A stretch of 48,666 bases of DNA, taken from Jatrophihabitans endophyticus. Its GTDB lineage: Bacteria > Actinomycetota > Actinomycetes > Mycobacteriales > Jatrophihabitantaceae. Below, piece after piece: positions 1-48,666 of this stretch (the stretch's first letter is position 1; every line of letters starts with the position of its first letter). Below the pieces are notes generated by a model. That model had not been told where the DNA came from. It did no database searches and saw nothing but the letters and a program-made list of their open reading frames with translations. Position numbers and translations under genes: made by a program. The stretch covers positions 1 through 48,666 of the forward strand of contig NZ_FQVU01000009.1 in assembly GCF_900129455.1 (NCBI RefSeq), given 5' to 3'.

Positions 1-95
1 GACCCACTACAACACTCGACGCGGCCACTCCGCCCTCGGCGGCCGACCACCCATCAGCCGGCTCGCCGCCTGACACAACCTGTCAGGTCACGACA
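1..95 (+). mobile_element. Right end of an IS481-type insertion sequence
   Basis: After the transposase stop, bases 71-85 form TGACA-N5-TGTCA and bases 78-88 form ACCTG-T-CAGGT. Such short symmetric sequence is expected in a terminal inverted repeat. IS481-type ends usually finish in ACA; an ACA occurs at 93-95, two bases before the aldolase stop codon. The exact end cannot be set without the left end. Confidence 0.45.
2..73 (+). CDS. IS481-family transposase, C-terminal fragment (cut by window edge)
   Basis: The frame reads THYNTRRGHSALGGRPPISR then LAA and a TGA stop at 71-73. The string HYNxxRxHSALGGxxPxxR is the hallmark C-terminus of the rve-type integrase domain in IS481 (and related IS3-like) transposases, just after the catalytic Glu region. 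Only 23 residues are inside the window, so it is unknown whether the gene is intact upstream. It converges on the aldolase gene, whose stop lies 24 bases away. The family call rests on this motif alone. Confidence 0.75.
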   Translation, partial: THYNTRRGHSALGGRPPISRLAA

Positions 96-96
96 A

Positions 97-1005
97 CTAG
101 GCCTGCTTGTCGACCGAGGCGCGGTAGATCTGCTCGACGGAGCGCTCCAGCTGTGCGGTGAACTCCTCGTCGCTCTGCTGGTCGGTGAGGCCGGCGAGCA
201 GCGCCCGGGAGAAGCTGGCGATCATGGCCGGCTCCTTCGCCAGCCGTGCGCAGGCCTCGTCGCGGTCGTAGCCGCCGGACAGCGCGACCACCTGCAGCAC
301 CCGCGGGTCGTCGGCGAGATCGGCGTACCGGCCCGGCTGCGAGGGGATCGTCAGCTTGAGCATGATCGTGGTGTCCTGCGGCAGCTCGGCCAGCCGCTCG
401 GCGATGCGATCGTGCAGCAGGTCCTCGGCCTCGGCCTTGTGCGGGCTGTCGATGCTCACCTCGGGCTCCAGGATGGGGACCAGTCCACCCGCGGCGATCC
501 GGCGGGCGTACTCGAACTGCTGGTCGACGATCGCGGCGATGCCCGACTCGTTCGCGTCCTTGATCACCGAACGCATCTTGGTGCCGAGCATGCCGGCTCG
601 CACCGCCCGCTCGATCAGCTCGTCCAGCGTGTCGATCGGCTTCATCAGCTGCACGCCGTCGGCCTCGTCGGCCAGGCCTTTGTCGACCTTGAGCAGGGGG
701 ACGACGTGCTTGGTCTCCCACAGGTAGGTGCCGGTGGGGACGCCGTCGACCTCGCGGTCCATGGTCTGCTCGAACAGGATCGCGGCGATGACCCGGGAGC
801 CGTCGAAGGCGGGGCTCGTGACGACCCGGGTGCGCATCTGGTGCACGAGGTCGAACATCTCGGCCTCGGACGACCAGCGGTCCTCGTCGATCCCGTACTC
901 GCCGAGCGCCTTGGGGGTGCTGCCGCCGCTCTGGTCGAGCGCGGCGAAGAAGCCCTGCCCGGCTCGGAGCTGGTCCCGTTGCGTGGTCTCGAGCGTGGTC
1001 GTCAT
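97..1005 (-). CDS. fda: Class I fructose-bisphosphate aldolase
   Basis: 302 residues, full length for the bacterial class I (Schiff-base) aldolase. It reversibly cleaves fructose 1,6-bisphosphate to DHAP and glyceraldehyde 3-phosphate in cytosolic glycolysis/gluconeogenesis. Family segments seen: AALDQSGGSTPKAL near residue 21, LFEQTMDREVDG near 77, LMKPIDTLDELI near 120, PILEPEVS near 177, and MLKLTIPSQPGRY near 215, in which Lys217 is the likely Schiff-base lysine. ATG at 1005 is chosen: a CAGGAT hexamer lies six bases upstream (1012-1017) with no Shine-Dalgarno, suggesting a leaderless message. The IS fragment abuts its 3' end. No class II aldolase is nearby. Confidence 0.93.
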   Translation of the reverse strand: MTTTLETTQRDQLRAGQGFFAALDQSGGSTPKALGEYGIDEDRWSSEAEMFDLVHQMRTRVVTSPAFDGSRVIAAILFEQTMDREVDGVPTGTYLWETKHVVPLLKVDKGLADEADGVQLMKPIDTLDELIERAVRAGMLGTKMRSVIKDANESGIAAIVDQQFEYARRIAAGGLVPILEPEVSIDSPHKAEAEDLLHDRIAERLAELPQDTTIMLKLTIPSQPGRYADLADDPRVLQVVALSGGYDRDEACARLAKEPAMIASFSRALLAGLTDQQSDEEFTAQLERSVEQIYRASVDKQA

Positions 1006-1068
1006 GCCGTCATCCTGCCCACGTCACCGGGCCGGGGAACCGGGCCCGCGGACCGGCCGGCGAACCGG

Positions 1069-1500
1069 TCAGTCGACCCGGACGACCACCGCGTACGACC
1101 CGATTCCGACGAGGTCGGCGCCGGGGATCTCGCGCTCGCCGACGCGCAGCGTCAGCAGCGTGCCGTCCGCGGGGTCGAAGTCGACGTCGGCCACCTTGCC
1201 GAGCTCGTCGCCCTGCGCGGTCAGCACGCGCTTGCCCACCGCCCGGTGGTCCTTGCCCACGAGCTCGGCGACGCGGCCCTGCGCCTCGGTGACCGCCCCC
1301 GCGTCGGCGACGGTGACGGCGTCGGCCCCGACGGCGGTCAGGGCGGGCCACGCGAGCGTGTCGCCGTCGTCGGTCTTCTTCAGCCGGAACGCGACGACGG
1401 CACGGGCCCGGGGATCGACGACGAACTCGTCGACCTTGCCCACCGTCTCGGCCGTCGCGGTGCTGACGACCTTGCGGCCGTGCACGTCGGAGAACAGCAT
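1069..1500 (-). CDS. PRC-barrel domain protein (143 aa)
   Basis: Two PRC-barrel-like halves: residues 1-75 begin MLFSDVHGRKVVSTATAETV GKVDEF, and residues 82-143 carry GKRVLTAQGDELGKVADVDF and end in GIGSYAVVVRVD. PRC-barrels are small beta domains found in RimM, photosynthetic reaction centre H subunits and sporulation proteins, typically binding proteins or RNA; the specific role is unknown. The start was chosen because the ATG (1500-1498) overlaps the TGA of the upstream PRC gene by one base, indicating translational coupling. Longer upstream extension in this frame would run antisense through the partner gene and is unlikely. Confidence 0.82.
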   Translation of the reverse strand: MLFSDVHGRKVVSTATAETVGKVDEFVVDPRARAVVAFRLKKTDDGDTLAWPALTAVGADAVTVADAGAVTEAQGRVAELVGKDHRAVGKRVLTAQGDELGKVADVDFDPADGTLLTLRVGEREIPGADLVGIGSYAVVVRVD

Positions 1501-2090
1501 CAGCGTCCCCCTCGCAGCTGGCTGCGGAAGTCGTCGACCGCCGCGCCGAACCCGGCGAGGTCGCTGCCCACGAAGTCCTTCGCACTCGCCGGGACGATCA
1601 GGTGCTCGCCGGAGGCGGCGATGGTGTCGGGGAGGGGGATCAGCACCTTGGTGCCGCGCGTGCCGAGGGCCTCGGTGGCCTCGACCTCGTACCCCACGAC
1701 GTCGCACTGGGCCCGGCCGCCGCCGCCGACCTCGACGACCACGTCGACGACCTCGCCGAGCTCGGTCCCGGCGTCGGTGAGGACGCGGGACTTCAGCACG
1801 TCGCCGCCGGAGCCGCCGCTGGCCGCGGACGCGTCGAGCACGGCCTGCTTGTCGCCCAGGGCCGACTCGTCGACGATCATCAGCGCGTCGGCGCCGAGCG
1901 CGAGCACCGAGCTCCACAGCAGCGACTGCTTGAGCGGCCCGGCGAACAACCCGCGGCCGGCGAGCGTGAAGCCACCGACCTCGCCACCGCCGGCGGCGAA
2001 CACGATGTCCTTGACCTGGGCGACGTCCTCGCCGTCCAGCGTGACCACGGGCAGCTTGGTGATCTCCGAGGTGCGCATCAGGCGGCTCAT
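1500..2090 (-). CDS. PRC-barrel domain protein (196 aa)
   Basis: Residues 1-80 (MRTSEITKLPVVTLDGEDVA QVKDIVF; LLWSSVLALGADALMIVDES) form one PRC-barrel and residues 98-155 (LKSRVLTDAGTELGEVVDVV) a second. A Gly/Ser-rich linker (about 88-97) separates them. It is the middle gene of a minus-strand trio: its ATG overlaps the TGA of the 47-residue membrane protein (ATGA, 4 bases) and its own TGA overlaps the next ATG. Met5 is an alternative start. Two PRC proteins with a membrane partner suggest an envelope-associated complex, but this is inference. Confidence 0.82.
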   Translation of the reverse strand: MSRLMRTSEITKLPVVTLDGEDVAQVKDIVFAAGGGEVGGFTLAGRGLFAGPLKQSLLWSSVLALGADALMIVDESALGDKQAVLDASAASGGSGGDVLKSRVLTDAGTELGEVVDVVVEVGGGGRAQCDVVGYEVEATEALGTRGTKVLIPLPDTIAASGEHLIVPASAKDFVGSDLAGFGAAVDDFRSQLRGGR

Positions 2091-2230
2091 CCGCGACCGC
2101 CCGGGCCCCGGGAGCGGGTGGGGTCGACGATGACGCCGCCACGACGCCGGCGCGCCTGCAACGCGATGAACCCGATCGTCAGCACGACGACCACCGCCAC
2201 GATGACGATCAACCAGACGAGCCAACTCAT
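2087..2230 (-). CDS. Small single-pass membrane protein (47 aa)
   Basis: The reading starts MSWLVWLIVIVAVVVVLTIG and ends with a basic stop-transfer run ARRRRGG then a short Pro/Gly/Arg-rich tail. One membrane helix spans residues 3-24; the tail is probably cytoplasmic. GGGAG lies 9 bases before the ATG. The stop is embedded in the ATGA overlap with the downstream PRC-barrel gene, so this is the first gene of a tightly coupled operon. Length and coupling argue that it is real; I do not recognise a named family. Confidence 0.72.
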   Translation of the reverse strand: MSWLVWLIVIVAVVVVLTIGFIALQARRRRGGVIVDPTRSRGPGGRG

Positions 2231-2415
2231 GGTTCCGCGCTCCCGTGCCGCCCGCGGCGCCCGCCCTGTCGTCCTCGCGCCGTCGGCAGCAGCCTATCCG
2301 GATACGGCCGTGCGGAAACCCGGTGTGCGACCCCACGACAAGCTGTGTGCGCCGCGCCGGTTCCGCCGGTCCTCGGTAGTGTCGGTCCGGGATTTTTCGA
2401 GGCGAGGGGGGCACC
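2231..2415. promoter_or_regulatory. Divergent promoter region between the PRC-barrel operon and the Ser/Thr kinase
   Basis: 185 bases with no gene. On the plus strand TAGTGT near 2377 resembles a -10 element and GAGGGGGG near 2405 is the kinase ribosome binding site. On the minus strand GGGAG precedes the 47-residue gene. No inverted-repeat operator was seen. Confidence 0.4.
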
Positions 2416-4017
2416 GTGGCCGACGCCGGGTACCGCGTCAGCGGCCGCTACCGGCTCGACCGGCAGCTCGCGGTGGGCGGCATGGGCACCGTGTGGCTCG
2501 GCTACGACGAGACGCTGCGCCGGCCGGTGGCGGTCAAGCGGCTGCACCTGCAGCCGGGGCTGAGCGCCGCGCAGCGCGAGGAGGCCGTGGCGCGGGCCAT
2601 GCGCGAGGGGCGCATCACCGCCCGGCTGCACCACCCGCACGCCGTCCAGGTCTGGGACGTCGTGGACGACACCGACGGTCCGTGCCTGATCATGCAGTAC
2701 GTCCCGTCCCGCAGCCTGGCCACGGTGGTCACCGAGGACGGCCCGCTGCCCCCGCACGAGGTGGCCCGCATCGGTACGCAGCTCGCGGCCGCGCTGGCCG
2801 CGGCCCACCGGGTCGGCATCGTCCACCGCGACGTCAAGCCCGCGAACGTGCTCATCGCCGAGGACGGCACCGCCAAGATCACCGACTTCGGGGTCTCGCA
2901 CGCGCTCGACGACGTCACCGTCACCTCCACCGGCATGCTCAGCGGCACTCCGGCGTTCCTCGCCCCCGAGGTCGCGCGCGGCGAGGCGTCCGACGCCGCC
3001 GCGGACGTCTACTCGCTGGGGTCGACGCTGTTCCTCGCCGTCGAGGGGGCGGCGCCGTTCGGCACCGACGCCAACCCGATGGCGACGCTGCACCGGGTCG
3101 CCTCGGGCCGGCCCGCCCCACTGCGGCGGGCCGGCGAGCTCGCCCCGGTGATCGAGGCCATGATGGCGCCGTCCCCGGCCGACAGACCCACGATGGTCCA
3201 GATCGCCGCCCGGCTGCCCGACCTGCACCCGCTCGCCGACGACGACGGTGCCGCGCCGGCCGAGTCGCCCACCCGGGTGCTGCGCCGCCCGCCGGCCGTG
3301 CCCGTGTCGCCCCCGTCGAGCACGGCGCCGACCGAGCGGACGCCCGCACCGGGGCCCGCCCCGTCGCCGACCCCGTCGCCCACGCCGCCCTCGGCGCCCG
3401 CGCCGCGCCCCGCGGCCAGGCCGACCGAGCCGCGGCGGAGCCGGCGCCGGCTGGCGCTGCCGCTCGCCGCGGCGGTCCTGGTGGTGGCCCTCGGGCTCGT
3501 GCTCGCCGTCGCGCTGCTGCGCGGCGGCTCGGACGGTGGCGACGACGCGGCCGCCCCGGCCGTCCCGTCGGCCAGCACGCGATCGGCCCCGAGCACCGCC
3601 CAGCCCACCGGCTCGACCTCGCCGACGCCGACGCCGACGACGACATCGTCGTCGCGATCGGCCACCTCGCCGGCCGCGACGCGCACGACCCGACCGCGCC
3701 GCACGTCGACACCGAGCGATGGGCAGCTCGCCGCCGCGGTGGTGTCGTACTTCCGTCTCGTGCCCGGTGACCTCGACGCGGGGTGGGCGCGGCTGAGCCG
3801 CTCGTTCCAACAGGGGCGGGCGAACGGCCGTGCGACGTACGACGACTACTGGGGCAGCGTCGAGCGGGTCGACGTCCGCAACGTGCAGGGCGACGCGCCC
3901 CGCTCGGCCTCGGCGATGCTCGTCTACCACTACTCCGACGGCCGGGTCGTCTCGCAGCAGACGACGTTCCGCTTCGTGCGGGAGGACGGCATGCTCAAGA
4001 TCGACGCGCAGACCTGA
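2416..4017 (+). CDS. Membrane serine/threonine protein kinase with NTF2-like outer domain
   Basis: 533 residues. Kinase domain about 11-270: glycine loop AVGGMGTVWLGYDE, Lys41 in VAVKRL, HRDVKPAN with catalytic Asp139, DFG Asp157 (ITDFGVSHAL), APE motif in FLAPEVARG. A Pro/Ser/Thr-rich linker follows (275-340), then a membrane helix about 343-365 (LPLAAAVLVVALGLVLAVAL). A second Thr/Ser-rich stretch leads to an outside domain of about 95 residues (VVSYFRLVPGDLDAGWARLS; YHYSDGRVVSQQTTFRFVRE), resembling the NTF2/SnoaL-like fold of many actinobacterial kinases. It lacks the PASTA repeats of PknB. The GTG start has GAGGGGGG just upstream. It probably senses an envelope signal; substrates are unknown. 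Confidence 0.9.
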   Translation: MADAGYRVSGRYRLDRQLAVGGMGTVWLGYDETLRRPVAVKRLHLQPGLSAAQREEAVARAMREGRITARLHHPHAVQVWDVVDDTDGPCLIMQYVPSRSLATVVTEDGPLPPHEVARIGTQLAAALAAAHRVGIVHRDVKPANVLIAEDGTAKITDFGVSHALDDVTVTSTGMLSGTPAFLAPEVARGEASDAAADVYSLGSTLFLAVEGAAPFGTDANPMATLHRVASGRPAPLRRAGELAPVIEAMMAPSPADRPTMVQIAARLPDLHPLADDDGAAPAESPTRVLRRPPAVPVSPPSSTAPTERTPAPGPAPSPTPSPTPPSAPAPRPAARPTEPRRSRRRLALPLAAAVLVVALGLVLAVALLRGGSDGGDDAAAPAVPSASTRSAPSTAQPTGSTSPTPTPTTTSSSRSATSPAATRTTRPRRTSTPSDGQLAAAVVSYFRLVPGDLDAGWARLSRSFQQGRANGRATYDDYWGSVERVDVRNVQGDAPRSASAMLVYHYSDGRVVSQQTTFRFVREDGMLKIDAQT

Positions 4018-4018
4018 G

Positions 4019-4366
4019 TCACGTCCGGGTGCCCTGGTGGAAGCGGAGCCGCCAGCCGCGCGGCGGGTCGTCCACCCAGATCGAGCTGCGCAGCGAACCG
4101 GTGGCGCCGAGCACCCGGTAGGTCAGCAGCACGACGCCGTCGCCCAGCAGCACCGGCCGGAACCCGGTGGCCTCGCCCGAGGCGTCCGGCGCCGCACTCA
4201 GGGCGGTGACGATCGCGGCGCGGTCCCAGACGCGTCCGGAGGCGCCGTACTCCACGAAGTCGGGGTGCAGCAGCTCGCGCACCCGGTCCGGTGACGCGCG
4301 CCGCGCCGGATCGAGCAGCTGCTGCTCGCGGCGGACGACCTCGGCGAGGGACTCGGCGACAGTCAC
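4019..4366 (-). CDS. NTF2-like protein (DUF4440 type)
   Basis: About 115 residues: an N-terminal helix (VRREQQLLDPARRASPDRVR) followed by LLHPDFVEYGASGRVWDRAA and beta strands ending WRLRFHQGT, the pattern of DUF4440/SnoaL-like NTF2-fold proteins. Function unknown; relatives are often small-molecule binding or sensor-like. Start: GGGAGG directly abuts an ATG at 4375 but sits nine bases before a GTG at 4366-4364, so the GTG is preferred; the ATG would add three residues. It follows the dipeptidase gene by about 30 bases on the same strand and ends one base from the convergent kinase gene, whose outer domain has the same predicted fold. Confidence 0.75.
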   Translation of the reverse strand: MTVAESLAEVVRREQQLLDPARRASPDRVRELLHPDFVEYGASGRVWDRAAIVTALSAAPDASGEATGFRPVLLGDGVVLLTYRVLGATGSLRSSIWVDDPPRGWRLRFHQGTRT

Positions 4367-4397
4367 GGGCGTCATCCTCCCGGCACGGTGGCCGCGC

Positions 4398-5204
4398 TCA
4401 CCGCACCGGCGCGTCGAGCAGCGGGCGGTTCACCGCCGCGCCCGGTCCGTCGAAGTGCCACCACTCGCCGCGATACCCACTGATGCCGCCCGTGCGCATG
4501 GCTTTGCGCAGAATCGCGCGATGTCGCTCGGCTGCGGCGCCGACCCCCCTGTGGGCGTACGCGTGGGCGCGCGGCGTGAAGTCGTCGAAACCGGTGCCCA
4601 TGTCGAGCCGGCAGTGACCGCTGATCAGCGGTGTCGCGCAGCGACCACCCGGCCGCGCCCGGGCGAGCGTGACGTCGACCGACCGGCCCGCCTCGTGACT
4701 GCGCGCGTACCGGGTGGGACGGGCGACCCACTCCGGGTCGGCGACCACCTCGAACATCCGCACCTGCACCGCGTGCGGGCGGTAGCAGTCCCAGAACACG
4801 AGCACGAGCCCGGCGCGCCGGAGGCGGTGGGCGGCCCGCGCGAGACCCGCGGCCAGGGACCGGTGCACCAGGCAGCGGGCGTCGGGCGGGTACAGCCGCA
4901 CGTGGGTGAAGTTGTGCCGGGTCGCGTAACGCAGGTCGATCACGGCGTCCGGGACGATGCTGCGCACATCGCGCAACCCGGCCGCCCGCGCCCTGGCCGA
5001 CGGTCGCGGCACGCGGGCCGCGGTGGCGCGGGTGGGTGCAGCCCGGGTGGCTGCGGTGGTGGTCGGTGCGGTGGTGGTCGGGACGGTCGTGCTCGGCACC
5101 GGTGCGGTCGACGGGGGTGACGGCGGGTGCCCGCTGCTGCAGGCGCCGAGCAGGGCGGTCGCGGCGAGGACCGTCAGCGACGTGGCGGCACGGCAGCGGC
5201 GCAT
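4398..5204 (-). CDS. VanX-like D-alanyl-D-alanine dipeptidase lipoprotein (M15D)
   Basis: 268 residues. The signal peptide has a lipobox LLGAC (Cys22), so it should be a lipoprotein at the outer face of the membrane. A Pro/Thr-rich linker (25-62) precedes the peptidase domain. Zinc and catalytic residues are visible: SHEAGRSVD gives His170 and Asp177, and GEWWHFD gives Glu247 and His250, the M15D pattern. FWDCYRPHAVQ near 137 is also family-typical. VanX-type enzymes hydrolyse D-Ala-D-Ala. An extracellular lipid-anchored form suggests peptidoglycan fragment recycling rather than the cytosolic vancomycin-resistance role. GAGGGG precedes the ATG. No vanH/vanA-like genes are adjacent. Confidence 0.88.
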   Translation of the reverse strand: MRRCRAATSLTVLAATALLGACSSGHPPSPPSTAPVPSTTVPTTTAPTTTAATRAAPTRATAARVPRPSARARAAGLRDVRSIVPDAVIDLRYATRHNFTHVRLYPPDARCLVHRSLAAGLARAAHRLRRAGLVLVFWDCYRPHAVQVRMFEVVADPEWVARPTRYARSHEAGRSVDVTLARARPGGRCATPLISGHCRLDMGTGFDDFTPRAHAYAHRGVGAAAERHRAILRKAMRTGGISGYRGEWWHFDGPGAAVNRPLLDAPVR

Positions 5205-5267
5205 CGGCGTTCCCCTCGTCGGGTGGGTCGCGAGGATCCTGTCATCCCCGCGTTGCAGGATGCAGGC

Positions 5268-5753
5268 ATGGCGTACGACGCGTGGTCCGGGCCGGCCCGG
5301 GCGCTGGCCCGCGCGGTCGACACCGCGGTGCGAGCCGCGCTCGCCGACGACCTCGCCGGCTTCACGGACGTCGCCACCGAGCTGCGGCGGGTCGAACCGG
5401 AGGTGCTGGCCGTCCTGCTCGGCACGATGACGCAGGCCCTGCTCGAACGCACCCACCCCGACGGCCTCGACTCCGACGACGCGGAGCAGGTGCTGGCGGC
5501 CTGCGAACGCGCCGCGGTCTGGTACCCCGGTTACGAGCGCGACGTCGCCGTGCTGGCGCTCGTCGGCGCGCTGGGGGTCCACCCGGGCGACGACGGGCAG
5601 TCGGGCGGCACCCCGCGCGTCGCCCCCGCGGCGGTGGCCGAGCACGGCCTGCTGCTCGTCGCGACGCTGCTGCCCGCGCCGCGCGACCTCGCGCCGCTCG
5701 TCGACGCCGCGTTGCGCGAGCTCCACCGCGCGCAGACGGTCGAGCTGCCCTGA
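5268..5753 (+). CDS. Conserved-looking hypothetical protein (161 aa)
   Basis: No recognised family. The protein (starts MAYDAWSGPARALARAVDTA) is acidic and predicted mostly helical, without signal peptide or clear membrane segment; a hydrophobic stretch occurs at HGLLLVATLL. Coding support comes from codon usage and a start placed six bases after a CAGGAT hexamer (5256-5261), the same arrangement as the aldolase gene, suggesting a leaderless transcript. It diverges from the dipeptidase gene across 63 bases and converges on the acyl-CoA synthetase gene, leaving three bases between stops. Confidence 0.65.
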   Translation: MAYDAWSGPARALARAVDTAVRAALADDLAGFTDVATELRRVEPEVLAVLLGTMTQALLERTHPDGLDSDDAEQVLAACERAAVWYPGYERDVAVLALVGALGVHPGDDGQSGGTPRVAPAAVAEHGLLLVATLLPAPRDLAPLVDAALRELHRAQTVELP

Positions 5754-5756
5754 GCC

Positions 5757-7349
5757 TCAGACCGTCCGCCGGTCGCGGCCGTCCCAGTAGGGCGTGCGGA
5801 GATCGCGCTTGAGGATCTTGCCGGTCGGGTTGCGCGGCAGCGCGTCGAGGAGGTCGACCGAGCGGGGGCACTTGAACCGGGCCAGCGACGCGCGGCAGTG
5901 CGCGATCAGCTCGTCCTCGGTCGCGGTGGCCCCGGGGCGCAGGCCGACGACGGCCTTGACGACCTCGCCCCACCGCTCGTCCGGGACGCCGATGACGGCG
6001 ACCTCCAGCACCGCGGGGTGCTCGGCGAGCACGCGCTCGACCTCGGGGGAGTAGACGTTCTCCCCGCCCGAGATGATCATGTCCTTGAGGCGGTCCTCGA
6101 CGTAGACGTAGCCGTCGGCGTCGACCCGGCCGAGATCTCCGGTGCGGAACCAGCCGTCGGCGGTGACCGCCTCGGCCGTGTCGTCCGGACGGCCGCGGTA
6201 GCCCCTCATCACCTGCGCGGTGCGCAGCCACAGCTCGCCGTGCCCGCCGGGGGCCACGTCGTCGAGCGTGACCGGGTCGACGACCCGCAGCTCGACCCCC
6301 GGCAGCGGCCGGCCGGCGGAGACCAGCCGTTCGGGGTGGTCGGGGTCGCGGTGCTCGGCCGGCAGCAGGTGGGTCGCGACCCCGCACACCTCGGTCAGCC
6401 CGTAGACCTGGATGAACTCGGTGTCGGGCCACACCTCGATCGCGGTGCGCAGCAGCGGCAGCGGCATGGGGGACGCGCCGTAGGTGAAGGTCTTGAGGCG
6501 CCCGAACACCGCGATCGCCTCGTCGCCCGACTGCAGCACCTGGGCGAGCACCGCCGGCACGAGGAACACCCGGTTGGCGCCGGCCAGGATCGCGGCGGCG
6601 AGCGACGGGGCGTCGGGGTCGCGCGTCAGCACGCTCGGCACGCCGTCGTGGATCCCGAACAGGACGTAGGACGACCCGCCGACGTGGAACAGCGGCATCG
6701 CCACGAGGTTCTTGTCGCCCGGCTCGAACTCCCACCCGTCGTGGGCGGCGACGGTGTGCGCGACCAGGTTGCGGTGCGTGAGCATCACGCCCTTGGGCAG
6801 CCCGGTCGTCCCCGACGAGTACATGATCAGCGCGACGTCGTCGGGCTCGACCTCGGCCGACGGCTCGCGCGGCTCGGCCGCCGCCAGCAGCGCCTCGTAG
6901 GCGTCGCCGTCGGCGCCGTCGGGGGACACCGCGACGACGTGCTCGACGGCGGGCAGCCGGTCGCGGATCGACTCGACGAGCGGCACGAGCTCGGTGCCGA
7001 CGACCAGCACCGTGGCGCCGGAGTCGTTGACGGCGTGGTCGACCTCGGCGCCGGCGAGGCGGAAGTTGACGATCGCGTTGGCCGCGCCGAGCGAGGCCGC
7101 CGCCAGCGAGAGCTCGACGCCGGCGACGTGGTTGCGGTCGAGGAAGGCGACGACACCGCCGCGGCCGACGCCGAACGCGGCCAGGGCGCCGGCGAGCCGG
7201 CGGATCCGCTCGTGCCACTGCCGCCACGTCCACGTCCGGCCCAGGTAGGCGACGGCCTCGGCGTCGGGGGTGCGGGCGGCCCAGTGGGCGACGCGGTCGG
7301 TGAGGAGCTCGGCCGGCGGGGCGACGGTCGCGGGAGCGGTGACGGTCAT
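5757..7349 (-). CDS. Fatty-acyl-CoA synthetase / AMP-dependent ligase
   Basis: 530 residues, normal for ANL-superfamily acyl-CoA ligases, which activate a carboxylic acid through an acyl-adenylate and pass it to CoA. Motifs: P-loop YSSGTTGLPKG (about 203), YGLTE about 343, TGDLGRVDADGYVYVEDRLK with the A8 region, IISGGENVYSPEVE, and a C-terminal PRNPTGKILKRDLR containing the adenylation lysine. GAGAGGA precedes the ATG. Substrate chain length cannot be read from the sequence. It diverges from a PIG-L deacetylase gene. TesB and MaoC-type genes within 10 kb point to lipid metabolism, but they are not in one operon. Confidence 0.9.
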   Translation of the reverse strand: MTVTAPATVAPPAELLTDRVAHWAARTPDAEAVAYLGRTWTWRQWHERIRRLAGALAAFGVGRGGVVAFLDRNHVAGVELSLAAASLGAANAIVNFRLAGAEVDHAVNDSGATVLVVGTELVPLVESIRDRLPAVEHVVAVSPDGADGDAYEALLAAAEPREPSAEVEPDDVALIMYSSGTTGLPKGVMLTHRNLVAHTVAAHDGWEFEPGDKNLVAMPLFHVGGSSYVLFGIHDGVPSVLTRDPDAPSLAAAILAGANRVFLVPAVLAQVLQSGDEAIAVFGRLKTFTYGASPMPLPLLRTAIEVWPDTEFIQVYGLTEVCGVATHLLPAEHRDPDHPERLVSAGRPLPGVELRVVDPVTLDDVAPGGHGELWLRTAQVMRGYRGRPDDTAEAVTADGWFRTGDLGRVDADGYVYVEDRLKDMIISGGENVYSPEVERVLAEHPAVLEVAVIGVPDERWGEVVKAVVGLRPGATATEDELIAHCRASLARFKCPRSVDLLDALPRNPTGKILKRDLRTPYWDGRDRRTV

Positions 7350-7458
7350 CGGCGGTCCTCTCGGCGGGGTCCTCGCGCGGCGGGGGACCACTGTGACACA
7401 CCGCACAACGGTGCCGGCTGTGTCCCGGCGCGGCGCCGCCGGCGTCGGACCCCGCCCG

Positions 7459-7464
7459 TAGCGT
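7459..7464 (+). promoter_or_regulatory. -10 element of the PIG-L deacetylase gene (leaderless)
   Basis: TAGCGT ends exactly six bases before the ATG at 7471 and no Shine-Dalgarno is present. The start of transcription should therefore coincide with the start codon. Confidence 0.55.
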
Positions 7465-7470
7465 GAACGC

Positions 7471-8313
7471 ATGCCCGGACGCCGACTGACACTCATGGCG
7501 GTGCACGCGCACCCCGACGACGAGGCCACCGGCACCGGCGGCGTGCTTGCCCGGTACGCGGCTGAGGGCGTGCACACCGTCCTCGTCACCTGCACCGACG
7601 GCGGCTGCGGCGACGGCCCCGGTGGGGTGAAGCCCGGCGCGCCCGGGCACGACCCGGCGGCGGTCGTGCGCATGCGCGCCGCTGAGCTCGAGCGCAGCGC
7701 CGCGCTGCTCGGCATCGGCGAGGTCGAACTGCTCGGCTACGCCGACTCCGGGATGATGGGCTGGGCCGCGAACGACGCGCCCGGCTCGTTCTGGACGACG
7801 CCGGTCGAGCAGGCCGCGGGGCGGCTCGCCGAGCTCATGCGCCACCACCGGCCCGACGTCGTCGTCACCTACGACGCCTTCGGCTTCTACGGCCACCCCG
7901 ACCACATCCAGGCGCACCGCATCACCATGGCCGCGCTCGAGCTGCTCGACGGGCCCGACCGGCCCGCCAAGGTCTACTGGACCACCGTCCCCCACTCGCA
8001 GCTGGCCGAGTTCGGCCGCGTCGCCCGCGAGCTCGGTGTCGAGTGGGACGAGCCCGAGGACGACACCGGCAGCGACCCGGTGCAGATCGGCCTGCCCGAC
8101 GCCGAGGTCACCACCTGGGTCGACACGCGATCGTTCGGCGCGCAGAAGTTCGACGCGCTCGCCGCGCACGCCAGCCAGGAGGAGAACATCGTCTTCCTGC
8201 GCATGGGCCGCGAGCTGTTCACCGAGCTGATGGGCACCGAGACCTTCGTGCGGGTCCGGGACGCCACCGGCGCCGCCGTCCCCGAGGACGATCTGTTCGC
8301 CGGCCTGCGCTGA
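7471..8313 (+). CDS. PIG-L/LmbE family zinc deacetylase
   Basis: 280 residues. Zinc-binding motif AHPDDE at 13-18 (His14, Asp17) with the third ligand in YGHPDHIQAHR (His142/His145). The family includes MshB and Mca, which deacetylate GlcNAc-inositol or hydrolyse mycothiol S-conjugates; mycothiol is the actinobacterial low-molecular-weight thiol. The protein has the tail segments (VDTRSFGAQKFDALAAHASQ) seen in these enzymes. Whether it is MshB, Mca or another deacetylase cannot be decided from motifs alone. A DUF664 DinB-fold gene, a superfamily that includes thiol-dependent transferases, converges on it: the two stops share the palindrome CTGAGCGCTCAG at 8310-8321. Confidence 0.88.
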   Translation: MPGRRLTLMAVHAHPDDEATGTGGVLARYAAEGVHTVLVTCTDGGCGDGPGGVKPGAPGHDPAAVVRMRAAELERSAALLGIGEVELLGYADSGMMGWAANDAPGSFWTTPVEQAAGRLAELMRHHRPDVVVTYDAFGFYGHPDHIQAHRITMAALELLDGPDRPAKVYWTTVPHSQLAEFGRVARELGVEWDEPEDDTGSDPVQIGLPDAEVTTWVDTRSFGAQKFDALAAHASQEENIVFLRMGRELFTELMGTETFVRVRDATGAAVPEDDLFAGLR

Positions 8314-8317
8314 GCGC

Positions 8318-8962
8318 TCAGCCCCGGAAGCGCTGCGCGGCGTCCTCGAGCCGCTCCCGGTGGCGGGCGAGCTCGGTCGGATCGGTGACGCCCATGTTGT
8401 CGTTGTCGGCCCGCAGCCCGACGGCGCCGTCCACCGCCTCGCGCACGATGTCGGCGTGACCGGCGTGCCGGTTGGTCTCGGCGATGATGTGCACCAGGAT
8501 GCGGTGCAGCGTCACCCGCCGCCGCGGCGCCGGCCACCACGGCACCTCGCCGACCGCGGCGAGGGGGAGCGCCGCGATCGTGGCGTCCGAATGCGCCCAC
8601 ACCCGGTGGTAGAGACCGATGACCTGCTCGCGGGACTCGTCGGGCGTGGCCCACATGTCGGCGTTCGGCTCGGCGGCCGGCCCCAGCCACGGCAGCGGCT
8701 CGCCGAACGGCCGGCCGAACACGTCGCCGAGGTACCCCGCCTCGACGCTCGCGGTGTGCTTCACCAGGCCGAGCAGGTTGGTGCCCGTGGGCGTCATCGG
8801 CCGACGGATGCCGTACTCGTCGAGACCGTCGAGCTTCCACAGCAGCGCCTCGCGGGCGAGCTGCAGGTAGCGGGACAGGTCGACCTTGGCGTCGTCGTCG
8901 TCGCCGTTGTCGTCGCCGTAGGTCTCGGTCGCGTCGCCGGCGGCGCGGCTGTCGTCGGTCAC
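8318..8962 (-). CDS. DinB-fold protein of the DUF664 group
   Basis: 214 residues. After an acidic N-terminal extension, the four-helix bundle carries three candidate metal-binding histidine sites: GLVKHTASVEAGYLGDVF, HRVWAHSDAT and the signature AETNRHAGHADIVRE. DinB/DUF664 proteins are metal-binding; several relatives are mycothiol- or bacillithiol-dependent transferases, but activity here is unproven. The start is GTG at 8962; a CAGGGT hexamer (8970-8975 on the plus strand) lies seven bases upstream with no Shine-Dalgarno. It shares a 54-base divergent intergenic region with tesB. Confidence 0.85.
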   Translation of the reverse strand: MTDDSRAAGDATETYGDDNGDDDDAKVDLSRYLQLAREALLWKLDGLDEYGIRRPMTPTGTNLLGLVKHTASVEAGYLGDVFGRPFGEPLPWLGPAAEPNADMWATPDESREQVIGLYHRVWAHSDATIAALPLAAVGEVPWWPAPRRRVTLHRILVHIIAETNRHAGHADIVREAVDGAVGLRADNDNMGVTDPTELARHRERLEDAAQRFRG

Positions 8963-9003
8963 AGTGCCGACCCTGCCACCGGCCCCCGACAACGTGCACC
9001 CGG

Positions 9004-9009
9004 TATGAC
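9004..9009 (+). promoter_or_regulatory. Probable -10 element of tesB that decides its start
   Basis: TATGAC lies seven bases before a GTG at 9017. An in-frame ATG at 9005 falls inside this hexamer. The layout matches the other leaderless genes here and favours the GTG. Confidence 0.4.
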
Positions 9010-9016
9010 TCGACCC

Positions 9017-9865
9017 GTGACCTCCGATCCCGGTTCCGTGACCCGCCGGTTCGACGACGGCGACGTCGACCTGCTCTCGCTGCTCGATCTCGAGCGGGTC
9101 GACGCCGACCTGTTCCGCGCCGACTGCGTGTTCGTCGAGCAGTGGGACGAGCGGATCGGCGCGCCGGCGTCGCTGTACGGCGGGCAGGTCGCCGCGCAGG
9201 CGCTGCGGGCGGCCGGGGCGACCGTCGACCGGGAACGCGTCCCCCACTCGCTGCACGGCTACTTCCTGCGCCGGGGCGACGCCCGCGTCCCCACCGTCTA
9301 CAAGGTCGAACGGGACCGCGACGGTGGCTCGTTCTCGGCCCGCCGGGTGGCGGCGGTGCAGAACGGCGAGGTCGTGTTCACGATGTCGGCGTCGTTCCAG
9401 GTGCCCGACGGGCAGCCCGTCGACCAGGTGGAGCGCATGCCGACGGTCGAGCGGCCGGAGCGGCTTCCCGAGACCGGGCTCTACCGCCTCGTGTCCACGA
9501 CGGGCCGGCTGCCCGCGGCCCCCTTCGGCGATCGGCCCGCGTACCCGACCCGGTTCTGGGCCCGGGTGACCCAGCCGCTGCCGCCGGACCCGCTGCTGCA
9601 CGCCTGCGCGCTCACCTACCTCTCCGACATCTCGACCGGCGTCCTGCCCTCGCCGGACCGGACGCTCGCGCCGGGTGCGAGCGTGGACCACGCGGTCTGG
9701 TTCCATACCGGCGTCGACATGAACGACTGGGTGCTCACCGACTACGTCCCGCGCATCACCGGCCACGGCCGGGGCTGGTACACCGGGTCGTTGTTCGACC
9801 CGGCGGGCACGCTGGTGGCGAGCGTCGCGCAGGAGGCACTGTTCCGTGCGGTGGCCCGGCCGTAG
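9017..9865 (+). CDS. tesB: Acyl-CoA thioesterase II (TesB-like)
   Basis: 282 residues from GTG 9017, or 286 if the ATG at 9005 is used. TesB is a double hot-dog enzyme hydrolysing medium- and long-chain acyl-CoA to free acid and CoA. N-terminal hot-dog features: LYGGQVAAQALRAAGATV and SLHGYFLRRGDARVPTVYKV ERDRDG. The C-terminal half has LTYLSDISTGVLP (with the conserved Asp) and DHAVWFHTGVDMNDWVLTDY, then GRGWYTGSLFDPAGTLVASV AQE, the usual C-terminal catalytic segment. Length is typical. The alpha/beta hydrolase gene begins nine bases after its stop but has its own -10-like hexamer. Confidence 0.9.
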   Translation: MTSDPGSVTRRFDDGDVDLLSLLDLERVDADLFRADCVFVEQWDERIGAPASLYGGQVAAQALRAAGATVDRERVPHSLHGYFLRRGDARVPTVYKVERDRDGGSFSARRVAAVQNGEVVFTMSASFQVPDGQPVDQVERMPTVERPERLPETGLYRLVSTTGRLPAAPFGDRPAYPTRFWARVTQPLPPDPLLHACALTYLSDISTGVLPSPDRTLAPGASVDHAVWFHTGVDMNDWVLTDYVPRITGHGRGWYTGSLFDPAGTLVASVAQEALFRAVARP

Positions 9866-9868
9866 GTT
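9863..9868 (+). promoter_or_regulatory. -10 element of the alpha/beta hydrolase gene (leaderless)
   Basis: TAGGTT ends six bases before the GTG at 9875. It overlaps the tesB stop codon (TAG at 9863-9865). Confidence 0.5.
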
Positions 9869-9874
9869 GACGGG

Positions 9875-11143
9875 GTGCGTGCCGCCGACCTCGTCCTCGG
9901 CCTGAACGCCGCGGCCGCGCTCAACGCCGTCAACGCGCGGCGTCCCCTCGATCGCCGCCACCGGGCCTCGATACCGGCCTTCCTCGCCGGCTGGGCGACG
10001 TCCGAGCTGCCGCTGCAGACGCTGGGGGTGCACGCCGCCGCGAACGTCGCGGCCTTCGCCGCGGGCGGCAACCGTGGCCTGCGGGGCGCGGTGGGGCTCG
10101 GGCTGTCCGCGGTGACGGCCGGCGAGCTGCTCGCGACTCACCGCAGCGCCCGGCGCGCGGCGGACGTGTACGAGCGCGCCCTCGCCGCCGCCCTCGGCGC
10201 GGGGTACCGCGACGCCGTCGTGCAGCCGGAACACCCCGGCCCCGCCGCCGCGGATGCCCACGCCCCCGGCCTCGTGCGCATGACCCGCATCCGCCGGCGC
10301 TTCGCGCACCACGCCGACATCGCGTACGGCCCGGCGGGGCACGCGAACCTGCTGGACGTGTGGGCCCGCGACGACCTGCCCGCGGACGCGAACGCGCCCG
10401 TCCTCGTCCAGGTGCCCGGCGGCGCGTGGGTCACCGGCAACAAGCAGGCGCAGGCCTACCCGCTGATGAGCCATCTCGCCGAACGCGGCTGGGTGTGCGT
10501 CGCCGTCAACTACCGGCTCAGCCCGCGGGCGACCTGGCCGGACCAGATCGTCGACGTCAAACGCGCCCTCGCGTGGGTGAAGCGCACGATCCGCGAGTAC
10601 GGCGGGGACCCCGGCTTCGTCGCGATCACCGGCGGTTCGGCGGGCGGGCACCTCAGCTCGCTCGCCGCGCTCACCCCGCACGAGCGGGCCTGGCAGCCCG
10701 GTTTCGAGGACGTCGACACCTCGGTGGCCGCGGCGGTGCCCTTCTACGGCGCCTACGACTGGGTGGACGCCGAGGACGTCGGGCACCGGGGGCTGCCCGG
10801 CTTCGTGGGCCGGCACGTGGTGAAGGCGAGCCCGCGGGCCGAGCCCGAGACCTTCCGCCGGGCGTCACCGCTCTACCGCGTCCACGCCGGGGCGCCGCCG
10901 TTCCTGCTCTCGCACGGCACGAACGACTCGGTGATCCCGGTCGAGCAGGGCCGGCTGTTCGCGCAGCGGCTGCGTGCGGTGTCGCGGCAGCCGGTCGCGT
11001 ACGCCGAACTGCCCGGCGCCCAGCACGCGTTCGACTTCTTCGGCTCCACCCGCGCGAACCTGGCCGCCGAGGCCGTCGCCCGGTTCCTGGGATGGGTCTA
11101 CGGCCGTCATCTCGCGGCGGCCGGCCGCGTCGGCTCCCCGTGA
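9875..11143 (+). CDS. Alpha/beta hydrolase, esterase/lipase type
   Basis: 422 residues. The first 110 form an Ala-rich region with possible membrane-associated helices (TLGVHAAANVAAFAAGG; GAVGLGLSAVTAGELLA). The catalytic domain follows: oxyanion segment QVPGGAWVTGNKQAQAYP, nucleophile elbow ITGGSAGGHLSSLAAL, then FLLSHGTNDSVIPVEQGRLF providing the acid, and LPGAQHAFDFFGSTRANLAA providing the histidine. This is the hormone-sensitive-lipase/BD-FAE-like group, hydrolysing esters; the substrate is unknown. The start is a GTG six bases after TAGGTT. Confidence 0.87.
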   Translation: MRAADLVLGLNAAAALNAVNARRPLDRRHRASIPAFLAGWATSELPLQTLGVHAAANVAAFAAGGNRGLRGAVGLGLSAVTAGELLATHRSARRAADVYERALAAALGAGYRDAVVQPEHPGPAAADAHAPGLVRMTRIRRRFAHHADIAYGPAGHANLLDVWARDDLPADANAPVLVQVPGGAWVTGNKQAQAYPLMSHLAERGWVCVAVNYRLSPRATWPDQIVDVKRALAWVKRTIREYGGDPGFVAITGGSAGGHLSSLAALTPHERAWQPGFEDVDTSVAAAVPFYGAYDWVDAEDVGHRGLPGFVGRHVVKASPRAEPETFRRASPLYRVHAGAPPFLLSHGTNDSVIPVEQGRLFAQRLRAVSRQPVAYAELPGAQHAFDFFGSTRANLAAEAVARFLGWVYGRHLAAAGRVGSP

Positions 11144-11349
11144 GCGCGACCCGCCGGACGCGGTCACCGCGCGCCGTCGGGGCGGGGTCTGCGTCATCGG
11201 CGCGCGATCCGGTCGTTGGACGTCATGACGTGCCCGATCGGCGAGTCGGCGGAACCGGTCGCGCGGGGCGTCGCGAACGACAGGTAAGGGTGCACCGCCG
11301 CGCAACACGCGCCACGATGCACCGCTCACACCCATGGGTGTGGACGACG
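11144..11349 (+). other. Intergenic stretch without a clear gene
   Basis: About 200 bases between the hydrolase and the next gene. TAAGGG near 11286 could be part of a promoter and an alternative in-frame ATG lies at 11317. Otherwise I see nothing. Confidence 0.3.
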
Positions 11350-11748
11350 ATGCGGGGGCCCGTCGTGTCAGGGTTCGAGACGTTCACCAAGACGCTGGTC
11401 GCGCTGGGACGCGACCCGCAGGTGACGATCCAGAAGCGCGGCACCATCACGTTGAACGCCGCGGCGTACGCCGCGCTCCACGAGCCGCAGGCGGTCGAGC
11501 TGCTCTTCGATCGCGACGACCTGGTGCTCGGGCTGCGGCCGTGCGAGCCGCGACTGGGGCACGGTGTGTTCGTGCGCCCAGCGACGCGGTCGCCGAACGG
11601 CCCGTACGTCGTCTCGGCCATGGCGTTCCTGAAGTACTACGGCATCGACACCACCGTGGCCCGCAAGTTCCGGGCCGAGGTGCGGTGGCCGGTGCTATGT
11701 GCCGACCTCGCCGGGCCCTGCGCCGTCGTCAGCAAGCTGCCGCACTGA
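11350..11748 (+). CDS. Hypothetical protein (132 aa)
   Basis: Not recognised. The protein begins MRGPVVSGFETFTKTLVALG, then VTIQKRGTITLNAAAYAALH, a beta-turn-helix pattern a little like AbrB/MazE DNA-binding folds, followed by VELLFDRDDLVLGLRPCEPR and SAMAFLKYYGIDTTVARKFR. The segment GTITLNAAAYAAL EPQAVELLFDRDDLVLGLRP resembles sequence motifs of nucleic-acid-binding beta proteins, but this is weak. In-frame alternative starts are ATG 11317 and GTG 11365. It stands alone on the plus strand, 43 bases before a MaoC gene with its own promoter-like hexamer. Confidence 0.6.
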   Translation: MRGPVVSGFETFTKTLVALGRDPQVTIQKRGTITLNAAAYAALHEPQAVELLFDRDDLVLGLRPCEPRLGHGVFVRPATRSPNGPYVVSAMAFLKYYGIDTTVARKFRAEVRWPVLCADLAGPCAVVSKLPH

Positions 11749-11779
11749 GCGCGCGTGCCGACCGTGGGCCCGGCGGGCC

Positions 11780-11785
11780 TACGGT
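11780..11785 (+). promoter_or_regulatory. -10 element of the first MaoC gene (leaderless)
   Basis: TACGGT ends six bases before the ATG at 11792 and no Shine-Dalgarno is visible. Confidence 0.55.
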
Positions 11786-11791
11786 GTGCCC

Positions 11792-12262
11792 ATGAGCGCA
11801 CCCGTGACCTACTCCTCGATCGAGGACATCGAGGCCGGCGTCGGGGTCGAGGTCGGCCCGACCGACTGGCTGACGATCGAGCAGTCCCGGATCGACGGCT
11901 TCGCCGACGACACCCTCGACCACCAGTGGATCCACGTCGACGCCGAGCGCGCCAAGAACGGGCCGTTCGGCGCGACGGTCGCGCACGGCTTCCTGACGCT
12001 GTCGCTGGTGCCCTACTTCAACAGCCGGCTGCGCACGGTCGAGAACGTCCGCATGGGCGTGAACTACGGGCTGGACAGGGTGCGCTTCCCCGCCCCGGTC
12101 CGGGTCGGCGCGCGGGTGCGCAGCCGGATGACCATCGTGGCGTGCGAGCGGATCGCCGAGGACGCCGTGCAGCTCGTGACGCGCGCGACCATCGAGGTCG
12201 AGGGCAGCGACAAGCCGGCCTGCATCGCCGACCTGGTGAGCCGGTACTACTTCGAGCGCTGA
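11792..12262 (+). CDS. MaoC-family (R)-enoyl-CoA hydratase-like protein, copy 1
   Basis: 156 residues, a single hot-dog domain. The hydratase motif region is DHQWIHVDAERAKNGPFGAT VAHGFLTLSLVPYF, containing the catalytic Asp/His pair and the AHG of the substrate loop. MaoC-like enzymes add water to trans-2-enoyl-CoA. Further conserved segments are VRMGVNYGLDRVRFPAPVRV GAR and EGSDKPACIADLVSRYY. It is a clear paralogue of the gene at 16182-16637. A sigma factor gene begins right after its stop. Confidence 0.88.
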   Translation: MSAPVTYSSIEDIEAGVGVEVGPTDWLTIEQSRIDGFADDTLDHQWIHVDAERAKNGPFGATVAHGFLTLSLVPYFNSRLRTVENVRMGVNYGLDRVRFPAPVRVGARVRSRMTIVACERIAEDAVQLVTRATIEVEGSDKPACIADLVSRYYFER

Positions 12263-12301
12263 GTGCTGCAACAGATCCGGGGTCGCGCGCGTGGAGAGCA
12301 C

Positions 12302-12895
12302 GTGATCCGGGAACTGTGCGTCGAGCGGGGGGCCGACCCGGTGCCCGACGCCGTGCCGGCCCGGCCCGCGGGCGACGACCGCGCGGGGGACGACCGCGCG
12401 GGGGACGCCGCGGCGTCCTTCGACGCCTACGTCCTCGCCCACCGGACGGCGCTGGTGCGCTACGCGACGTTGCTCGCCGGCTCGCCGGCCGTCGGCGAGG
12501 ATCTCGTGCAGGACGTGCTGGTGAAGCTCTACCCGCGGTGGGGGCGGCTCGCCGACCCCCACCCCTATGTCCGGCGCTGCGTCACCAACGAGTTCCTGTC
12601 GTGGCGGCGTCGCTGGAGCACCCGCGCCGTCCGCGTCGTCCCCGACGCCGTGCTCGAACAGGTCGCCGACGCCGAGCGCGACGAGGGGCCCGACCCGCAG
12701 CTGTGGGCCCGGCTGGCGCGGTTGCCCGGCCAGCAGCGCGCCGCCGTCGTGCTGCGGTACTGGGAGGGGCTGGCCGACGCCGAGATCGGCGCGGTGCTCG
12801 GCTGCAAGCCCGCGACCGTGCGCGGGCACGTCAGCCGCGGGCTCGCCACCCTGCGCGCCGCGCTCGCGGCCCCCGCCCCGGAGGACGACCGATGA
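12302..12895 (+). CDS. RNA polymerase sigma factor, ECF (SigE-like) family
   Basis: About 197 residues from GTG 12302, preceded by GGAGAG; an earlier in-frame GTG at 12263 touches the MaoC stop and would add 13 residues. Region 2 is near 45-110: FDAYVLAHRTALVRYATLLA then GEDLVQDVLVKLYPRW and PYVRRCVTNEFLSWRRR. Region 4 is near 145-195: RLPGQQRAAVVLRYWEGLAD AEIGAVLGCKPATVRGHVSR GLATLR, a helix-turn-helix for the -35 box. The N-terminus has the small repeat GDDRAGDDRAGD. It directs polymerase to a dedicated promoter set. The ATGA overlap with the next gene implies coupled synthesis with a membrane partner. Confidence 0.9.
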   Translation: MIRELCVERGADPVPDAVPARPAGDDRAGDDRAGDAAASFDAYVLAHRTALVRYATLLAGSPAVGEDLVQDVLVKLYPRWGRLADPHPYVRRCVTNEFLSWRRRWSTRAVRVVPDAVLEQVADAERDEGPDPQLWARLARLPGQQRAAVVLRYWEGLADAEIGAVLGCKPATVRGHVSRGLATLRAALAAPAPEDDR

Positions 12896-13392
12896 CCGAC
12901 GACGATCTCGAACGCCGGCTGCGCGACCTCCTCGACGACCGCGCCGGGCGGGTCGAACCGGTCCTCACCGGGCCGGCGCTGCGGCGCCGCGCCGCCGGTC
13001 GACCCGGGCGACGGCAGCGGGTCCGGCGCGCCGTACCCGTGGCCGCGCCGCTCGCCGCGGCGGCCTGCGTCGCGGCGGTCGCGGTGACGGTCGCGCTCGC
13101 GGCCGGCGGCGACGACGCGGCACCGCGACCGGTGCCGCCGGGCGGCGGCACGCACGCCTCGACCGTCCGGCCGCCGACGACCCGGCCGCCGACGACCCGG
13201 CCGACGCCGACCCCGGTCATCACGCCGGGGCCCGCGACGTCGGCCGTGCCGCGACCGCGCACGAGCGCGGCGACGCCGACCCGGCCCCGACCGGTGACGT
13301 CGACCCTCGGCCGCCCGCTGCCCCGACACGCCACCCGCACCACGACGCTCGGCGTGCCCGGCACGGAGCCGTCCGCCACCGCCGGCCGCTGA
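12892..13392 (+). CDS. Membrane-anchored sigma-factor partner (putative anti-sigma factor)
   Basis: 166 residues. The short cytoplasmic N-terminus (MTDDDLERRLRDLLDDRAGR) is followed by a basic patch, one membrane helix at about 48-71 (AAPLAAAACVAAVAVTVALA), then an outside tail of about 90 residues rich in Pro, Thr and Arg (repeated PPTTR and TPTPV). No zinc (HxxxCxxC) anti-sigma motif is present. Start ATG overlaps the sigma stop (ATGA). Small single-pass proteins in this position commonly restrain the cognate sigma factor, so the call comes from context. The tail looks like a wall-spanning linker. Confidence 0.65.
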   Translation: MTDDDLERRLRDLLDDRAGRVEPVLTGPALRRRAAGRPGRRQRVRRAVPVAAPLAAAACVAAVAVTVALAAGGDDAAPRPVPPGGGTHASTVRPPTTRPPTTRPTPTPVITPGPATSAVPRPRTSAATPTRPRPVTSTLGRPLPRHATRTTTLGVPGTEPSATAGR

Positions 13393-13403
13393 CCGTCCTG
13401 CCG

Positions 13404-13454
13404 GAACCTGCCGGCGTCGTGAACCTGCCGGCGTCGTGAACCTGCGGGCGTCGT
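13404..13454 (+). repeat. Three tandem 17-bp repeats
   Basis: GAACCTGCCGGCGTCGT occurs at 13404-13420 and 13421-13437, and with one change (CCG to CGG) at 13438-13454. The array lies between the putative anti-sigma gene and the small secreted protein gene. It could be a binding-site array or a replication-slippage product. Confidence 0.8.
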
Positions 13455-13530
13455 GCAACAGGACGTGCCCCGGCCGCGTGCAAGGGACGAGCGGACGCCC
13501 CGGCCGGCCGCCACCAGCACCGGAGGAACC

Positions 13531-13953
13531 ATGCCCCGCACGTCCGTCACCGTCCCGTGCGTCACCGTCCCGTCCGCCACCGTCCCGTCCGTCGCCGGGG
13601 TCGCCGCCGCCGCTCTCGCCACCGCGGCGGGGCTGCTCGTCCTGGCCGGCCCGGCCGCCGCGGCACCGGCGCCGAGCTCGACACCCGCCCGCGCGACGCT
13701 GGTCGTGCCCGCCTCGAGCGTGCCCCGGCGGCCGGTGGTGGCCGCCCGCCCGACGACGGCGCCCTCACCGGTGCCCAGCTCGACCGCCGGCGGGAGCGGG
13801 CGACGCGTCGCGGTCCCGGCCGGCCGCGCCGTCCCCGCGCCGACGAGCACCACCGACGGCACGGGGGAGGCCCTGCTCGTGGCCCTGGCCTGCGGCGGTG
13901 CCGCGCTCGCGGCGGGCGGCGTCGTCCTCGTCGCGGCCCGCCGCCGCCCGTGA
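13531..13953 (+). CDS. Small secreted protein with C-terminal membrane anchor, candidate sortase substrate
   Basis: 140 residues. GGAGGA precedes the ATG. The signal peptide (about 1-45) begins with the repeat-like TVPC-VTVPS-ATVPS and ends near PAAAAPAP. The middle part is Pro/Ala/Thr-rich. The C-terminus has TSTTDGTG (105-112), a hydrophobic helix (about 114-135) and a short basic tail RRRP: the shape of a cell-wall sorting signal, but with no canonical LPxTG or LAxTG. Its stop overlaps the GTG start of the class F sortase gene, which is the main reason to suspect an enzyme-substrate pair. No catalytic domain is seen. Confidence 0.68.
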   Translation: MPRTSVTVPCVTVPSATVPSVAGVAAAALATAAGLLVLAGPAAAAPAPSSTPARATLVVPASSVPRRPVVAARPTTAPSPVPSSTAGGSGRRVAVPAGRAVPAPTSTTDGTGEALLVALACGGAALAAGGVVLVAARRRP

Positions 13954-14591
13954 GCCAGGCCCGGGCCGCCACCGGGTGCGTCGCGGCGGGGCTCGCCGCC
14001 GTCGTCCTGGCGGCCGGCCTGGCCCTCGCGGGGGTCGGCCGGGAGGTCGTCACGGGACGCGGGGCGGTGGCCGCCCGCGACGTCGGCGCCCTGCCCCGTC
14101 CCGGTCGGACGGCGGCCCACGCTCCTGCGGTCCGGCGGGTCCCGGCGCCGGCGGCCGACGCCCGGCTGCGGTTGCCGCGGCTAGGGGTGGACGCGCGGAT
14201 CGTCGGCGTCGGACTGCGGGGCTCGGTGATGCAGGTCCCCGGTAACCCGCGGGTCGTCGGGTGGTGGACGGCCGGGGCCGCGCCGGGTGCCGCCCGCGGC
14301 AGCGCGGTGATCGTCGGCCACGTCGACTACGGCGGCGAGACCGGCGCGCTCGCGGCGCTGCCCCGCGCCCGTCCCGACGACCGGGTGGTCGTCACCGGCC
14401 GGGACGGCGCCCGGCGGTTCCGGGTGGTCGCCGTGCGCACCTACGCCAAGACCCGCGGCATCCCCGCCGCCGCCTTCGCGACGGACGGCCCCGCGCAGCT
14501 AGTGCTCGTCACCTGTGGCGGTCCGTTCGACCCGCGCAGCGGCAACTACGAGGACAACGTCGTCGTCTACGCCGTGCCCGGTGCCGCCTGA
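13950..14591 (+). CDS. Class F sortase
   Basis: 213 residues. An N-terminal membrane helix (about 9-30) is followed by the sortase barrel. Catalytic triad candidates: His124 in AVIVGHVDYGG, Cys189 in LVLVTCGGPFD, and Arg196 in DPRSGNYEDNVVVYA. The TCGGxFDxxxxxYxDNVVVYA ending and RLPRLGVDARI beginning are typical of actinobacterial class F enzymes. Sortases cleave a sorting motif and couple the protein to the wall peptide. The GTG overlaps the preceding stop (GTGA). Preferred substrates of class F enzymes are poorly known, and the neighbour upstream is a natural candidate. Confidence 0.9.
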   Translation: MSQARAATGCVAAGLAAVVLAAGLALAGVGREVVTGRGAVAARDVGALPRPGRTAAHAPAVRRVPAPAADARLRLPRLGVDARIVGVGLRGSVMQVPGNPRVVGWWTAGAAPGAARGSAVIVGHVDYGGETGALAALPRARPDDRVVVTGRDGARRFRVVAVRTYAKTRGIPAAAFATDGPAQLVLVTCGGPFDPRSGNYEDNVVVYAVPGAA

Positions 14592-14620
14592 ACGGATCCG
14601 CCCGCCGACCGACCCGACCG

Positions 14621-15958
14621 TTACGAGCGGGCGAGCCGGTAGACGGCGCCGGCCTGGTCGTCGGTGATGTACACGGCACCGTCGGGCCCGCGGACCGCCG
14701 CGACCGGGCGGCCCCACCGCGAGCCGTCGCCGTTCTGGAACCCGCTGACCAGGATCTGCCGGCCGCCGAGCTTGCCCTTCGACCAGTGCAGGAACGTCAC
14801 CGTCGGGGCGCGGGGCGGCGTCCGGTTCCACGACCCGTGCGTGGCGACCAGTGCGCCGGTGCCGAAGGGTTTGGGCAGCGTGGCGAACGCGAGTCCGAGC
14901 GGCGCCGAGTGCGCCGGGAAGCCGCGTTCGAGACGCCGCAGCTTCGCGCAGTCCAGCTTGCTGCCGGTCGGGTTCGTCTCCGCGTCCCGGATGAACGGCC
15001 GGTCGCCGAGGTCGAACTTGGTGCCCTTGCGGCCCGCCGACACGTCCGGCTGCGGCTGGCAGTACGGCCAGCCGAGATCGCGGCCCGAGCGGAGCTTGGC
15101 CAGCGCCTCCATCGGGTGGTCGTTGACGTAGGACGTGATGACCTTGCCGTAGTCGTCGCTGCCGTCGCCGTCGTAGTCACGGTGGTACGGGTACTCGATC
15201 TGGTCGCGGTTGTTGACCGCCGTCCACACCGCGCCCTTCGGGTCGAGCGCGAGGCCGGTGCCGTTGCGCACGCCGCGCGCGTAGACCTGCAGCTTCTTGG
15301 TGGTGGGCGACCACCGCATGATCGTGGCGCGCTGCGGGCTGGCGCTGCGGTCCTGCGCCGAGATGTTGCCGGTGCTGCCGATCGAGAGGTAGACGGTGCC
15401 GTTCGCCGCCACGGCCACGCTCTTGAGCGCGTGCGCGTACTGGCCGCCGAGCTCGGGGCTCTTCGCGTCGGGCAGACCACCGATGAGCTGACGCTTCCCG
15501 GTGGCCTTGCCCTTGGCGTACGCCACGGTGTCGATGCGGTTGCTCTCGGCCACGTAGAGGGTGTTGCCGCGGAAGGCGAGGCCGTGCGGCTGCCGCAGAC
15601 CGGAGAGCAGGGTCCGCGCGGCGGGCGCCTTGCCCTTGCGTGGCGTGAGCACCTGGACGTCGCCGTGGCCGGGGCGTGAGACGAGCAGCCGACGGTCGGG
15701 GGTCCAGACCGCGAGCCGGGGCGCGTCGAGTCGCGCCCAGACCGACATCGTCCAGCCGCGGGGCACCACCACGGTGCGCTTCGTGTCGAACGGCGCGCCG
15801 CCGCGGCCGGCGGGCACCGACACGGTCACGCGGTGTTTCGTCTTGCTCGTGGCGGCCGGCGCGGACCGGTCGTCGGCGCCCGGCGACCCGCAGGCCGTGG
15901 CGACGAGAGCCAGGGCGGGCAGCGCGGCGAACAGCGTGCGGCGACGGGTCATGGTCAT
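14621..15958 (-). CDS. Sorbosone dehydrogenase-like PQQ-type beta-propeller lipoprotein
   Basis: 445 residues. The signal peptide has a lipobox in LVATACGS. The propeller contains GLRQPHGLAFRGNTLYVAES, SVAVAANGTVYLSIGSTGNI, ARGVRNGTGLALDPKGAVWT, a Ca-type loop HRDYDGDGSDDYGK, GWPYCQPQPD, and ATHGSWNRTPP, ending GPDGAVYITDDQAGAVYRL. This matches the L-sorbosone/glucose dehydrogenase group, which oxidises aldoses outside the membrane with PQQ in characterised members; many actinobacterial members have unknown substrates and no PQQ pathway is seen here. GGGAGG lies before the first of two ATGs. It diverges from the MaoC gene across the symmetric repeat array. Confidence 0.88.
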   Translation of the reverse strand: MTMTRRRTLFAALPALALVATACGSPGADDRSAPAATSKTKHRVTVSVPAGRGGAPFDTKRTVVVPRGWTMSVWARLDAPRLAVWTPDRRLLVSRPGHGDVQVLTPRKGKAPAARTLLSGLRQPHGLAFRGNTLYVAESNRIDTVAYAKGKATGKRQLIGGLPDAKSPELGGQYAHALKSVAVAANGTVYLSIGSTGNISAQDRSASPQRATIMRWSPTTKKLQVYARGVRNGTGLALDPKGAVWTAVNNRDQIEYPYHRDYDGDGSDDYGKVITSYVNDHPMEALAKLRSGRDLGWPYCQPQPDVSAGRKGTKFDLGDRPFIRDAETNPTGSKLDCAKLRRLERGFPAHSAPLGLAFATLPKPFGTGALVATHGSWNRTPPRAPTVTFLHWSKGKLGGRQILVSGFQNGDGSRWGRPVAAVRGPDGAVYITDDQAGAVYRLARS

Positions 15959-16014
15959 CGTGGCCTCCCGGGGGTGTCAGCCGTGCGACCCGCCCACCGT
16001 ACGTCGGGGTGGCC

Positions 16015-16120
16015 CGACTGGCGAGTTGCGATGTCGACTGGCGGCTTGCGGGCCGACTGTCGACCTATAGGTCGACAGTCGGCGGAAAAGTCGCCAGTCG
16101 GCGGGGGAAGTCGCCAGTCG
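16015..16120. repeat. Dyad-symmetric array of six 10-bp words around a perfect 32-bp palindrome
   Basis: CGACTGGCGA at 16015-16024, CGACTGGCGG at 16035-16044 and CGACTGTCGA at 16054-16063 are mirrored by TCGACAGTCG at 16072-16081 and TCGCCAGTCG at 16091-16100 and 16111-16120. Every mirror position is exact about a centre between 16067 and 16068. The core (16052-16083) is GCCGACTGTCGACCTA joined to its own reverse complement. Copies recur every 19-20 bases, about two helical turns. The array lies in the 223-base divergent region between the dehydrogenase-like lipoprotein and MaoC copy 2. Confidence 0.9.
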
Positions 16121-16142
16121 ACGGGGGGCGGACGCCGGCCGA

Positions 16143-16148
16143 TACGGT
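16143..16148 (+). promoter_or_regulatory. -10 element of MaoC copy 2
   Basis: TACGGT lies 33 bases before the ATG at 16182, so this message has a leader that includes GGGAG just before the start. The symmetric array ends 23 bases upstream of it, over the expected -35 region. Confidence 0.45.
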
Positions 16149-16181
16149 GAGCCCGCACATCCGCGACTGCCAGGGAGCCCG

Positions 16182-16637
16182 ATGAGGACGTTCGACTCGG
16201 TGAGCGAGCTCGCCGCGATCACCGGCGAGCGGATCGGTGACAGCGAGTGGGTCACGGTCACGCAGCACGAGATCGACCTGTTCGCCGACGCGACCGGCGA
16301 TCACCAGTGGATCCACGTGGACCCGGCGGCGGCGGCCGACGGCCCCTTCGGGACGACGATCGCGCACGGCTTCATGACCCTGGCCCTGCTGCCGCGGCTG
16401 TGGGCGGAGATGTACACCGTCGGCGGCGTGCGGATGGGCGTCAACTACGGCCTGAACAAGGTCCGCTTCCCGGCGCCGGTCCCGGTCGGCTCGCGGCTGC
16501 GCGCGAGCTCGGTCGTGGTGTCGGTCGAGGACCTGGGCCACGGCGCGCACCAGGTCACGCTCGCCACCACCGTCGAGATCGAGGGCGGCGACAAGCCCGC
16601 CTGCGTCGCCGAGAGCGTCGTCCGCTACCTCACCTGA
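16182..16637 (+). CDS. MaoC-family (R)-enoyl-CoA hydratase-like protein, copy 2
   Basis: 151 residues, one hot-dog domain. The catalytic segment FADATGDHQWIHVDPAAAAD then TTIAHGFMTLALLP matches the hydratase 2 motif (Asp and His in GDHQWIHVD) better than copy 1, where the Gly is lost. VRMGVNYGLNKVRFPAPVPV and GGDKPACVAESVVRYL align closely with copy 1 at 11792-12262, so the two are recent paralogues. GGGAGCCCG precedes the ATG. The divergent array upstream suggests specific regulation. It is followed 43 bases later by an unrelated hypothetical gene. Confidence 0.9.
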   Translation: MRTFDSVSELAAITGERIGDSEWVTVTQHEIDLFADATGDHQWIHVDPAAAADGPFGTTIAHGFMTLALLPRLWAEMYTVGGVRMGVNYGLNKVRFPAPVPVGSRLRASSVVVSVEDLGHGAHQVTLATTVEIEGGDKPACVAESVVRYLT

Positions 16638-16680
16638 CCCGCGCCGGGCCGGTCGCGCCCCGCGGGTGAACAATCGGCGG

Positions 16681-17697
16681 ATGGACGACCTCGCGCGCCG
16701 ACTCCTCGCGGCCCACACCCGCTTCCAGGCCGATCGCCTGCGCGGCGACGACCTCGCGGAGCTGGTCGGTCGCGAGGTCGACCACGCGCTCGCCGTCGCG
16801 CGCCGGTTCACGCTCGACGACGTGGTCGACCGCGACGACGTCACCGACGTCGCGGTCAAGTACGTCGCCGCCTTCCGGTTGCCCGGCGCGATCCCCGAGC
16901 TCGCCGGCGACATCGCGATGCGCATCCGCACCCATCCCGCGAACCGGGCGCGCGTGGGCGAGGTGCTGCCGCGGCGCCACGTCGAGGCCGCACTCGACAA
17001 GTTCGGCGAGATGCACGACGTGCGCGCGCGACTGGCCGACCGGCTCGCGGACAACCCGGGCGTGCGGCTGTGGCTGACCGACTTCCTGCACTCGCTGACC
17101 ACCGACGCCGTGCTCGCCAACCGCCGGCTGGCCGAGCGCATCCCGGGCGTCGCGGCGGCGCTCTCGATGGGCGACCGCGTCGCCGGCGGTGCGGTGCGCG
17201 AGGCCGATCGGCTGGGCCGGGCCGCGGCCGAGCGCGCCGCCGGCGGCATCATCGCCCGCTGGCGCGACTCCCTCGCCGGGACCGCCGGGCCCGACGACGA
17301 GCTCGTCGCGACGCTGCTCGACGTGTGGGACGACCTCGCGGAGCGGACCATGGCCGACGCGCTCGGCGGCGTCGACGACGACGACCTCGTCGACCTCGTC
17401 GTGGTCGCGTACGACTTCTGGCTCGAGTTCCGCGAGAGCCCCTACCTGCACTCGCTCGTGTTCACGGGCGTCGACTACTTCTTCGACACCTACGGCGGCT
17501 ACCCGCTCGACGCGTTGCTCGCGGAGTTCGGGCTCGGCCGCGACGACCTCGTGGAGGAGGCGATGCGGTTCGCGCCGCGTGCCGTGCGAGCGCTGGACGA
17601 GGCCGGTGAGCTCGAGAACCTGGTCCGCCGCCAGCTCGCCCCGTTCTACGAGTCCGACGAGGCCCGGGCCCTGCTCGCCGAGGCGTCAGTCGAGTAG
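16681..17697 (+). CDS. Hypothetical protein (338 aa)
   Basis: Not recognised. It is a long, highly charged, mainly helical protein (starts MDDLARRLLAAHTRFQADRL) with no signal peptide. Notable segments are RRFTLDDVVDRDDVTDVAVK YVAAFRLPG, LTTDAVLANRRLAERIPGVA, GGIIARWRDSL and an acidic DDELVATLLDVWDDLAERTM. A conserved-looking aromatic patch, YDFWLEFRESPYLHSLVF GVDYFFDTYGGYP, lies near 245-280. The ATG is six bases after AACAAT, in the leaderless pattern; a GTG 15 bases upstream is possible. Its last 12 bases overlap the convergent TetR gene. Confidence 0.72.
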   Translation: MDDLARRLLAAHTRFQADRLRGDDLAELVGREVDHALAVARRFTLDDVVDRDDVTDVAVKYVAAFRLPGAIPELAGDIAMRIRTHPANRARVGEVLPRRHVEAALDKFGEMHDVRARLADRLADNPGVRLWLTDFLHSLTTDAVLANRRLAERIPGVAAALSMGDRVAGGAVREADRLGRAAAERAAGGIIARWRDSLAGTAGPDDELVATLLDVWDDLAERTMADALGGVDDDDLVDLVVVAYDFWLEFRESPYLHSLVFTGVDYFFDTYGGYPLDALLAEFGLGRDDLVEEAMRFAPRAVRALDEAGELENLVRRQLAPFYESDEARALLAEASVE

Positions 17698-18204
17698 TCG
17701 GGCGAGGGCGCGCTCGGCGGCCTCGGCGCTCGCCCGGCGCCCGCGCCCCAGCGCGGTGAACCGGCGTCCCACGATGAGTGTCAGCGTGAGGACCGCGCGC
17801 AGCTCGGCCTCCTCGTCGTCGCAGAACTCGCCGTACGCCTCGCCGAGGCGGTCGAGCCACCGGCGGTCGACGCGGCGCAGTCGGCGCGCCACCGCCGGAT
17901 CGTGCCGGGCCCAGTCCCGTACCGCCGGCTCGACCGTGCGCTCGGACGGGGTCGAGAACAGCCGCCGGACGCGTTCGCGGCCGTCACCCTCGACGTCGGG
18001 CGGGCCGGCGTGCTCCTCCCACGTGTCCAGGACGGCCGCGAGCAGCGCGTCGCGGTCGGCGAAGTGCCAGTAGAAGCTGCCCTTGGTCGCGCCGACGAGC
18101 CGGGCGAGCGCCTCGACCCGGACGGCCTGCGGGCCACCGCCCGCGGCGAGCGCTCGCGTCGCCGCGTCGACCCAGACCTCCCGGGGGGTACGAGCAACTG
18201 CCAC
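17686..18204 (-). CDS. TetR-family transcriptional regulator
   Basis: 172 residues. The N-terminal helix-turn-helix covers residues 8-52: VWVDAATRALAAGGGPQAVR VEALARLVGATKGSFYWHFA DRDALLAAVL, with the family-typical GATKGSFYWHF recognition helix. The C-terminal ligand domain is degenerate. A 24-bp inverted repeat begins at the start codon and contains the likely -10 element, so the gene should repress itself. The GTG start at 18204 lies six bases after TAACGT. It follows the serine hydrolase gene on the same strand, 48 bases downstream, and may also control it. Confidence 0.9.
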   Translation of the reverse strand: MAVARTPREVWVDAATRALAAGGGPQAVRVEALARLVGATKGSFYWHFADRDALLAAVLDTWEEHAGPPDVEGDGRERVRRLFSTPSERTVEPAVRDWARHDPAVARRLRRVDRRWLDRLGEAYGEFCDDEEAELRAVLTLTLIVGRRFTALGRGRRASAEAAERALARLLD

Positions 18205-18227
18205 ATCCGTACGTTAGCGTACGGATG
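18204..18227. promoter_or_regulatory. TetR autoregulatory operator with embedded -10 element
   Basis: CATCCGTACG-TTAG-CGTACGGATG is a perfect 10-bp inverted repeat with a 4-base spacer. On the minus strand TAACGT (18216-18211) lies six bases before the GTG at 18204, inside the repeat, so a bound regulator would cover both the promoter and the start codon. Confidence 0.75.
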
Positions 18228-18252
18228 CGGCAGTCGCGTCGTGGACGGTTCG

Positions 18253-19458
18253 TCACTTCGCGCAGAGCGCGGTCTTCACCAGCCCCTCGGTGTCGTCGAC
18301 CTCGGCCTGCGTCTCCTGCAGCCGGGTGACGGCGACGGTCACGGCACGCCCCCCGGTGGTGGCGTAGTTCGAGGTCGCGTAGCCGGGGACGTCCCCGCCG
18401 TGGCCCCACGCGAGGCCGCCGCAGGGCAACGACACGCTGATCAGACCGAGGCCGTAACGGGCGTCCTTGCCCAGGTCGGTCGCCGGGACGGTCTGCTGCA
18501 TCTCCCGCAGCTGGGCCGCCGGCAGCAGGCGGCCACCGAGCAGCGCGGTCATGAAGCGGTTGACGTCACTGGGGGTGGCGACGATCGCGCCGGCCGCCCA
18601 GGCCCAGCCGGTGTCCTGCACGGTGACGTCGGTGAGCGGGGTCGTCGGGGTCTCCCGGTAGTAGCCGTGCGGGTGCCGGCCGTGGATGCGCTCGTCGCCG
18701 GTGTTCGGGAAGTACGTGTGGCGCAGGCCGATCCGGTCGATGACCCGGTCGGTGATGAGCTCGCCGAGCGGCCGTCCGGTGACCCGCTGGGCGATGAGGC
18801 CGAGCGTGACGTAGTTGGTGTTGCTGTAGGCCCAGCTCGTGCCCGGCGCGAACTGCGCCTTCTGGGTGAGCGCGATGTCGATCAGCTGGCGCGGCTCGAG
18901 GTATTCGTGCTGGTGCGGCAGGAAGTGCGTGCCGATCTCGTTGGTGTAGTTCGGCAGGCCGCTGGTGTGCTGCAGCAGCTGCCGCACGGTGATGTGACGC
19001 CCGTCGATGCCGTTGCCGCGCAGCAGCCCCGGCAGGTAGGTGTCGACCGACGCGTCGAGGCGGATCTGCCCCGACCCCACCAGCTGCAGGATCACGACCG
19101 CGGTGAACATCTTGGTGTTGCTGCCGATGCGCACCTGGCCGTCGCGGGGCACCGGCGCCTTCGTGCGCGCGTCTCCGACGCCCGCGGTGTAGTCGCGTTC
19201 GCCGTGCCCGACGCCGCTGACGGACGCGAGCGCGCCCGGGAAACCGTCCTTCGTCACGAGGCGGTCGAGACCGTCCTGGACGACGCCGCCGCGGGTCGTC
19301 CCGCTCGTCGGGGTGCCGCGGTCGGCGGGGCGGGCCGCCGCGGGTTGGACGGTCGCGGCGCCGACGGAGCCGGCGGCGATCACCGCGGCGGCCAGGGCGA
19401 CGGCCCGCCGCCGCCAGGGCGCGGCCGTCGCTGTGGGGGTTCCGGTGTGAGATGTCAT
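18253..19458 (-). CDS. Serine hydrolase, class C beta-lactamase/D,D-carboxypeptidase fold
   Basis: 401 residues. The signal peptide (about 1-43, RRRAVALAAAVIAAG ... AAARPAD) indicates export. Active-site motifs: SNTK (Ser113, Lys116) in RIGSNTKMFTA, YSN (Tyr211) in WAYSNTNYVTLG, and HGG (353-355) in WGHGGDVPGY. This resembles Streptomyces R61 D,D-carboxypeptidase, which trims or transfers peptidoglycan stem peptides; relatives also include esterases. The ATG is seven bases after a TAGCGT hexamer (minus strand, 19471-19466). A TetR gene follows 48 bases downstream. Confidence 0.9.
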   Translation of the reverse strand: MTSHTGTPTATAAPWRRRAVALAAAVIAAGSVGAATVQPAAARPADRGTPTSGTTRGGVVQDGLDRLVTKDGFPGALASVSGVGHGERDYTAGVGDARTKAPVPRDGQVRIGSNTKMFTAVVILQLVGSGQIRLDASVDTYLPGLLRGNGIDGRHITVRQLLQHTSGLPNYTNEIGTHFLPHQHEYLEPRQLIDIALTQKAQFAPGTSWAYSNTNYVTLGLIAQRVTGRPLGELITDRVIDRIGLRHTYFPNTGDERIHGRHPHGYYRETPTTPLTDVTVQDTGWAWAAGAIVATPSDVNRFMTALLGGRLLPAAQLREMQQTVPATDLGKDARYGLGLISVSLPCGGLAWGHGGDVPGYATSNYATTGGRAVTVAVTRLQETQAEVDDTEGLVKTALCAK

Positions 19459-19465
19459 GCCCGAA

Positions 19466-19471
19466 ACGCTA
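19466..19471 (-). promoter_or_regulatory. -10 element of the serine hydrolase gene (leaderless)
   Basis: TAGCGT on the minus strand ends seven bases before the ATG at 19458, with no Shine-Dalgarno. Confidence 0.5.
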
Positions 19472-19591
19472 GGAATGCGTGGCCGGCGCGGCGAGGGCCC
19501 ACGGCCGCCTCTTGGCGGTGGTGCTGGCACCACCGGTGGATGGGGTCCGTCGCCCACCGCGCCGGCGCCCGCGCTCGGCGATACTGACCCG

Positions 19592-20827
19592 ATGGACGCA
19601 CGCGGCCCCGCCCGGTGGCGTGCCGCCGCGGCGCGATGGCTGCGCGCGGTGCGCACACTGGTGGCCGCCGCGCTCGTGGACGTCGTGGGCGTGCTGCTCC
19701 TCCTCGCCCTGCTCGGCAGCGCCGTGCTGTGCCTCGTCGGCGTCGGTCTCCCGCTCGCCGACCGTGCCGCGGCGGGCGTGCGCGGGCTGGTCGACCGCCG
19801 ACGCCGGCGCGCCGAGCCGCCCATCGCGTCGCCGTACCCGCCGCTGCCGGTCGAGCGGGGTCCCCGGCTGCGGCAGCTGGTGACGACGCCCGCCACGTGG
19901 CGCGATCTCGCGTGGCTCGCCCTGCCGCTGCGGCTCGTCGCCGCCGCCGGCCTGCTGGTGCTGACCTATCTGACGGTGCAGACGCTGCTGCTGTCGCTGC
20001 TGTGGCTCGTGCTGCCCGTGGAGCGGGTCGGCAGCCTCGGCATGGCGGTGACGGGGTTCGGCACCGCCGCGCTCGGCGTCGTCAACGCCGTCCTGCTCGG
20101 CATCGTCGCCGCGCTGGCCCCGACCGCGCTGCTGCGCGGCGACGCCTGGCTGGCCCGCTGGCTGCTCGGCGCCAGCGCCGCCACCCGGCTCACCGCCCGG
20201 GTCGAGTCGCTGGCCGCGGCCCGGCACGCGGCCGTCGACGCGTCCGCCGTCGAGCTGCGCCGCATCGAACGGGACCTGCACGACGGTGCGCAGGCCCGCC
20301 TGGTCGCCATGGGCATGACGCTGGGGATGGCCGAGTCCAGCTTCGACACCGACCCCGCGCTCGCGCGCGCCCTCGTGGGCGACGCGCGCGGCGAGATCCA
20401 GACCGCCCTGGGCGAGCTGCGCGACCTCGTCCGGGGCATCGCCCCGCCGCTGCTGGCCGAGCGGGGCATCGTCGGCGCGCTCGAGGCGATGACGCACACC
20501 AGCTCGATCCCGGTCGTCCTGGACGCGCGCCTCGGGCGGCGATTGGCCCGGCCGGTCGAGACGGCGGCGTACTTCACGGTCGTCGAGGCGCTCACCAACG
20601 CCGCCAAGCACAGCGGGGCGGACACGATCCGGGTGACGATCCTGGACCGGGGCGACGCGCTCGCGCTGCAGGTCCGCGACGACGGCCGCGGCGGCGCCGA
20701 CCCGCTCGGCGGCAGCGGGCTGCGTGGCGTGCAGTCCCGCCTCGCGCCCTTCGACGGCACGCTGCGGATCTCCAGCCCGCCGGGCGGCCCGACCGTCGTC
20801 GACGTGGAGTTGCCGTGCGGGTCCTGA
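19592..20827 (+). CDS. Two-component sensor histidine kinase (NarL/LuxR-paired, HisKA_3)
   Basis: 411 residues. Membrane helices are near 22-55, 105-140 and 150-180 (VDVVGVLLLLALLGSAVLCL; LVAAAGLLVLTYLTVQTLLL; ALGVVNAVLLGIVAALAPTA). The dimerisation/phosphoacceptor segment is ELRRIERDLHDGAQARLVAM with His230. The ATPase domain has ALTNAAKHSGADTIRV (N box) and DDGRGGADPLGGSGLRGVQS (G boxes). It phosphorylates its partner regulator, whose gene overlaps its 3' end. The ATG is six bases after GATACT (19580-19585) with no Shine-Dalgarno. A ligand domain between the helices is not obvious, so the signal may be sensed in the membrane. Confidence 0.92.
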   Translation: MDARGPARWRAAAARWLRAVRTLVAAALVDVVGVLLLLALLGSAVLCLVGVGLPLADRAAAGVRGLVDRRRRRAEPPIASPYPPLPVERGPRLRQLVTTPATWRDLAWLALPLRLVAAAGLLVLTYLTVQTLLLSLLWLVLPVERVGSLGMAVTGFGTAALGVVNAVLLGIVAALAPTALLRGDAWLARWLLGASAATRLTARVESLAAARHAAVDASAVELRRIERDLHDGAQARLVAMGMTLGMAESSFDTDPALARALVGDARGEIQTALGELRDLVRGIAPPLLAERGIVGALEAMTHTSSIPVVLDARLGRRLARPVETAAYFTVVEALTNAAKHSGADTIRVTILDRGDALALQVRDDGRGGADPLGGSGLRGVQSRLAPFDGTLRISSPPGGPTVVDVELPCGS

Positions 20828-21486
20828 TCGCCGAGGACCTCGCGCTGCTGCGCGCCGGGCTCGCCCGCATCCTCGCCGCGAACGGCTTCGAGGTGGTCGC
20901 CGAGCTCGCGGACGGGCACGGGCTCGCCGAGCGCATCGTCGAGGTGCGCCCGGACGTCTCGATCGTCGACGTGCGGCTGCCGCCCTCGTTCACCGACGAG
21001 GGGCTGCGGGCGACGCTCGCGGCCCGCCGGGCCGTCCCCGGTCTGCCCATCCTGATCCTGTCGCAGTTCGTCGAGCACGTGTACGCCACCGAACTGCTCT
21101 CCGACCGCTCCGGCGGCGTCGGCTACCTGCTCAAGGACCGGGTGGGCAACGTGGCCGACTTCGTCGACGCGGTGGTGCGCGTGGCCGACGGCGGGACGGC
21201 GCTCGACCCCGACGTCGTCGCGCAGCTGCTCGCCGGCACCCGGCAGCGGGCCCGCCTCGCCGCGCTCACGCCGCGCGAGCGGGAGGTGCTCGCCGTCATG
21301 GCCGAGGGCCGCTCCAACAGCGCGATCGCCGAGCGGCTGGTCGTCAGCGACAAGGCGGTCAGCAAGCACATCAACAACATCTTCGCCAAGCTCGACCTGC
21401 CGCCCTCCGACGAGCACCACCGTCGCGTGCTCGCCGTGCTCACCCACCAGCAGGAGTCGGCGCGGCAGCTGCCCGAGCCCGGCTGA
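20815..21486 (+). CDS. Two-component response regulator, LuxR/NarL type
   Basis: 223 residues. The receiver domain begins VRVLIAEDLALLRAGLARIL; the phosphoacceptor Asp is in VSIVDVRLPPSFTDEG and the conserved Lys in GYLLKDRV. The C-terminal LuxR helix-turn-helix is LTPREREVLAVMAEGRSNSA IAERLVVSDKAVSKHINNIF. The GTG lies inside the kinase gene, 13 bases before the kinase stop ends, so the pair is co-translated. The stop is three bases from the convergent flavin reductase stop. Targets are unknown; the nearest candidates are the divergent serine hydrolase and its own operon. Confidence 0.93.
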   Translation: MRVLIAEDLALLRAGLARILAANGFEVVAELADGHGLAERIVEVRPDVSIVDVRLPPSFTDEGLRATLAARRAVPGLPILILSQFVEHVYATELLSDRSGGVGYLLKDRVGNVADFVDAVVRVADGGTALDPDVVAQLLAGTRQRARLAALTPREREVLAVMAEGRSNSAIAERLVVSDKAVSKHINNIFAKLDLPPSDEHHRRVLAVLTHQQESARQLPEPG

Positions 21487-21489
21487 TCG

Positions 21490-22011
21490 TCAGCCCGGCG
21501 GGAAGACGAGCTGACGGAACTCGCTGGAGTGGAAGACGAGCGGCCGGCGCTGCGGGAACGACTCGATCTCGTGCACCTCGAGCAGCGCGATCACGTGGTC
21601 GCCGGCCGGGAACTCGGCGTGGACGTCGCACTCGAGCCACAGGCACGCGCCGTCGATCAGCACCGCACCCGAGGCCGGTGTCGTGGAGCGGACGTCGGCG
21701 AAGCGATCCCGGCCGCGCGCGGCGAACTGCCGGGCGAGGCGGTCCTGGTCGTCGGCGAGGACGCTGACGCCGAGCCGTTCGCCGGCGCGCAGCGTGGGCC
21801 ACGTCGCCGACGTCCGGGCGAAGCAGACCGAGACCAGCGGCGGGACGAGTGACACCGAGGTGAACGAGCTGGCGGCCATGCCGACGGGCTCGCCGGCCCG
21901 CCGGGCGGCCACGACGGTGACGCCGCTCGGGAAGGCGGCGAAGGCCGCCCGCAGCACCTCGGCGTCGAAGCGCGCCGGGTCGATTCCGCCGTCACTGCCG
22001 TCGCCGCTCAC
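21490..22011 (-). CDS. Flavin reductase-like FMN-binding protein
   Basis: 173 residues, normal for the short-chain flavin reductase family (split-barrel FMN-binding), usually partners of two-component monooxygenases that supply reduced flavin. Conserved stretches: FAAFPSGVTVVAARRAGEPV GMAASSFTSVSLVPPLVSVC, ERLGVSVLADDQDRLARQFA ARGRDRFAD and AGDHVIALLEVHEIE. GTG start at 22011. No monooxygenase gene is nearby, so its partner may be elsewhere. It diverges from the HNH nuclease gene. Confidence 0.9.
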   Translation of the reverse strand: MSGDGSDGGIDPARFDAEVLRAAFAAFPSGVTVVAARRAGEPVGMAASSFTSVSLVPPLVSVCFARTSATWPTLRAGERLGVSVLADDQDRLARQFAARGRDRFADVRSTTPASGAVLIDGACLWLECDVHAEFPAGDHVIALLEVHEIESFPQRRPLVFHSSEFRQLVFPPG

Positions 22012-22100
22012 GGCTCCGGTCTACCCGGCCGTCGCCGTCACCGGCAACGCGGTCTCGCTCACGGTGCCGCCCGCCGCCCGGGTGAGGCACCATCGACGGG

Positions 22101-22127
22101 GTGATGGACGCGCAGGCGGCGCCGTGA
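22101..22127 (+). other. Possible 8-codon leader reading frame before the HNH gene
   Basis: GTG ATG GAC GCG CAG GCG GCG CCG TGA gives VMDAQAAP. CACCAT lies seven bases upstream, in leaderless spacing. The TGA overlaps the GTG start of the HNH gene (GTGA). It may couple translation of the nuclease; it could also be chance. Confidence 0.3.
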
Positions 22128-22516
22128 CGGTCACGCAACCGAACCGGGCGCAGCGACGGCTCGCGGCCGTGCGCCGCGACGGCGGCACGTGCGTGTGGTG
22201 CGGCCGGCTGTTCGGCCCCCTGGTGCCGCCGACGACCGAGCACCTCGTGCCGCGGGTGAAGGGCGGCCCGTCCTGGGCCGAGAACGAGGTCGCCGCCTGC
22301 CGGCGGTGCAATGCCCAGCGCGGCCACCTCACCCCCGCGCACTGGATCGAGGAGTGCCGCGGCCGGGGATGGGAGCCCGACGTCGCCCGCGTCGCGGCCC
22401 GGCTCGCGGCGCTCGCGGCGGCGATCGCCGAGCGGGGCGGCCAGCGTCGGGCCCGGCCCTACGTCGCCGCGCAGCTGCGTCGGCTGGCCCGGCTGGCCGG
22501 CCCGGCGGGACCGTAG
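22124..22516 (+). CDS. HNH endonuclease
   Basis: 130 residues from GTG 22124. The HNH domain has a zinc knuckle Cys23/Cys26 (TCVWCGRLF) and Cys59/Cys62 (AACRRCNAQRGH), with catalytic-site histidine in TTEHLVPRVKGG (His40) and Asn54 in WAENEV. The C-terminal helix region is Arg/Ala-rich. Single-domain HNH proteins of this size are common in actinobacteria and are generally assumed to nick or cut DNA, with unknown cellular role. No methylase or phage gene is nearby. The histidine phosphatase gene follows after 20 bases but has its own -10-like hexamer. Confidence 0.85.
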   Translation: MTVTQPNRAQRRLAAVRRDGGTCVWCGRLFGPLVPPTTEHLVPRVKGGPSWAENEVAACRRCNAQRGHLTPAHWIEECRGRGWEPDVARVAARLAALAAAIAERGGQRRARPYVAAQLRRLARLAGPAGP

Positions 22517-22524
22517 CGGTGCCC

Positions 22525-22530
22525 TAGAGT
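22525..22530 (+). promoter_or_regulatory. -10 element of the histidine phosphatase gene (leaderless)
   Basis: TAGAGT ends six bases before the GTG at 22537; no Shine-Dalgarno. Confidence 0.5.
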
Positions 22531-22536
22531 CCAGCC

Positions 22537-23145
22537 GTGCGCCTGATCCTCGTCCGCCACGCCCTGCCCGAGCGGGTCGAGACGGTGAGCGAGGCACCCG
22601 ATCCCGAGCTCAGCGACACCGGCCGGCGGCAGGCCGCGGCGCTCGCGGCGACCCTTGCCGAGGAGCGGATCGACGCGGTGTGGGCGAGCCCGCTGCGCCG
22701 GGCCGTGCAGACCGCGGAGCCGCTGGCCGCCGCGCGCGGCCTCGACGTGCGCCGCCACGACGGCCTGGTCGAGTTCGACTTCGGCCACGGCGTCTACATC
22801 CCGGCCGAGGAGACCGCGCACCCCGTCGTCCGGCAGATGCGCGACCGCCTCGACGCGCAGGACGGCGACGAGGGGCTACGGCGGTTCCGCGCGACCGTCG
22901 CCGCCGCGATGGGCGACGTCGTCGCGTCCGGCCGCCCCGAGGACACCATCGCGGTCGTGTGTCACGGCGGCGTGGTCAACGCCTACGTCGCCGGCGTCGT
23001 CGGCACGCGGGAGACGATCTTCGCCGGCATCGCCTACACCGGGTTCTCCGTCCTCACCGTCGGGCGGGACGGCCGGGTGCGGCTGCGCTCGCTCAACGAG
23101 CACCACCACGTGCGGACGCTCGAGCGCGTCACCAGCTCCGGTTGA
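22537..23145 (+). CDS. Histidine phosphatase (phosphoglycerate mutase-like)
   Basis: 202 residues. The catalytic RHG-type motif is LVRHALPE (Arg7, His8); the second catalytic histidine is in AVVCHGGVVNAYVA. ELSDTGRRQAAALAATL and WASPLRRAVQTAEPLAA are the other family segments. Members remove phosphate from diverse metabolites. The motif RHALPE, together with a gpgS gene 400 bases downstream, makes a glucosyl-3-phosphoglycerate phosphatase (GpgP-like) role possible, since GpgP belongs to this superfamily; that is inference. The 3' end overlaps a convergent 77-residue gene by 17 bases. Confidence 0.88.
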   Translation: MRLILVRHALPERVETVSEAPDPELSDTGRRQAAALAATLAEERIDAVWASPLRRAVQTAEPLAAARGLDVRRHDGLVEFDFGHGVYIPAEETAHPVVRQMRDRLDAQDGDEGLRRFRATVAAAMGDVVASGRPEDTIAVVCHGGVVNAYVAGVVGTRETIFAGIAYTGFSVLTVGRDGRVRLRSLNEHHHVRTLERVTSSG

Positions 23146-23362
23146 CCGCCGAGGCGCCGTGCCGCGTGTGGAACTCGAAGGTCGCGTCGAGGCCGTAGGC
23201 GCGGTCGACGACGATCGGCGCGTCGCCCATGCGGTAGATCCACACGTAGTCGCAGCGGAGCGCGGGCAGGTCGCCGAGCACGAAGCGCTCGCTGCGCTGC
23301 CCGTCCGGGCCGATCATCGTCAGCTCGTCACCCGGCTGGATGGTGTGGATCATCAATCTCAT
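23129..23362 (-). CDS. Hypothetical protein (77 aa)
   Basis: Reads MRLMIHTIQPGDELTMIGPD, then RFVLGDLPALRCDYVWIYRM and DRAYGLDATFEFHTRHGASA. It looks like a small all-beta protein. No family recognised. Codon third positions fit a real gene, but the overlap of 17 bases with the phosphatase gene and the lack of a strong ribosome binding site (only GGGGG before the ATG) reduce certainty. Confidence 0.55.
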   Translation of the reverse strand: MRLMIHTIQPGDELTMIGPDGQRSERFVLGDLPALRCDYVWIYRMGDAPIVVDRAYGLDATFEFHTRHGASAVNRSW

Positions 23363-23556
23363 GTCGAGCCCCCGCTCAGTCCTGCTTCACCGGGCACAAC
23401 GACCCGGGACCCCCGTCGTTACGTAGTGTGGCCTGCCCGTCCAGTCCCGCGCGAGCGGGCGGCACCCCGGTGAGGGCGACACCACGGCGACGACGAGCCG
23501 CGGCGGGCGGTCCGGGGCACGCCGCGCGCGCCGCGGGCCGGGTGAGAAGGTGGGGC
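23363..23556 (+). promoter_or_regulatory. Divergent region upstream of gpgS
   Basis: About 190 bases without a gene. TAGTGT near 23423 is a candidate -10 element for gpgS, followed by a leader of roughly 120 bases; AGAAGGTGGGG just before the ATG is its ribosome binding site. No riboswitch fold is recognised. Confidence 0.4.
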
Positions 23557-24501
23557 ATGCATCCCGCCGCAGCGGCCTGGTTCGGCCGCCGCACGTCCGC
23601 GGCGGCGGACTGGCCGGTGGAGCGCGTCGCCCGGCTGCGGGCCGAAGCAGGCACCCGGGTGAGCGTGGTGATCCCCGCCCGGGACGAGGCGGCCTCGGTC
23701 GGGGCCGTGGTCGAGCGCATCCGCCGCGACCTCGCGCTCGACCACGACGTCGTGGCCGAGGTCGTCGTCATGGACTCGCTGTCGACCGACGACACCGCCG
23801 CCGTGGCCCGCGCCGCCGGGGCCGGCGTCCACTCGGTCGCCGACGTGCGGCCCGACCTGGGGGTGCACGGCGGCAAGGGCGAGGCGCTGTGGAAGTCGCA
23901 GTTCGTCACCCGCGGCGACGTCTGCGTCTTCGTCGACGCTGACCTCACCGAGTGGGGAACGCACTTCGTCACCGGACTGCTCGGCCCGCTGCTCGCCGAC
24001 CCCGACGTGCGGCTCGTCAAGGGGTTCTACGACCGGGTGCTGGACGACGGCGGCCGGTCGAGCACGCAGGGTGGCCGGGTCACCGAGCTCGTGGCCCGAC
24101 CGCTGCTCGCGAGCCGTTGGCCGCAGCTCGGCGCGGTCGTGCAGCCGCTCGCGGGGGAGTGGGCGATCCGCCGGGCGCACTTCGAGCGACTGCCGGTGCC
24201 CACCGGGTACGGCGTCGAGTTCGCGACGCTCGTCGACACCGTCGCCGCGGCCGGTCTCGACGCCGTCGCGCAGGTGGATCTCGGCAGCCGCGCGCACCGT
24301 CACCAGAACGTCCACGACCTGGGCGCCATGGCCCTGGAGATCCTGACCGTGGCCGACCGGCGCTCGTTCGGCGAGCGTGAGGTCGTCCCGGGCACGATCG
24401 CGCAGTTCGACCGCGCGGCACCGGGCCGGTGGCGCGAGCGCGTCGTGCCGGTCGACGAGCGGCCGCCTGCGGTGTCGGTCGCCGGGTACGCGCCGTGCTG
24501 A
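23557..24501 (+). CDS. gpgS: Glucosyl-3-phosphoglycerate synthase
   Basis: 314 residues, GT81 family. It transfers glucose from NDP-glucose to 3-phosphoglycerate, the first step toward glucosylglycerate and the methylglucose lipopolysaccharides of mycobacteria. Features: VSVVIPARDEAASVGAVVER (nucleotide binding), VVVMDSLSTDDTAAVAR, GVHGGKGEALWKS, metal-binding VFVDADLTEWG (Asp127/Asp129), VQPLAGEWAIRR and PTGYGVEFATLVDT. The ATG follows AAGGTGGGG. The stop overlaps the start of the downstream folP2-like gene, an order conserved in mycobacteria (Rv1208/Rv1207). Confidence 0.93.
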   Translation: MHPAAAAWFGRRTSAAADWPVERVARLRAEAGTRVSVVIPARDEAASVGAVVERIRRDLALDHDVVAEVVVMDSLSTDDTAAVARAAGAGVHSVADVRPDLGVHGGKGEALWKSQFVTRGDVCVFVDADLTEWGTHFVTGLLGPLLADPDVRLVKGFYDRVLDDGGRSSTQGGRVTELVARPLLASRWPQLGAVVQPLAGEWAIRRAHFERLPVPTGYGVEFATLVDTVAAAGLDAVAQVDLGSRAHRHQNVHDLGAMALEILTVADRRSFGEREVVPGTIAQFDRAAPGRWRERVVPVDERPPAVSVAGYAPC

Positions 24502-25358
24502 GGCTCGGGCCCCGTCGCTACGGCCCGGGTGACTTCGGGATCATGGCCATCGTCAACCGCACCCCTGACTCGTTCTACGACCGCGGTGCGACGTTCGCGT
24601 TCGACCAGGCCCTGGCGCGCGTGCACACCGTGGTGGAGCAGGGCGCGGACATCGTCGACATCGGCGGGGTGAAGGCCGCGCCCGGCCAGGTCGTCTCGGC
24701 GGCCGAGGAGATAGACCGCACCGCCGCGTTCGTGCGGGCCGTGCGCGACGCGCACCCGGACCTCGTCATCAGCGTGGACACCTGGCGTGCCGAGGTGGGG
24801 GAGGCCGTCTGCGCCGAGGGCGCCGACCTGCTCAACGACGCGTGGGGTGGCCACGACCCGGGGCTCGCCGAGGTCGCGGCCCGGCACGACGTCGGCCTGG
24901 TGTGCACGCACGCCGGTGGCGCCGAGCCGCGCACCCGACCGCACCGGGTCGCCTACGACGACGTGATGGCCGACGTGCTCGCCCGGACGCTCGCGCTGGC
25001 CGAGCGGGCCGTCGCGGTGGGCGTCGGCCGCGAGCGGGTGCTCATCGACCCGGCGCACGACTTCGGCAAGAACACCTATCACTCGCTCGAGGTCACCCGG
25101 CGGCTGCCGGAGATGGTGGCGACGGGGTGGCCGGTGCTCGTCTCGCTGTCGAACAAGGACTTCGTGGGCGAGACGCTCGGCGGCCTGCCCCCGGGCGAGC
25201 GGTTGACCGGCACCCTGGCGGCCACCGCCGTCTGTGCCTGGCTCGGCGCCGTCGTCTACCGCGTCCACAACGTCGTCGAGACGCGGCAGACGCTGGAGAT
25301 GGTCGCCGCGATCAAGGGCGACCGGCCGCCCGCCCGGACGATCCGCGGCCTCGCCTGA
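24495..25358 (+). CDS. folP2: Dihydropteroate synthase homologue, FolP2-like
   Basis: 287 residues. The first DHPS signature is intact (GIMAIVNRTPDSFYDRG, about 15-31). The pABA/pterin-site loop, normally GGESTRPG, is here VDIGGVKAAPGQ (55-65), so the conserved Glu-Ser-Thr-Arg is missing. ISVDTWRAEVGEAV, LLNDAWGGHDP, LIDPAHDFGKNTYHSLEVTR and LVSLSNKDFVGETLGG follow. M. tuberculosis FolP2 shares this loop change and lacks DHPS activity. The GTG lies inside gpgS (7-base overlap), so co-translation with GpgS is expected; a sugar-acid or methylglucose-related role is plausible but unproven. Confidence 0.9.
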   Translation: MLRLGPRRYGPGDFGIMAIVNRTPDSFYDRGATFAFDQALARVHTVVEQGADIVDIGGVKAAPGQVVSAAEEIDRTAAFVRAVRDAHPDLVISVDTWRAEVGEAVCAEGADLLNDAWGGHDPGLAEVAARHDVGLVCTHAGGAEPRTRPHRVAYDDVMADVLARTLALAERAVAVGVGRERVLIDPAHDFGKNTYHSLEVTRRLPEMVATGWPVLVSLSNKDFVGETLGGLPPGERLTGTLAATAVCAWLGAVVYRVHNVVETRQTLEMVAAIKGDRPPARTIRGLA

Positions 25359-25417
25359 CCCGCCGGCCCCGCTCGGTGATCAAGAGGACGTCGCGGTCGC
25401 CCCGGCGGCCACTACCT

Positions 25418-25449
25418 CCGCTCGACCACGGGGCCGCTCGATCACGGGG
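25418..25449 (+). repeat. Two tandem 16-bp repeats between convergent genes
   Basis: CCGCTCGACCACGGGG (25418-25433) is followed directly by CCGCTCGATCACGGGG (25434-25449), one change. The second copy runs over the stop codon of the Nei2-type gene. Confidence 0.6.
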
Positions 25450-26239
25450 TGGGTGCCTGGCAGGTGGGGCACCAGAACAGGTTGCGGGCGACGAGGACGG
25501 CGGCGGCGATCGGGGTCGAGCACACCCGGCACGGCAGCCCGGTGCGCCGGTAGACGTAGTGCGCGCGGTCGCGGGTGACCCGGCCGGCGGGGCGGTCCTC
25601 GGGCCGGGTGGTGACGATGCGCCCGGCCCGGACCCCCGCGCGCATCAGGGTGACGAGGTCGTCCCACATGCCGAGCCACAGCCGCTCGGGCACGTCGCGG
25701 CCGGGCCGCAGCGGGTGCAGCCGGGCACGGAACAGGACCTCGGCGCGGTACACGTTGCCGACCCCGGCGAGCACCGACTGGTCCATGAGCAGCGCGCCGA
25801 TGGGCGTGCGGCTGCGCGCGACACGGCGGTACGCGGCGGCCGGGTCCTGCCGCGCCCGCAGCGGATCGGGACCGAGGCGGGCCAGCAGCGTCTCGACGGC
25901 GTCCGGGGTCAGGAGCTCGCACGCGGTGGGGCCGCGCAGGTCCGTCCACGCCGCGTCGTTGACCAGTCGCAGCCGTAGCGCGCCGCGCGGCTCGGGCGGC
26001 TCGCCCCGGCCGGTGGCGAACTTCCCGTACAGCCCGAGGTGGACGTGCAGGATGCGGCCGTTGCCGTAGTGGTGCAGCAGGTGCTTGCCGTAGGCCTCGG
26101 TGCCCGTCAGCAGCTGGCCGTCGAGCTGGGCCGCTCCCTCGGCGAAGCGGCCCTGCGGGCTGCTGGCCGCCACGACGGTGCCGCCGAAGAGGCGTTCCTG
26201 GTCGCGCGCGAGGCGGTGCAGCGTATGGCCTTCGGGCAC
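25442..26239 (-). CDS. nei2: Endonuclease VIII-like DNA glycosylase (Nei2 type)
   Basis: 265 residues, Fpg/Nei family. After initiator removal the N-terminus is PEGHTLHRLARDQE: Pro2 is the nucleophile and Glu3 the acid. The helix-two-turn-helix segment is DQSVLAGVGNVYRAEVLFRA with the conserved Asn. A C-terminal zinc finger uses Cys237/Cys240 and Cys257/Cys260, and the loop between them contains VARNLFWCPTC. PEGHTLHR marks the actinobacterial Nei2 group. It excises oxidised pyrimidines in base excision repair. The start is GTG 26239, seven bases after TAGCAT. It ends convergently to folP2. Confidence 0.9.
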   Translation of the reverse strand: MPEGHTLHRLARDQERLFGGTVVAASSPQGRFAEGAAQLDGQLLTGTEAYGKHLLHHYGNGRILHVHLGLYGKFATGRGEPPEPRGALRLRLVNDAAWTDLRGPTACELLTPDAVETLLARLGPDPLRARQDPAAAYRRVARSRTPIGALLMDQSVLAGVGNVYRAEVLFRARLHPLRPGRDVPERLWLGMWDDLVTLMRAGVRAGRIVTTRPEDRPAGRVTRDRAHYVYRRTGLPCRVCSTPIAAAVLVARNLFWCPTCQAPTP

Positions 26240-26246
26240 GGCACCG

Positions 26247-26252
26247 ATGCTA
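26247..26252 (-). promoter_or_regulatory. -10 element of nei2 (leaderless)
   Basis: TAGCAT on the minus strand ends seven bases before the GTG at 26239, with no Shine-Dalgarno. Confidence 0.5.
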
Positions 26253-26338
26253 CGAGGCGGACGCACCGGTGGTGCGGCGATCCCCGCGGCCCGGGACGGC
26301 GAACGGGTGCGGCACCGGCCGCTAGGCTCGGGGCGCCG

Positions 26339-26412
26339 CGGGGTGTGGCGCAGCTTGGTAGCGCACTCGCTTTGGGAGCGAGGGGCCGCAGGTTCAAATC
26401 CTGTCACCCCGA
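26339..26412 (+). tRNA. tRNA-Pro (anticodon UGG)
   Basis: 74 bases. Acceptor stem CGGGGTG (26339-26345) pairs with CACCCCG (26405-26411), giving the C1-G72 pair typical of bacterial proline tRNAs; discriminator A at 26412. The D-loop has AGCTTGGTAGCGC. The anticodon stem is CTCGC/GCGAG around loop TTTGGGA, anticodon TGG at 26373-26375. The T arm is GCAGGTTCAAATCCTGT. CCA is not encoded. TAGGCT near 26323 is a likely -10 element. Confidence 0.96.
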
Positions 26413-26424
26413 CGCAGGCCGAGC

Positions 26425-26449
26425 GCCGACCGAGCTTGCTCGTGTCGGC
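26425..26449 (+). terminator. Hairpin downstream of tRNA-Pro, likely terminator
   Basis: GCCGAC-CGAGC-TT-GCTCG-T-GTCGGC forms an 11-bp stem with one bulged base and a 2-base loop (a 4-base loop if the last pair opens). It starts 12 bases after the tRNA. There is no T-run, which is common for actinobacterial terminators. Confidence 0.6.
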
Positions 26450-26468
26450 CGAGGCCAAGGAAGGGGTT

Positions 26469-26579
26469 GACCGAGCGCAGCGAGGGAACACCCCGACGAG
26501 TGGCGCGCCGAGACCGAGCTCGCCCAAGTCTCCCGAGCACGAGGAAGGGTCGACCGAGCGCAGCGAGGGAACACCCCGA
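26469..26579 (+). repeat. Pair of perfect 28-bp direct repeats after tRNA-Pro
   Basis: Identical 28-bp units at 26469-26496 and 26552-26579, each beginning GACCGAGCGCAGCGAGGG and ending ACACCCCGA, preceded by related GAAGG(G)GT. The 83-base period and the GAGCGCAGCGAGG core look like a dispersed intergenic repeat. The region holds no gene and ends just before the GNAT ribosome binding site. Confidence 0.85.
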
Positions 26580-26595
26580 GGATCGAGGGAGCGGG

Positions 26596-27033
26596 ATGAC
26601 CACCGTGCGCCGGCTGCATCCGGACGATCGCGCCGCCTGGGAACGACTGTTCCGCGCCTACCTGGCCTGCTACGAGCGACACGACGAGCCGCAGGCCCTC
26701 TTCGACCGGGCGTGGGCGGAGTTCACCGCCGACGACCGGATGCACGCCCTCGTCGCCGAGGTCGACGGCCGGGTGGTCGGCCTCGTCCACTACCTGGTCC
26801 ACGCGAGCACGTCCTCGCCCGACGTCTGCTACCTGCAGGACCTCTTCGTCGACGAGGACGCCCGCGGGCACGGCGCGGCACGCGCGCTCATCGCCGCCGT
26901 GGCCGACGCGGCCCGGGCGCGACACTGCGTGCGCGTCTACTGGCTGACCCAGCCGACCAACACGCGCGCGCGGCGGCTCTACGACCAGGTCGCCCAGGAC
27001 CGCGGTTTCATGCAGTACGGGTTGCCGCTGTAG
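26596..27033 (+). CDS. GNAT-family N-acetyltransferase
   Basis: 145 residues. N-terminal TVRRLHPDDRAAWERLFRAY, then VAEVDGRVVGLVHYLVH (strand pair), and acetyl-CoA motif A: CYLQDLFVDEDARGHGAARA LIAAV with the pyrophosphate loop. Motif B is YWLTQPTNTRARRLYDQVA. The substrate is unknown; this type often acetylates small amines or protein N-termini. GGGAGCGGG precedes the ATG. A frame extending upstream would run through the direct repeats and is rejected. The tig promoter region begins at its stop codon. Confidence 0.88.
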   Translation: MTTVRRLHPDDRAAWERLFRAYLACYERHDEPQALFDRAWAEFTADDRMHALVAEVDGRVVGLVHYLVHASTSSPDVCYLQDLFVDEDARGHGAARALIAAVADAARARHCVRVYWLTQPTNTRARRLYDQVAQDRGFMQYGLPL

Positions 27034-27071
27034 CGTCAAGGGTTGACCTGTACGTGGAGCCGACCTAGGAG
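27031..27071 (+). promoter_or_regulatory. tig promoter and ribosome binding site
   Basis: TAGCGT at 27031-27036 is the likely -10 element (it includes the GNAT stop). TTGACC at 27043-27048 could be a second -35. AGGAG at 27067-27071 lies nine bases before the GTG. Confidence 0.45.
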
Positions 27072-27080
27072 TACCCGCAC

Positions 27081-28466
27081 GTGAAGAGCACCGTCGAGAA
27101 CCTGAGCCCGACCCGCGTCCGGCTCGCCGTCGAGGTGCCCTTCGACGCGCTGCAGCCGAGCCTCGACGCGGCCTACAAGACGATCGGCCAGCAGGTCCGC
27201 GTCCCCGGTTTCCGGCCGGGCAAGGTGCCCGCGCGCGTGATCGACCAGCGCGTCGGGCGCGGCACCGTGCTCCAGGAGGCCGTCAACGAGGTCCTGCCGC
27301 GGCTGTACAGCGAGGCCACCCAGGAGCACTCGCTCAGCCCGCTCGGCCAGCCCGAGATCGACATCACCAACCTCGACGACGGCGAGTCGCTGAGCTTCAC
27401 CGCCGAGGTCGACGTCCGGCCCGAGATCACGCTGCCCGACCTCGACGGCATCGCCGTCACCGTCGACGACACCGAGGTGAGCGACGACGACGTCGCCGAG
27501 CAGGTCGAGGAGCTGCGCAAGCGATTCGGCACCCTCAAGGGCGTGGAGCGCCCCGTCGAGGAGGGCGACTACGTCTCGCTGGACCTCGCCTCGACCGTCG
27601 ACGGCGAGGCCGTCGAGGGCGGCTCGGCCACCGGCCGCTCCTACGTCGTGGGCTCCGACGACTTCGTCGACGGCCTGGACGAGGCCGTCACCGGCAAGGC
27701 CGCCGGCGACACCGTCACCTTCACCGCGCCGCTGCGCCACGGCGAACAGGCCGGCACGGACGCCGAGGTGACCGCGACGGTCAAGTCGGTCAAGGTGCAG
27801 GAGCTGCCCGACCTCGACGACGAGTTCGCCCAGCTCGCCAGCGAGTTCGACACCGTCGACGAGCTGCGCGACGACCTACGTACCCGTCTCGGCCGCGTCC
27901 GGGTCATGGAACAGGGCGCCCAGGCCCGCGACAAGGTGCTGGAGCACCTCATCGAGACGGTCGACTTCCCGCTGCCGGAGTCCGCGATCAAGGCCGAGGT
28001 CGACTACCGCGAGCACGAGATCGTGCACCAGCTCGGCCACGACGACGCCCAGTTCCAGGCCTACCTCGACTTCCAGGGCAAGAGCCGCGAGGAGTTCGAC
28101 ACCGAGATGCGCGAGAGCGCCGAGAAGTCGGTGCGCGCGCAGTTCCTGCTCGACGCGGTCGCCGACCGCACCGACGTGCAGATCGGCGACGGCGAGCTCA
28201 CCGAGTACCTCGTGCGGCAGGCGCAGCAGTACAACATGCCCCCGCAGGAGTTCGCGAACCAGATCGTCCAGGCCGGGAACCTGCCCATGCTCGTGGCCGA
28301 CATCCGCCGCAACAAGGCGCTGGCCGAGATCCTGGAGAAGGCGACGATCACCGACGAGTCGGGCAACCCCGTCGACCTCGCGGCGTTGGACGCCGAGGCC
28401 GCCGAGGCCGCCGGCAGCGACGACGACACCGACGGTTCCGGCGACACCGACCAGCCGAACGCCTGA
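27081..28466 (+). CDS. tig: Trigger factor, ribosome-associated chaperone and prolyl isomerase
   Basis: 461 residues. The ribosome-binding domain (1-130) has the signature GFRPGKVPARVIDQRVGRG. The FKBP-type isomerase domain (about 152-235) contains EEGDYVSLDLAS and YVVGSDDFVDGLDEAVTGKA. The helical substrate-cradling C-terminal domain follows, ending in an acidic tail (DDDTDGSGDTDQPNA), common in actinobacteria. It binds at the ribosome exit tunnel and folds nascent chains. The GTG has AGGAG nine bases upstream. It stands before clpP1-clpP2-clpX, the usual bacterial order. Confidence 0.97.
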   Translation: MKSTVENLSPTRVRLAVEVPFDALQPSLDAAYKTIGQQVRVPGFRPGKVPARVIDQRVGRGTVLQEAVNEVLPRLYSEATQEHSLSPLGQPEIDITNLDDGESLSFTAEVDVRPEITLPDLDGIAVTVDDTEVSDDDVAEQVEELRKRFGTLKGVERPVEEGDYVSLDLASTVDGEAVEGGSATGRSYVVGSDDFVDGLDEAVTGKAAGDTVTFTAPLRHGEQAGTDAEVTATVKSVKVQELPDLDDEFAQLASEFDTVDELRDDLRTRLGRVRVMEQGAQARDKVLEHLIETVDFPLPESAIKAEVDYREHEIVHQLGHDDAQFQAYLDFQGKSREEFDTEMRESAEKSVRAQFLLDAVADRTDVQIGDGELTEYLVRQAQQYNMPPQEFANQIVQAGNLPMLVADIRRNKALAEILEKATITDESGNPVDLAALDAEAAEAAGSDDDTDGSGDTDQPNA

Positions 28467-28533
28467 GCCACCGGCGCATCACGCCGAGAGCGAACGCGGC
28501 CCCTACCGGGAGTCACCGCGGACCGGCCTTCGT

Positions 28534-28571
28534 TAGGGTCGGTGAAGCACCCCGATTTCGACGAAGGAAGG
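28534..28571 (+). promoter_or_regulatory. clpP1 promoter and ribosome binding site
   Basis: TAGGGT at 28534-28539 is the likely -10 element. AAGGAAGG at 28564-28571 lies five bases before the GTG. Flanking CCTTCGT (28527-28533) and ACGAAGG (28561-28567) are a distant 7-bp inverted repeat. A full ClgR-type palindrome was not found. Confidence 0.5.
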
Positions 28572-28576
28572 TTCCA

Positions 28577-29191
28577 GTGAGCCACCCGGTCAGCCGCGCG
28601 CAAGGCGGCGGCATGAACCTGAACGACTCGGTCTACGACCGGCTGCTGCGCGAGCGGATCATCTTCCTGGGCCAGCCGGTGGACGACCAGATCGCGAACC
28701 AGATCTGCGCGCAGCTGCTGCTGCTCGCGGCCGAGCAGCCCGAGCGCGACATCAACCTCTACATCAACTCGCCGGGCGGCTCGGTCACGGCCGGCATGGC
28801 CATCTTCGACACCATGGAGCTCATCGACTGCGACGTGTCGACGTGGTCGCTGGGGCTGTCGGCCTCGATGGGGCAGTTCCTGCTCTCCGCGGGCACCCGC
28901 GGCAAGCGCTACTCGCTGCCGCACTCGCGCATCCTGATGCACCAGGGGTCGGCCGGCCTCGGCGGCACCGCGTCGGACATCAAGATCCAGGCCGAGCAGT
29001 GGAACCTCACCAAGCAGGAGATGGCCGAGATCACGGCCGAGCACACCGGCCAGACGGTCGAGCAGATCATCAAGGACGGCGACCGCGACCGCTGGTTCAC
29101 CGCCCAGGAGGCGCTCGACTACGGCTTCATCGACCAGATCGTGAGCCGCGTGGGCCAGGTGTCCAACGGCAACGCCCCGGCCCCGGCCTGA
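28577..29191 (+). CDS. clpP1: ATP-dependent Clp protease proteolytic subunit 1
   Basis: 204 residues, peptidase S14. The catalytic triad is visible: Ser97 in SLGLSASMGQFLLSAG, His122 in RILMHQGSAGLGG, Asp171 in KDGDRDRWFTAQEALDYG. YINSPGGSVTAGMAIFDTM forms the oxyanion region. Actinobacteria use hetero-tetradecamers of ClpP1 and ClpP2 with ClpX or ClpC. The GTG has a good ribosome binding site; ATG at codon 13 (MNLNDSVYDRLL) would begin close to the mature N-terminus after processing. clpP2 follows after 22 bases. Confidence 0.96.
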   Translation: MSHPVSRAQGGGMNLNDSVYDRLLRERIIFLGQPVDDQIANQICAQLLLLAAEQPERDINLYINSPGGSVTAGMAIFDTMELIDCDVSTWSLGLSASMGQFLLSAGTRGKRYSLPHSRILMHQGSAGLGGTASDIKIQAEQWNLTKQEMAEITAEHTGQTVEQIIKDGDRDRWFTAQEALDYGFIDQIVSRVGQVSNGNAPAPA

Positions 29192-29213
29192 ACCGGCGAG
29201 AGGAACGCAGACC

Positions 29214-29846
29214 ATGAGTGAGCTCCACGGGCCGCAGTCGCGCTACGTGCTCCCGTCCTTCGTCGAGAAGACGAACTACGGGATCAAGGAGTCCAACCCG
29301 TACAACAAGCTGTTCGAGGAGCGCATCATCTTCCTCGGCGCCCCGATCGACGACGTCGTCGCCAACGACGTCATGGCGCAGCTGATCGTGCTGGAGTCCA
29401 CCGATCCCGACCGCGACATCCAGATCTACATCAACTCGCCGGGCGGGTCGTTCACGGCGCTGACCGCCGTCTACGACACGTTGCAGTACGTCCGGCCCGA
29501 GATCCAGACGATCTGCATGGGTCAGGCCGCCTCCGCCGCCGCCGTCCTGCTCGCCGCGGGCACCAAGGGCAAGCGCTTCGCGCTGCAGAACTCGCGCATC
29601 CTCATCCACCAGCCCTCGGGCGGGACCGAGGGGGCGCAGCAGATCTCCGACCTCGACATCCAGGCCAAGGAGATCCAGCGCATGCGCGACCTGGAGGAGG
29701 AGATCCTCGCCCGGCACACCGGGCAGGACCTCGAGACCGTGCGGGCCGACATCGAGCGCGACAAGATCTTCACCGCGCAGCAGGCCAAGGACTACGGCAT
29801 GGTCGACGAGGTCATCACGAGCCGCAAGATGGTGCCGCAGGTCTGA
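29214..29846 (+). CDS. clpP2: ATP-dependent Clp protease proteolytic subunit 2
   Basis: 210 residues. The catalytic triad is Ser107 (CMGQAASAAAVLLAAG), His132 (RILIHQPSGG) and Asp183 (IERDKIFTAQQAKDYG). The N-terminal stretch SRYVLPSFVEKTNYGIKESN is typical of ClpP2, the subunit that docks the ATPase in mycobacteria. GAGAGGAACGCAGACC precedes the ATG. It is co-transcribed with clpP1. A strong hairpin follows the stop, so clpX expression may be partly separate. Confidence 0.96.
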   Translation: MSELHGPQSRYVLPSFVEKTNYGIKESNPYNKLFEERIIFLGAPIDDVVANDVMAQLIVLESTDPDRDIQIYINSPGGSFTALTAVYDTLQYVRPEIQTICMGQAASAAAVLLAAGTKGKRFALQNSRILIHQPSGGTEGAQQISDLDIQAKEIQRMRDLEEEILARHTGQDLETVRADIERDKIFTAQQAKDYGMVDEVITSRKMVPQV

Positions 29847-29854
29847 CGCCGGCC

Positions 29855-29893
29855 GTCGGGACGCCCGGCCGGGTTCGCCGGCCGGGCCCCGAC
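29855..29893 (+). terminator. Strong hairpin between clpP2 and clpX
   Basis: GCCCGGCCGG-GTTCG-CCGGCCGGGC (29863-29887) is a perfect 10-bp stem with a 5-base loop. It is extended by GTCGGG (29855-29860) pairing with CCCGAC (29888-29893) across a 2-base bulge. It starts nine bases after the clpP2 stop. No T-run. It probably terminates or attenuates the clpP transcript. Confidence 0.65.
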
Positions 29894-29977
29894 AGGGGAC
29901 GAGGTCGCACCACATCCCCGGCGCGTTCTCCGGCGACTTTCCCCGGGGGAACAGGTACCGTTCACGAATTGGCCCGC

Positions 29978-30007
29978 ACGGGTCCGTCCCCCCGGACGGG
30001 TCCGTCC
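29978..30007 (+). repeat. 12-bp direct repeat in the clpX leader
   Basis: ACGGGTCCGTCC occurs at 29978-29989 and 29996-30007. The intervening bases let CCGTCC/GGACGG pair in a small hairpin just ahead of the clpX ribosome binding site (GGGAG, 30024-30028). Confidence 0.5.
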
Positions 30008-30036
30008 ACGAGCAGTGTTGATAGGGAGTGTCGTCC

Positions 30037-31323
30037 GTGGCACCACGTGTCGGTGAGACAGGCGACCTGTTGAAGTGCTCGTTCTGCGGGAAGAGCCAGA
30101 AGCAGGTCAAGAAGCTGATCGCCGGCCCCGGCGTGTACATCTGCGACGAGTGCATCGACCTCTGCAACGAGATCATCGAGGAGGAGCTCGCCGAGACCAG
30201 CGAGTTCAGCTTCGACGAGCTGCCCAAGCCGAACGAGATCTACGAGTTCCTCAACGGCTACGTCGTCGGCCAGGACGTCGCGAAGAAGACGCTCGCCGTC
30301 GCGGTCTACAACCACTACAAGCGCGTCCAGGCCGGTGGCGAGAGCAAGCCGCGCAACGCCGACGCCGCCGTCGAGCTCGCCAAGTCCAACATCCTGCTGC
30401 TCGGGCCCACCGGATCGGGCAAGACGCTGCTGGCCCAGACGCTGGCGCGGATGCTCAACGTCCCGTTCGCCATCGCCGACGCCACCGCGCTCACCGAGGC
30501 CGGGTACGTCGGCGAGGACGTCGAGAACATCCTGCTCAAGCTGATCCAGGCCGCCGACTACGACGTCAAGCGGGCCGAGACCGGCATCATCTACATCGAC
30601 GAGGTCGACAAGATCGCCCGCAAGGCGGAGAACCCGTCGATCACCCGTGACGTCTCCGGCGAGGGCGTGCAACAGGCGCTGCTGAAGATCCTCGAGGGCA
30701 CCGCCGCCTCCGTCCCGCCGCAGGGTGGCCGCAAGCACCCGCACCAGGAATTCATCCAGATCGACACCACCAATGTGCTGTTCATCGTCGGTGGCGCCTT
30801 CGCCGGTCTCGACACGCTCATCGAGAACCGCGTCGGCAAGAAGGGCCTCGGCTTCGGCGCCGAACTGCACACCAAGTTCGACAAGGAGACGCGCGACGTC
30901 TTCGCCGACGTCATGCCCGAGGACCTCATCAAGTTCGGCCTGATCCCCGAGTTCATCGGCCGGCTGCCCGTCATCACCTCGGTCCGCCCGCTCGACCGCG
31001 ACGCGCTCGTGCAAATCCTCACCGAGCCCAAGAACGCGCTCGTGCGGCAGTACGCCAAGATGTTCGAGCTCGATAACGTCGAGCTGGAGTTCACCGACGA
31101 CGCCCTCGAGGCGATCGCCGACCAGGCCGTCATGCGGGGCACCGGTGCCCGCGGCCTGCGCGCGATCATGGAAGAGGTGCTGCTCTCGGTGATGTACGAG
31201 GTGCCCTCGCGCGAGGACGTCGCCCGCGTCGTGATCACCCGCGAGTCGGTGCTCGACCACGTCTACCCGACCCTCGTCCCGCGCGAGCCGGCCAAGCCGC
31301 AGCGCCGCGAGAAGAGCGCCTAG
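30037..31323 (+). CDS. clpX: ATP-dependent Clp protease ATP-binding subunit ClpX
   Basis: 428 residues from GTG 30037, chosen because GGGAG sits eight bases upstream; an in-frame GTG at 30028 overlaps that GGGAG. The N-terminal zinc domain has Cys14/Cys17 and Cys36/Cys39 ([20 protein letters not shown]). AAA+ domain: Walker [19 protein letters not shown], Walker [14 protein letters not shown], pore-loop region [12 protein letters not shown], sensor segments [13 protein letters not shown] and [15 protein letters not shown]. It unfolds tagged proteins and feeds them to ClpP1P2. Confidence 0.97.
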
Positions 31324-31330
31324 CGCGATC

Positions 31331-31369
31331 GTGGACCGATCTGCTCGCGCTGGCGGCATGTCGGTCCAC
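31331..31369 (+). promoter_or_regulatory. Inverted repeat between clpX and the M3 peptidase gene
   Basis: GTGGACCGA (31331-31339) and TCGGTCCAC (31361-31369) are perfect 9-bp arms separated by 21 bases. It may be a clpX terminator or an operator, because the -10-like TAGGGT of the next gene begins 16 bases later. Confidence 0.5.
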
Positions 31370-31384
31370 TATCCGGGGTCGGAC

Positions 31385-31390
31385 TAGGGT
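31385..31390 (+). promoter_or_regulatory. -10 element of the M3 peptidase gene (leaderless)
   Basis: TAGGGT ends seven bases before the GTG at 31398; no Shine-Dalgarno. Confidence 0.5.
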
Positions 31391-31397
31391 CGATCGG

Positions 31398-33341
<1,944 letters not shown>

Positions 33342-33350
33342 AATCGTTCC

Positions 33351-35948
33351 GTGACCGACGAACCCACGCCGACCCCGAGCCTGCCGAGCCAGTTCCGCCC
33401 GGCGGAGGTGGAGGGGCCGCTCTACGAGCGGTGGGTCGAGCGCGGCTACTTCACCGCCGACCCGTCGAGCGACAAGCCGCGGTGGTCGCTCGTCATCCCG
33501 CCGCCGAACGTCACCGGCAACCTGCACATCGGCCACGCGCTCGAGCAGTCGATGATGGACGCGCTCTCCCGGCGCGCCCGCATGCGCGGTCACGACACGC
33601 TCTGGCTGCCGGGCATGGACCACGCGTCCATCGCGGTGAACAACCTGGTCGAGCGGCACCTGGCCGAGACCGAGGGCCGGAGCCGCTCGGACTACACGCG
33701 CGAGGAGTTCCTCGACAAGGCGTGGGAGTGGAAGAACCGCTACGGCGGCCAGATCCTCGGCCAGATGCGCCGCCTCGGCGACGGCGTGGACTGGAGCCGG
33801 GAGCGCTTCACGATGGACGACGGGCTCTCGGCCGCGGTCCAGACGATCTTCAAGCGGCTCTACGACGACGACCTCATCTACCGCGCCGAGCGCATCATCA
33901 ACTGGTGTCCGCGCGACATGACGGCGCTGAGCGACGCCGAGGTCGACCACGCCGACGAGCCGGGGGAGCTCGTCAGCATCCGCTACGGCGACGGCGACGA
34001 CGCGATCGTGGTGGCGACGACCCGCGCCGAGACCATGCTCGGTGACACCGCGGTGGCCGTGCACCCCGACGACGAGCGGTACCGCCACCTCGTCGGCACC
34101 GAGGTCGCGCTGCCGTTGACGAACCGGCGCATCCCGATCGTCGCCGACCCGCACGTCGACCCGTCCTTCGGCACCGGCGCGGTCAAGGTGACGCCGGCCC
34201 ACGACCCCAACGACTTCGAGATCGGCCGCCGCCACGAGCTGCCGATGCCGACGATCATGGACGAGCGGGCCGTGATCACCGCCCCCGGCCCGTTCGCCGG
34301 CCTCGACCGCATGGAGGCGCGGTACGCGATCGTCGCCGCCCTGCGCGAGGAGGGGCGCATCGTCGCCGAGAAGCGACCCTACGAGCACGCCGTCGGGCAC
34401 TGCTCGCGCTGCGACACCGTGGTCGAGCCGCGGCTGTCGCTGCAGTGGTGGGTGCGGGTCGAGACCCTGGCCCGGGCCGCGGCGGACGCCGTGCGCGACG
34501 GCCGCGTGCAGATCGAGCCCGCCTCGATGCGCAGCCGCTACTTCCAGTGGGTCGACGGGCTGCGGGACTGGTGCATCAGCCGGCAGCTGTGGTGGGGTCA
34601 CCGCATCCCGGTCTGGTACTCGCCCGACGGCGACGACGTCTGCGTCGGCCCGGGGGAGGAGCCGCCCGCCGGCTGGACGCAGGACGACGACGTGCTCGAC
34701 ACCTGGTTCTCCTCGGCGCTGTGGCCGTTCTCGACGCTCGGCTGGCCCGACGACACCGAGGACCTGCGCGCCTACTACCCGACGACCGTCCTCGTCACCG
34801 GCTACGACATCCTCTTCTTCTGGGTCGTGCGGATGATGCTGTTCGGCCTCTACGCGATGGACGGCGAGGTGCCGTTCCGGACCGTCCTGCTGCACGGGCT
34901 CGTCCGTGACGCCAGCGGCAAGAAGATGTCCAAGTCGCGGGGCAACGTCGTCGACCCGCTGGTGTGGATCGACGAGTACGGCGCGGACGCGGTGCGGCTC
35001 TCGCTGCTGCAGGGTGCGAACCCCGGCGCCGACCAGGCCATCAACGAGGAGTGGGTGGTCGGGGCACGCAACTTCGGCACCAAGCTCTGGAACGCGACAC
35101 GCTTCGCGTTGATGTCGGGCGCGACGGTCGAGGGCGACGTGCCGCGCGACGACACGCTGACCAGCGCCGATCGGTGGGTGCTCGGCCGGCTCGACGCGGT
35201 GCTCGCCGAGGTCGACGCCCTCTACGAGCGTTTCGAGTTAGCCAAGATCGCCGACACCCTCTACCACTTCGCGTGGGACGAGGTCTGCGACTGGTACATC
35301 GAGCTGGCCAAGCTGTCGCTGGCCGGGCCGGCGCCGGCCACGACCCGGCGGGTGCTGGGCGAGGTGCTCGACGCGGTGCTGCGGCTGCTGCACCCGATGA
35401 CCCCGTTCATCACCGAGGCGCTGTGGACGACGCTCACGGCGGGCGAGTCGCTCGTGGTCGCCGACTGGCCGGTGGCCGGCGGCTGGCCCGCTCTCGACGA
35501 TGCCGCGGACGAGGTGCGGGTCGTGCAGACCGTGGTGACCTACGTGCGCCGGTTCCGTTCCGACCAGGGGATCAAGCCCTCGCTCCGCGTCCCGAGCCGC
35601 CTGCGACACGTCGCGGAATCGGCGGAGGCGTCGATCCGTGCGCTCGCCCGCCTCGACGACCCGGGTGCGGACTTCACCGCGACCGCCACGCTCGAGGCCG
35701 GCTTCGGCGTGATCGTGCAGCTGGACCTCTCCGGCGCCATCGACGTCACGGCCGAGCGGGCCCGGCTGACGAAGGAGCGCGGCACCGCCGAGCAGGAGTT
35801 CGCGGCCAACTCGAAGAAGCTCGCGAACGACGCGTTCGTCGCCAAGGCGGCACCGGCCGCCGTCGCCAAGGTGCGCGACCGGCTCGCCGCCGCCGAGGCC
35901 GAGCTCGCGCGCATCGACGCCGCCCTCGCGGTCCTGCCCACGGCATGA
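33351..35948 (+). CDS. valS: Valyl-tRNA synthetase
   Basis: 865 residues, class I. HIGH motif in [25 protein letters not shown] motif in [19 protein letters not shown] (near residue 525). The CP1 editing domain is present ([20 protein letters not shown]), as are the [18 protein letters not shown] segment and the C-terminal coiled coil ([20 protein letters not shown]) that contacts the tRNA elbow. It charges tRNA-Val and edits mischarged threonine. No T-box leader: only nine bases separate it from the preceding gene. It is translationally coupled (ATGA) to the YcxB-like gene rather than directly to folC. Confidence 0.97.
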
Positions 35949-36457
35949 CGCCGCCGGCGGGGCGAGTGCACCGCGAGTTCGCGGTGACGCGCGAGACCGC
36001 CCGGCAAATGGCGCGGGTCGCCGTGCGCTACCGCATGACCAGCGCGTCGTTCCTCGTGCCGCTCGCGACGCTCGCACTCGGCGGCCTGCTGTGCGCGGGC
36101 ACGGTGCTGTGGCCGCTCGCGGGCATGGCCGCGGTGGTGATCGTGACGATGCTGGGCGCGCCGTTCGTGCGGATGGGGCGGCTGGCCACGACCCTGCAGG
36201 CCCACGGTTTCGCACCCGGCACGACGATCGCCGTCGACTACGACGAGACGGCGTTCACCGTGACGACCTCGGTCGGCACGTCGCTCCACGAGTACGCACA
36301 GGTGCGGCGGCTGCGTTACCTGCTGGGCGGCGCGGGGATCCGGATCGTCCCCGGCAGTTACCTGCTCGTCCTGCCCGCCGCGCTGGTGCCGGCCGAGGTC
36401 CGGGAGCGGCTCCGGCCGAGCGCACCCCCGGTCGGACCGGAACCCACCCTGCCCTAG
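35945..36457 (+). CDS. YcxB-like membrane protein (170 aa)
   Basis: Starts [20 protein letters not shown]. Two adjacent membrane helices near 36-75 ([38 protein letters not shown]) are followed by a small beta domain: [40 protein letters not shown], ending [18 protein letters not shown]. This two-helix plus C-terminal PH-like layout matches the YcxB-like family of unknown function. The ATG overlaps the valS stop (ATGA), so it is coupled to valS. It ends ten bases before the iron box. Confidence 0.75.
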
Positions 36458-36466
36458 CCAGCACGC

Positions 36467-36485
36467 GAAGGTAAGGCTAACCTAA
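36467..36485. promoter_or_regulatory. IdeR/DtxR-type iron box
   Basis: GAAGGTAAGGCTAACCTAA matches the 19-bp consensus TTAGGTTAGGCTAACCTAA at 16 of 19 positions. It contains TAACCT (36478-36483), a likely -10 element eight bases before the PepSY GTG, so iron-loaded IdeR should block transcription. Confidence 0.85.
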
Positions 36486-36491
36486 GCGCTC

Positions 36492-37943
36492 GTGTCGATC
36501 GACAGCACGGAGCGTCCCCCGGCCGCGCAGCCCCGCCCGCACTCCGCACGGGCGGGGCTGCGACGGTGGTGGCGCCGCCGCCCGGTCAACCGGGCGCTCG
36601 TGCTCCTGCACCGCTGGCCGGCGCTCGTCCTCGGCCTGTTCCTGGTGATCGAGTGCACCTCGGGCGCGGTCCTGCTCTACCACCGCGAGATCTTCCGGGT
36701 GACCAACGGCGAGCTCTACCACCACAGCGCGAGCGGCACCCCCGTGGACCAGCACCAGGCGCTGCAGCTCGTGCAGCGCGAGACGACCTTCCCCGCGTCG
36801 TGGGTGGGCAACCAGGACGGCGTCTACGTCGTCGGCGACAACACCTACACCGAGCTCTACTTCGTCGATCCGGGCAGCGGGCACATCAACGGCCACACGA
36901 ACCTCGACCAGGGGGTCATGGGCTGGCTGGTCAACCTGCACGACTGCGCGTTCGCGTGCGAGGGGCTGCCCTGGTACTCCGCGTGGCTCGCTCATCCGGT
37001 GTGGACCAACGGACCGAGCTTCCTCACCGACATCACCTGGGCGAACGTCGTGCTCGGGGTGCTGGGCTGCCTGACGATCCTGCTCGTCCTCACCAGCCTC
37101 AAGATCTGGTGGCCGGGTCGCCAGCGGCTCGGGTCGCGCTTCACCGTCCGCCGGGGCAGGGGACGCTTCGCGCGCGACTACGACCTGCACAACGTGATCG
37201 GTGCGATCGGCCTGCCCTTCGTCCTCATGTGGGGCATCACGGGGGCGGCGTTCGCGTTCCCGGGGATCGAGAAGGGCTGGATCGCCGCGACCGGGGGTGA
37301 CACCGACACGCCGGACTTCAGCATCAGGCCGACCAAGGTCGCCCCGGGGACCCCCGCGGTGACCTACGACCAGGCGACGAGCATCGCGCTGCGCAAGGTC
37401 CCGGGGCAGGTGACGATCGTCTACACCCCCACCGAGGACGTGCCGTACTACGAGATCGACGTCAGGACCGGTTATGCCGGGTCCGCAGGTCGCCTCGTCT
37501 ACAACGGCGACGCCTACGTCCTCATCGACGGTCACGACGCGAACAACCTCCAGGTGATCGAGGCCGGCCACGGCGAGCCCGCGGGCAATCGGTTCTACGA
37601 GAAGTTCCTCGAACCGACCCACTTCGGCTGGAACGTCAACGGGTGGTGGCGCATCCTCTGGGCGGTGCTGGGCCTGACCCCCCTCGCCCTCATGGTCACC
37701 GGGGTCTCGACCTGGCTCTACCGACGCGGCGTCAAGAAGCGGCGCCGCAAGGCGGGGCGGGCGAAGCTCGCGGACGCGCAGCTCGATCCGGACGTGCTGG
37801 GCCGTGAGGGCGAGCTGGACGTCGCCGAGCTCGACCCCGGGGACACGCACGGCGGCACCGTGCCCGACGAGGGGCTCGTCGCCGACCGGCACGGCGTCCT
37901 GCACCCGGCCGAGGCCTCGGGCGAAGCGCAGCCGCGGACGTGA
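36492..37943 (+). CDS. PepSY-associated membrane protein, iron-regulated
   Basis: 483 residues. The PepSY_TM layout: helix 1 near 38-63 (LLHRWPALVLGLFLVIECTS GAVLLY), an outside PepSY segment (VDQHQALQLVQRETTFPAS), LHDCAFACEGLPWYSAWL with two cysteines, helices near 185-210 and 235-257, a second PepSY segment (TYDQATSIALRKVPGQVTIV) and a last helix near 390-413. HRW, NLHDC and YDLHNVIGAIG supply histidines at membrane borders, as in PepSY proteins thought to bind haem and reduce ferric siderophores. A charged C-terminal cytoplasmic tail of about 65 residues follows. The iron box overlapping its promoter ties it to iron starvation. Confidence 0.9.
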   Translation: MSIDSTERPPAAQPRPHSARAGLRRWWRRRPVNRALVLLHRWPALVLGLFLVIECTSGAVLLYHREIFRVTNGELYHHSASGTPVDQHQALQLVQRETTFPASWVGNQDGVYVVGDNTYTELYFVDPGSGHINGHTNLDQGVMGWLVNLHDCAFACEGLPWYSAWLAHPVWTNGPSFLTDITWANVVLGVLGCLTILLVLTSLKIWWPGRQRLGSRFTVRRGRGRFARDYDLHNVIGAIGLPFVLMWGITGAAFAFPGIEKGWIAATGGDTDTPDFSIRPTKVAPGTPAVTYDQATSIALRKVPGQVTIVYTPTEDVPYYEIDVRTGYAGSAGRLVYNGDAYVLIDGHDANNLQVIEAGHGEPAGNRFYEKFLEPTHFGWNVNGWWRILWAVLGLTPLALMVTGVSTWLYRRGVKKRRRKAGRAKLADAQLDPDVLGREGELDVAELDPGDTHGGTVPDEGLVADRHGVLHPAEASGEAQPRT

Positions 37944-38299
37944 TCGACAGCCTGGCGCTGGCGATCACCCTCACCTGCCTGCTCGTCGCGCTCGGCGCCC
38001 TCGCCGCGACGGTGACGGGGCGCTTCCGCGCGGAGCGGTTCGCGGGTGCGCTGCTCGTGGTCGAGACCGCCCTGGTGCTCCAGCTGATCGGCTCGATCGT
38101 CGGACTCCGCCGTGGGCACCGGCTGTCGGAGCCGGCGACCTTCGTGGCGTACCTCGTGTTCTCCGTGCTCGTCCTGCCCGTGGCGGTGAGCCAGGTGCGC
38201 GGGACGGTCGGGCGGTGGGCCGGCGGCGTCGTCGTCGCGGCCCTGGTCGTCCAGGCCGTCGTGGTGGTACGGCTGCAGACGGTCTGGCGCCACGCGTGA
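37940..38299 (+). CDS. Small four-helix membrane protein in the iron-box operon (119 aa)
   Basis: About four membrane helices: LALAITLTCLLVALGALAAT, FAGALLVVETALVLQLIGSI, FVAYLVFSVLVLPVAVSQV and GGVVVAALVVQAVVVVRLQ. A short basic loop VGLRRGHRLSEP joins the second and third helices. No metal-binding Cys/His cluster, no named family recognised. The GTG overlaps the PepSY stop (GTGA) and its own stop overlaps the next GTG, so all three proteins are made together and should share iron control. Confidence 0.8.
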   Translation: MIDSLALAITLTCLLVALGALAATVTGRFRAERFAGALLVVETALVLQLIGSIVGLRRGHRLSEPATFVAYLVFSVLVLPVAVSQVRGTVGRWAGGVVVAALVVQAVVVVRLQTVWRHA

Positions 38300-38697
38300 G
38301 CACCGTGGCCACCCCGACACGCACGATCGGCCCCGAGCGGGTGCTGCTGCTCGGGTACGGCGTGTTCGTCGTCGCGGCCGGGGCGCGCAGCGCCGTCCAG
38401 CTCGCGACCCACCCGGGCCGGGCGCCGCTGGCCTACGCGCTGTCGGCGCTCGCCGCCGCCGTGTACGCGATCGGCTTCGTGCTCGTGCGCCGCGCGGCGG
38501 CGGGGCAGGGTCGCCGCGTGGCGCGCCGGTTCGCCGCCGTCGAGCTCGCCGGCGTCCTGGTGGTCGGCTCGGCCAGCGTGCTGCGGCCGAGCGCCTTCCC
38601 GGACGCCACCGTGTGGTCGTGCTTCGGGGCGGGGTACCTCCTCCTGCCGCTGGCCGTCCCGGTGGCCGTGCTGCTGTGGCTGCGGGAGCGTCCGTAG
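38296..38697 (+). CDS. Small four-helix membrane protein, end of the iron-box operon (133 aa)
   Basis: About four helices: VLLLGYGVFVVAAGARSAVQ, PLAYALSALAAAVYAIGFVL, RFAAVELAGVLVVGSASVL and SCFGAGYLLLPLAVPVAVLL. Two loops carry Arg-rich positive charge (RRAAAGQGRRVARR). No family recognised. GTG overlaps the previous stop (GTGA). A -10-like hexamer for folC overlaps its stop, so the iron operon probably ends here although read-through into folC is possible. Confidence 0.8.
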   Translation: MSTVATPTRTIGPERVLLLGYGVFVVAAGARSAVQLATHPGRAPLAYALSALAAAVYAIGFVLVRRAAAGQGRRVARRFAAVELAGVLVVGSASVLRPSAFPDATVWSCFGAGYLLLPLAVPVAVLLWLRERP

Positions 38698-38700
38698 GAT
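38695..38700 (+). promoter_or_regulatory. -10 element of folC
   Basis: TAGGAT lies eight bases before the GTG at 38709 and includes the previous gene's stop codon. No Shine-Dalgarno. Confidence 0.4.
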
Positions 38701-38708
38701 CGACGGCC

Positions 38709-40061
38709 GTGGCCACCGACTACTCCGCCGAGCTGCGTTCCATCGAGGCCGCCATCTTCGGCCGCCGCGGCGAGGGTCACGTCCACCCGACCAACGAGCG
38801 GATGCAGGCGCTCGTCGACCTCCTGGGCGACCCGCAGCGGGCCTACCGGTCGGTGCACCTGACCGGCACGAACGGCAAGACGAGCACGGCCCGCATGGTC
38901 GACGAGCTGCTGCGCGGCTTCGGCATCCGCACCGGTCGCTACACCAGTCCGCACCTCACCAGCGTCACCGAGCGCATCGTGGTCGACGGTGAGCCGGTCA
39001 GCGAGCAGCGCTTCGTCGAGGCCTACCGCGAGCTCGAGCCCTACGTCGGCCTGATCGACGAGCGCTTCGACGTCCCGCTGTCGTTCTTCGAGATCGTCAC
39101 CGCGCTCGGCTTCGCGATCTTCGCCGACGTGCCGGTCGACGTCGCGGTCGTCGAGGTGGGACTCGGCGGCGCCTGGGACAACACCAACGTGCTGGACGGC
39201 CAGGTCGCCGTCGTCACGCCGATCGGCCTCGACCACACCGAGTACCTCGGCGACTCCGTCGAGCAGATCGCGCGCGAGAAGGCGGGGATCATCAAGCCCG
39301 ACGCCACCGCCGTGCTCGCGCTGCAGCCGGCCGAGGCGCAGCGCGAGCTGCTGCGCCGGACGGTCGAGGTCGACGCCACCGTGGCCCGCGAGGGGATGGA
39401 GTTCGGCGTCGTCGAGCGGCGCGTCGCCGTGGGCGGGCAGTTCCTCGCGCTGCAGGGGCTCGGCGGCGTCTACGACGAGATCTTCCTCCCGCTGCACGGT
39501 GCCCACCAGGCCCAGAACGCCGTCGTCGCGCTCGCCGCGGTCGAGGCCTTCCTCGGTGCCAGCCGCTCGAGCGGGCCGGTCGACCTCGACGTCGTGCGCG
39601 AGGCGTTCGCCGCCGTGCGTTCCCCCGGCCGCCTCGAGCCGATCCGCTCCGCCCCGACCGTCCTGCTCGACGCCGCGCACAACCCGTCCGGGCTGCAGGC
39701 GACGCTCGCCGCCGTGGCCGAGGCGTTCTCGTTCCGCCGGCTCGTCGCGGTCGTCGCCGTCATGGCCGACAAGGACGTCACCGGCATGCTCGAGCTGCTG
39801 GAACCCGCGGTGGACGAGATCGTGGTGACCGAGGTGTCCGGCACCCGGCGCATGGACGTGGACGACCTCGCCGCGCTCGCCGAGGACGTCTTCGGCCGTG
39901 ACCGCGTCACCGTCGAACCCCGCCTGGACGACGCGATCGAGTCGGCGGTGCGGCTCGCCGAGCGCAGCGACGACCCGGTCATCTCGGGGGCGGGCGTCCT
40001 CGTCACCGGCTCGGTCGTGACCGTCGGCGAGGCGCGCATCCTGCTCGGCCGGCAGCGGTGA
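38709..40061 (+). CDS. folC: Bifunctional folylpolyglutamate/dihydrofolate synthase
   Basis: 450 residues, Mur-ligase fold. ATP loop [19 protein letters not shown] (51-69), then [63 protein letters not shown], and in the C-terminal half [21 protein letters not shown] with the glutamate-ligase DAAHNP motif. It adds glutamate to dihydropteroate and to folates. The other folate-type gene in the window is the altered folP2 at 24495, so FolC relies on a true DHPS elsewhere. Its stop overlaps the DUF4233 start. Confidence 0.95.
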
Positions 40062-40480
40062 GCACGATGGAGGACATCCCCGAGGACGCCCCGGCCGCCC
40101 CGACCCCCGAGCAGTACGCCGCGCGGGCGCGCCGGGCGAACAAGGCCACCCGGGGCGCGCTCGCCGCGGTCCTCGCGCTCGAGGCGCTGGTGATCCTGCT
40201 CGTGCCGCGGGCGATCAAGTTCACCTCCGGCCTCGGCACGACTCGCACCGTCGTGCTGTTCGTCCTCGCCGCCCTGCTCGTGGTCGGCGCGGCGAGCACA
40301 CGCCGGTCCTGGGGTGTCGGCTTCGGGTCGGTCCTGCAGCTCGCCTTCGTCGCGACCGGCTTCTTCCTCGGCTCGCTCTTCCTCGTCGGCGCGATCTTCG
40401 CCGCGATCTGGCTGCGGATCCTCATGCTGCGTCACGAGGTCGTCGGCACCGCCGGCGGCCTGCGCATGCTCGTCGAGTGA
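40058..40480 (+). CDS. DUF4233 membrane protein
   Basis: 140 residues: a cytoplasmic N-terminus with [20 protein letters not shown], then four hydrophobic segments ([75 protein letters not shown]). DUF4233 proteins sit between folC and ndk in most actinobacteria; function unknown. The GTG overlaps the folC stop (GTGA). Position and length both support the family call. Confidence 0.88.
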
Positions 40481-40487
40481 GCGCCGG

Positions 40488-40493
40488 TAGGGT
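40488..40493 (+). promoter_or_regulatory. -10 element of ndk that decides its start
   Basis: TAGGGT ends seven bases before the GTG at 40501. It favours that start over the GTG at 40477 that overlaps the previous stop. Confidence 0.45.
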
Positions 40494-40500
40494 TCGGGCC

Positions 40501-40944
40501 GTGAACGCGCCCGCCCAGGACACCGCCGTCGAACGCACCCTCGTGCTCGTCAAACCCGACGGCGTCGCCCGTGGGCTGTCGGGCGAGGTGATCCGGCGCA
40601 TCGAGACCAAGGGGTACCGCGTCGTCGCGCTGCAGCTGACCACGGCGACGCCCGAGCTGCTCGCGCAGCACTACGCCGAGCACGAGGGCAAGCCGTTCTA
40701 CCAGCCGTTGGTCGACTTCATGCTCTCCGGCCCGGTCGTCGCCCTGGTCGCCGAGGGCGAGCGCGTCATCGAGGGGTTCCGGTCGCTGGCCGGCGCCACG
40801 GACCCGACCGCCGCGGCGCCGGGGACGATCCGCGGCGACCTGGGTCGCGACTGGGGTCTCGCCGTGCAGCAGAACATCGTCCACGGCTCGGACTCGGCCG
40901 AGTCCGCCGCGCGCGAGATCGGGCTGTGGTTCCCGGCCTCCTGA
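40501..40944 (+). CDS. ndk: Nucleoside diphosphate kinase
   Basis: 147 residues from GTG 40501. [19 protein letters not shown] opens the fold; the phosphorylated histidine is His128 in [19 protein letters not shown], the invariant NIVHGSDS signature. The segment APGTIRGDL is also conserved. It balances NTP pools by phosphate transfer from ATP. The start at 40477 would add eight non-conserved residues. It stands in the canonical folC-DUF4233-ndk order, before a 119-base gap and mreB. Confidence 0.96.
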
Positions 40945-41063
40945 GACCGCGTCGTCGCGTCGCGGCCGGCGGCTGAGACGCGACTTAAGGCAAGTCACAC
41001 GAGTAACACCAGTCCCGCGCGTCGCAGCGGGGTCCGGCGTCTCGCCGACCCTACGATCCGGGG
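40945..41063 (+). promoter_or_regulatory. Promoter region of the mre operon
   Basis: 119 bases without a gene. TACGAT at 41052-41057 ends six bases before the mreB GTG (leaderless spacing). GACTT-AAGGC-AAGTC at 40982-40996 is a small perfect inverted repeat that could be an operator. Confidence 0.5.
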
Positions 41064-42143
41064 GTGACCAACACCCCGCTGGCCAAGCGCGCCGTCGTCT
41101 CGCGCGTCACGCAGCGCGGCGGGGACCTGCTCGGCGGCGATCTCGCGATCGATCTCGGGACCGCCAACACCCTCGTCTACGCCCGCGGCCGCGGCATCAT
41201 GCTCAACGAGCCGTCGGTGGTGGCGGTCGACACCTCGTCCAACGACGTCGTCGCCGTAGGCGCCGAGGCCAAGCGCATGATCGGGCGCACTCCCGACCAC
41301 ATCCGCGTCGTCCGGCCGCTGCAGGACGGTGTCATCGCCGACTACGACGTGACGTCGGAGATGCTGCGCTACTTCGTGCGCAAGGTGCTGCGCCGCCGCG
41401 GCGCGTTCACCGGGCCGCGCATCGTCGTCTGCGTCCCGTCCGGCATCACCGGCGTCGAGCAGCGCGCGGTCAGCGAGGCGGCGTACGCGGCGGGTGCGCG
41501 CAAGGTCCACATCATCTCCGAGCCGATGGCGGCCGCGATCGGCGCCGGGCTGCCGGTCAACCAGCCCTCGGGGTCGATGGTCGTCGACATCGGCGGCGGG
41601 ACCACCGAGGTCGCGATCCTCGCCCTCGGCGGCATCGTCGCCGCGACGAGCGTCCGGGTGGCCGGCGACGCGCTCGACCTCGCCATCGTCGACCACGTCC
41701 GGGCCGAGTTCTCGCTGCTCGTCGGCGAGCGGACGGCCGAGGAGCTCAAGATCTCGGTCGGCTCGGCCTTCCCGACCTCGGGGCCGAAGAGCGCCGAGAT
41801 CCGCGGCCGCGACGTCGGCACGGGGCTGCCGCGCAACGTCACGATCTCCGGCGACGCCCTGCGCAAGGCCATGGACGGCCCGCTGGCCCGCATCGTCGCG
41901 GCGGTACGCGCCACGCTCGACCGCTGCCCGCCCGAGCTCGCCGGCGATCTCGTCACCCGCGGCATCGTCCTCACCGGGGGCGGCGCGCTGCTGCGCGGCA
42001 TCGACGCCCGGCTGCAGCACGAGCTCGGCGTCCCGGTGCTCGTCGCCGACCGACCGCTCGACTCCGTCGTCCTCGGCAGCGCGACCGTCGTGGAGCACTT
42101 CGAGGCGCTGCAGAAGGTCGTCGTCGACGGCCACCGACGCTGA
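41064..42143 (+). CDS. mreB: Rod shape-determining protein MreB
   Basis: 359 residues, actin-like ATPase. Phosphate 1 motif AIDLGTANTLVYARG, phosphate 2 MVVDIGGGTTEVAILALG, adenosine-binding LTGGGALLRGIDARLQHELG V. PSGITGVEQRAVSEAAYAAG and HIISEPMAAAIGAGLPV are also standard. It forms membrane-associated filaments that guide lateral or spore wall synthesis. The first 15 residues (TNTPLAKRAVVSRVTQ) are a non-conserved extension. mreC follows after 12 bases. Confidence 0.97.
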   Translation: MTNTPLAKRAVVSRVTQRGGDLLGGDLAIDLGTANTLVYARGRGIMLNEPSVVAVDTSSNDVVAVGAEAKRMIGRTPDHIRVVRPLQDGVIADYDVTSEMLRYFVRKVLRRRGAFTGPRIVVCVPSGITGVEQRAVSEAAYAAGARKVHIISEPMAAAIGAGLPVNQPSGSMVVDIGGGTTEVAILALGGIVAATSVRVAGDALDLAIVDHVRAEFSLLVGERTAEELKISVGSAFPTSGPKSAEIRGRDVGTGLPRNVTISGDALRKAMDGPLARIVAAVRATLDRCPPELAGDLVTRGIVLTGGGALLRGIDARLQHELGVPVLVADRPLDSVVLGSATVVEHFEALQKVVVDGHRR

Positions 42144-42155
42144 TCGCCGGTTGCC

Positions 42156-43034
42156 GTGCGCACCCTGACGCGACGACAGCGCCGAGCCGCCATCGCCCTG
42201 GTCGCGGTGGCCCTCTGCTTCCTCACCCTCGACCTCGGGGGCGGCAGCCTGCGGGACGCGCACTCCGGGGTCCGTGGCGCGTTCGGCTCGCTCTACCGCG
42301 GCACCGACACCGTGGTCGGGCCGGTGCGGCGGTGGGTGCAGGGCGTCCCGTCGGCCGGCAGTCACGAGTCCGAGATCCGCCGGCTGCGCGCCGAGAACGA
42401 GGCGCTGCGCGCGCGGCTCGACGCGCTCGGGTCCGACACCCGCACGGCGCGCCAGCTCGCGACGCTGCAGCGTGCCGCGGCGAGCGGTCGGCACCGGATC
42501 GTGCCCGGCCGTGTCATCGCCTTCGGCCCGGGCCAGGGCTTCGACTGGACCGTCACCGTCGACGCGGGCAGTGACGACGGCGTGCGCGCCGGTCAGACCG
42601 TGACCGAGGGGGCGGCCCTCGTCGGCCGCGTCCTGCACGCCGACGCGCACAGCGCAGTGGTCCTGCTGGCCGCCGATCCGGGCTCCGGCGTGGGCGCGCG
42701 GGACGCGCGCTCGGGCGAGCTCGGCGTCGCCACCGGGGCCGGCCGCGGCGGCTTCACCTTCGCCCCGCTCAACCCCGACGCGTCGCTGCGGGTGGGCGAC
42801 GCCCTGGTGACGGGCCCGGTCCGCGCGAGCAGCTTCGTCGCCGGGCTGTCGGTGGGGCGCATCACCGCCGTCCGGCACGGGGCCGACGGCACGCAGACCG
42901 CGACCGTCGCGCCGACATCGTCGGCCACGTCGGTCGACCTGCTCGGCGTCATCACCGCGACGACGACGTCGACCGCCTCGCGGCCCGCCGTCACGCCGGG
43001 GACGAGCGGCTCGCCGACGGGGCACAGCCGGTGA
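42156..43034 (+). CDS. mreC: Cell shape-determining protein MreC
   Basis: 292 residues. One N-terminal membrane helix (about 10-28, AAIALVAVALCFLTLDLGGG), a coiled coil (about 66-112, SHESEIRRLRAENEALRARL), then the two beta domains (GRVIAFGPGQGFDWTVTVDA GSDDGVRAGQTVTEG and VVLLAADPGSGVGARDARSG) and a Thr/Ser-rich tail. It links the MreB filament to periplasmic-side PBP2. The stop overlaps the mreD start (GTGA). Confidence 0.94.
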   Translation: MRTLTRRQRRAAIALVAVALCFLTLDLGGGSLRDAHSGVRGAFGSLYRGTDTVVGPVRRWVQGVPSAGSHESEIRRLRAENEALRARLDALGSDTRTARQLATLQRAAASGRHRIVPGRVIAFGPGQGFDWTVTVDAGSDDGVRAGQTVTEGAALVGRVLHADAHSAVVLLAADPGSGVGARDARSGELGVATGAGRGGFTFAPLNPDASLRVGDALVTGPVRASSFVAGLSVGRITAVRHGADGTQTATVAPTSSATSVDLLGVITATTTSTASRPAVTPGTSGSPTGHSR

Positions 43035-43564
43035 CCCGCGCGCGGGTGGCGGCGGCGATCGCCGGCATCGTCACCGCCGTACTGCTGCAGGCGACGCTGA
43101 TCGGGCCGGCGTTCGCCCCCCTCGCGGTCAGCCTGCCCGCGCTCGTCGTCGCCGCCGTCGCGCTCGTCGACGGGCCGGCCGTCGGCATGTCCTTCGGGTT
43201 CGCGACGGGGCTCGCCACCGACCTCGCGTCGCGGCACCCCGCCGGGCTGCTCGCGCTGTGCTGGCTCGGTCTCGGGCTGGTGTGCGGAGCGCTCGGCGAG
43301 CGTCGCAGCCGACCCCGTGACGCCGCGACCGCCGGGGCCGCCGCCGCGCTCGCCGGCAGCGCGGCGACGCTGCTGCTCGTCGCCGTCGACGGCGGCGGGT
43401 CGGCCCGCGACGCCGTGGTGTGGCTGCTGCCGACCGCATTCGTGGGGACCGTCCTCGGCCTCGGCATCGTGCCGTTCGTGCGGGCGATGCTGCACACCGA
43501 GTACCTGCGCGCGCCGCAGCCGGTCTACACCGAGCTCGTCCTGGGGCCGTCCCGTGGTCGTTGA
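43031..43564 (+). CDS. mreD: Rod shape-determining protein MreD
   Basis: 177 residues, five or so membrane helices (VAAAIAGIVTAVLLQATLIG; PALVVAAVALVDGPAVG; LLALCWLGLGLVCGALG; AAAALAGSAATLLLVAV; VVWLLPTAFVGTVLGLGIV). Size, hydrophobicity and position between mreC and mrdA define it, since the family has low sequence identity. GTG start overlaps the mreC stop and its own stop overlaps the PBP2 start by 11 bases. Confidence 0.9.
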   Translation: MTRARVAAAIAGIVTAVLLQATLIGPAFAPLAVSLPALVVAAVALVDGPAVGMSFGFATGLATDLASRHPAGLLALCWLGLGLVCGALGERRSRPRDAATAGAAAALAGSAATLLLVAVDGGGSARDAVVWLLPTAFVGTVLGLGIVPFVRAMLHTEYLRAPQPVYTELVLGPSRGR

Positions 43565-45650
43565 TCTCGACCGGCCGGCGTCACGGCACACGCCGCCGAG
43601 CCGGCGCCGGCTCACCATCGTGATCGCCCTCGTGGCGTCGATGATGCTGACGCTGTTCGCGCGGCTGTACTACGTGCAGCTGCTCGACCCGGACAAGCCG
43701 CAGCAGAGCGCGCACCTGACCCACGACGCCAAGATCGTGATCCCGGCCCCACGCGGGTTGATCGTCGACGCCAATGGGACGCCGCTGGTCGCCAACACCT
43801 CGGTGCAGCAGGTGACCGTCACCCGCGACGTCCTGCAGCGTCGGGCCGACAAGGGCCGCGCGGTGCTCGCCCGGCTCGCGTCGCTGCTCGACACCTCGGC
43901 CGCCCTGCTCGCCAAGCAGATCACGCCGTGCTCGCCGAAGGTGCCCGCGCCGTGCTCCACGGGCAAGCCGTTCGCCCCGGTCACGGTGTCGCAGCGCGCG
44001 CCGCAGCGGGTCGTGCTGGCGATCAGCGAGCACCGGGAGGACTATCCGGGCGTCGCCGTGCAGACGGTCAGCGTCCCGTCGTACCCGAACGCCTCGCTGG
44101 CGGCTCACCTGCTCGGCTACACCAGTCAGATCACCGCGGCCGACAAGTCGCGAAACTCCGCGCTCGACGACGTCGACACGATCGGCGTCAGCGGGCTCGA
44201 GGAGCAGTACGACGCGGCGCTACGCGGCATCGACGGCGAACAGGTCGTGCGCCTGAGCCCGCAGGGGCTTGCGGTGGGGACGGGCGCCACGACGCGCGCG
44301 CAGCAGGGCGACACCCTCGTCACCAGCATCGACGGCCGGCTGCAGGCGCTCGCGGAGAAGTCGCTCGCCCAGCAGATCAAGGACTCCCGCAAGGCGGGCA
44401 AGGCCGCCCCGTCCGGCGCGGTCGTGATCATGGACCCGCAGACCGGACGCATCGTCGCGTCGGCGAGCTACCCGACCTACGACCCCACCGTGTTCGTCGG
44501 CGGCGTGTCGAACCGCGAGTACGCGAAGCTGACCTCGACCGCGGCCAACACCCCGCTGCTCAACCGGGCCATCGCCGGGCAGTACGCCCCGGGCTCGACG
44601 TTCAAGCTCATCACCTCGTCCTCGCTGGTCGAGCACGGCCAGATCAACCTCACCGACCGCTACGGCTGCCCGGGGTCGCTGACGATCGACGGCCGGGTGA
44701 AGACCAACTTCGAGAGCGAGTCCCTCGGCCCGATCGACCTGCGCGACGCGCTCGGCTACTCGTGCGACACGTTCTTCTACCGCCCGACCGCCGGCGAGTA
44801 CTACGCCGACCAGAAGCGCGTCGCCAAGGACGAGAAGCCGCGGGAGTGGCTGCAGGCCATGGCGCGGGCGTACGGCGTCGGGACGTCGCCCGGCGTGGAC
44901 CTGCCCGCCGGTGAGCAGAGCTCGGGCGGGTACGCCGACCGCGAGTCGCGCCTCGCCCGGTGGAAGGCCAACCGCGCCACGTACTGCGCGAACGGCCGGC
45001 GCGGGTACCCCGAGGTCAAGGACGCCAAGCAGCGCGCCTACCTGACGCTGCTGGCGAAGGAGAACTGCACCGACGGGTGGCGGTACCGCGCCGGCGACAA
45101 CGCCGACATGTCGATCGGGCAGGGCGAGACCACGATGTCGCCGCTGCAGCTCGCCGCCGCCTACTCCGCGCTCGTCAACGGCGGTCGGCTGTTCGAGCCG
45201 ACGCTGGGCAAGGCGGTCGTCGACGGTCACGGCAAGGTCGTGAAGTCGATCGACGCGAAGGTCCGGCGCACCGTGCCGGTGTCGCAGCAGACGCTCGACT
45301 ACATCGCGCGGTCGCTGAACTTCGGTCGGGGCTACGCGGTGTCGGGCGCGTTCGCCTATCTGAAGTCCGGTTACAAGGGACGTATCGGCGGCAAGACCGG
45401 CACCGCCGAGGTCGAGGGCAAGCAGGACACCTCGTGGCTGGCGAGCTGGGGGCCCACCTACAGCAAGGGCGGCCACGTGCGCGCCCGCTTCGTCATGGTC
45501 GGCATGGTCGAGCAGGCCGGCACCGGCGCCACCGCCGCCGGTCCGATGCTCAAGCGGATCTGGGACGGCATCTTCGGCGTCGGCAGCACGCCGGTCGTCG
45601 CGCACGAGCGGCCGCGCACGACGCTGCCGAAGGTCGAGGCGGGCCGATGA
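43554..45650 (+). CDS. mrdA: Penicillin-binding protein 2 (class B transpeptidase of the elongasome)
   Basis: 698 residues from GTG 43554. Membrane helix about 23-42 (LTIVIALVASMMLTLFARLY). Pedestal domain with APRGLIVDANGTPLVANTSV and GVSGLEEQYDAALRG. Transpeptidase motifs: STFK (Ser348, Lys351) in YAPGSTFKLITSS, SCD (Ser403) in LGYSCDTFFYRP, KTG (from Lys614) in RIGGKTGTAEVEGKQD. It cross-links peptidoglycan made by RodA. An insertion (ADRESRLARWKANRATYCAN ... KENCTDGW) with two cysteines lies before the SIGQGETTMSPLQLAAAYSA segment, as in other actinobacterial PBP2. Confidence 0.95.
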   Translation: MVVDLDRPASRHTPPSRRRLTIVIALVASMMLTLFARLYYVQLLDPDKPQQSAHLTHDAKIVIPAPRGLIVDANGTPLVANTSVQQVTVTRDVLQRRADKGRAVLARLASLLDTSAALLAKQITPCSPKVPAPCSTGKPFAPVTVSQRAPQRVVLAISEHREDYPGVAVQTVSVPSYPNASLAAHLLGYTSQITAADKSRNSALDDVDTIGVSGLEEQYDAALRGIDGEQVVRLSPQGLAVGTGATTRAQQGDTLVTSIDGRLQALAEKSLAQQIKDSRKAGKAAPSGAVVIMDPQTGRIVASASYPTYDPTVFVGGVSNREYAKLTSTAANTPLLNRAIAGQYAPGSTFKLITSSSLVEHGQINLTDRYGCPGSLTIDGRVKTNFESESLGPIDLRDALGYSCDTFFYRPTAGEYYADQKRVAKDEKPREWLQAMARAYGVGTSPGVDLPAGEQSSGGYADRESRLARWKANRATYCANGRRGYPEVKDAKQRAYLTLLAKENCTDGWRYRAGDNADMSIGQGETTMSPLQLAAAYSALVNGGRLFEPTLGKAVVDGHGKVVKSIDAKVRRTVPVSQQTLDYIARSLNFGRGYAVSGAFAYLKSGYKGRIGGKTGTAEVEGKQDTSWLASWGPTYSKGGHVRARFVMVGMVEQAGTGATAAGPMLKRIWDGIFGVGSTPVVAHERPRTTLPKVEAGR

Positions 45651-46876
45651 CCGACCTGCTGCACCGCGACCCGGTCGCGTCGGACGCGCCGCGCCCACCC
45701 CGGGCCCGTGATCCGCGCGCGCCGTTCGAGCTCACCCGCCCGGTGCTGCCGCCGCCGCGCGCGACCCGCGGCTACGACCTCCCGCTCGCCGGTATCGCGT
45801 TGGCCCTCTCGCTCGTCGGTGCGGTGCTGGTCTGGGCCGCGACCCGCGAGCAGCAGGTGTCCGCCCATGCGGACCCGCAGGCGTTCCTCTACCGGCACCT
45901 CGTCAACATCGTGATCGCGGCCGGGTTGATGCTCTTCGCGTCACGGCTGGACTCGCGGCTGCTGCGACTCTTCGGCCCGGTCGTCTACGTCGGCGGCATC
46001 CTCGGTCTGCTGCTGGTCTTCGTCGCGGGATCGACGATCAACGGCGCGCACGCGTGGATCGTGCTGCCCGGTGGGTTCGAGCTGCAGCCCTCGGAGTTCT
46101 GCAAGCTCGGCCTGATCGTCGGCATGGCGGTGATGTTCACCCATCGCACCGACGACTGGGACGGCAGCGAGCTCGAGCCGACGACCCGGGACGTGCTGCG
46201 GGCGATCGGGCTGCTGGCGGTGCCGTTCGCGCTCATCATGCTGCAGCCCGATCTCGGTTCGGCGATGGTGCTGGCGTGCGCCGCGTTCGGCGTGCTGGTG
46301 ACCGCGAACGTCCCCGCGCGGTGGACGATCGGGCTGCTCACCCTGGGCATCGTCACCGCCGTCGTCGCGGTGAAGATCGGCGTGCTCGCCGACTACCAGC
46401 TCGCGCGATTCACGATCTTCACGAACCCGGACGCGGACGTGCAGGGCGTCGGGTACAACTACCACCAGGCCTGGATCGCCATCGCCAACGGTGGCCTGTT
46501 CGGCACGGGCCTGTTCGACGGTCCGCAGACCAACGGCGGCTTCGTCCCCGAGCAGCAGACCGACTTCGTCTTCTCGGTGGCGGGGGAGGAGCTGGGTCTC
46601 GTCGGCGGCGCCGCGATCATCGTGCTCGTCGCGCTGCTGTGCTGGCGTGGCCTGCGCATCGCCCGGCACGCCGACGCGGGCGGCCGGCTGGTCGCCGCCG
46701 GCGTCGTCTGCTGGATCGCGTTCCAGTCGTTCCAGAACATCGGCATGAACCTCGGCCTGACGCCCATCACCGGCGTCCCGCTGCCCTTCGTGTCCTACGG
46801 CGGTTCCTCGATGTTCGCCCAGGGGCTCGCGCTGGGGCTGCTGCAGGCCGTGCACCGCCGCTCCCGCCTCGGCTGA
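45647..46876 (+). CDS. rodA: RodA, SEDS-family peptidoglycan glycosyltransferase
   Basis: 409 residues. A cytoplasmic N-terminus of about 45 residues rich in Pro/Arg precedes about ten membrane helices. Conserved SEDS segments: ELQPSEFCKLGLIVGMAVMF, LIMLQPDLGSAMVLACAAFG, NYHQAWIAIANGGLFGTGLF, PEQQTDFVFSVAGEELGLVG and GLTPITGVPLPFVSYGGSSM with the catalytic-site Asp in the QTDF region. It polymerises lipid II with PBP2. The ATG overlaps the mrdA stop (ATGA). The usual downstream Rne/RplU/RpmA/Obg genes do not follow here. Confidence 0.95.
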   Translation: MTDLLHRDPVASDAPRPPRARDPRAPFELTRPVLPPPRATRGYDLPLAGIALALSLVGAVLVWAATREQQVSAHADPQAFLYRHLVNIVIAAGLMLFASRLDSRLLRLFGPVVYVGGILGLLLVFVAGSTINGAHAWIVLPGGFELQPSEFCKLGLIVGMAVMFTHRTDDWDGSELEPTTRDVLRAIGLLAVPFALIMLQPDLGSAMVLACAAFGVLVTANVPARWTIGLLTLGIVTAVVAVKIGVLADYQLARFTIFTNPDADVQGVGYNYHQAWIAIANGGLFGTGLFDGPQTNGGFVPEQQTDFVFSVAGEELGLVGGAAIIVLVALLCWRGLRIARHADAGGRLVAAGVVCWIAFQSFQNIGMNLGLTPITGVPLPFVSYGGSSMFAQGLALGLLQAVHRRSRLG

Positions 46877-46894
46877 ACCGGTCCCGCGCGCTGC

Positions 46895-47506
46895 TCAGCG
46901 GTACAGGGTGCGGGTCCAGACGGTGGCGAGGGTGGCCGTGACGGCGGCCGGGTCGGCGAACGGACGCCGGCCGAAGGAACGCAGCAGGTAGCGCTCCATC
47001 ATCGCGCTGAGCGCACGCGACATCTCCTCGGCGTCGTCGACCTGGGTGTGCCCGTTGGCGACGTCGCGCCGGATGCCGTCGGCGGTGGCGGCGACGATCC
47101 CGGCGGCGAGCTGCTCGTAGGCGGCGGCGACGTCGGGCTCGCTGACCGCGGCGTCGAAGACCGCCTGCAGCAGTCGACCGTGCTCGAGGTAGAGGTTCGT
47201 CAGCGCGGCCAGGCTCGCGCGGTGTTCCGCCGCGGGGTCCTCGCCGCCGTGCATCCACGTGTCGCCGACGTGGGCGAGGTCCTCGGCAAGCGCCCCGAAC
47301 AGCGTGAGCAGCAGGTGCTGCCGGTCGCCGAAGTGCTGGTAGAACGCGGTTCGCGACATGCCGGCGCCGGTGGTGATGTCGTCGATGGTGATCTCGGGCC
47401 AGGGGCGACGCTCCAGCAGCCCGTGCGTCGTGTCGAGCAGGCTCTGGCGAGCCTGGTCCCGTCGGAGCATGCGGAGGGCGCGATCGGCGGGCACATCCCA
47501 CATCAT
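46895..47506 (-). CDS. TetR-family transcriptional regulator
   Basis: 203 residues. Helix-turn-helix near 15-65: ARQSLLDTTHGLLERRPWPE ITIDDITTGAGMSRTAFYQH FGDRQHLLLTLF. The C-terminal domain has LEHGRLLQAVFDAAVSEPDV, EEMSRALSAMMERYLLRSFG and RPFADPAAVTATLATVWTRT LY, similar to EthR/KstR-like TetR proteins. The start is uncertain: adjacent ATGs at 47506 and 47503 and a GTG near 47491, none with a good ribosome binding site. Convergent with rodA, divergent from the secreted four-cysteine protein, which is its most likely nearby target. Confidence 0.85.
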   Translation of the reverse strand: MMWDVPADRALRMLRRDQARQSLLDTTHGLLERRPWPEITIDDITTGAGMSRTAFYQHFGDRQHLLLTLFGALAEDLAHVGDTWMHGGEDPAAEHRASLAALTNLYLEHGRLLQAVFDAAVSEPDVAAAYEQLAAGIVAATADGIRRDVANGHTQVDDAEEMSRALSAMMERYLLRSFGRRPFADPAAVTATLATVWTRTLYR

Positions 47507-47648
47507 GGGGGCACGCGGGCGACACCGCGACGCGAGGTGGTCCCCGTCCCGCCGCGAGCTGTGTCCGGGCGGGATGCAACGGGAGCGGGCACCACGCCGT
47601 CTTCCTGGGTGACGGCCCGACCGGGCCCCGACGGGAGGACGACCCGAC
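47507..47648. promoter_or_regulatory. Divergent region between TetR gene and secreted protein gene
   Basis: 142 bases with no gene. GTCCCGCC (47546-47553) and GGCGGGA (47568-47574) are inverted arms that might be an operator. GGGAGGACGACC before 47649 is the ribosome binding site of the secreted protein. Confidence 0.35.
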
Positions 47649-48335
47649 ATGACCCAGACCGCTCTTCGCCCCCGCACGCTGCGTCTGACGCGCCGCCACG
47701 CCGGCACTGCCGCCCTGCTGGTCGCCGTCGTGGGCGGCACGCTCGGCGCCACCACGCTGCTCACCGACGACTCCGCGACGGCGGCCACGGCCACCCGCGC
47801 GGTCGTGGTCCGGCCGGTCACCCACGCCGGGCGGGCCGCGGCCGGCTACCGCGTCGTCGCCGACCACCGCGCGCCCATCGAGTGCACGGACCGCGCCGCG
47901 GCAGCCGTGGACGACGACATCGCGTTCTGCGGCTCGTCGGCCGACTACACGGTCGCCTGCTGGCCGGCCGCGACGGCCCACCGGGTGCTGTGCCTGACCG
48001 ATCCGTTCACCCGCACGCTGCGCCGCATCCGGCTCGCGGGCGCCTTCCCGGCCGTCACCGCGCCGCGGCACCCGTCGCCGCAGGCCCTGCAGCTCGCCGG
48101 CGGCACGCGGTACCTGGTGCGGGACGGCGGCGCGGCTGGTTCGGTGCGCGAACACCCGACGTGGGTGCCGTTCTACTACCAGCGCCACGGCACCCGCGCG
48201 GTGTGGGGCCCGCTCGGCGGTGACGGCGTGAACCGTCATCACGCCCGGTGGGCCGTCACCGTCTACCGTGACGACCGCGGCCACGGCGTCCGGCACGGCG
48301 TGACGCGCGCCTACTACGTCGGCACGGCGCGCTGA
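47649..48335 (+). CDS. Secreted hypothetical protein with four cysteines (228 aa)
   Basis: Signal peptide about 1-47 (RRHAGTAALLVAVVGGTLGA then ATAATATRA). The mature part has four cysteines at 79, 94, 104 and 115 in regular spacing, suggesting two disulfides in a domain read as GYRVVADHRAPIECTDRAAA through VLCLTDPFTRTLRRI, and a C-terminal region with TWVPFYYQRHGTRAVWGPLG. No family recognised. A strong ribosome binding site (GGGAGGA) marks the ATG. It diverges from a TetR gene that may control it. Confidence 0.75.
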   Translation: MTQTALRPRTLRLTRRHAGTAALLVAVVGGTLGATTLLTDDSATAATATRAVVVRPVTHAGRAAAGYRVVADHRAPIECTDRAAAAVDDDIAFCGSSADYTVACWPAATAHRVLCLTDPFTRTLRRIRLAGAFPAVTAPRHPSPQALQLAGGTRYLVRDGGAAGSVREHPTWVPFYYQRHGTRAVWGPLGGDGVNRHHARWAVTVYRDDRGHGVRHGVTRAYYVGTAR

Positions 48336-48349
48336 GCGTTCCCGCGCGG

Positions 48350-48666
48350 TCATTCGGGCTCGACCCGGGCGTTCCGGCGGGGGTGCTGGCGAGGGTCGAG
48401 CCAGGGTGGGGGGAGCCAGGCGGGTCGGCCGTCTTTGATGACGGAGTGCCAGCCTTGTCGTTGGTGGTGTCGGTGGTGGTGGCCGCAGACGAGGGCGCCG
48501 TTGGCGATGGTCGTCGGCCCGCCGTTCGCGTGGTCGATCACGTGGTGGGCTTGGGTCCAGGCGGGCGGGGTGTCGCAGCCGGGGAAGGTGCAGCCGCCGT
48601 CGCGGGCGATCATCGCGAGCCGCTGGGTCTCGGTGAACAGCCGGCGGGTGTCGGTGTGAGTCAGGA
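48350..48666 (-). CDS. HNH endonuclease, C-terminal part (DUF222/13E12-type; cut by window edge)
   Basis: The frame is open to the window end (105 residues visible). It reads RRLFTETQRLAMIARDGGCT FPGCDTPPAWTQAHHVIDHA NGGPTTIANGALVCGHHHRH, a complete HNH motif with Cys-x4-Cys and CGHHHRH, and ends WHSVIKDGRPAWLPPPWLDP and RRNARVEPE. This is the usual C-terminus of DUF222-HNH (13E12 repeat) proteins, which are often multicopy in actinobacteria. The N-terminal DUF222 part should lie beyond the window. Confidence 0.88.
   Translation of the reverse strand, partial: LTHTDTRRLFTETQRLAMIARDGGCTFPGCDTPPAWTQAHHVIDHANGGPTTIANGALVCGHHHRHHQRQGWHSVIKDGRPAWLPPPWLDPRQHPRRNARVEPE

Follow-up and report, generated by a model that had tools for sequence, protein, structure and literature searches.

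Results

Architecture of the array and its neighbours

The window analysed here is the whole 48,666-nucleotide stretch of Jatrophihabitans endophyticus DNA (contig NZ_FQVU01000009.1, forward strand). A six-word inverted array with no strand of its own lies at 16015-16120, flanked by divergent genes at 14621-15958 (minus strand) and 16182-16637 (plus strand). Pfam searches upheld the initial annotation of the plus-strand gene, which encodes a MaoC-like dehydratase. The minus-strand gene, annotated as a PQQ-type dehydrogenase-like lipoprotein, is predicted to encode an exported NHL/DUF7133-type protein: DUF7133 and NHL scored above their cut-offs and GSDH under its own. The divergent layout was upheld. 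The -10 element placed upstream of the MaoC gene is unsupported rather than excluded, as a scan of 15940-16200 for sigma-70-type promoters, which is blind to other promoter types, found none. No terminator-like site was found at the array. Elsewhere in the window, a second MaoC-like stretch (11863-12231) lies about 4 kb from that at 16182-16637, and across 369 bases the two share 72% DNA identity.

The array consists of six CGACTGNCGA-like words in exact mirror symmetry about position 16067.5. The plus strand carries the outer left word 1 (16015-16024, CGACTGGCGA), word 2 (16035-16044, CGACTGGCGG, one mismatch) and the inner left word 3 (16054-16063, CGACTGTCGA), and the minus strand carries the inner right word 4 (16072-16081, CGACTGTCGA), word 5 (16091-16100, CGACTGGCGA) and the outer right word 6 (16111-16120, CGACTGGCGA). 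Words are spaced by 20-19-17-19-20 bp, and the two 53-nt arms are 79% complementary without gaps. A perfect 32-bp palindrome (GCCGACTGTCGACCTATAGGTCGACAGTCGGC, 16052-16083; family centre CTATAG) occupies the middle, and the T for G in word 3 is mirrored in word 4. The three words, their three mirrored copies and the central palindrome described in the initial annotation were therefore confirmed, with the correction that one of the six words contains a mismatch; the claim that all copies share one face of the helix holds approximately, a spacing of 19-20 bp being just under two helical turns. By itself, the word is no commoner in the window than in shuffles made by permuting two-base blocks (21 matches at no more than one mismatch, compared with a mean of 42.3). 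The two-word pattern with a 20-bp period was matched once in the window and not at all in 100 shuffles. It is the arrangement of the words that is special in this array, not the single word.

The array belongs to a dispersed family

The whole genome (4.48 Mb in 10 contigs) was searched with a 14-base word pattern, which matched 54 times (reversed control, 2), and with the two-word pattern, which matched 66 times (reversed control, 0); the latter is the search for word pairs at 20-bp spacing that had been proposed as a check. Thirty-four loci were fetched, of which 28, together with the window, yielded 31 arrays; the remaining six (L056 and L060-L064) were array-free and were excluded. All 31 arrays align without gaps in one frame, with words at offsets 0, 20 and 39 on the minus strand and at 56, 75 and 95 on the plus strand. 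The inner four words are present in every array with at most three mismatches of 10, all six words are found in 17 arrays, and one outer word is missing from the other 14. The consensus centre is CGACTGGCGASCTRYAGSTCGCCAGTCG, and the T for G in both inner words sets the window array apart from the other members. Column information is approximately 1.8-2.0 bits in the inner words, 0.75-1.34 in the outer words and 0.01-0.62 in spacer columns 33-36, so that the spacers, already described as unconserved, prove near-random across the family while the inner words are near-invariant. Some arrays, for example L031, L046 and L049, are extended outward through 20-bp units in which the spacer is copied as well.

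Genes around the arrays were called with our own codon-score finder, which places starts approximately. By these calls the 31 arrays lie in 21 tandem, 5 divergent and 5 convergent contexts; one of the convergent cases (L059) depends on a 31-codon open reading frame, and the array of L055 falls inside a predicted gene start. This is the mix shown by gene pairs as a whole over the same regions (162, 41 and 43, respectively) and not that of array-free gaps of at least 60 bp (43, 29 and 3). All gene pairs served as the comparison, since insertion of an array makes the gap that receives it longer. A search of a plasmid collection gave no match, and the exact core pattern gave none in a general collection of genome contigs, which may lack records of this genome or of one very close to it. 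The window array is one of about thirty dispersed repeat copies near many unrelated genes, as one suggestion of the initial annotation had it, and not the private switch of a neighbouring gene.

A gene for a putative nuclease is bracketed by family arrays

On another contig of the same genome, the gene for a 288-residue protein, P0001 (C2:668341-669204), is flanked on both sides by arrays of the family. A single predicted gene lies between the two arrays at this locus (L046), and its left neighbour encodes adenylate kinase. The downstream array of this pair (L046:3617-3740) is itself extended outward by several near-identical, GCGACGCCGACTGGCGAGTT-like 20-bp units.

In the model of P0001, an AbiEi-like domain is followed by a nuclease domain of the Vsr/EDxHD type. 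It had no match in Pfam, NCBIfam or PHROGs and matched the AbiEi profile of PADLOC (E 1.3e-8); among 15 aligned homologues, nine matched DUF559 (PF04480) and six REase_MTES_1575 (PF18741). Residues E176, D209, E220, H226, D235, R238 and W248 are invariant in the 15 aligned sequences. A profile search of the PDB returned 3hrl (E 1.3e-4) and the mobile-intron nuclease 3r3p (E 0.012). The AlphaFold2 model (pLDDT 91, pTM 0.87) gave nothing at E <= 0.001 in Foldseek, and the Z-scores reported here come from VIA-align. Model residues 173-278 matched 3r3p (Z 12.3, rmsd 2.2 over 95 residues), residues 171-278 matched Vsr (1cw0, Z 10.2), and residues 20-168 matched AbiEi (6y8q, Z 11.1, rmsd 3.6 over 130 residues); the N-terminal half also resembles the nucleotidyltransferase toxin MenT1 (Z 9.1-9.4). 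In the alignment, L098 and L099 contain an extra N-terminal stretch that is absent from P0001 and that probably represents the AbiEi winged helix.

Close homologues of the nuclease are bracketed by words of their own

A genome of the same family (G006) contains 13 arrays, each of four copies of a variant word, CGAGTGGCGA, for which 26 arm matches were found against 7 in the reversed control. Two of these arrays bracket a gene whose protein is 48% identical to P0001 over 252 residues. The strongest other match between array-neighbour proteins of the two genomes was an ABC-transporter ATPase (46%), and such matches were taken as resemblance within large families. Closely related nucleases are accompanied by different words. 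In J. endophyticus the first nuclease gene is bracketed by CGACTGGCGAC arrays and a second (C1:488842-489609) by CGAGTGGTCGC; in G006 the two nucleases are bracketed by CGAGTGGCGAC and TGAGTGGCGGG, and the bracketing words are CGAATGGGCAG in G012, TCGGTGGCCAC in G005, CGAGTGGCTAG in G011 and TGAGTGACGGA in G002. A further family, of smaller size and built on the word CGAGTGGTCG, comprises a bracket pair and some four additional sites (10 matches; control, 1).

Flanks were then compared at 34 homologue loci, comprising the 30 of 70 nuclease matches that came with loci and four from a later search. L142 and L143 share contigs with L096 and L095, respectively; L142 replaced L096, which has a 5' flank of 335 bp, and L143 was dropped. 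A repeat common to both flanks was found at 23 of the 34 loci, which are not independent as some share a genome or genus, and at 2 of 35 control genes, which are 23 genes of the window and 12 of relatives and not genome-matched (Fisher test, 4.6e-8); one of the two positive controls is a gene beside the window's own array. At a score of at least 50 the counts were 19 of 34 and 0 of 35 (4.0e-8). All 14 loci with E below 1e-22 were positive. The 11 loci with no common flank repeat (L104, L107-L110, L113-L117 and L119) are those of more distant homologues and include the best copies of two genomes that hold 10 and 11 homologues each. Bracketing copies at L093, L097, L103, L112 and L120 are nearly identical, spacers included, and shared flank repeats extend beyond the family to homologues in Actinomadura, Kribbella soli, K. 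pratensis and a Frankiales MAG. At L111 and L118 the common flank repeats are word arrays of another layout: L118 has CCGTGTTGCG at approximately 20-bp spacing, inverted on the opposite side, and L111 has CCAGCGGGGAA at 31-bp spacing. Protein and repeat are paired in this way in several actinobacterial groups, the words differing between them.

Array presence follows the gene in one genus and varies between genomes

Among nine genomes of one genus (g11), a nuclease match at E <= 1e-10 was found in G012 only, and the G012 array pattern had 42 arm matches in that genome (0 in the control) and none in its eight congeners; three of these eight nuclease-less genomes are 63-85% complete, and the word searched for was that of G012 alone. 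Four G012 word arrays stand in tandem at C1:3672938-3673544, in steps of 177-187 bp. The window core, found in 31 places in its own genome, was found in neither of two genomes of the same genus (G001 and G002, 76-79% complete). Single matches to the core at three mismatches in G019, G044 and G091 equal the level of the reversed control, which matched once in each of five other genomes.

The initial annotation had also called for a comparison of the region in relatives. By DNA search, with the best 12 candidates per genome scored, the order lipoprotein-array-MaoC was not among the matches listed in 23 other genomes, and two genomes of the same genus gave short matches only to the window neighbourhood. 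No array was seen by eye upstream of MaoC homologues in L124, L126, L127 and L132, the sequences viewed at L125 and L128 not covering that side; the lipoprotein-MaoC adjacency was not seen there either, so this comparison bears on the MaoC side.

Kribbella soli arrays contain three words (CGAGTCGTGG), the second at +33 and an inverted third at +70. The pattern count at three mismatches is noisy (79 against 42 in the control for G101, and 45 against 37 for G102), and the three-word template was for this reason relied upon. Twelve K. soli places were picked from earlier matches; ten of them agree with the template at 29 or all of its 30 positions, and several have common spacers. In G114, four places fit with 0-3 mismatches and spacers largely as in K. 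soli.

Thirty-seven Kribbella genomes besides K. soli were searched and 13 inspected. The K. soli array at C2:1997076 lies in a gap of 200 bp, and the orthologous gap is 44-83 bp long and array-free in 9 of the 13; G134 has a gap of 276 bp, and G114, G116 and G135 had no usable anchor pair. The simplest reading of these gap sequences is that the array was gained in the K. soli lineage. At the array-free sites, neither a clean junction nor a target duplication was seen. L185 was also compared with G114 as a candidate clean empty site and was rejected: G114 has no array there, but the spacer that remains could not be aligned. Two more dispersed repeats flank the L185 array (K. soli C3; L185:901-2100, positions 413-551 and 708-841), with many copies in several Kribbella genomes. 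At L158 and L171, by eye apparently the same place in both species, the words are kept and the spacers differ at few positions, and L181 and L218 do not contain the identical Kribbella spacers. From these sequences, only part of the Kribbella array family looks recent.

Discussion

In our view the window array is probably one non-autonomous member of a dispersed family of palindromic elements, recognised and mobilised by an AbiEi-Vsr-type nuclease. The full unit would be the array-nuclease gene-array segment on C2 of the same genome. P0001 would most likely recognise the short words, which are held near-invariant in fixed spacing while the spacers drift; word reading by such a fusion is plausible by analogy, since inverted repeats are bound by AbiEi proteins (PMC3985639). 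The nuclease may nick or cut DNA and so mobilise arrays in trans, an array being copied into new intergenic sites. What was observed is the architecture of the arrays, their dispersal, the bracketing of the gene, the private words of close nucleases, co-occurrence in one genus, an array present in one Kribbella lineage and absent from others, and a nuclease fold with conserved residues of active-site type; word recognition, cleavage and mobilisation are inferred. Several observations count against this reading: the unrelated spacers, the 11 of 34 unbracketed loci, the MenT1-like N-terminal half, the lack of a Pfam, NCBIfam or PHROGs match for P0001, and array-free sites with neither a clean junction nor a target duplication. 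Because the 31 arrays have unrelated spacers, either copying in this genome would be long past or another function maintains the arrays.

Such a function might be that of a chromosomal binding-site system, a regulon or a nucleoid- or terminator-like set of sites for a host protein, possibly the AbiEi-like protein itself as a DNA-binding regulator, with the nuclease gene merely autoregulated through the arrays on its two sides. Near-invariant inner words and drifting spacers are as expected of protein sites, AbiEi is described in PMC3985639 as binding inverted repeats and repressing its own promoter, and many arrays lie near stop codons and fill short intergenic spaces. We nevertheless regard this explanation as unlikely. 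The arrays show the orientation mix of all gene pairs and occur on the 3' side of the nuclease gene too; turnover is high, as seen in the g11 genomes and in G001 and G002; and the K. soli array is absent from orthologous gaps that retain both genes.

Considerably less likely is that the arrays act as hairpins, either as cruciform DNA, which the initial annotation had offered, or as RNA stem-loops at gene ends. The long inverted symmetry would suit such structures, and L038, L040 and L054 are palindromic through the inner spacers. Mirror coupling was detected at column 49 (reached in 0 of 2000 shuffles) and column 38 (5 of 2000), and more weakly at columns 20 (17) and 45 (57), but with approximately 50 columns screened, chance alone should yield one or two weak couplings. 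Spacer complementarity between the arms is the same as when spacers are shuffled among arrays (0.400 compared with 0.406, columns 33-37). Rfam returned three microRNA matches only, all far under their gathering scores, and the array has no terminator-like site. A local cooperative operator of the lipoprotein/MaoC promoter pair, for which the divergent intergenic position and a word spacing near two helical turns speak, is scarcely credible and was rejected on account of the 30 further arrays at unrelated genes, named beforehand as the finding that would count against it, in addition to the orientation mix, the empty scan for sigma-70-type promoters and the array-free MaoC upstream regions that were read in relatives.

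The preferred reading, a nuclease-mobilised element, was compared with known systems. RAYT-REP systems are described in PMC2817692 as species-specific dispersed intergenic palindromes in which a gene is bracketed by its own repeat and repeat presence follows the gene, and in PMC3733652 a REP is a palindrome of 20-40 bp that carries GTAG or CGTC as a tag. The elements reported here resemble these REP/BIME-RAYT systems (TnpA-REP, REPtron) in their dispersed palindromes, in the bracketing of a dedicated gene at 23 of 34 nuclease loci and in repeat abundance that follows the cognate gene (in one genus of nine genomes and for one word, one genome with both and eight with neither). They number in the tens per genome. 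They differ in consisting of 106-bp spaced arrays of several words, with no 20-40 bp GTAG-tagged palindrome, and in their enzyme, which is of the AbiEi-Vsr nuclease type and not a Y1/HUH transposase. A RAYT-linked REP was set aside, as the Y1 transposase profile PF01797 was found in none of three genomes (G000, which is the present genome, G006 and G101), with the control found in 5 of 14 genomes. A layout like that of REP-RAYT with an unrelated enzyme is the best reading.

With EDxHD/Vsr homing endonucleases (I-Bth0305I, 3r3p), P0001 shares the nuclease fold, as judged from profile and model, and the conserved acidic and histidine residues; the difference is that its gene sits between arrays and that gene-less repeats are dispersed. 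Spread through DNA cutting would be common to both under the working idea; on copying into an empty allele, what was observed is the array-free orthologous gap in Kribbella. Residues 20-168 of the model, together with the PADLOC match, link P0001 to the AbiEi antitoxin of AbiE type IV toxin-antitoxin systems, but P0001 is fused to a nuclease domain, and at the one locus L046 it is encoded by a single predicted gene and not in a two-gene operon with AbiEii. DUF559 and REase_MTES_1575, which its homologues match, are families of unknown or predicted function, and a repeat association for them was not found among the matches listed in the open PMC literature. As for MITEs, whose copies are alike over their whole length and have terminal repeats and a target duplication, the Kribbella copies have common spacers and the 31 J. 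endophyticus arrays do not, and the K. soli site showed no target duplication. Among the matches listed in the same literature (titles and abstract openings), none connects nucleases of this type with palindromes that bracket their genes, though one may have been described elsewhere.

RAYT transposases are the one dedicated enzyme class for dispersed bacterial palindromes in the literature surveyed, and the nuclease and its arrays, if the proposal is true, would be a second, unrelated pairing. Many intergenic palindromes of high-GC Gram-positives that lack an explanation would then have a mechanism, DUF559/AbiEi-like nucleases would have a role, and the protein-word pairs would form a natural series marked by repeated change of DNA specificity. 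We give an even chance to the broader proposal that actinobacteria harbour a separate class of mobile palindromic DNA, in which spaced word arrays are driven by word-reading AbiEi-Vsr fusion nucleases through homing-like cut-and-repair copying, each nuclease lineage rewriting its own word and genomes becoming filled with private arrays.

A link between protein identity and word similarity was considered and no simple one was found: the second G006 copy, at 57% identity the closest to P0001, has a word further from CGACTGGCGAC than that of the 48% homologue. The second J. endophyticus nuclease (L121) and the G011 nuclease (L096/L142) both lie, by eye, beside the end of what we take to be an IclR-type regulator gene, which suggests a shared position of the two nucleases.
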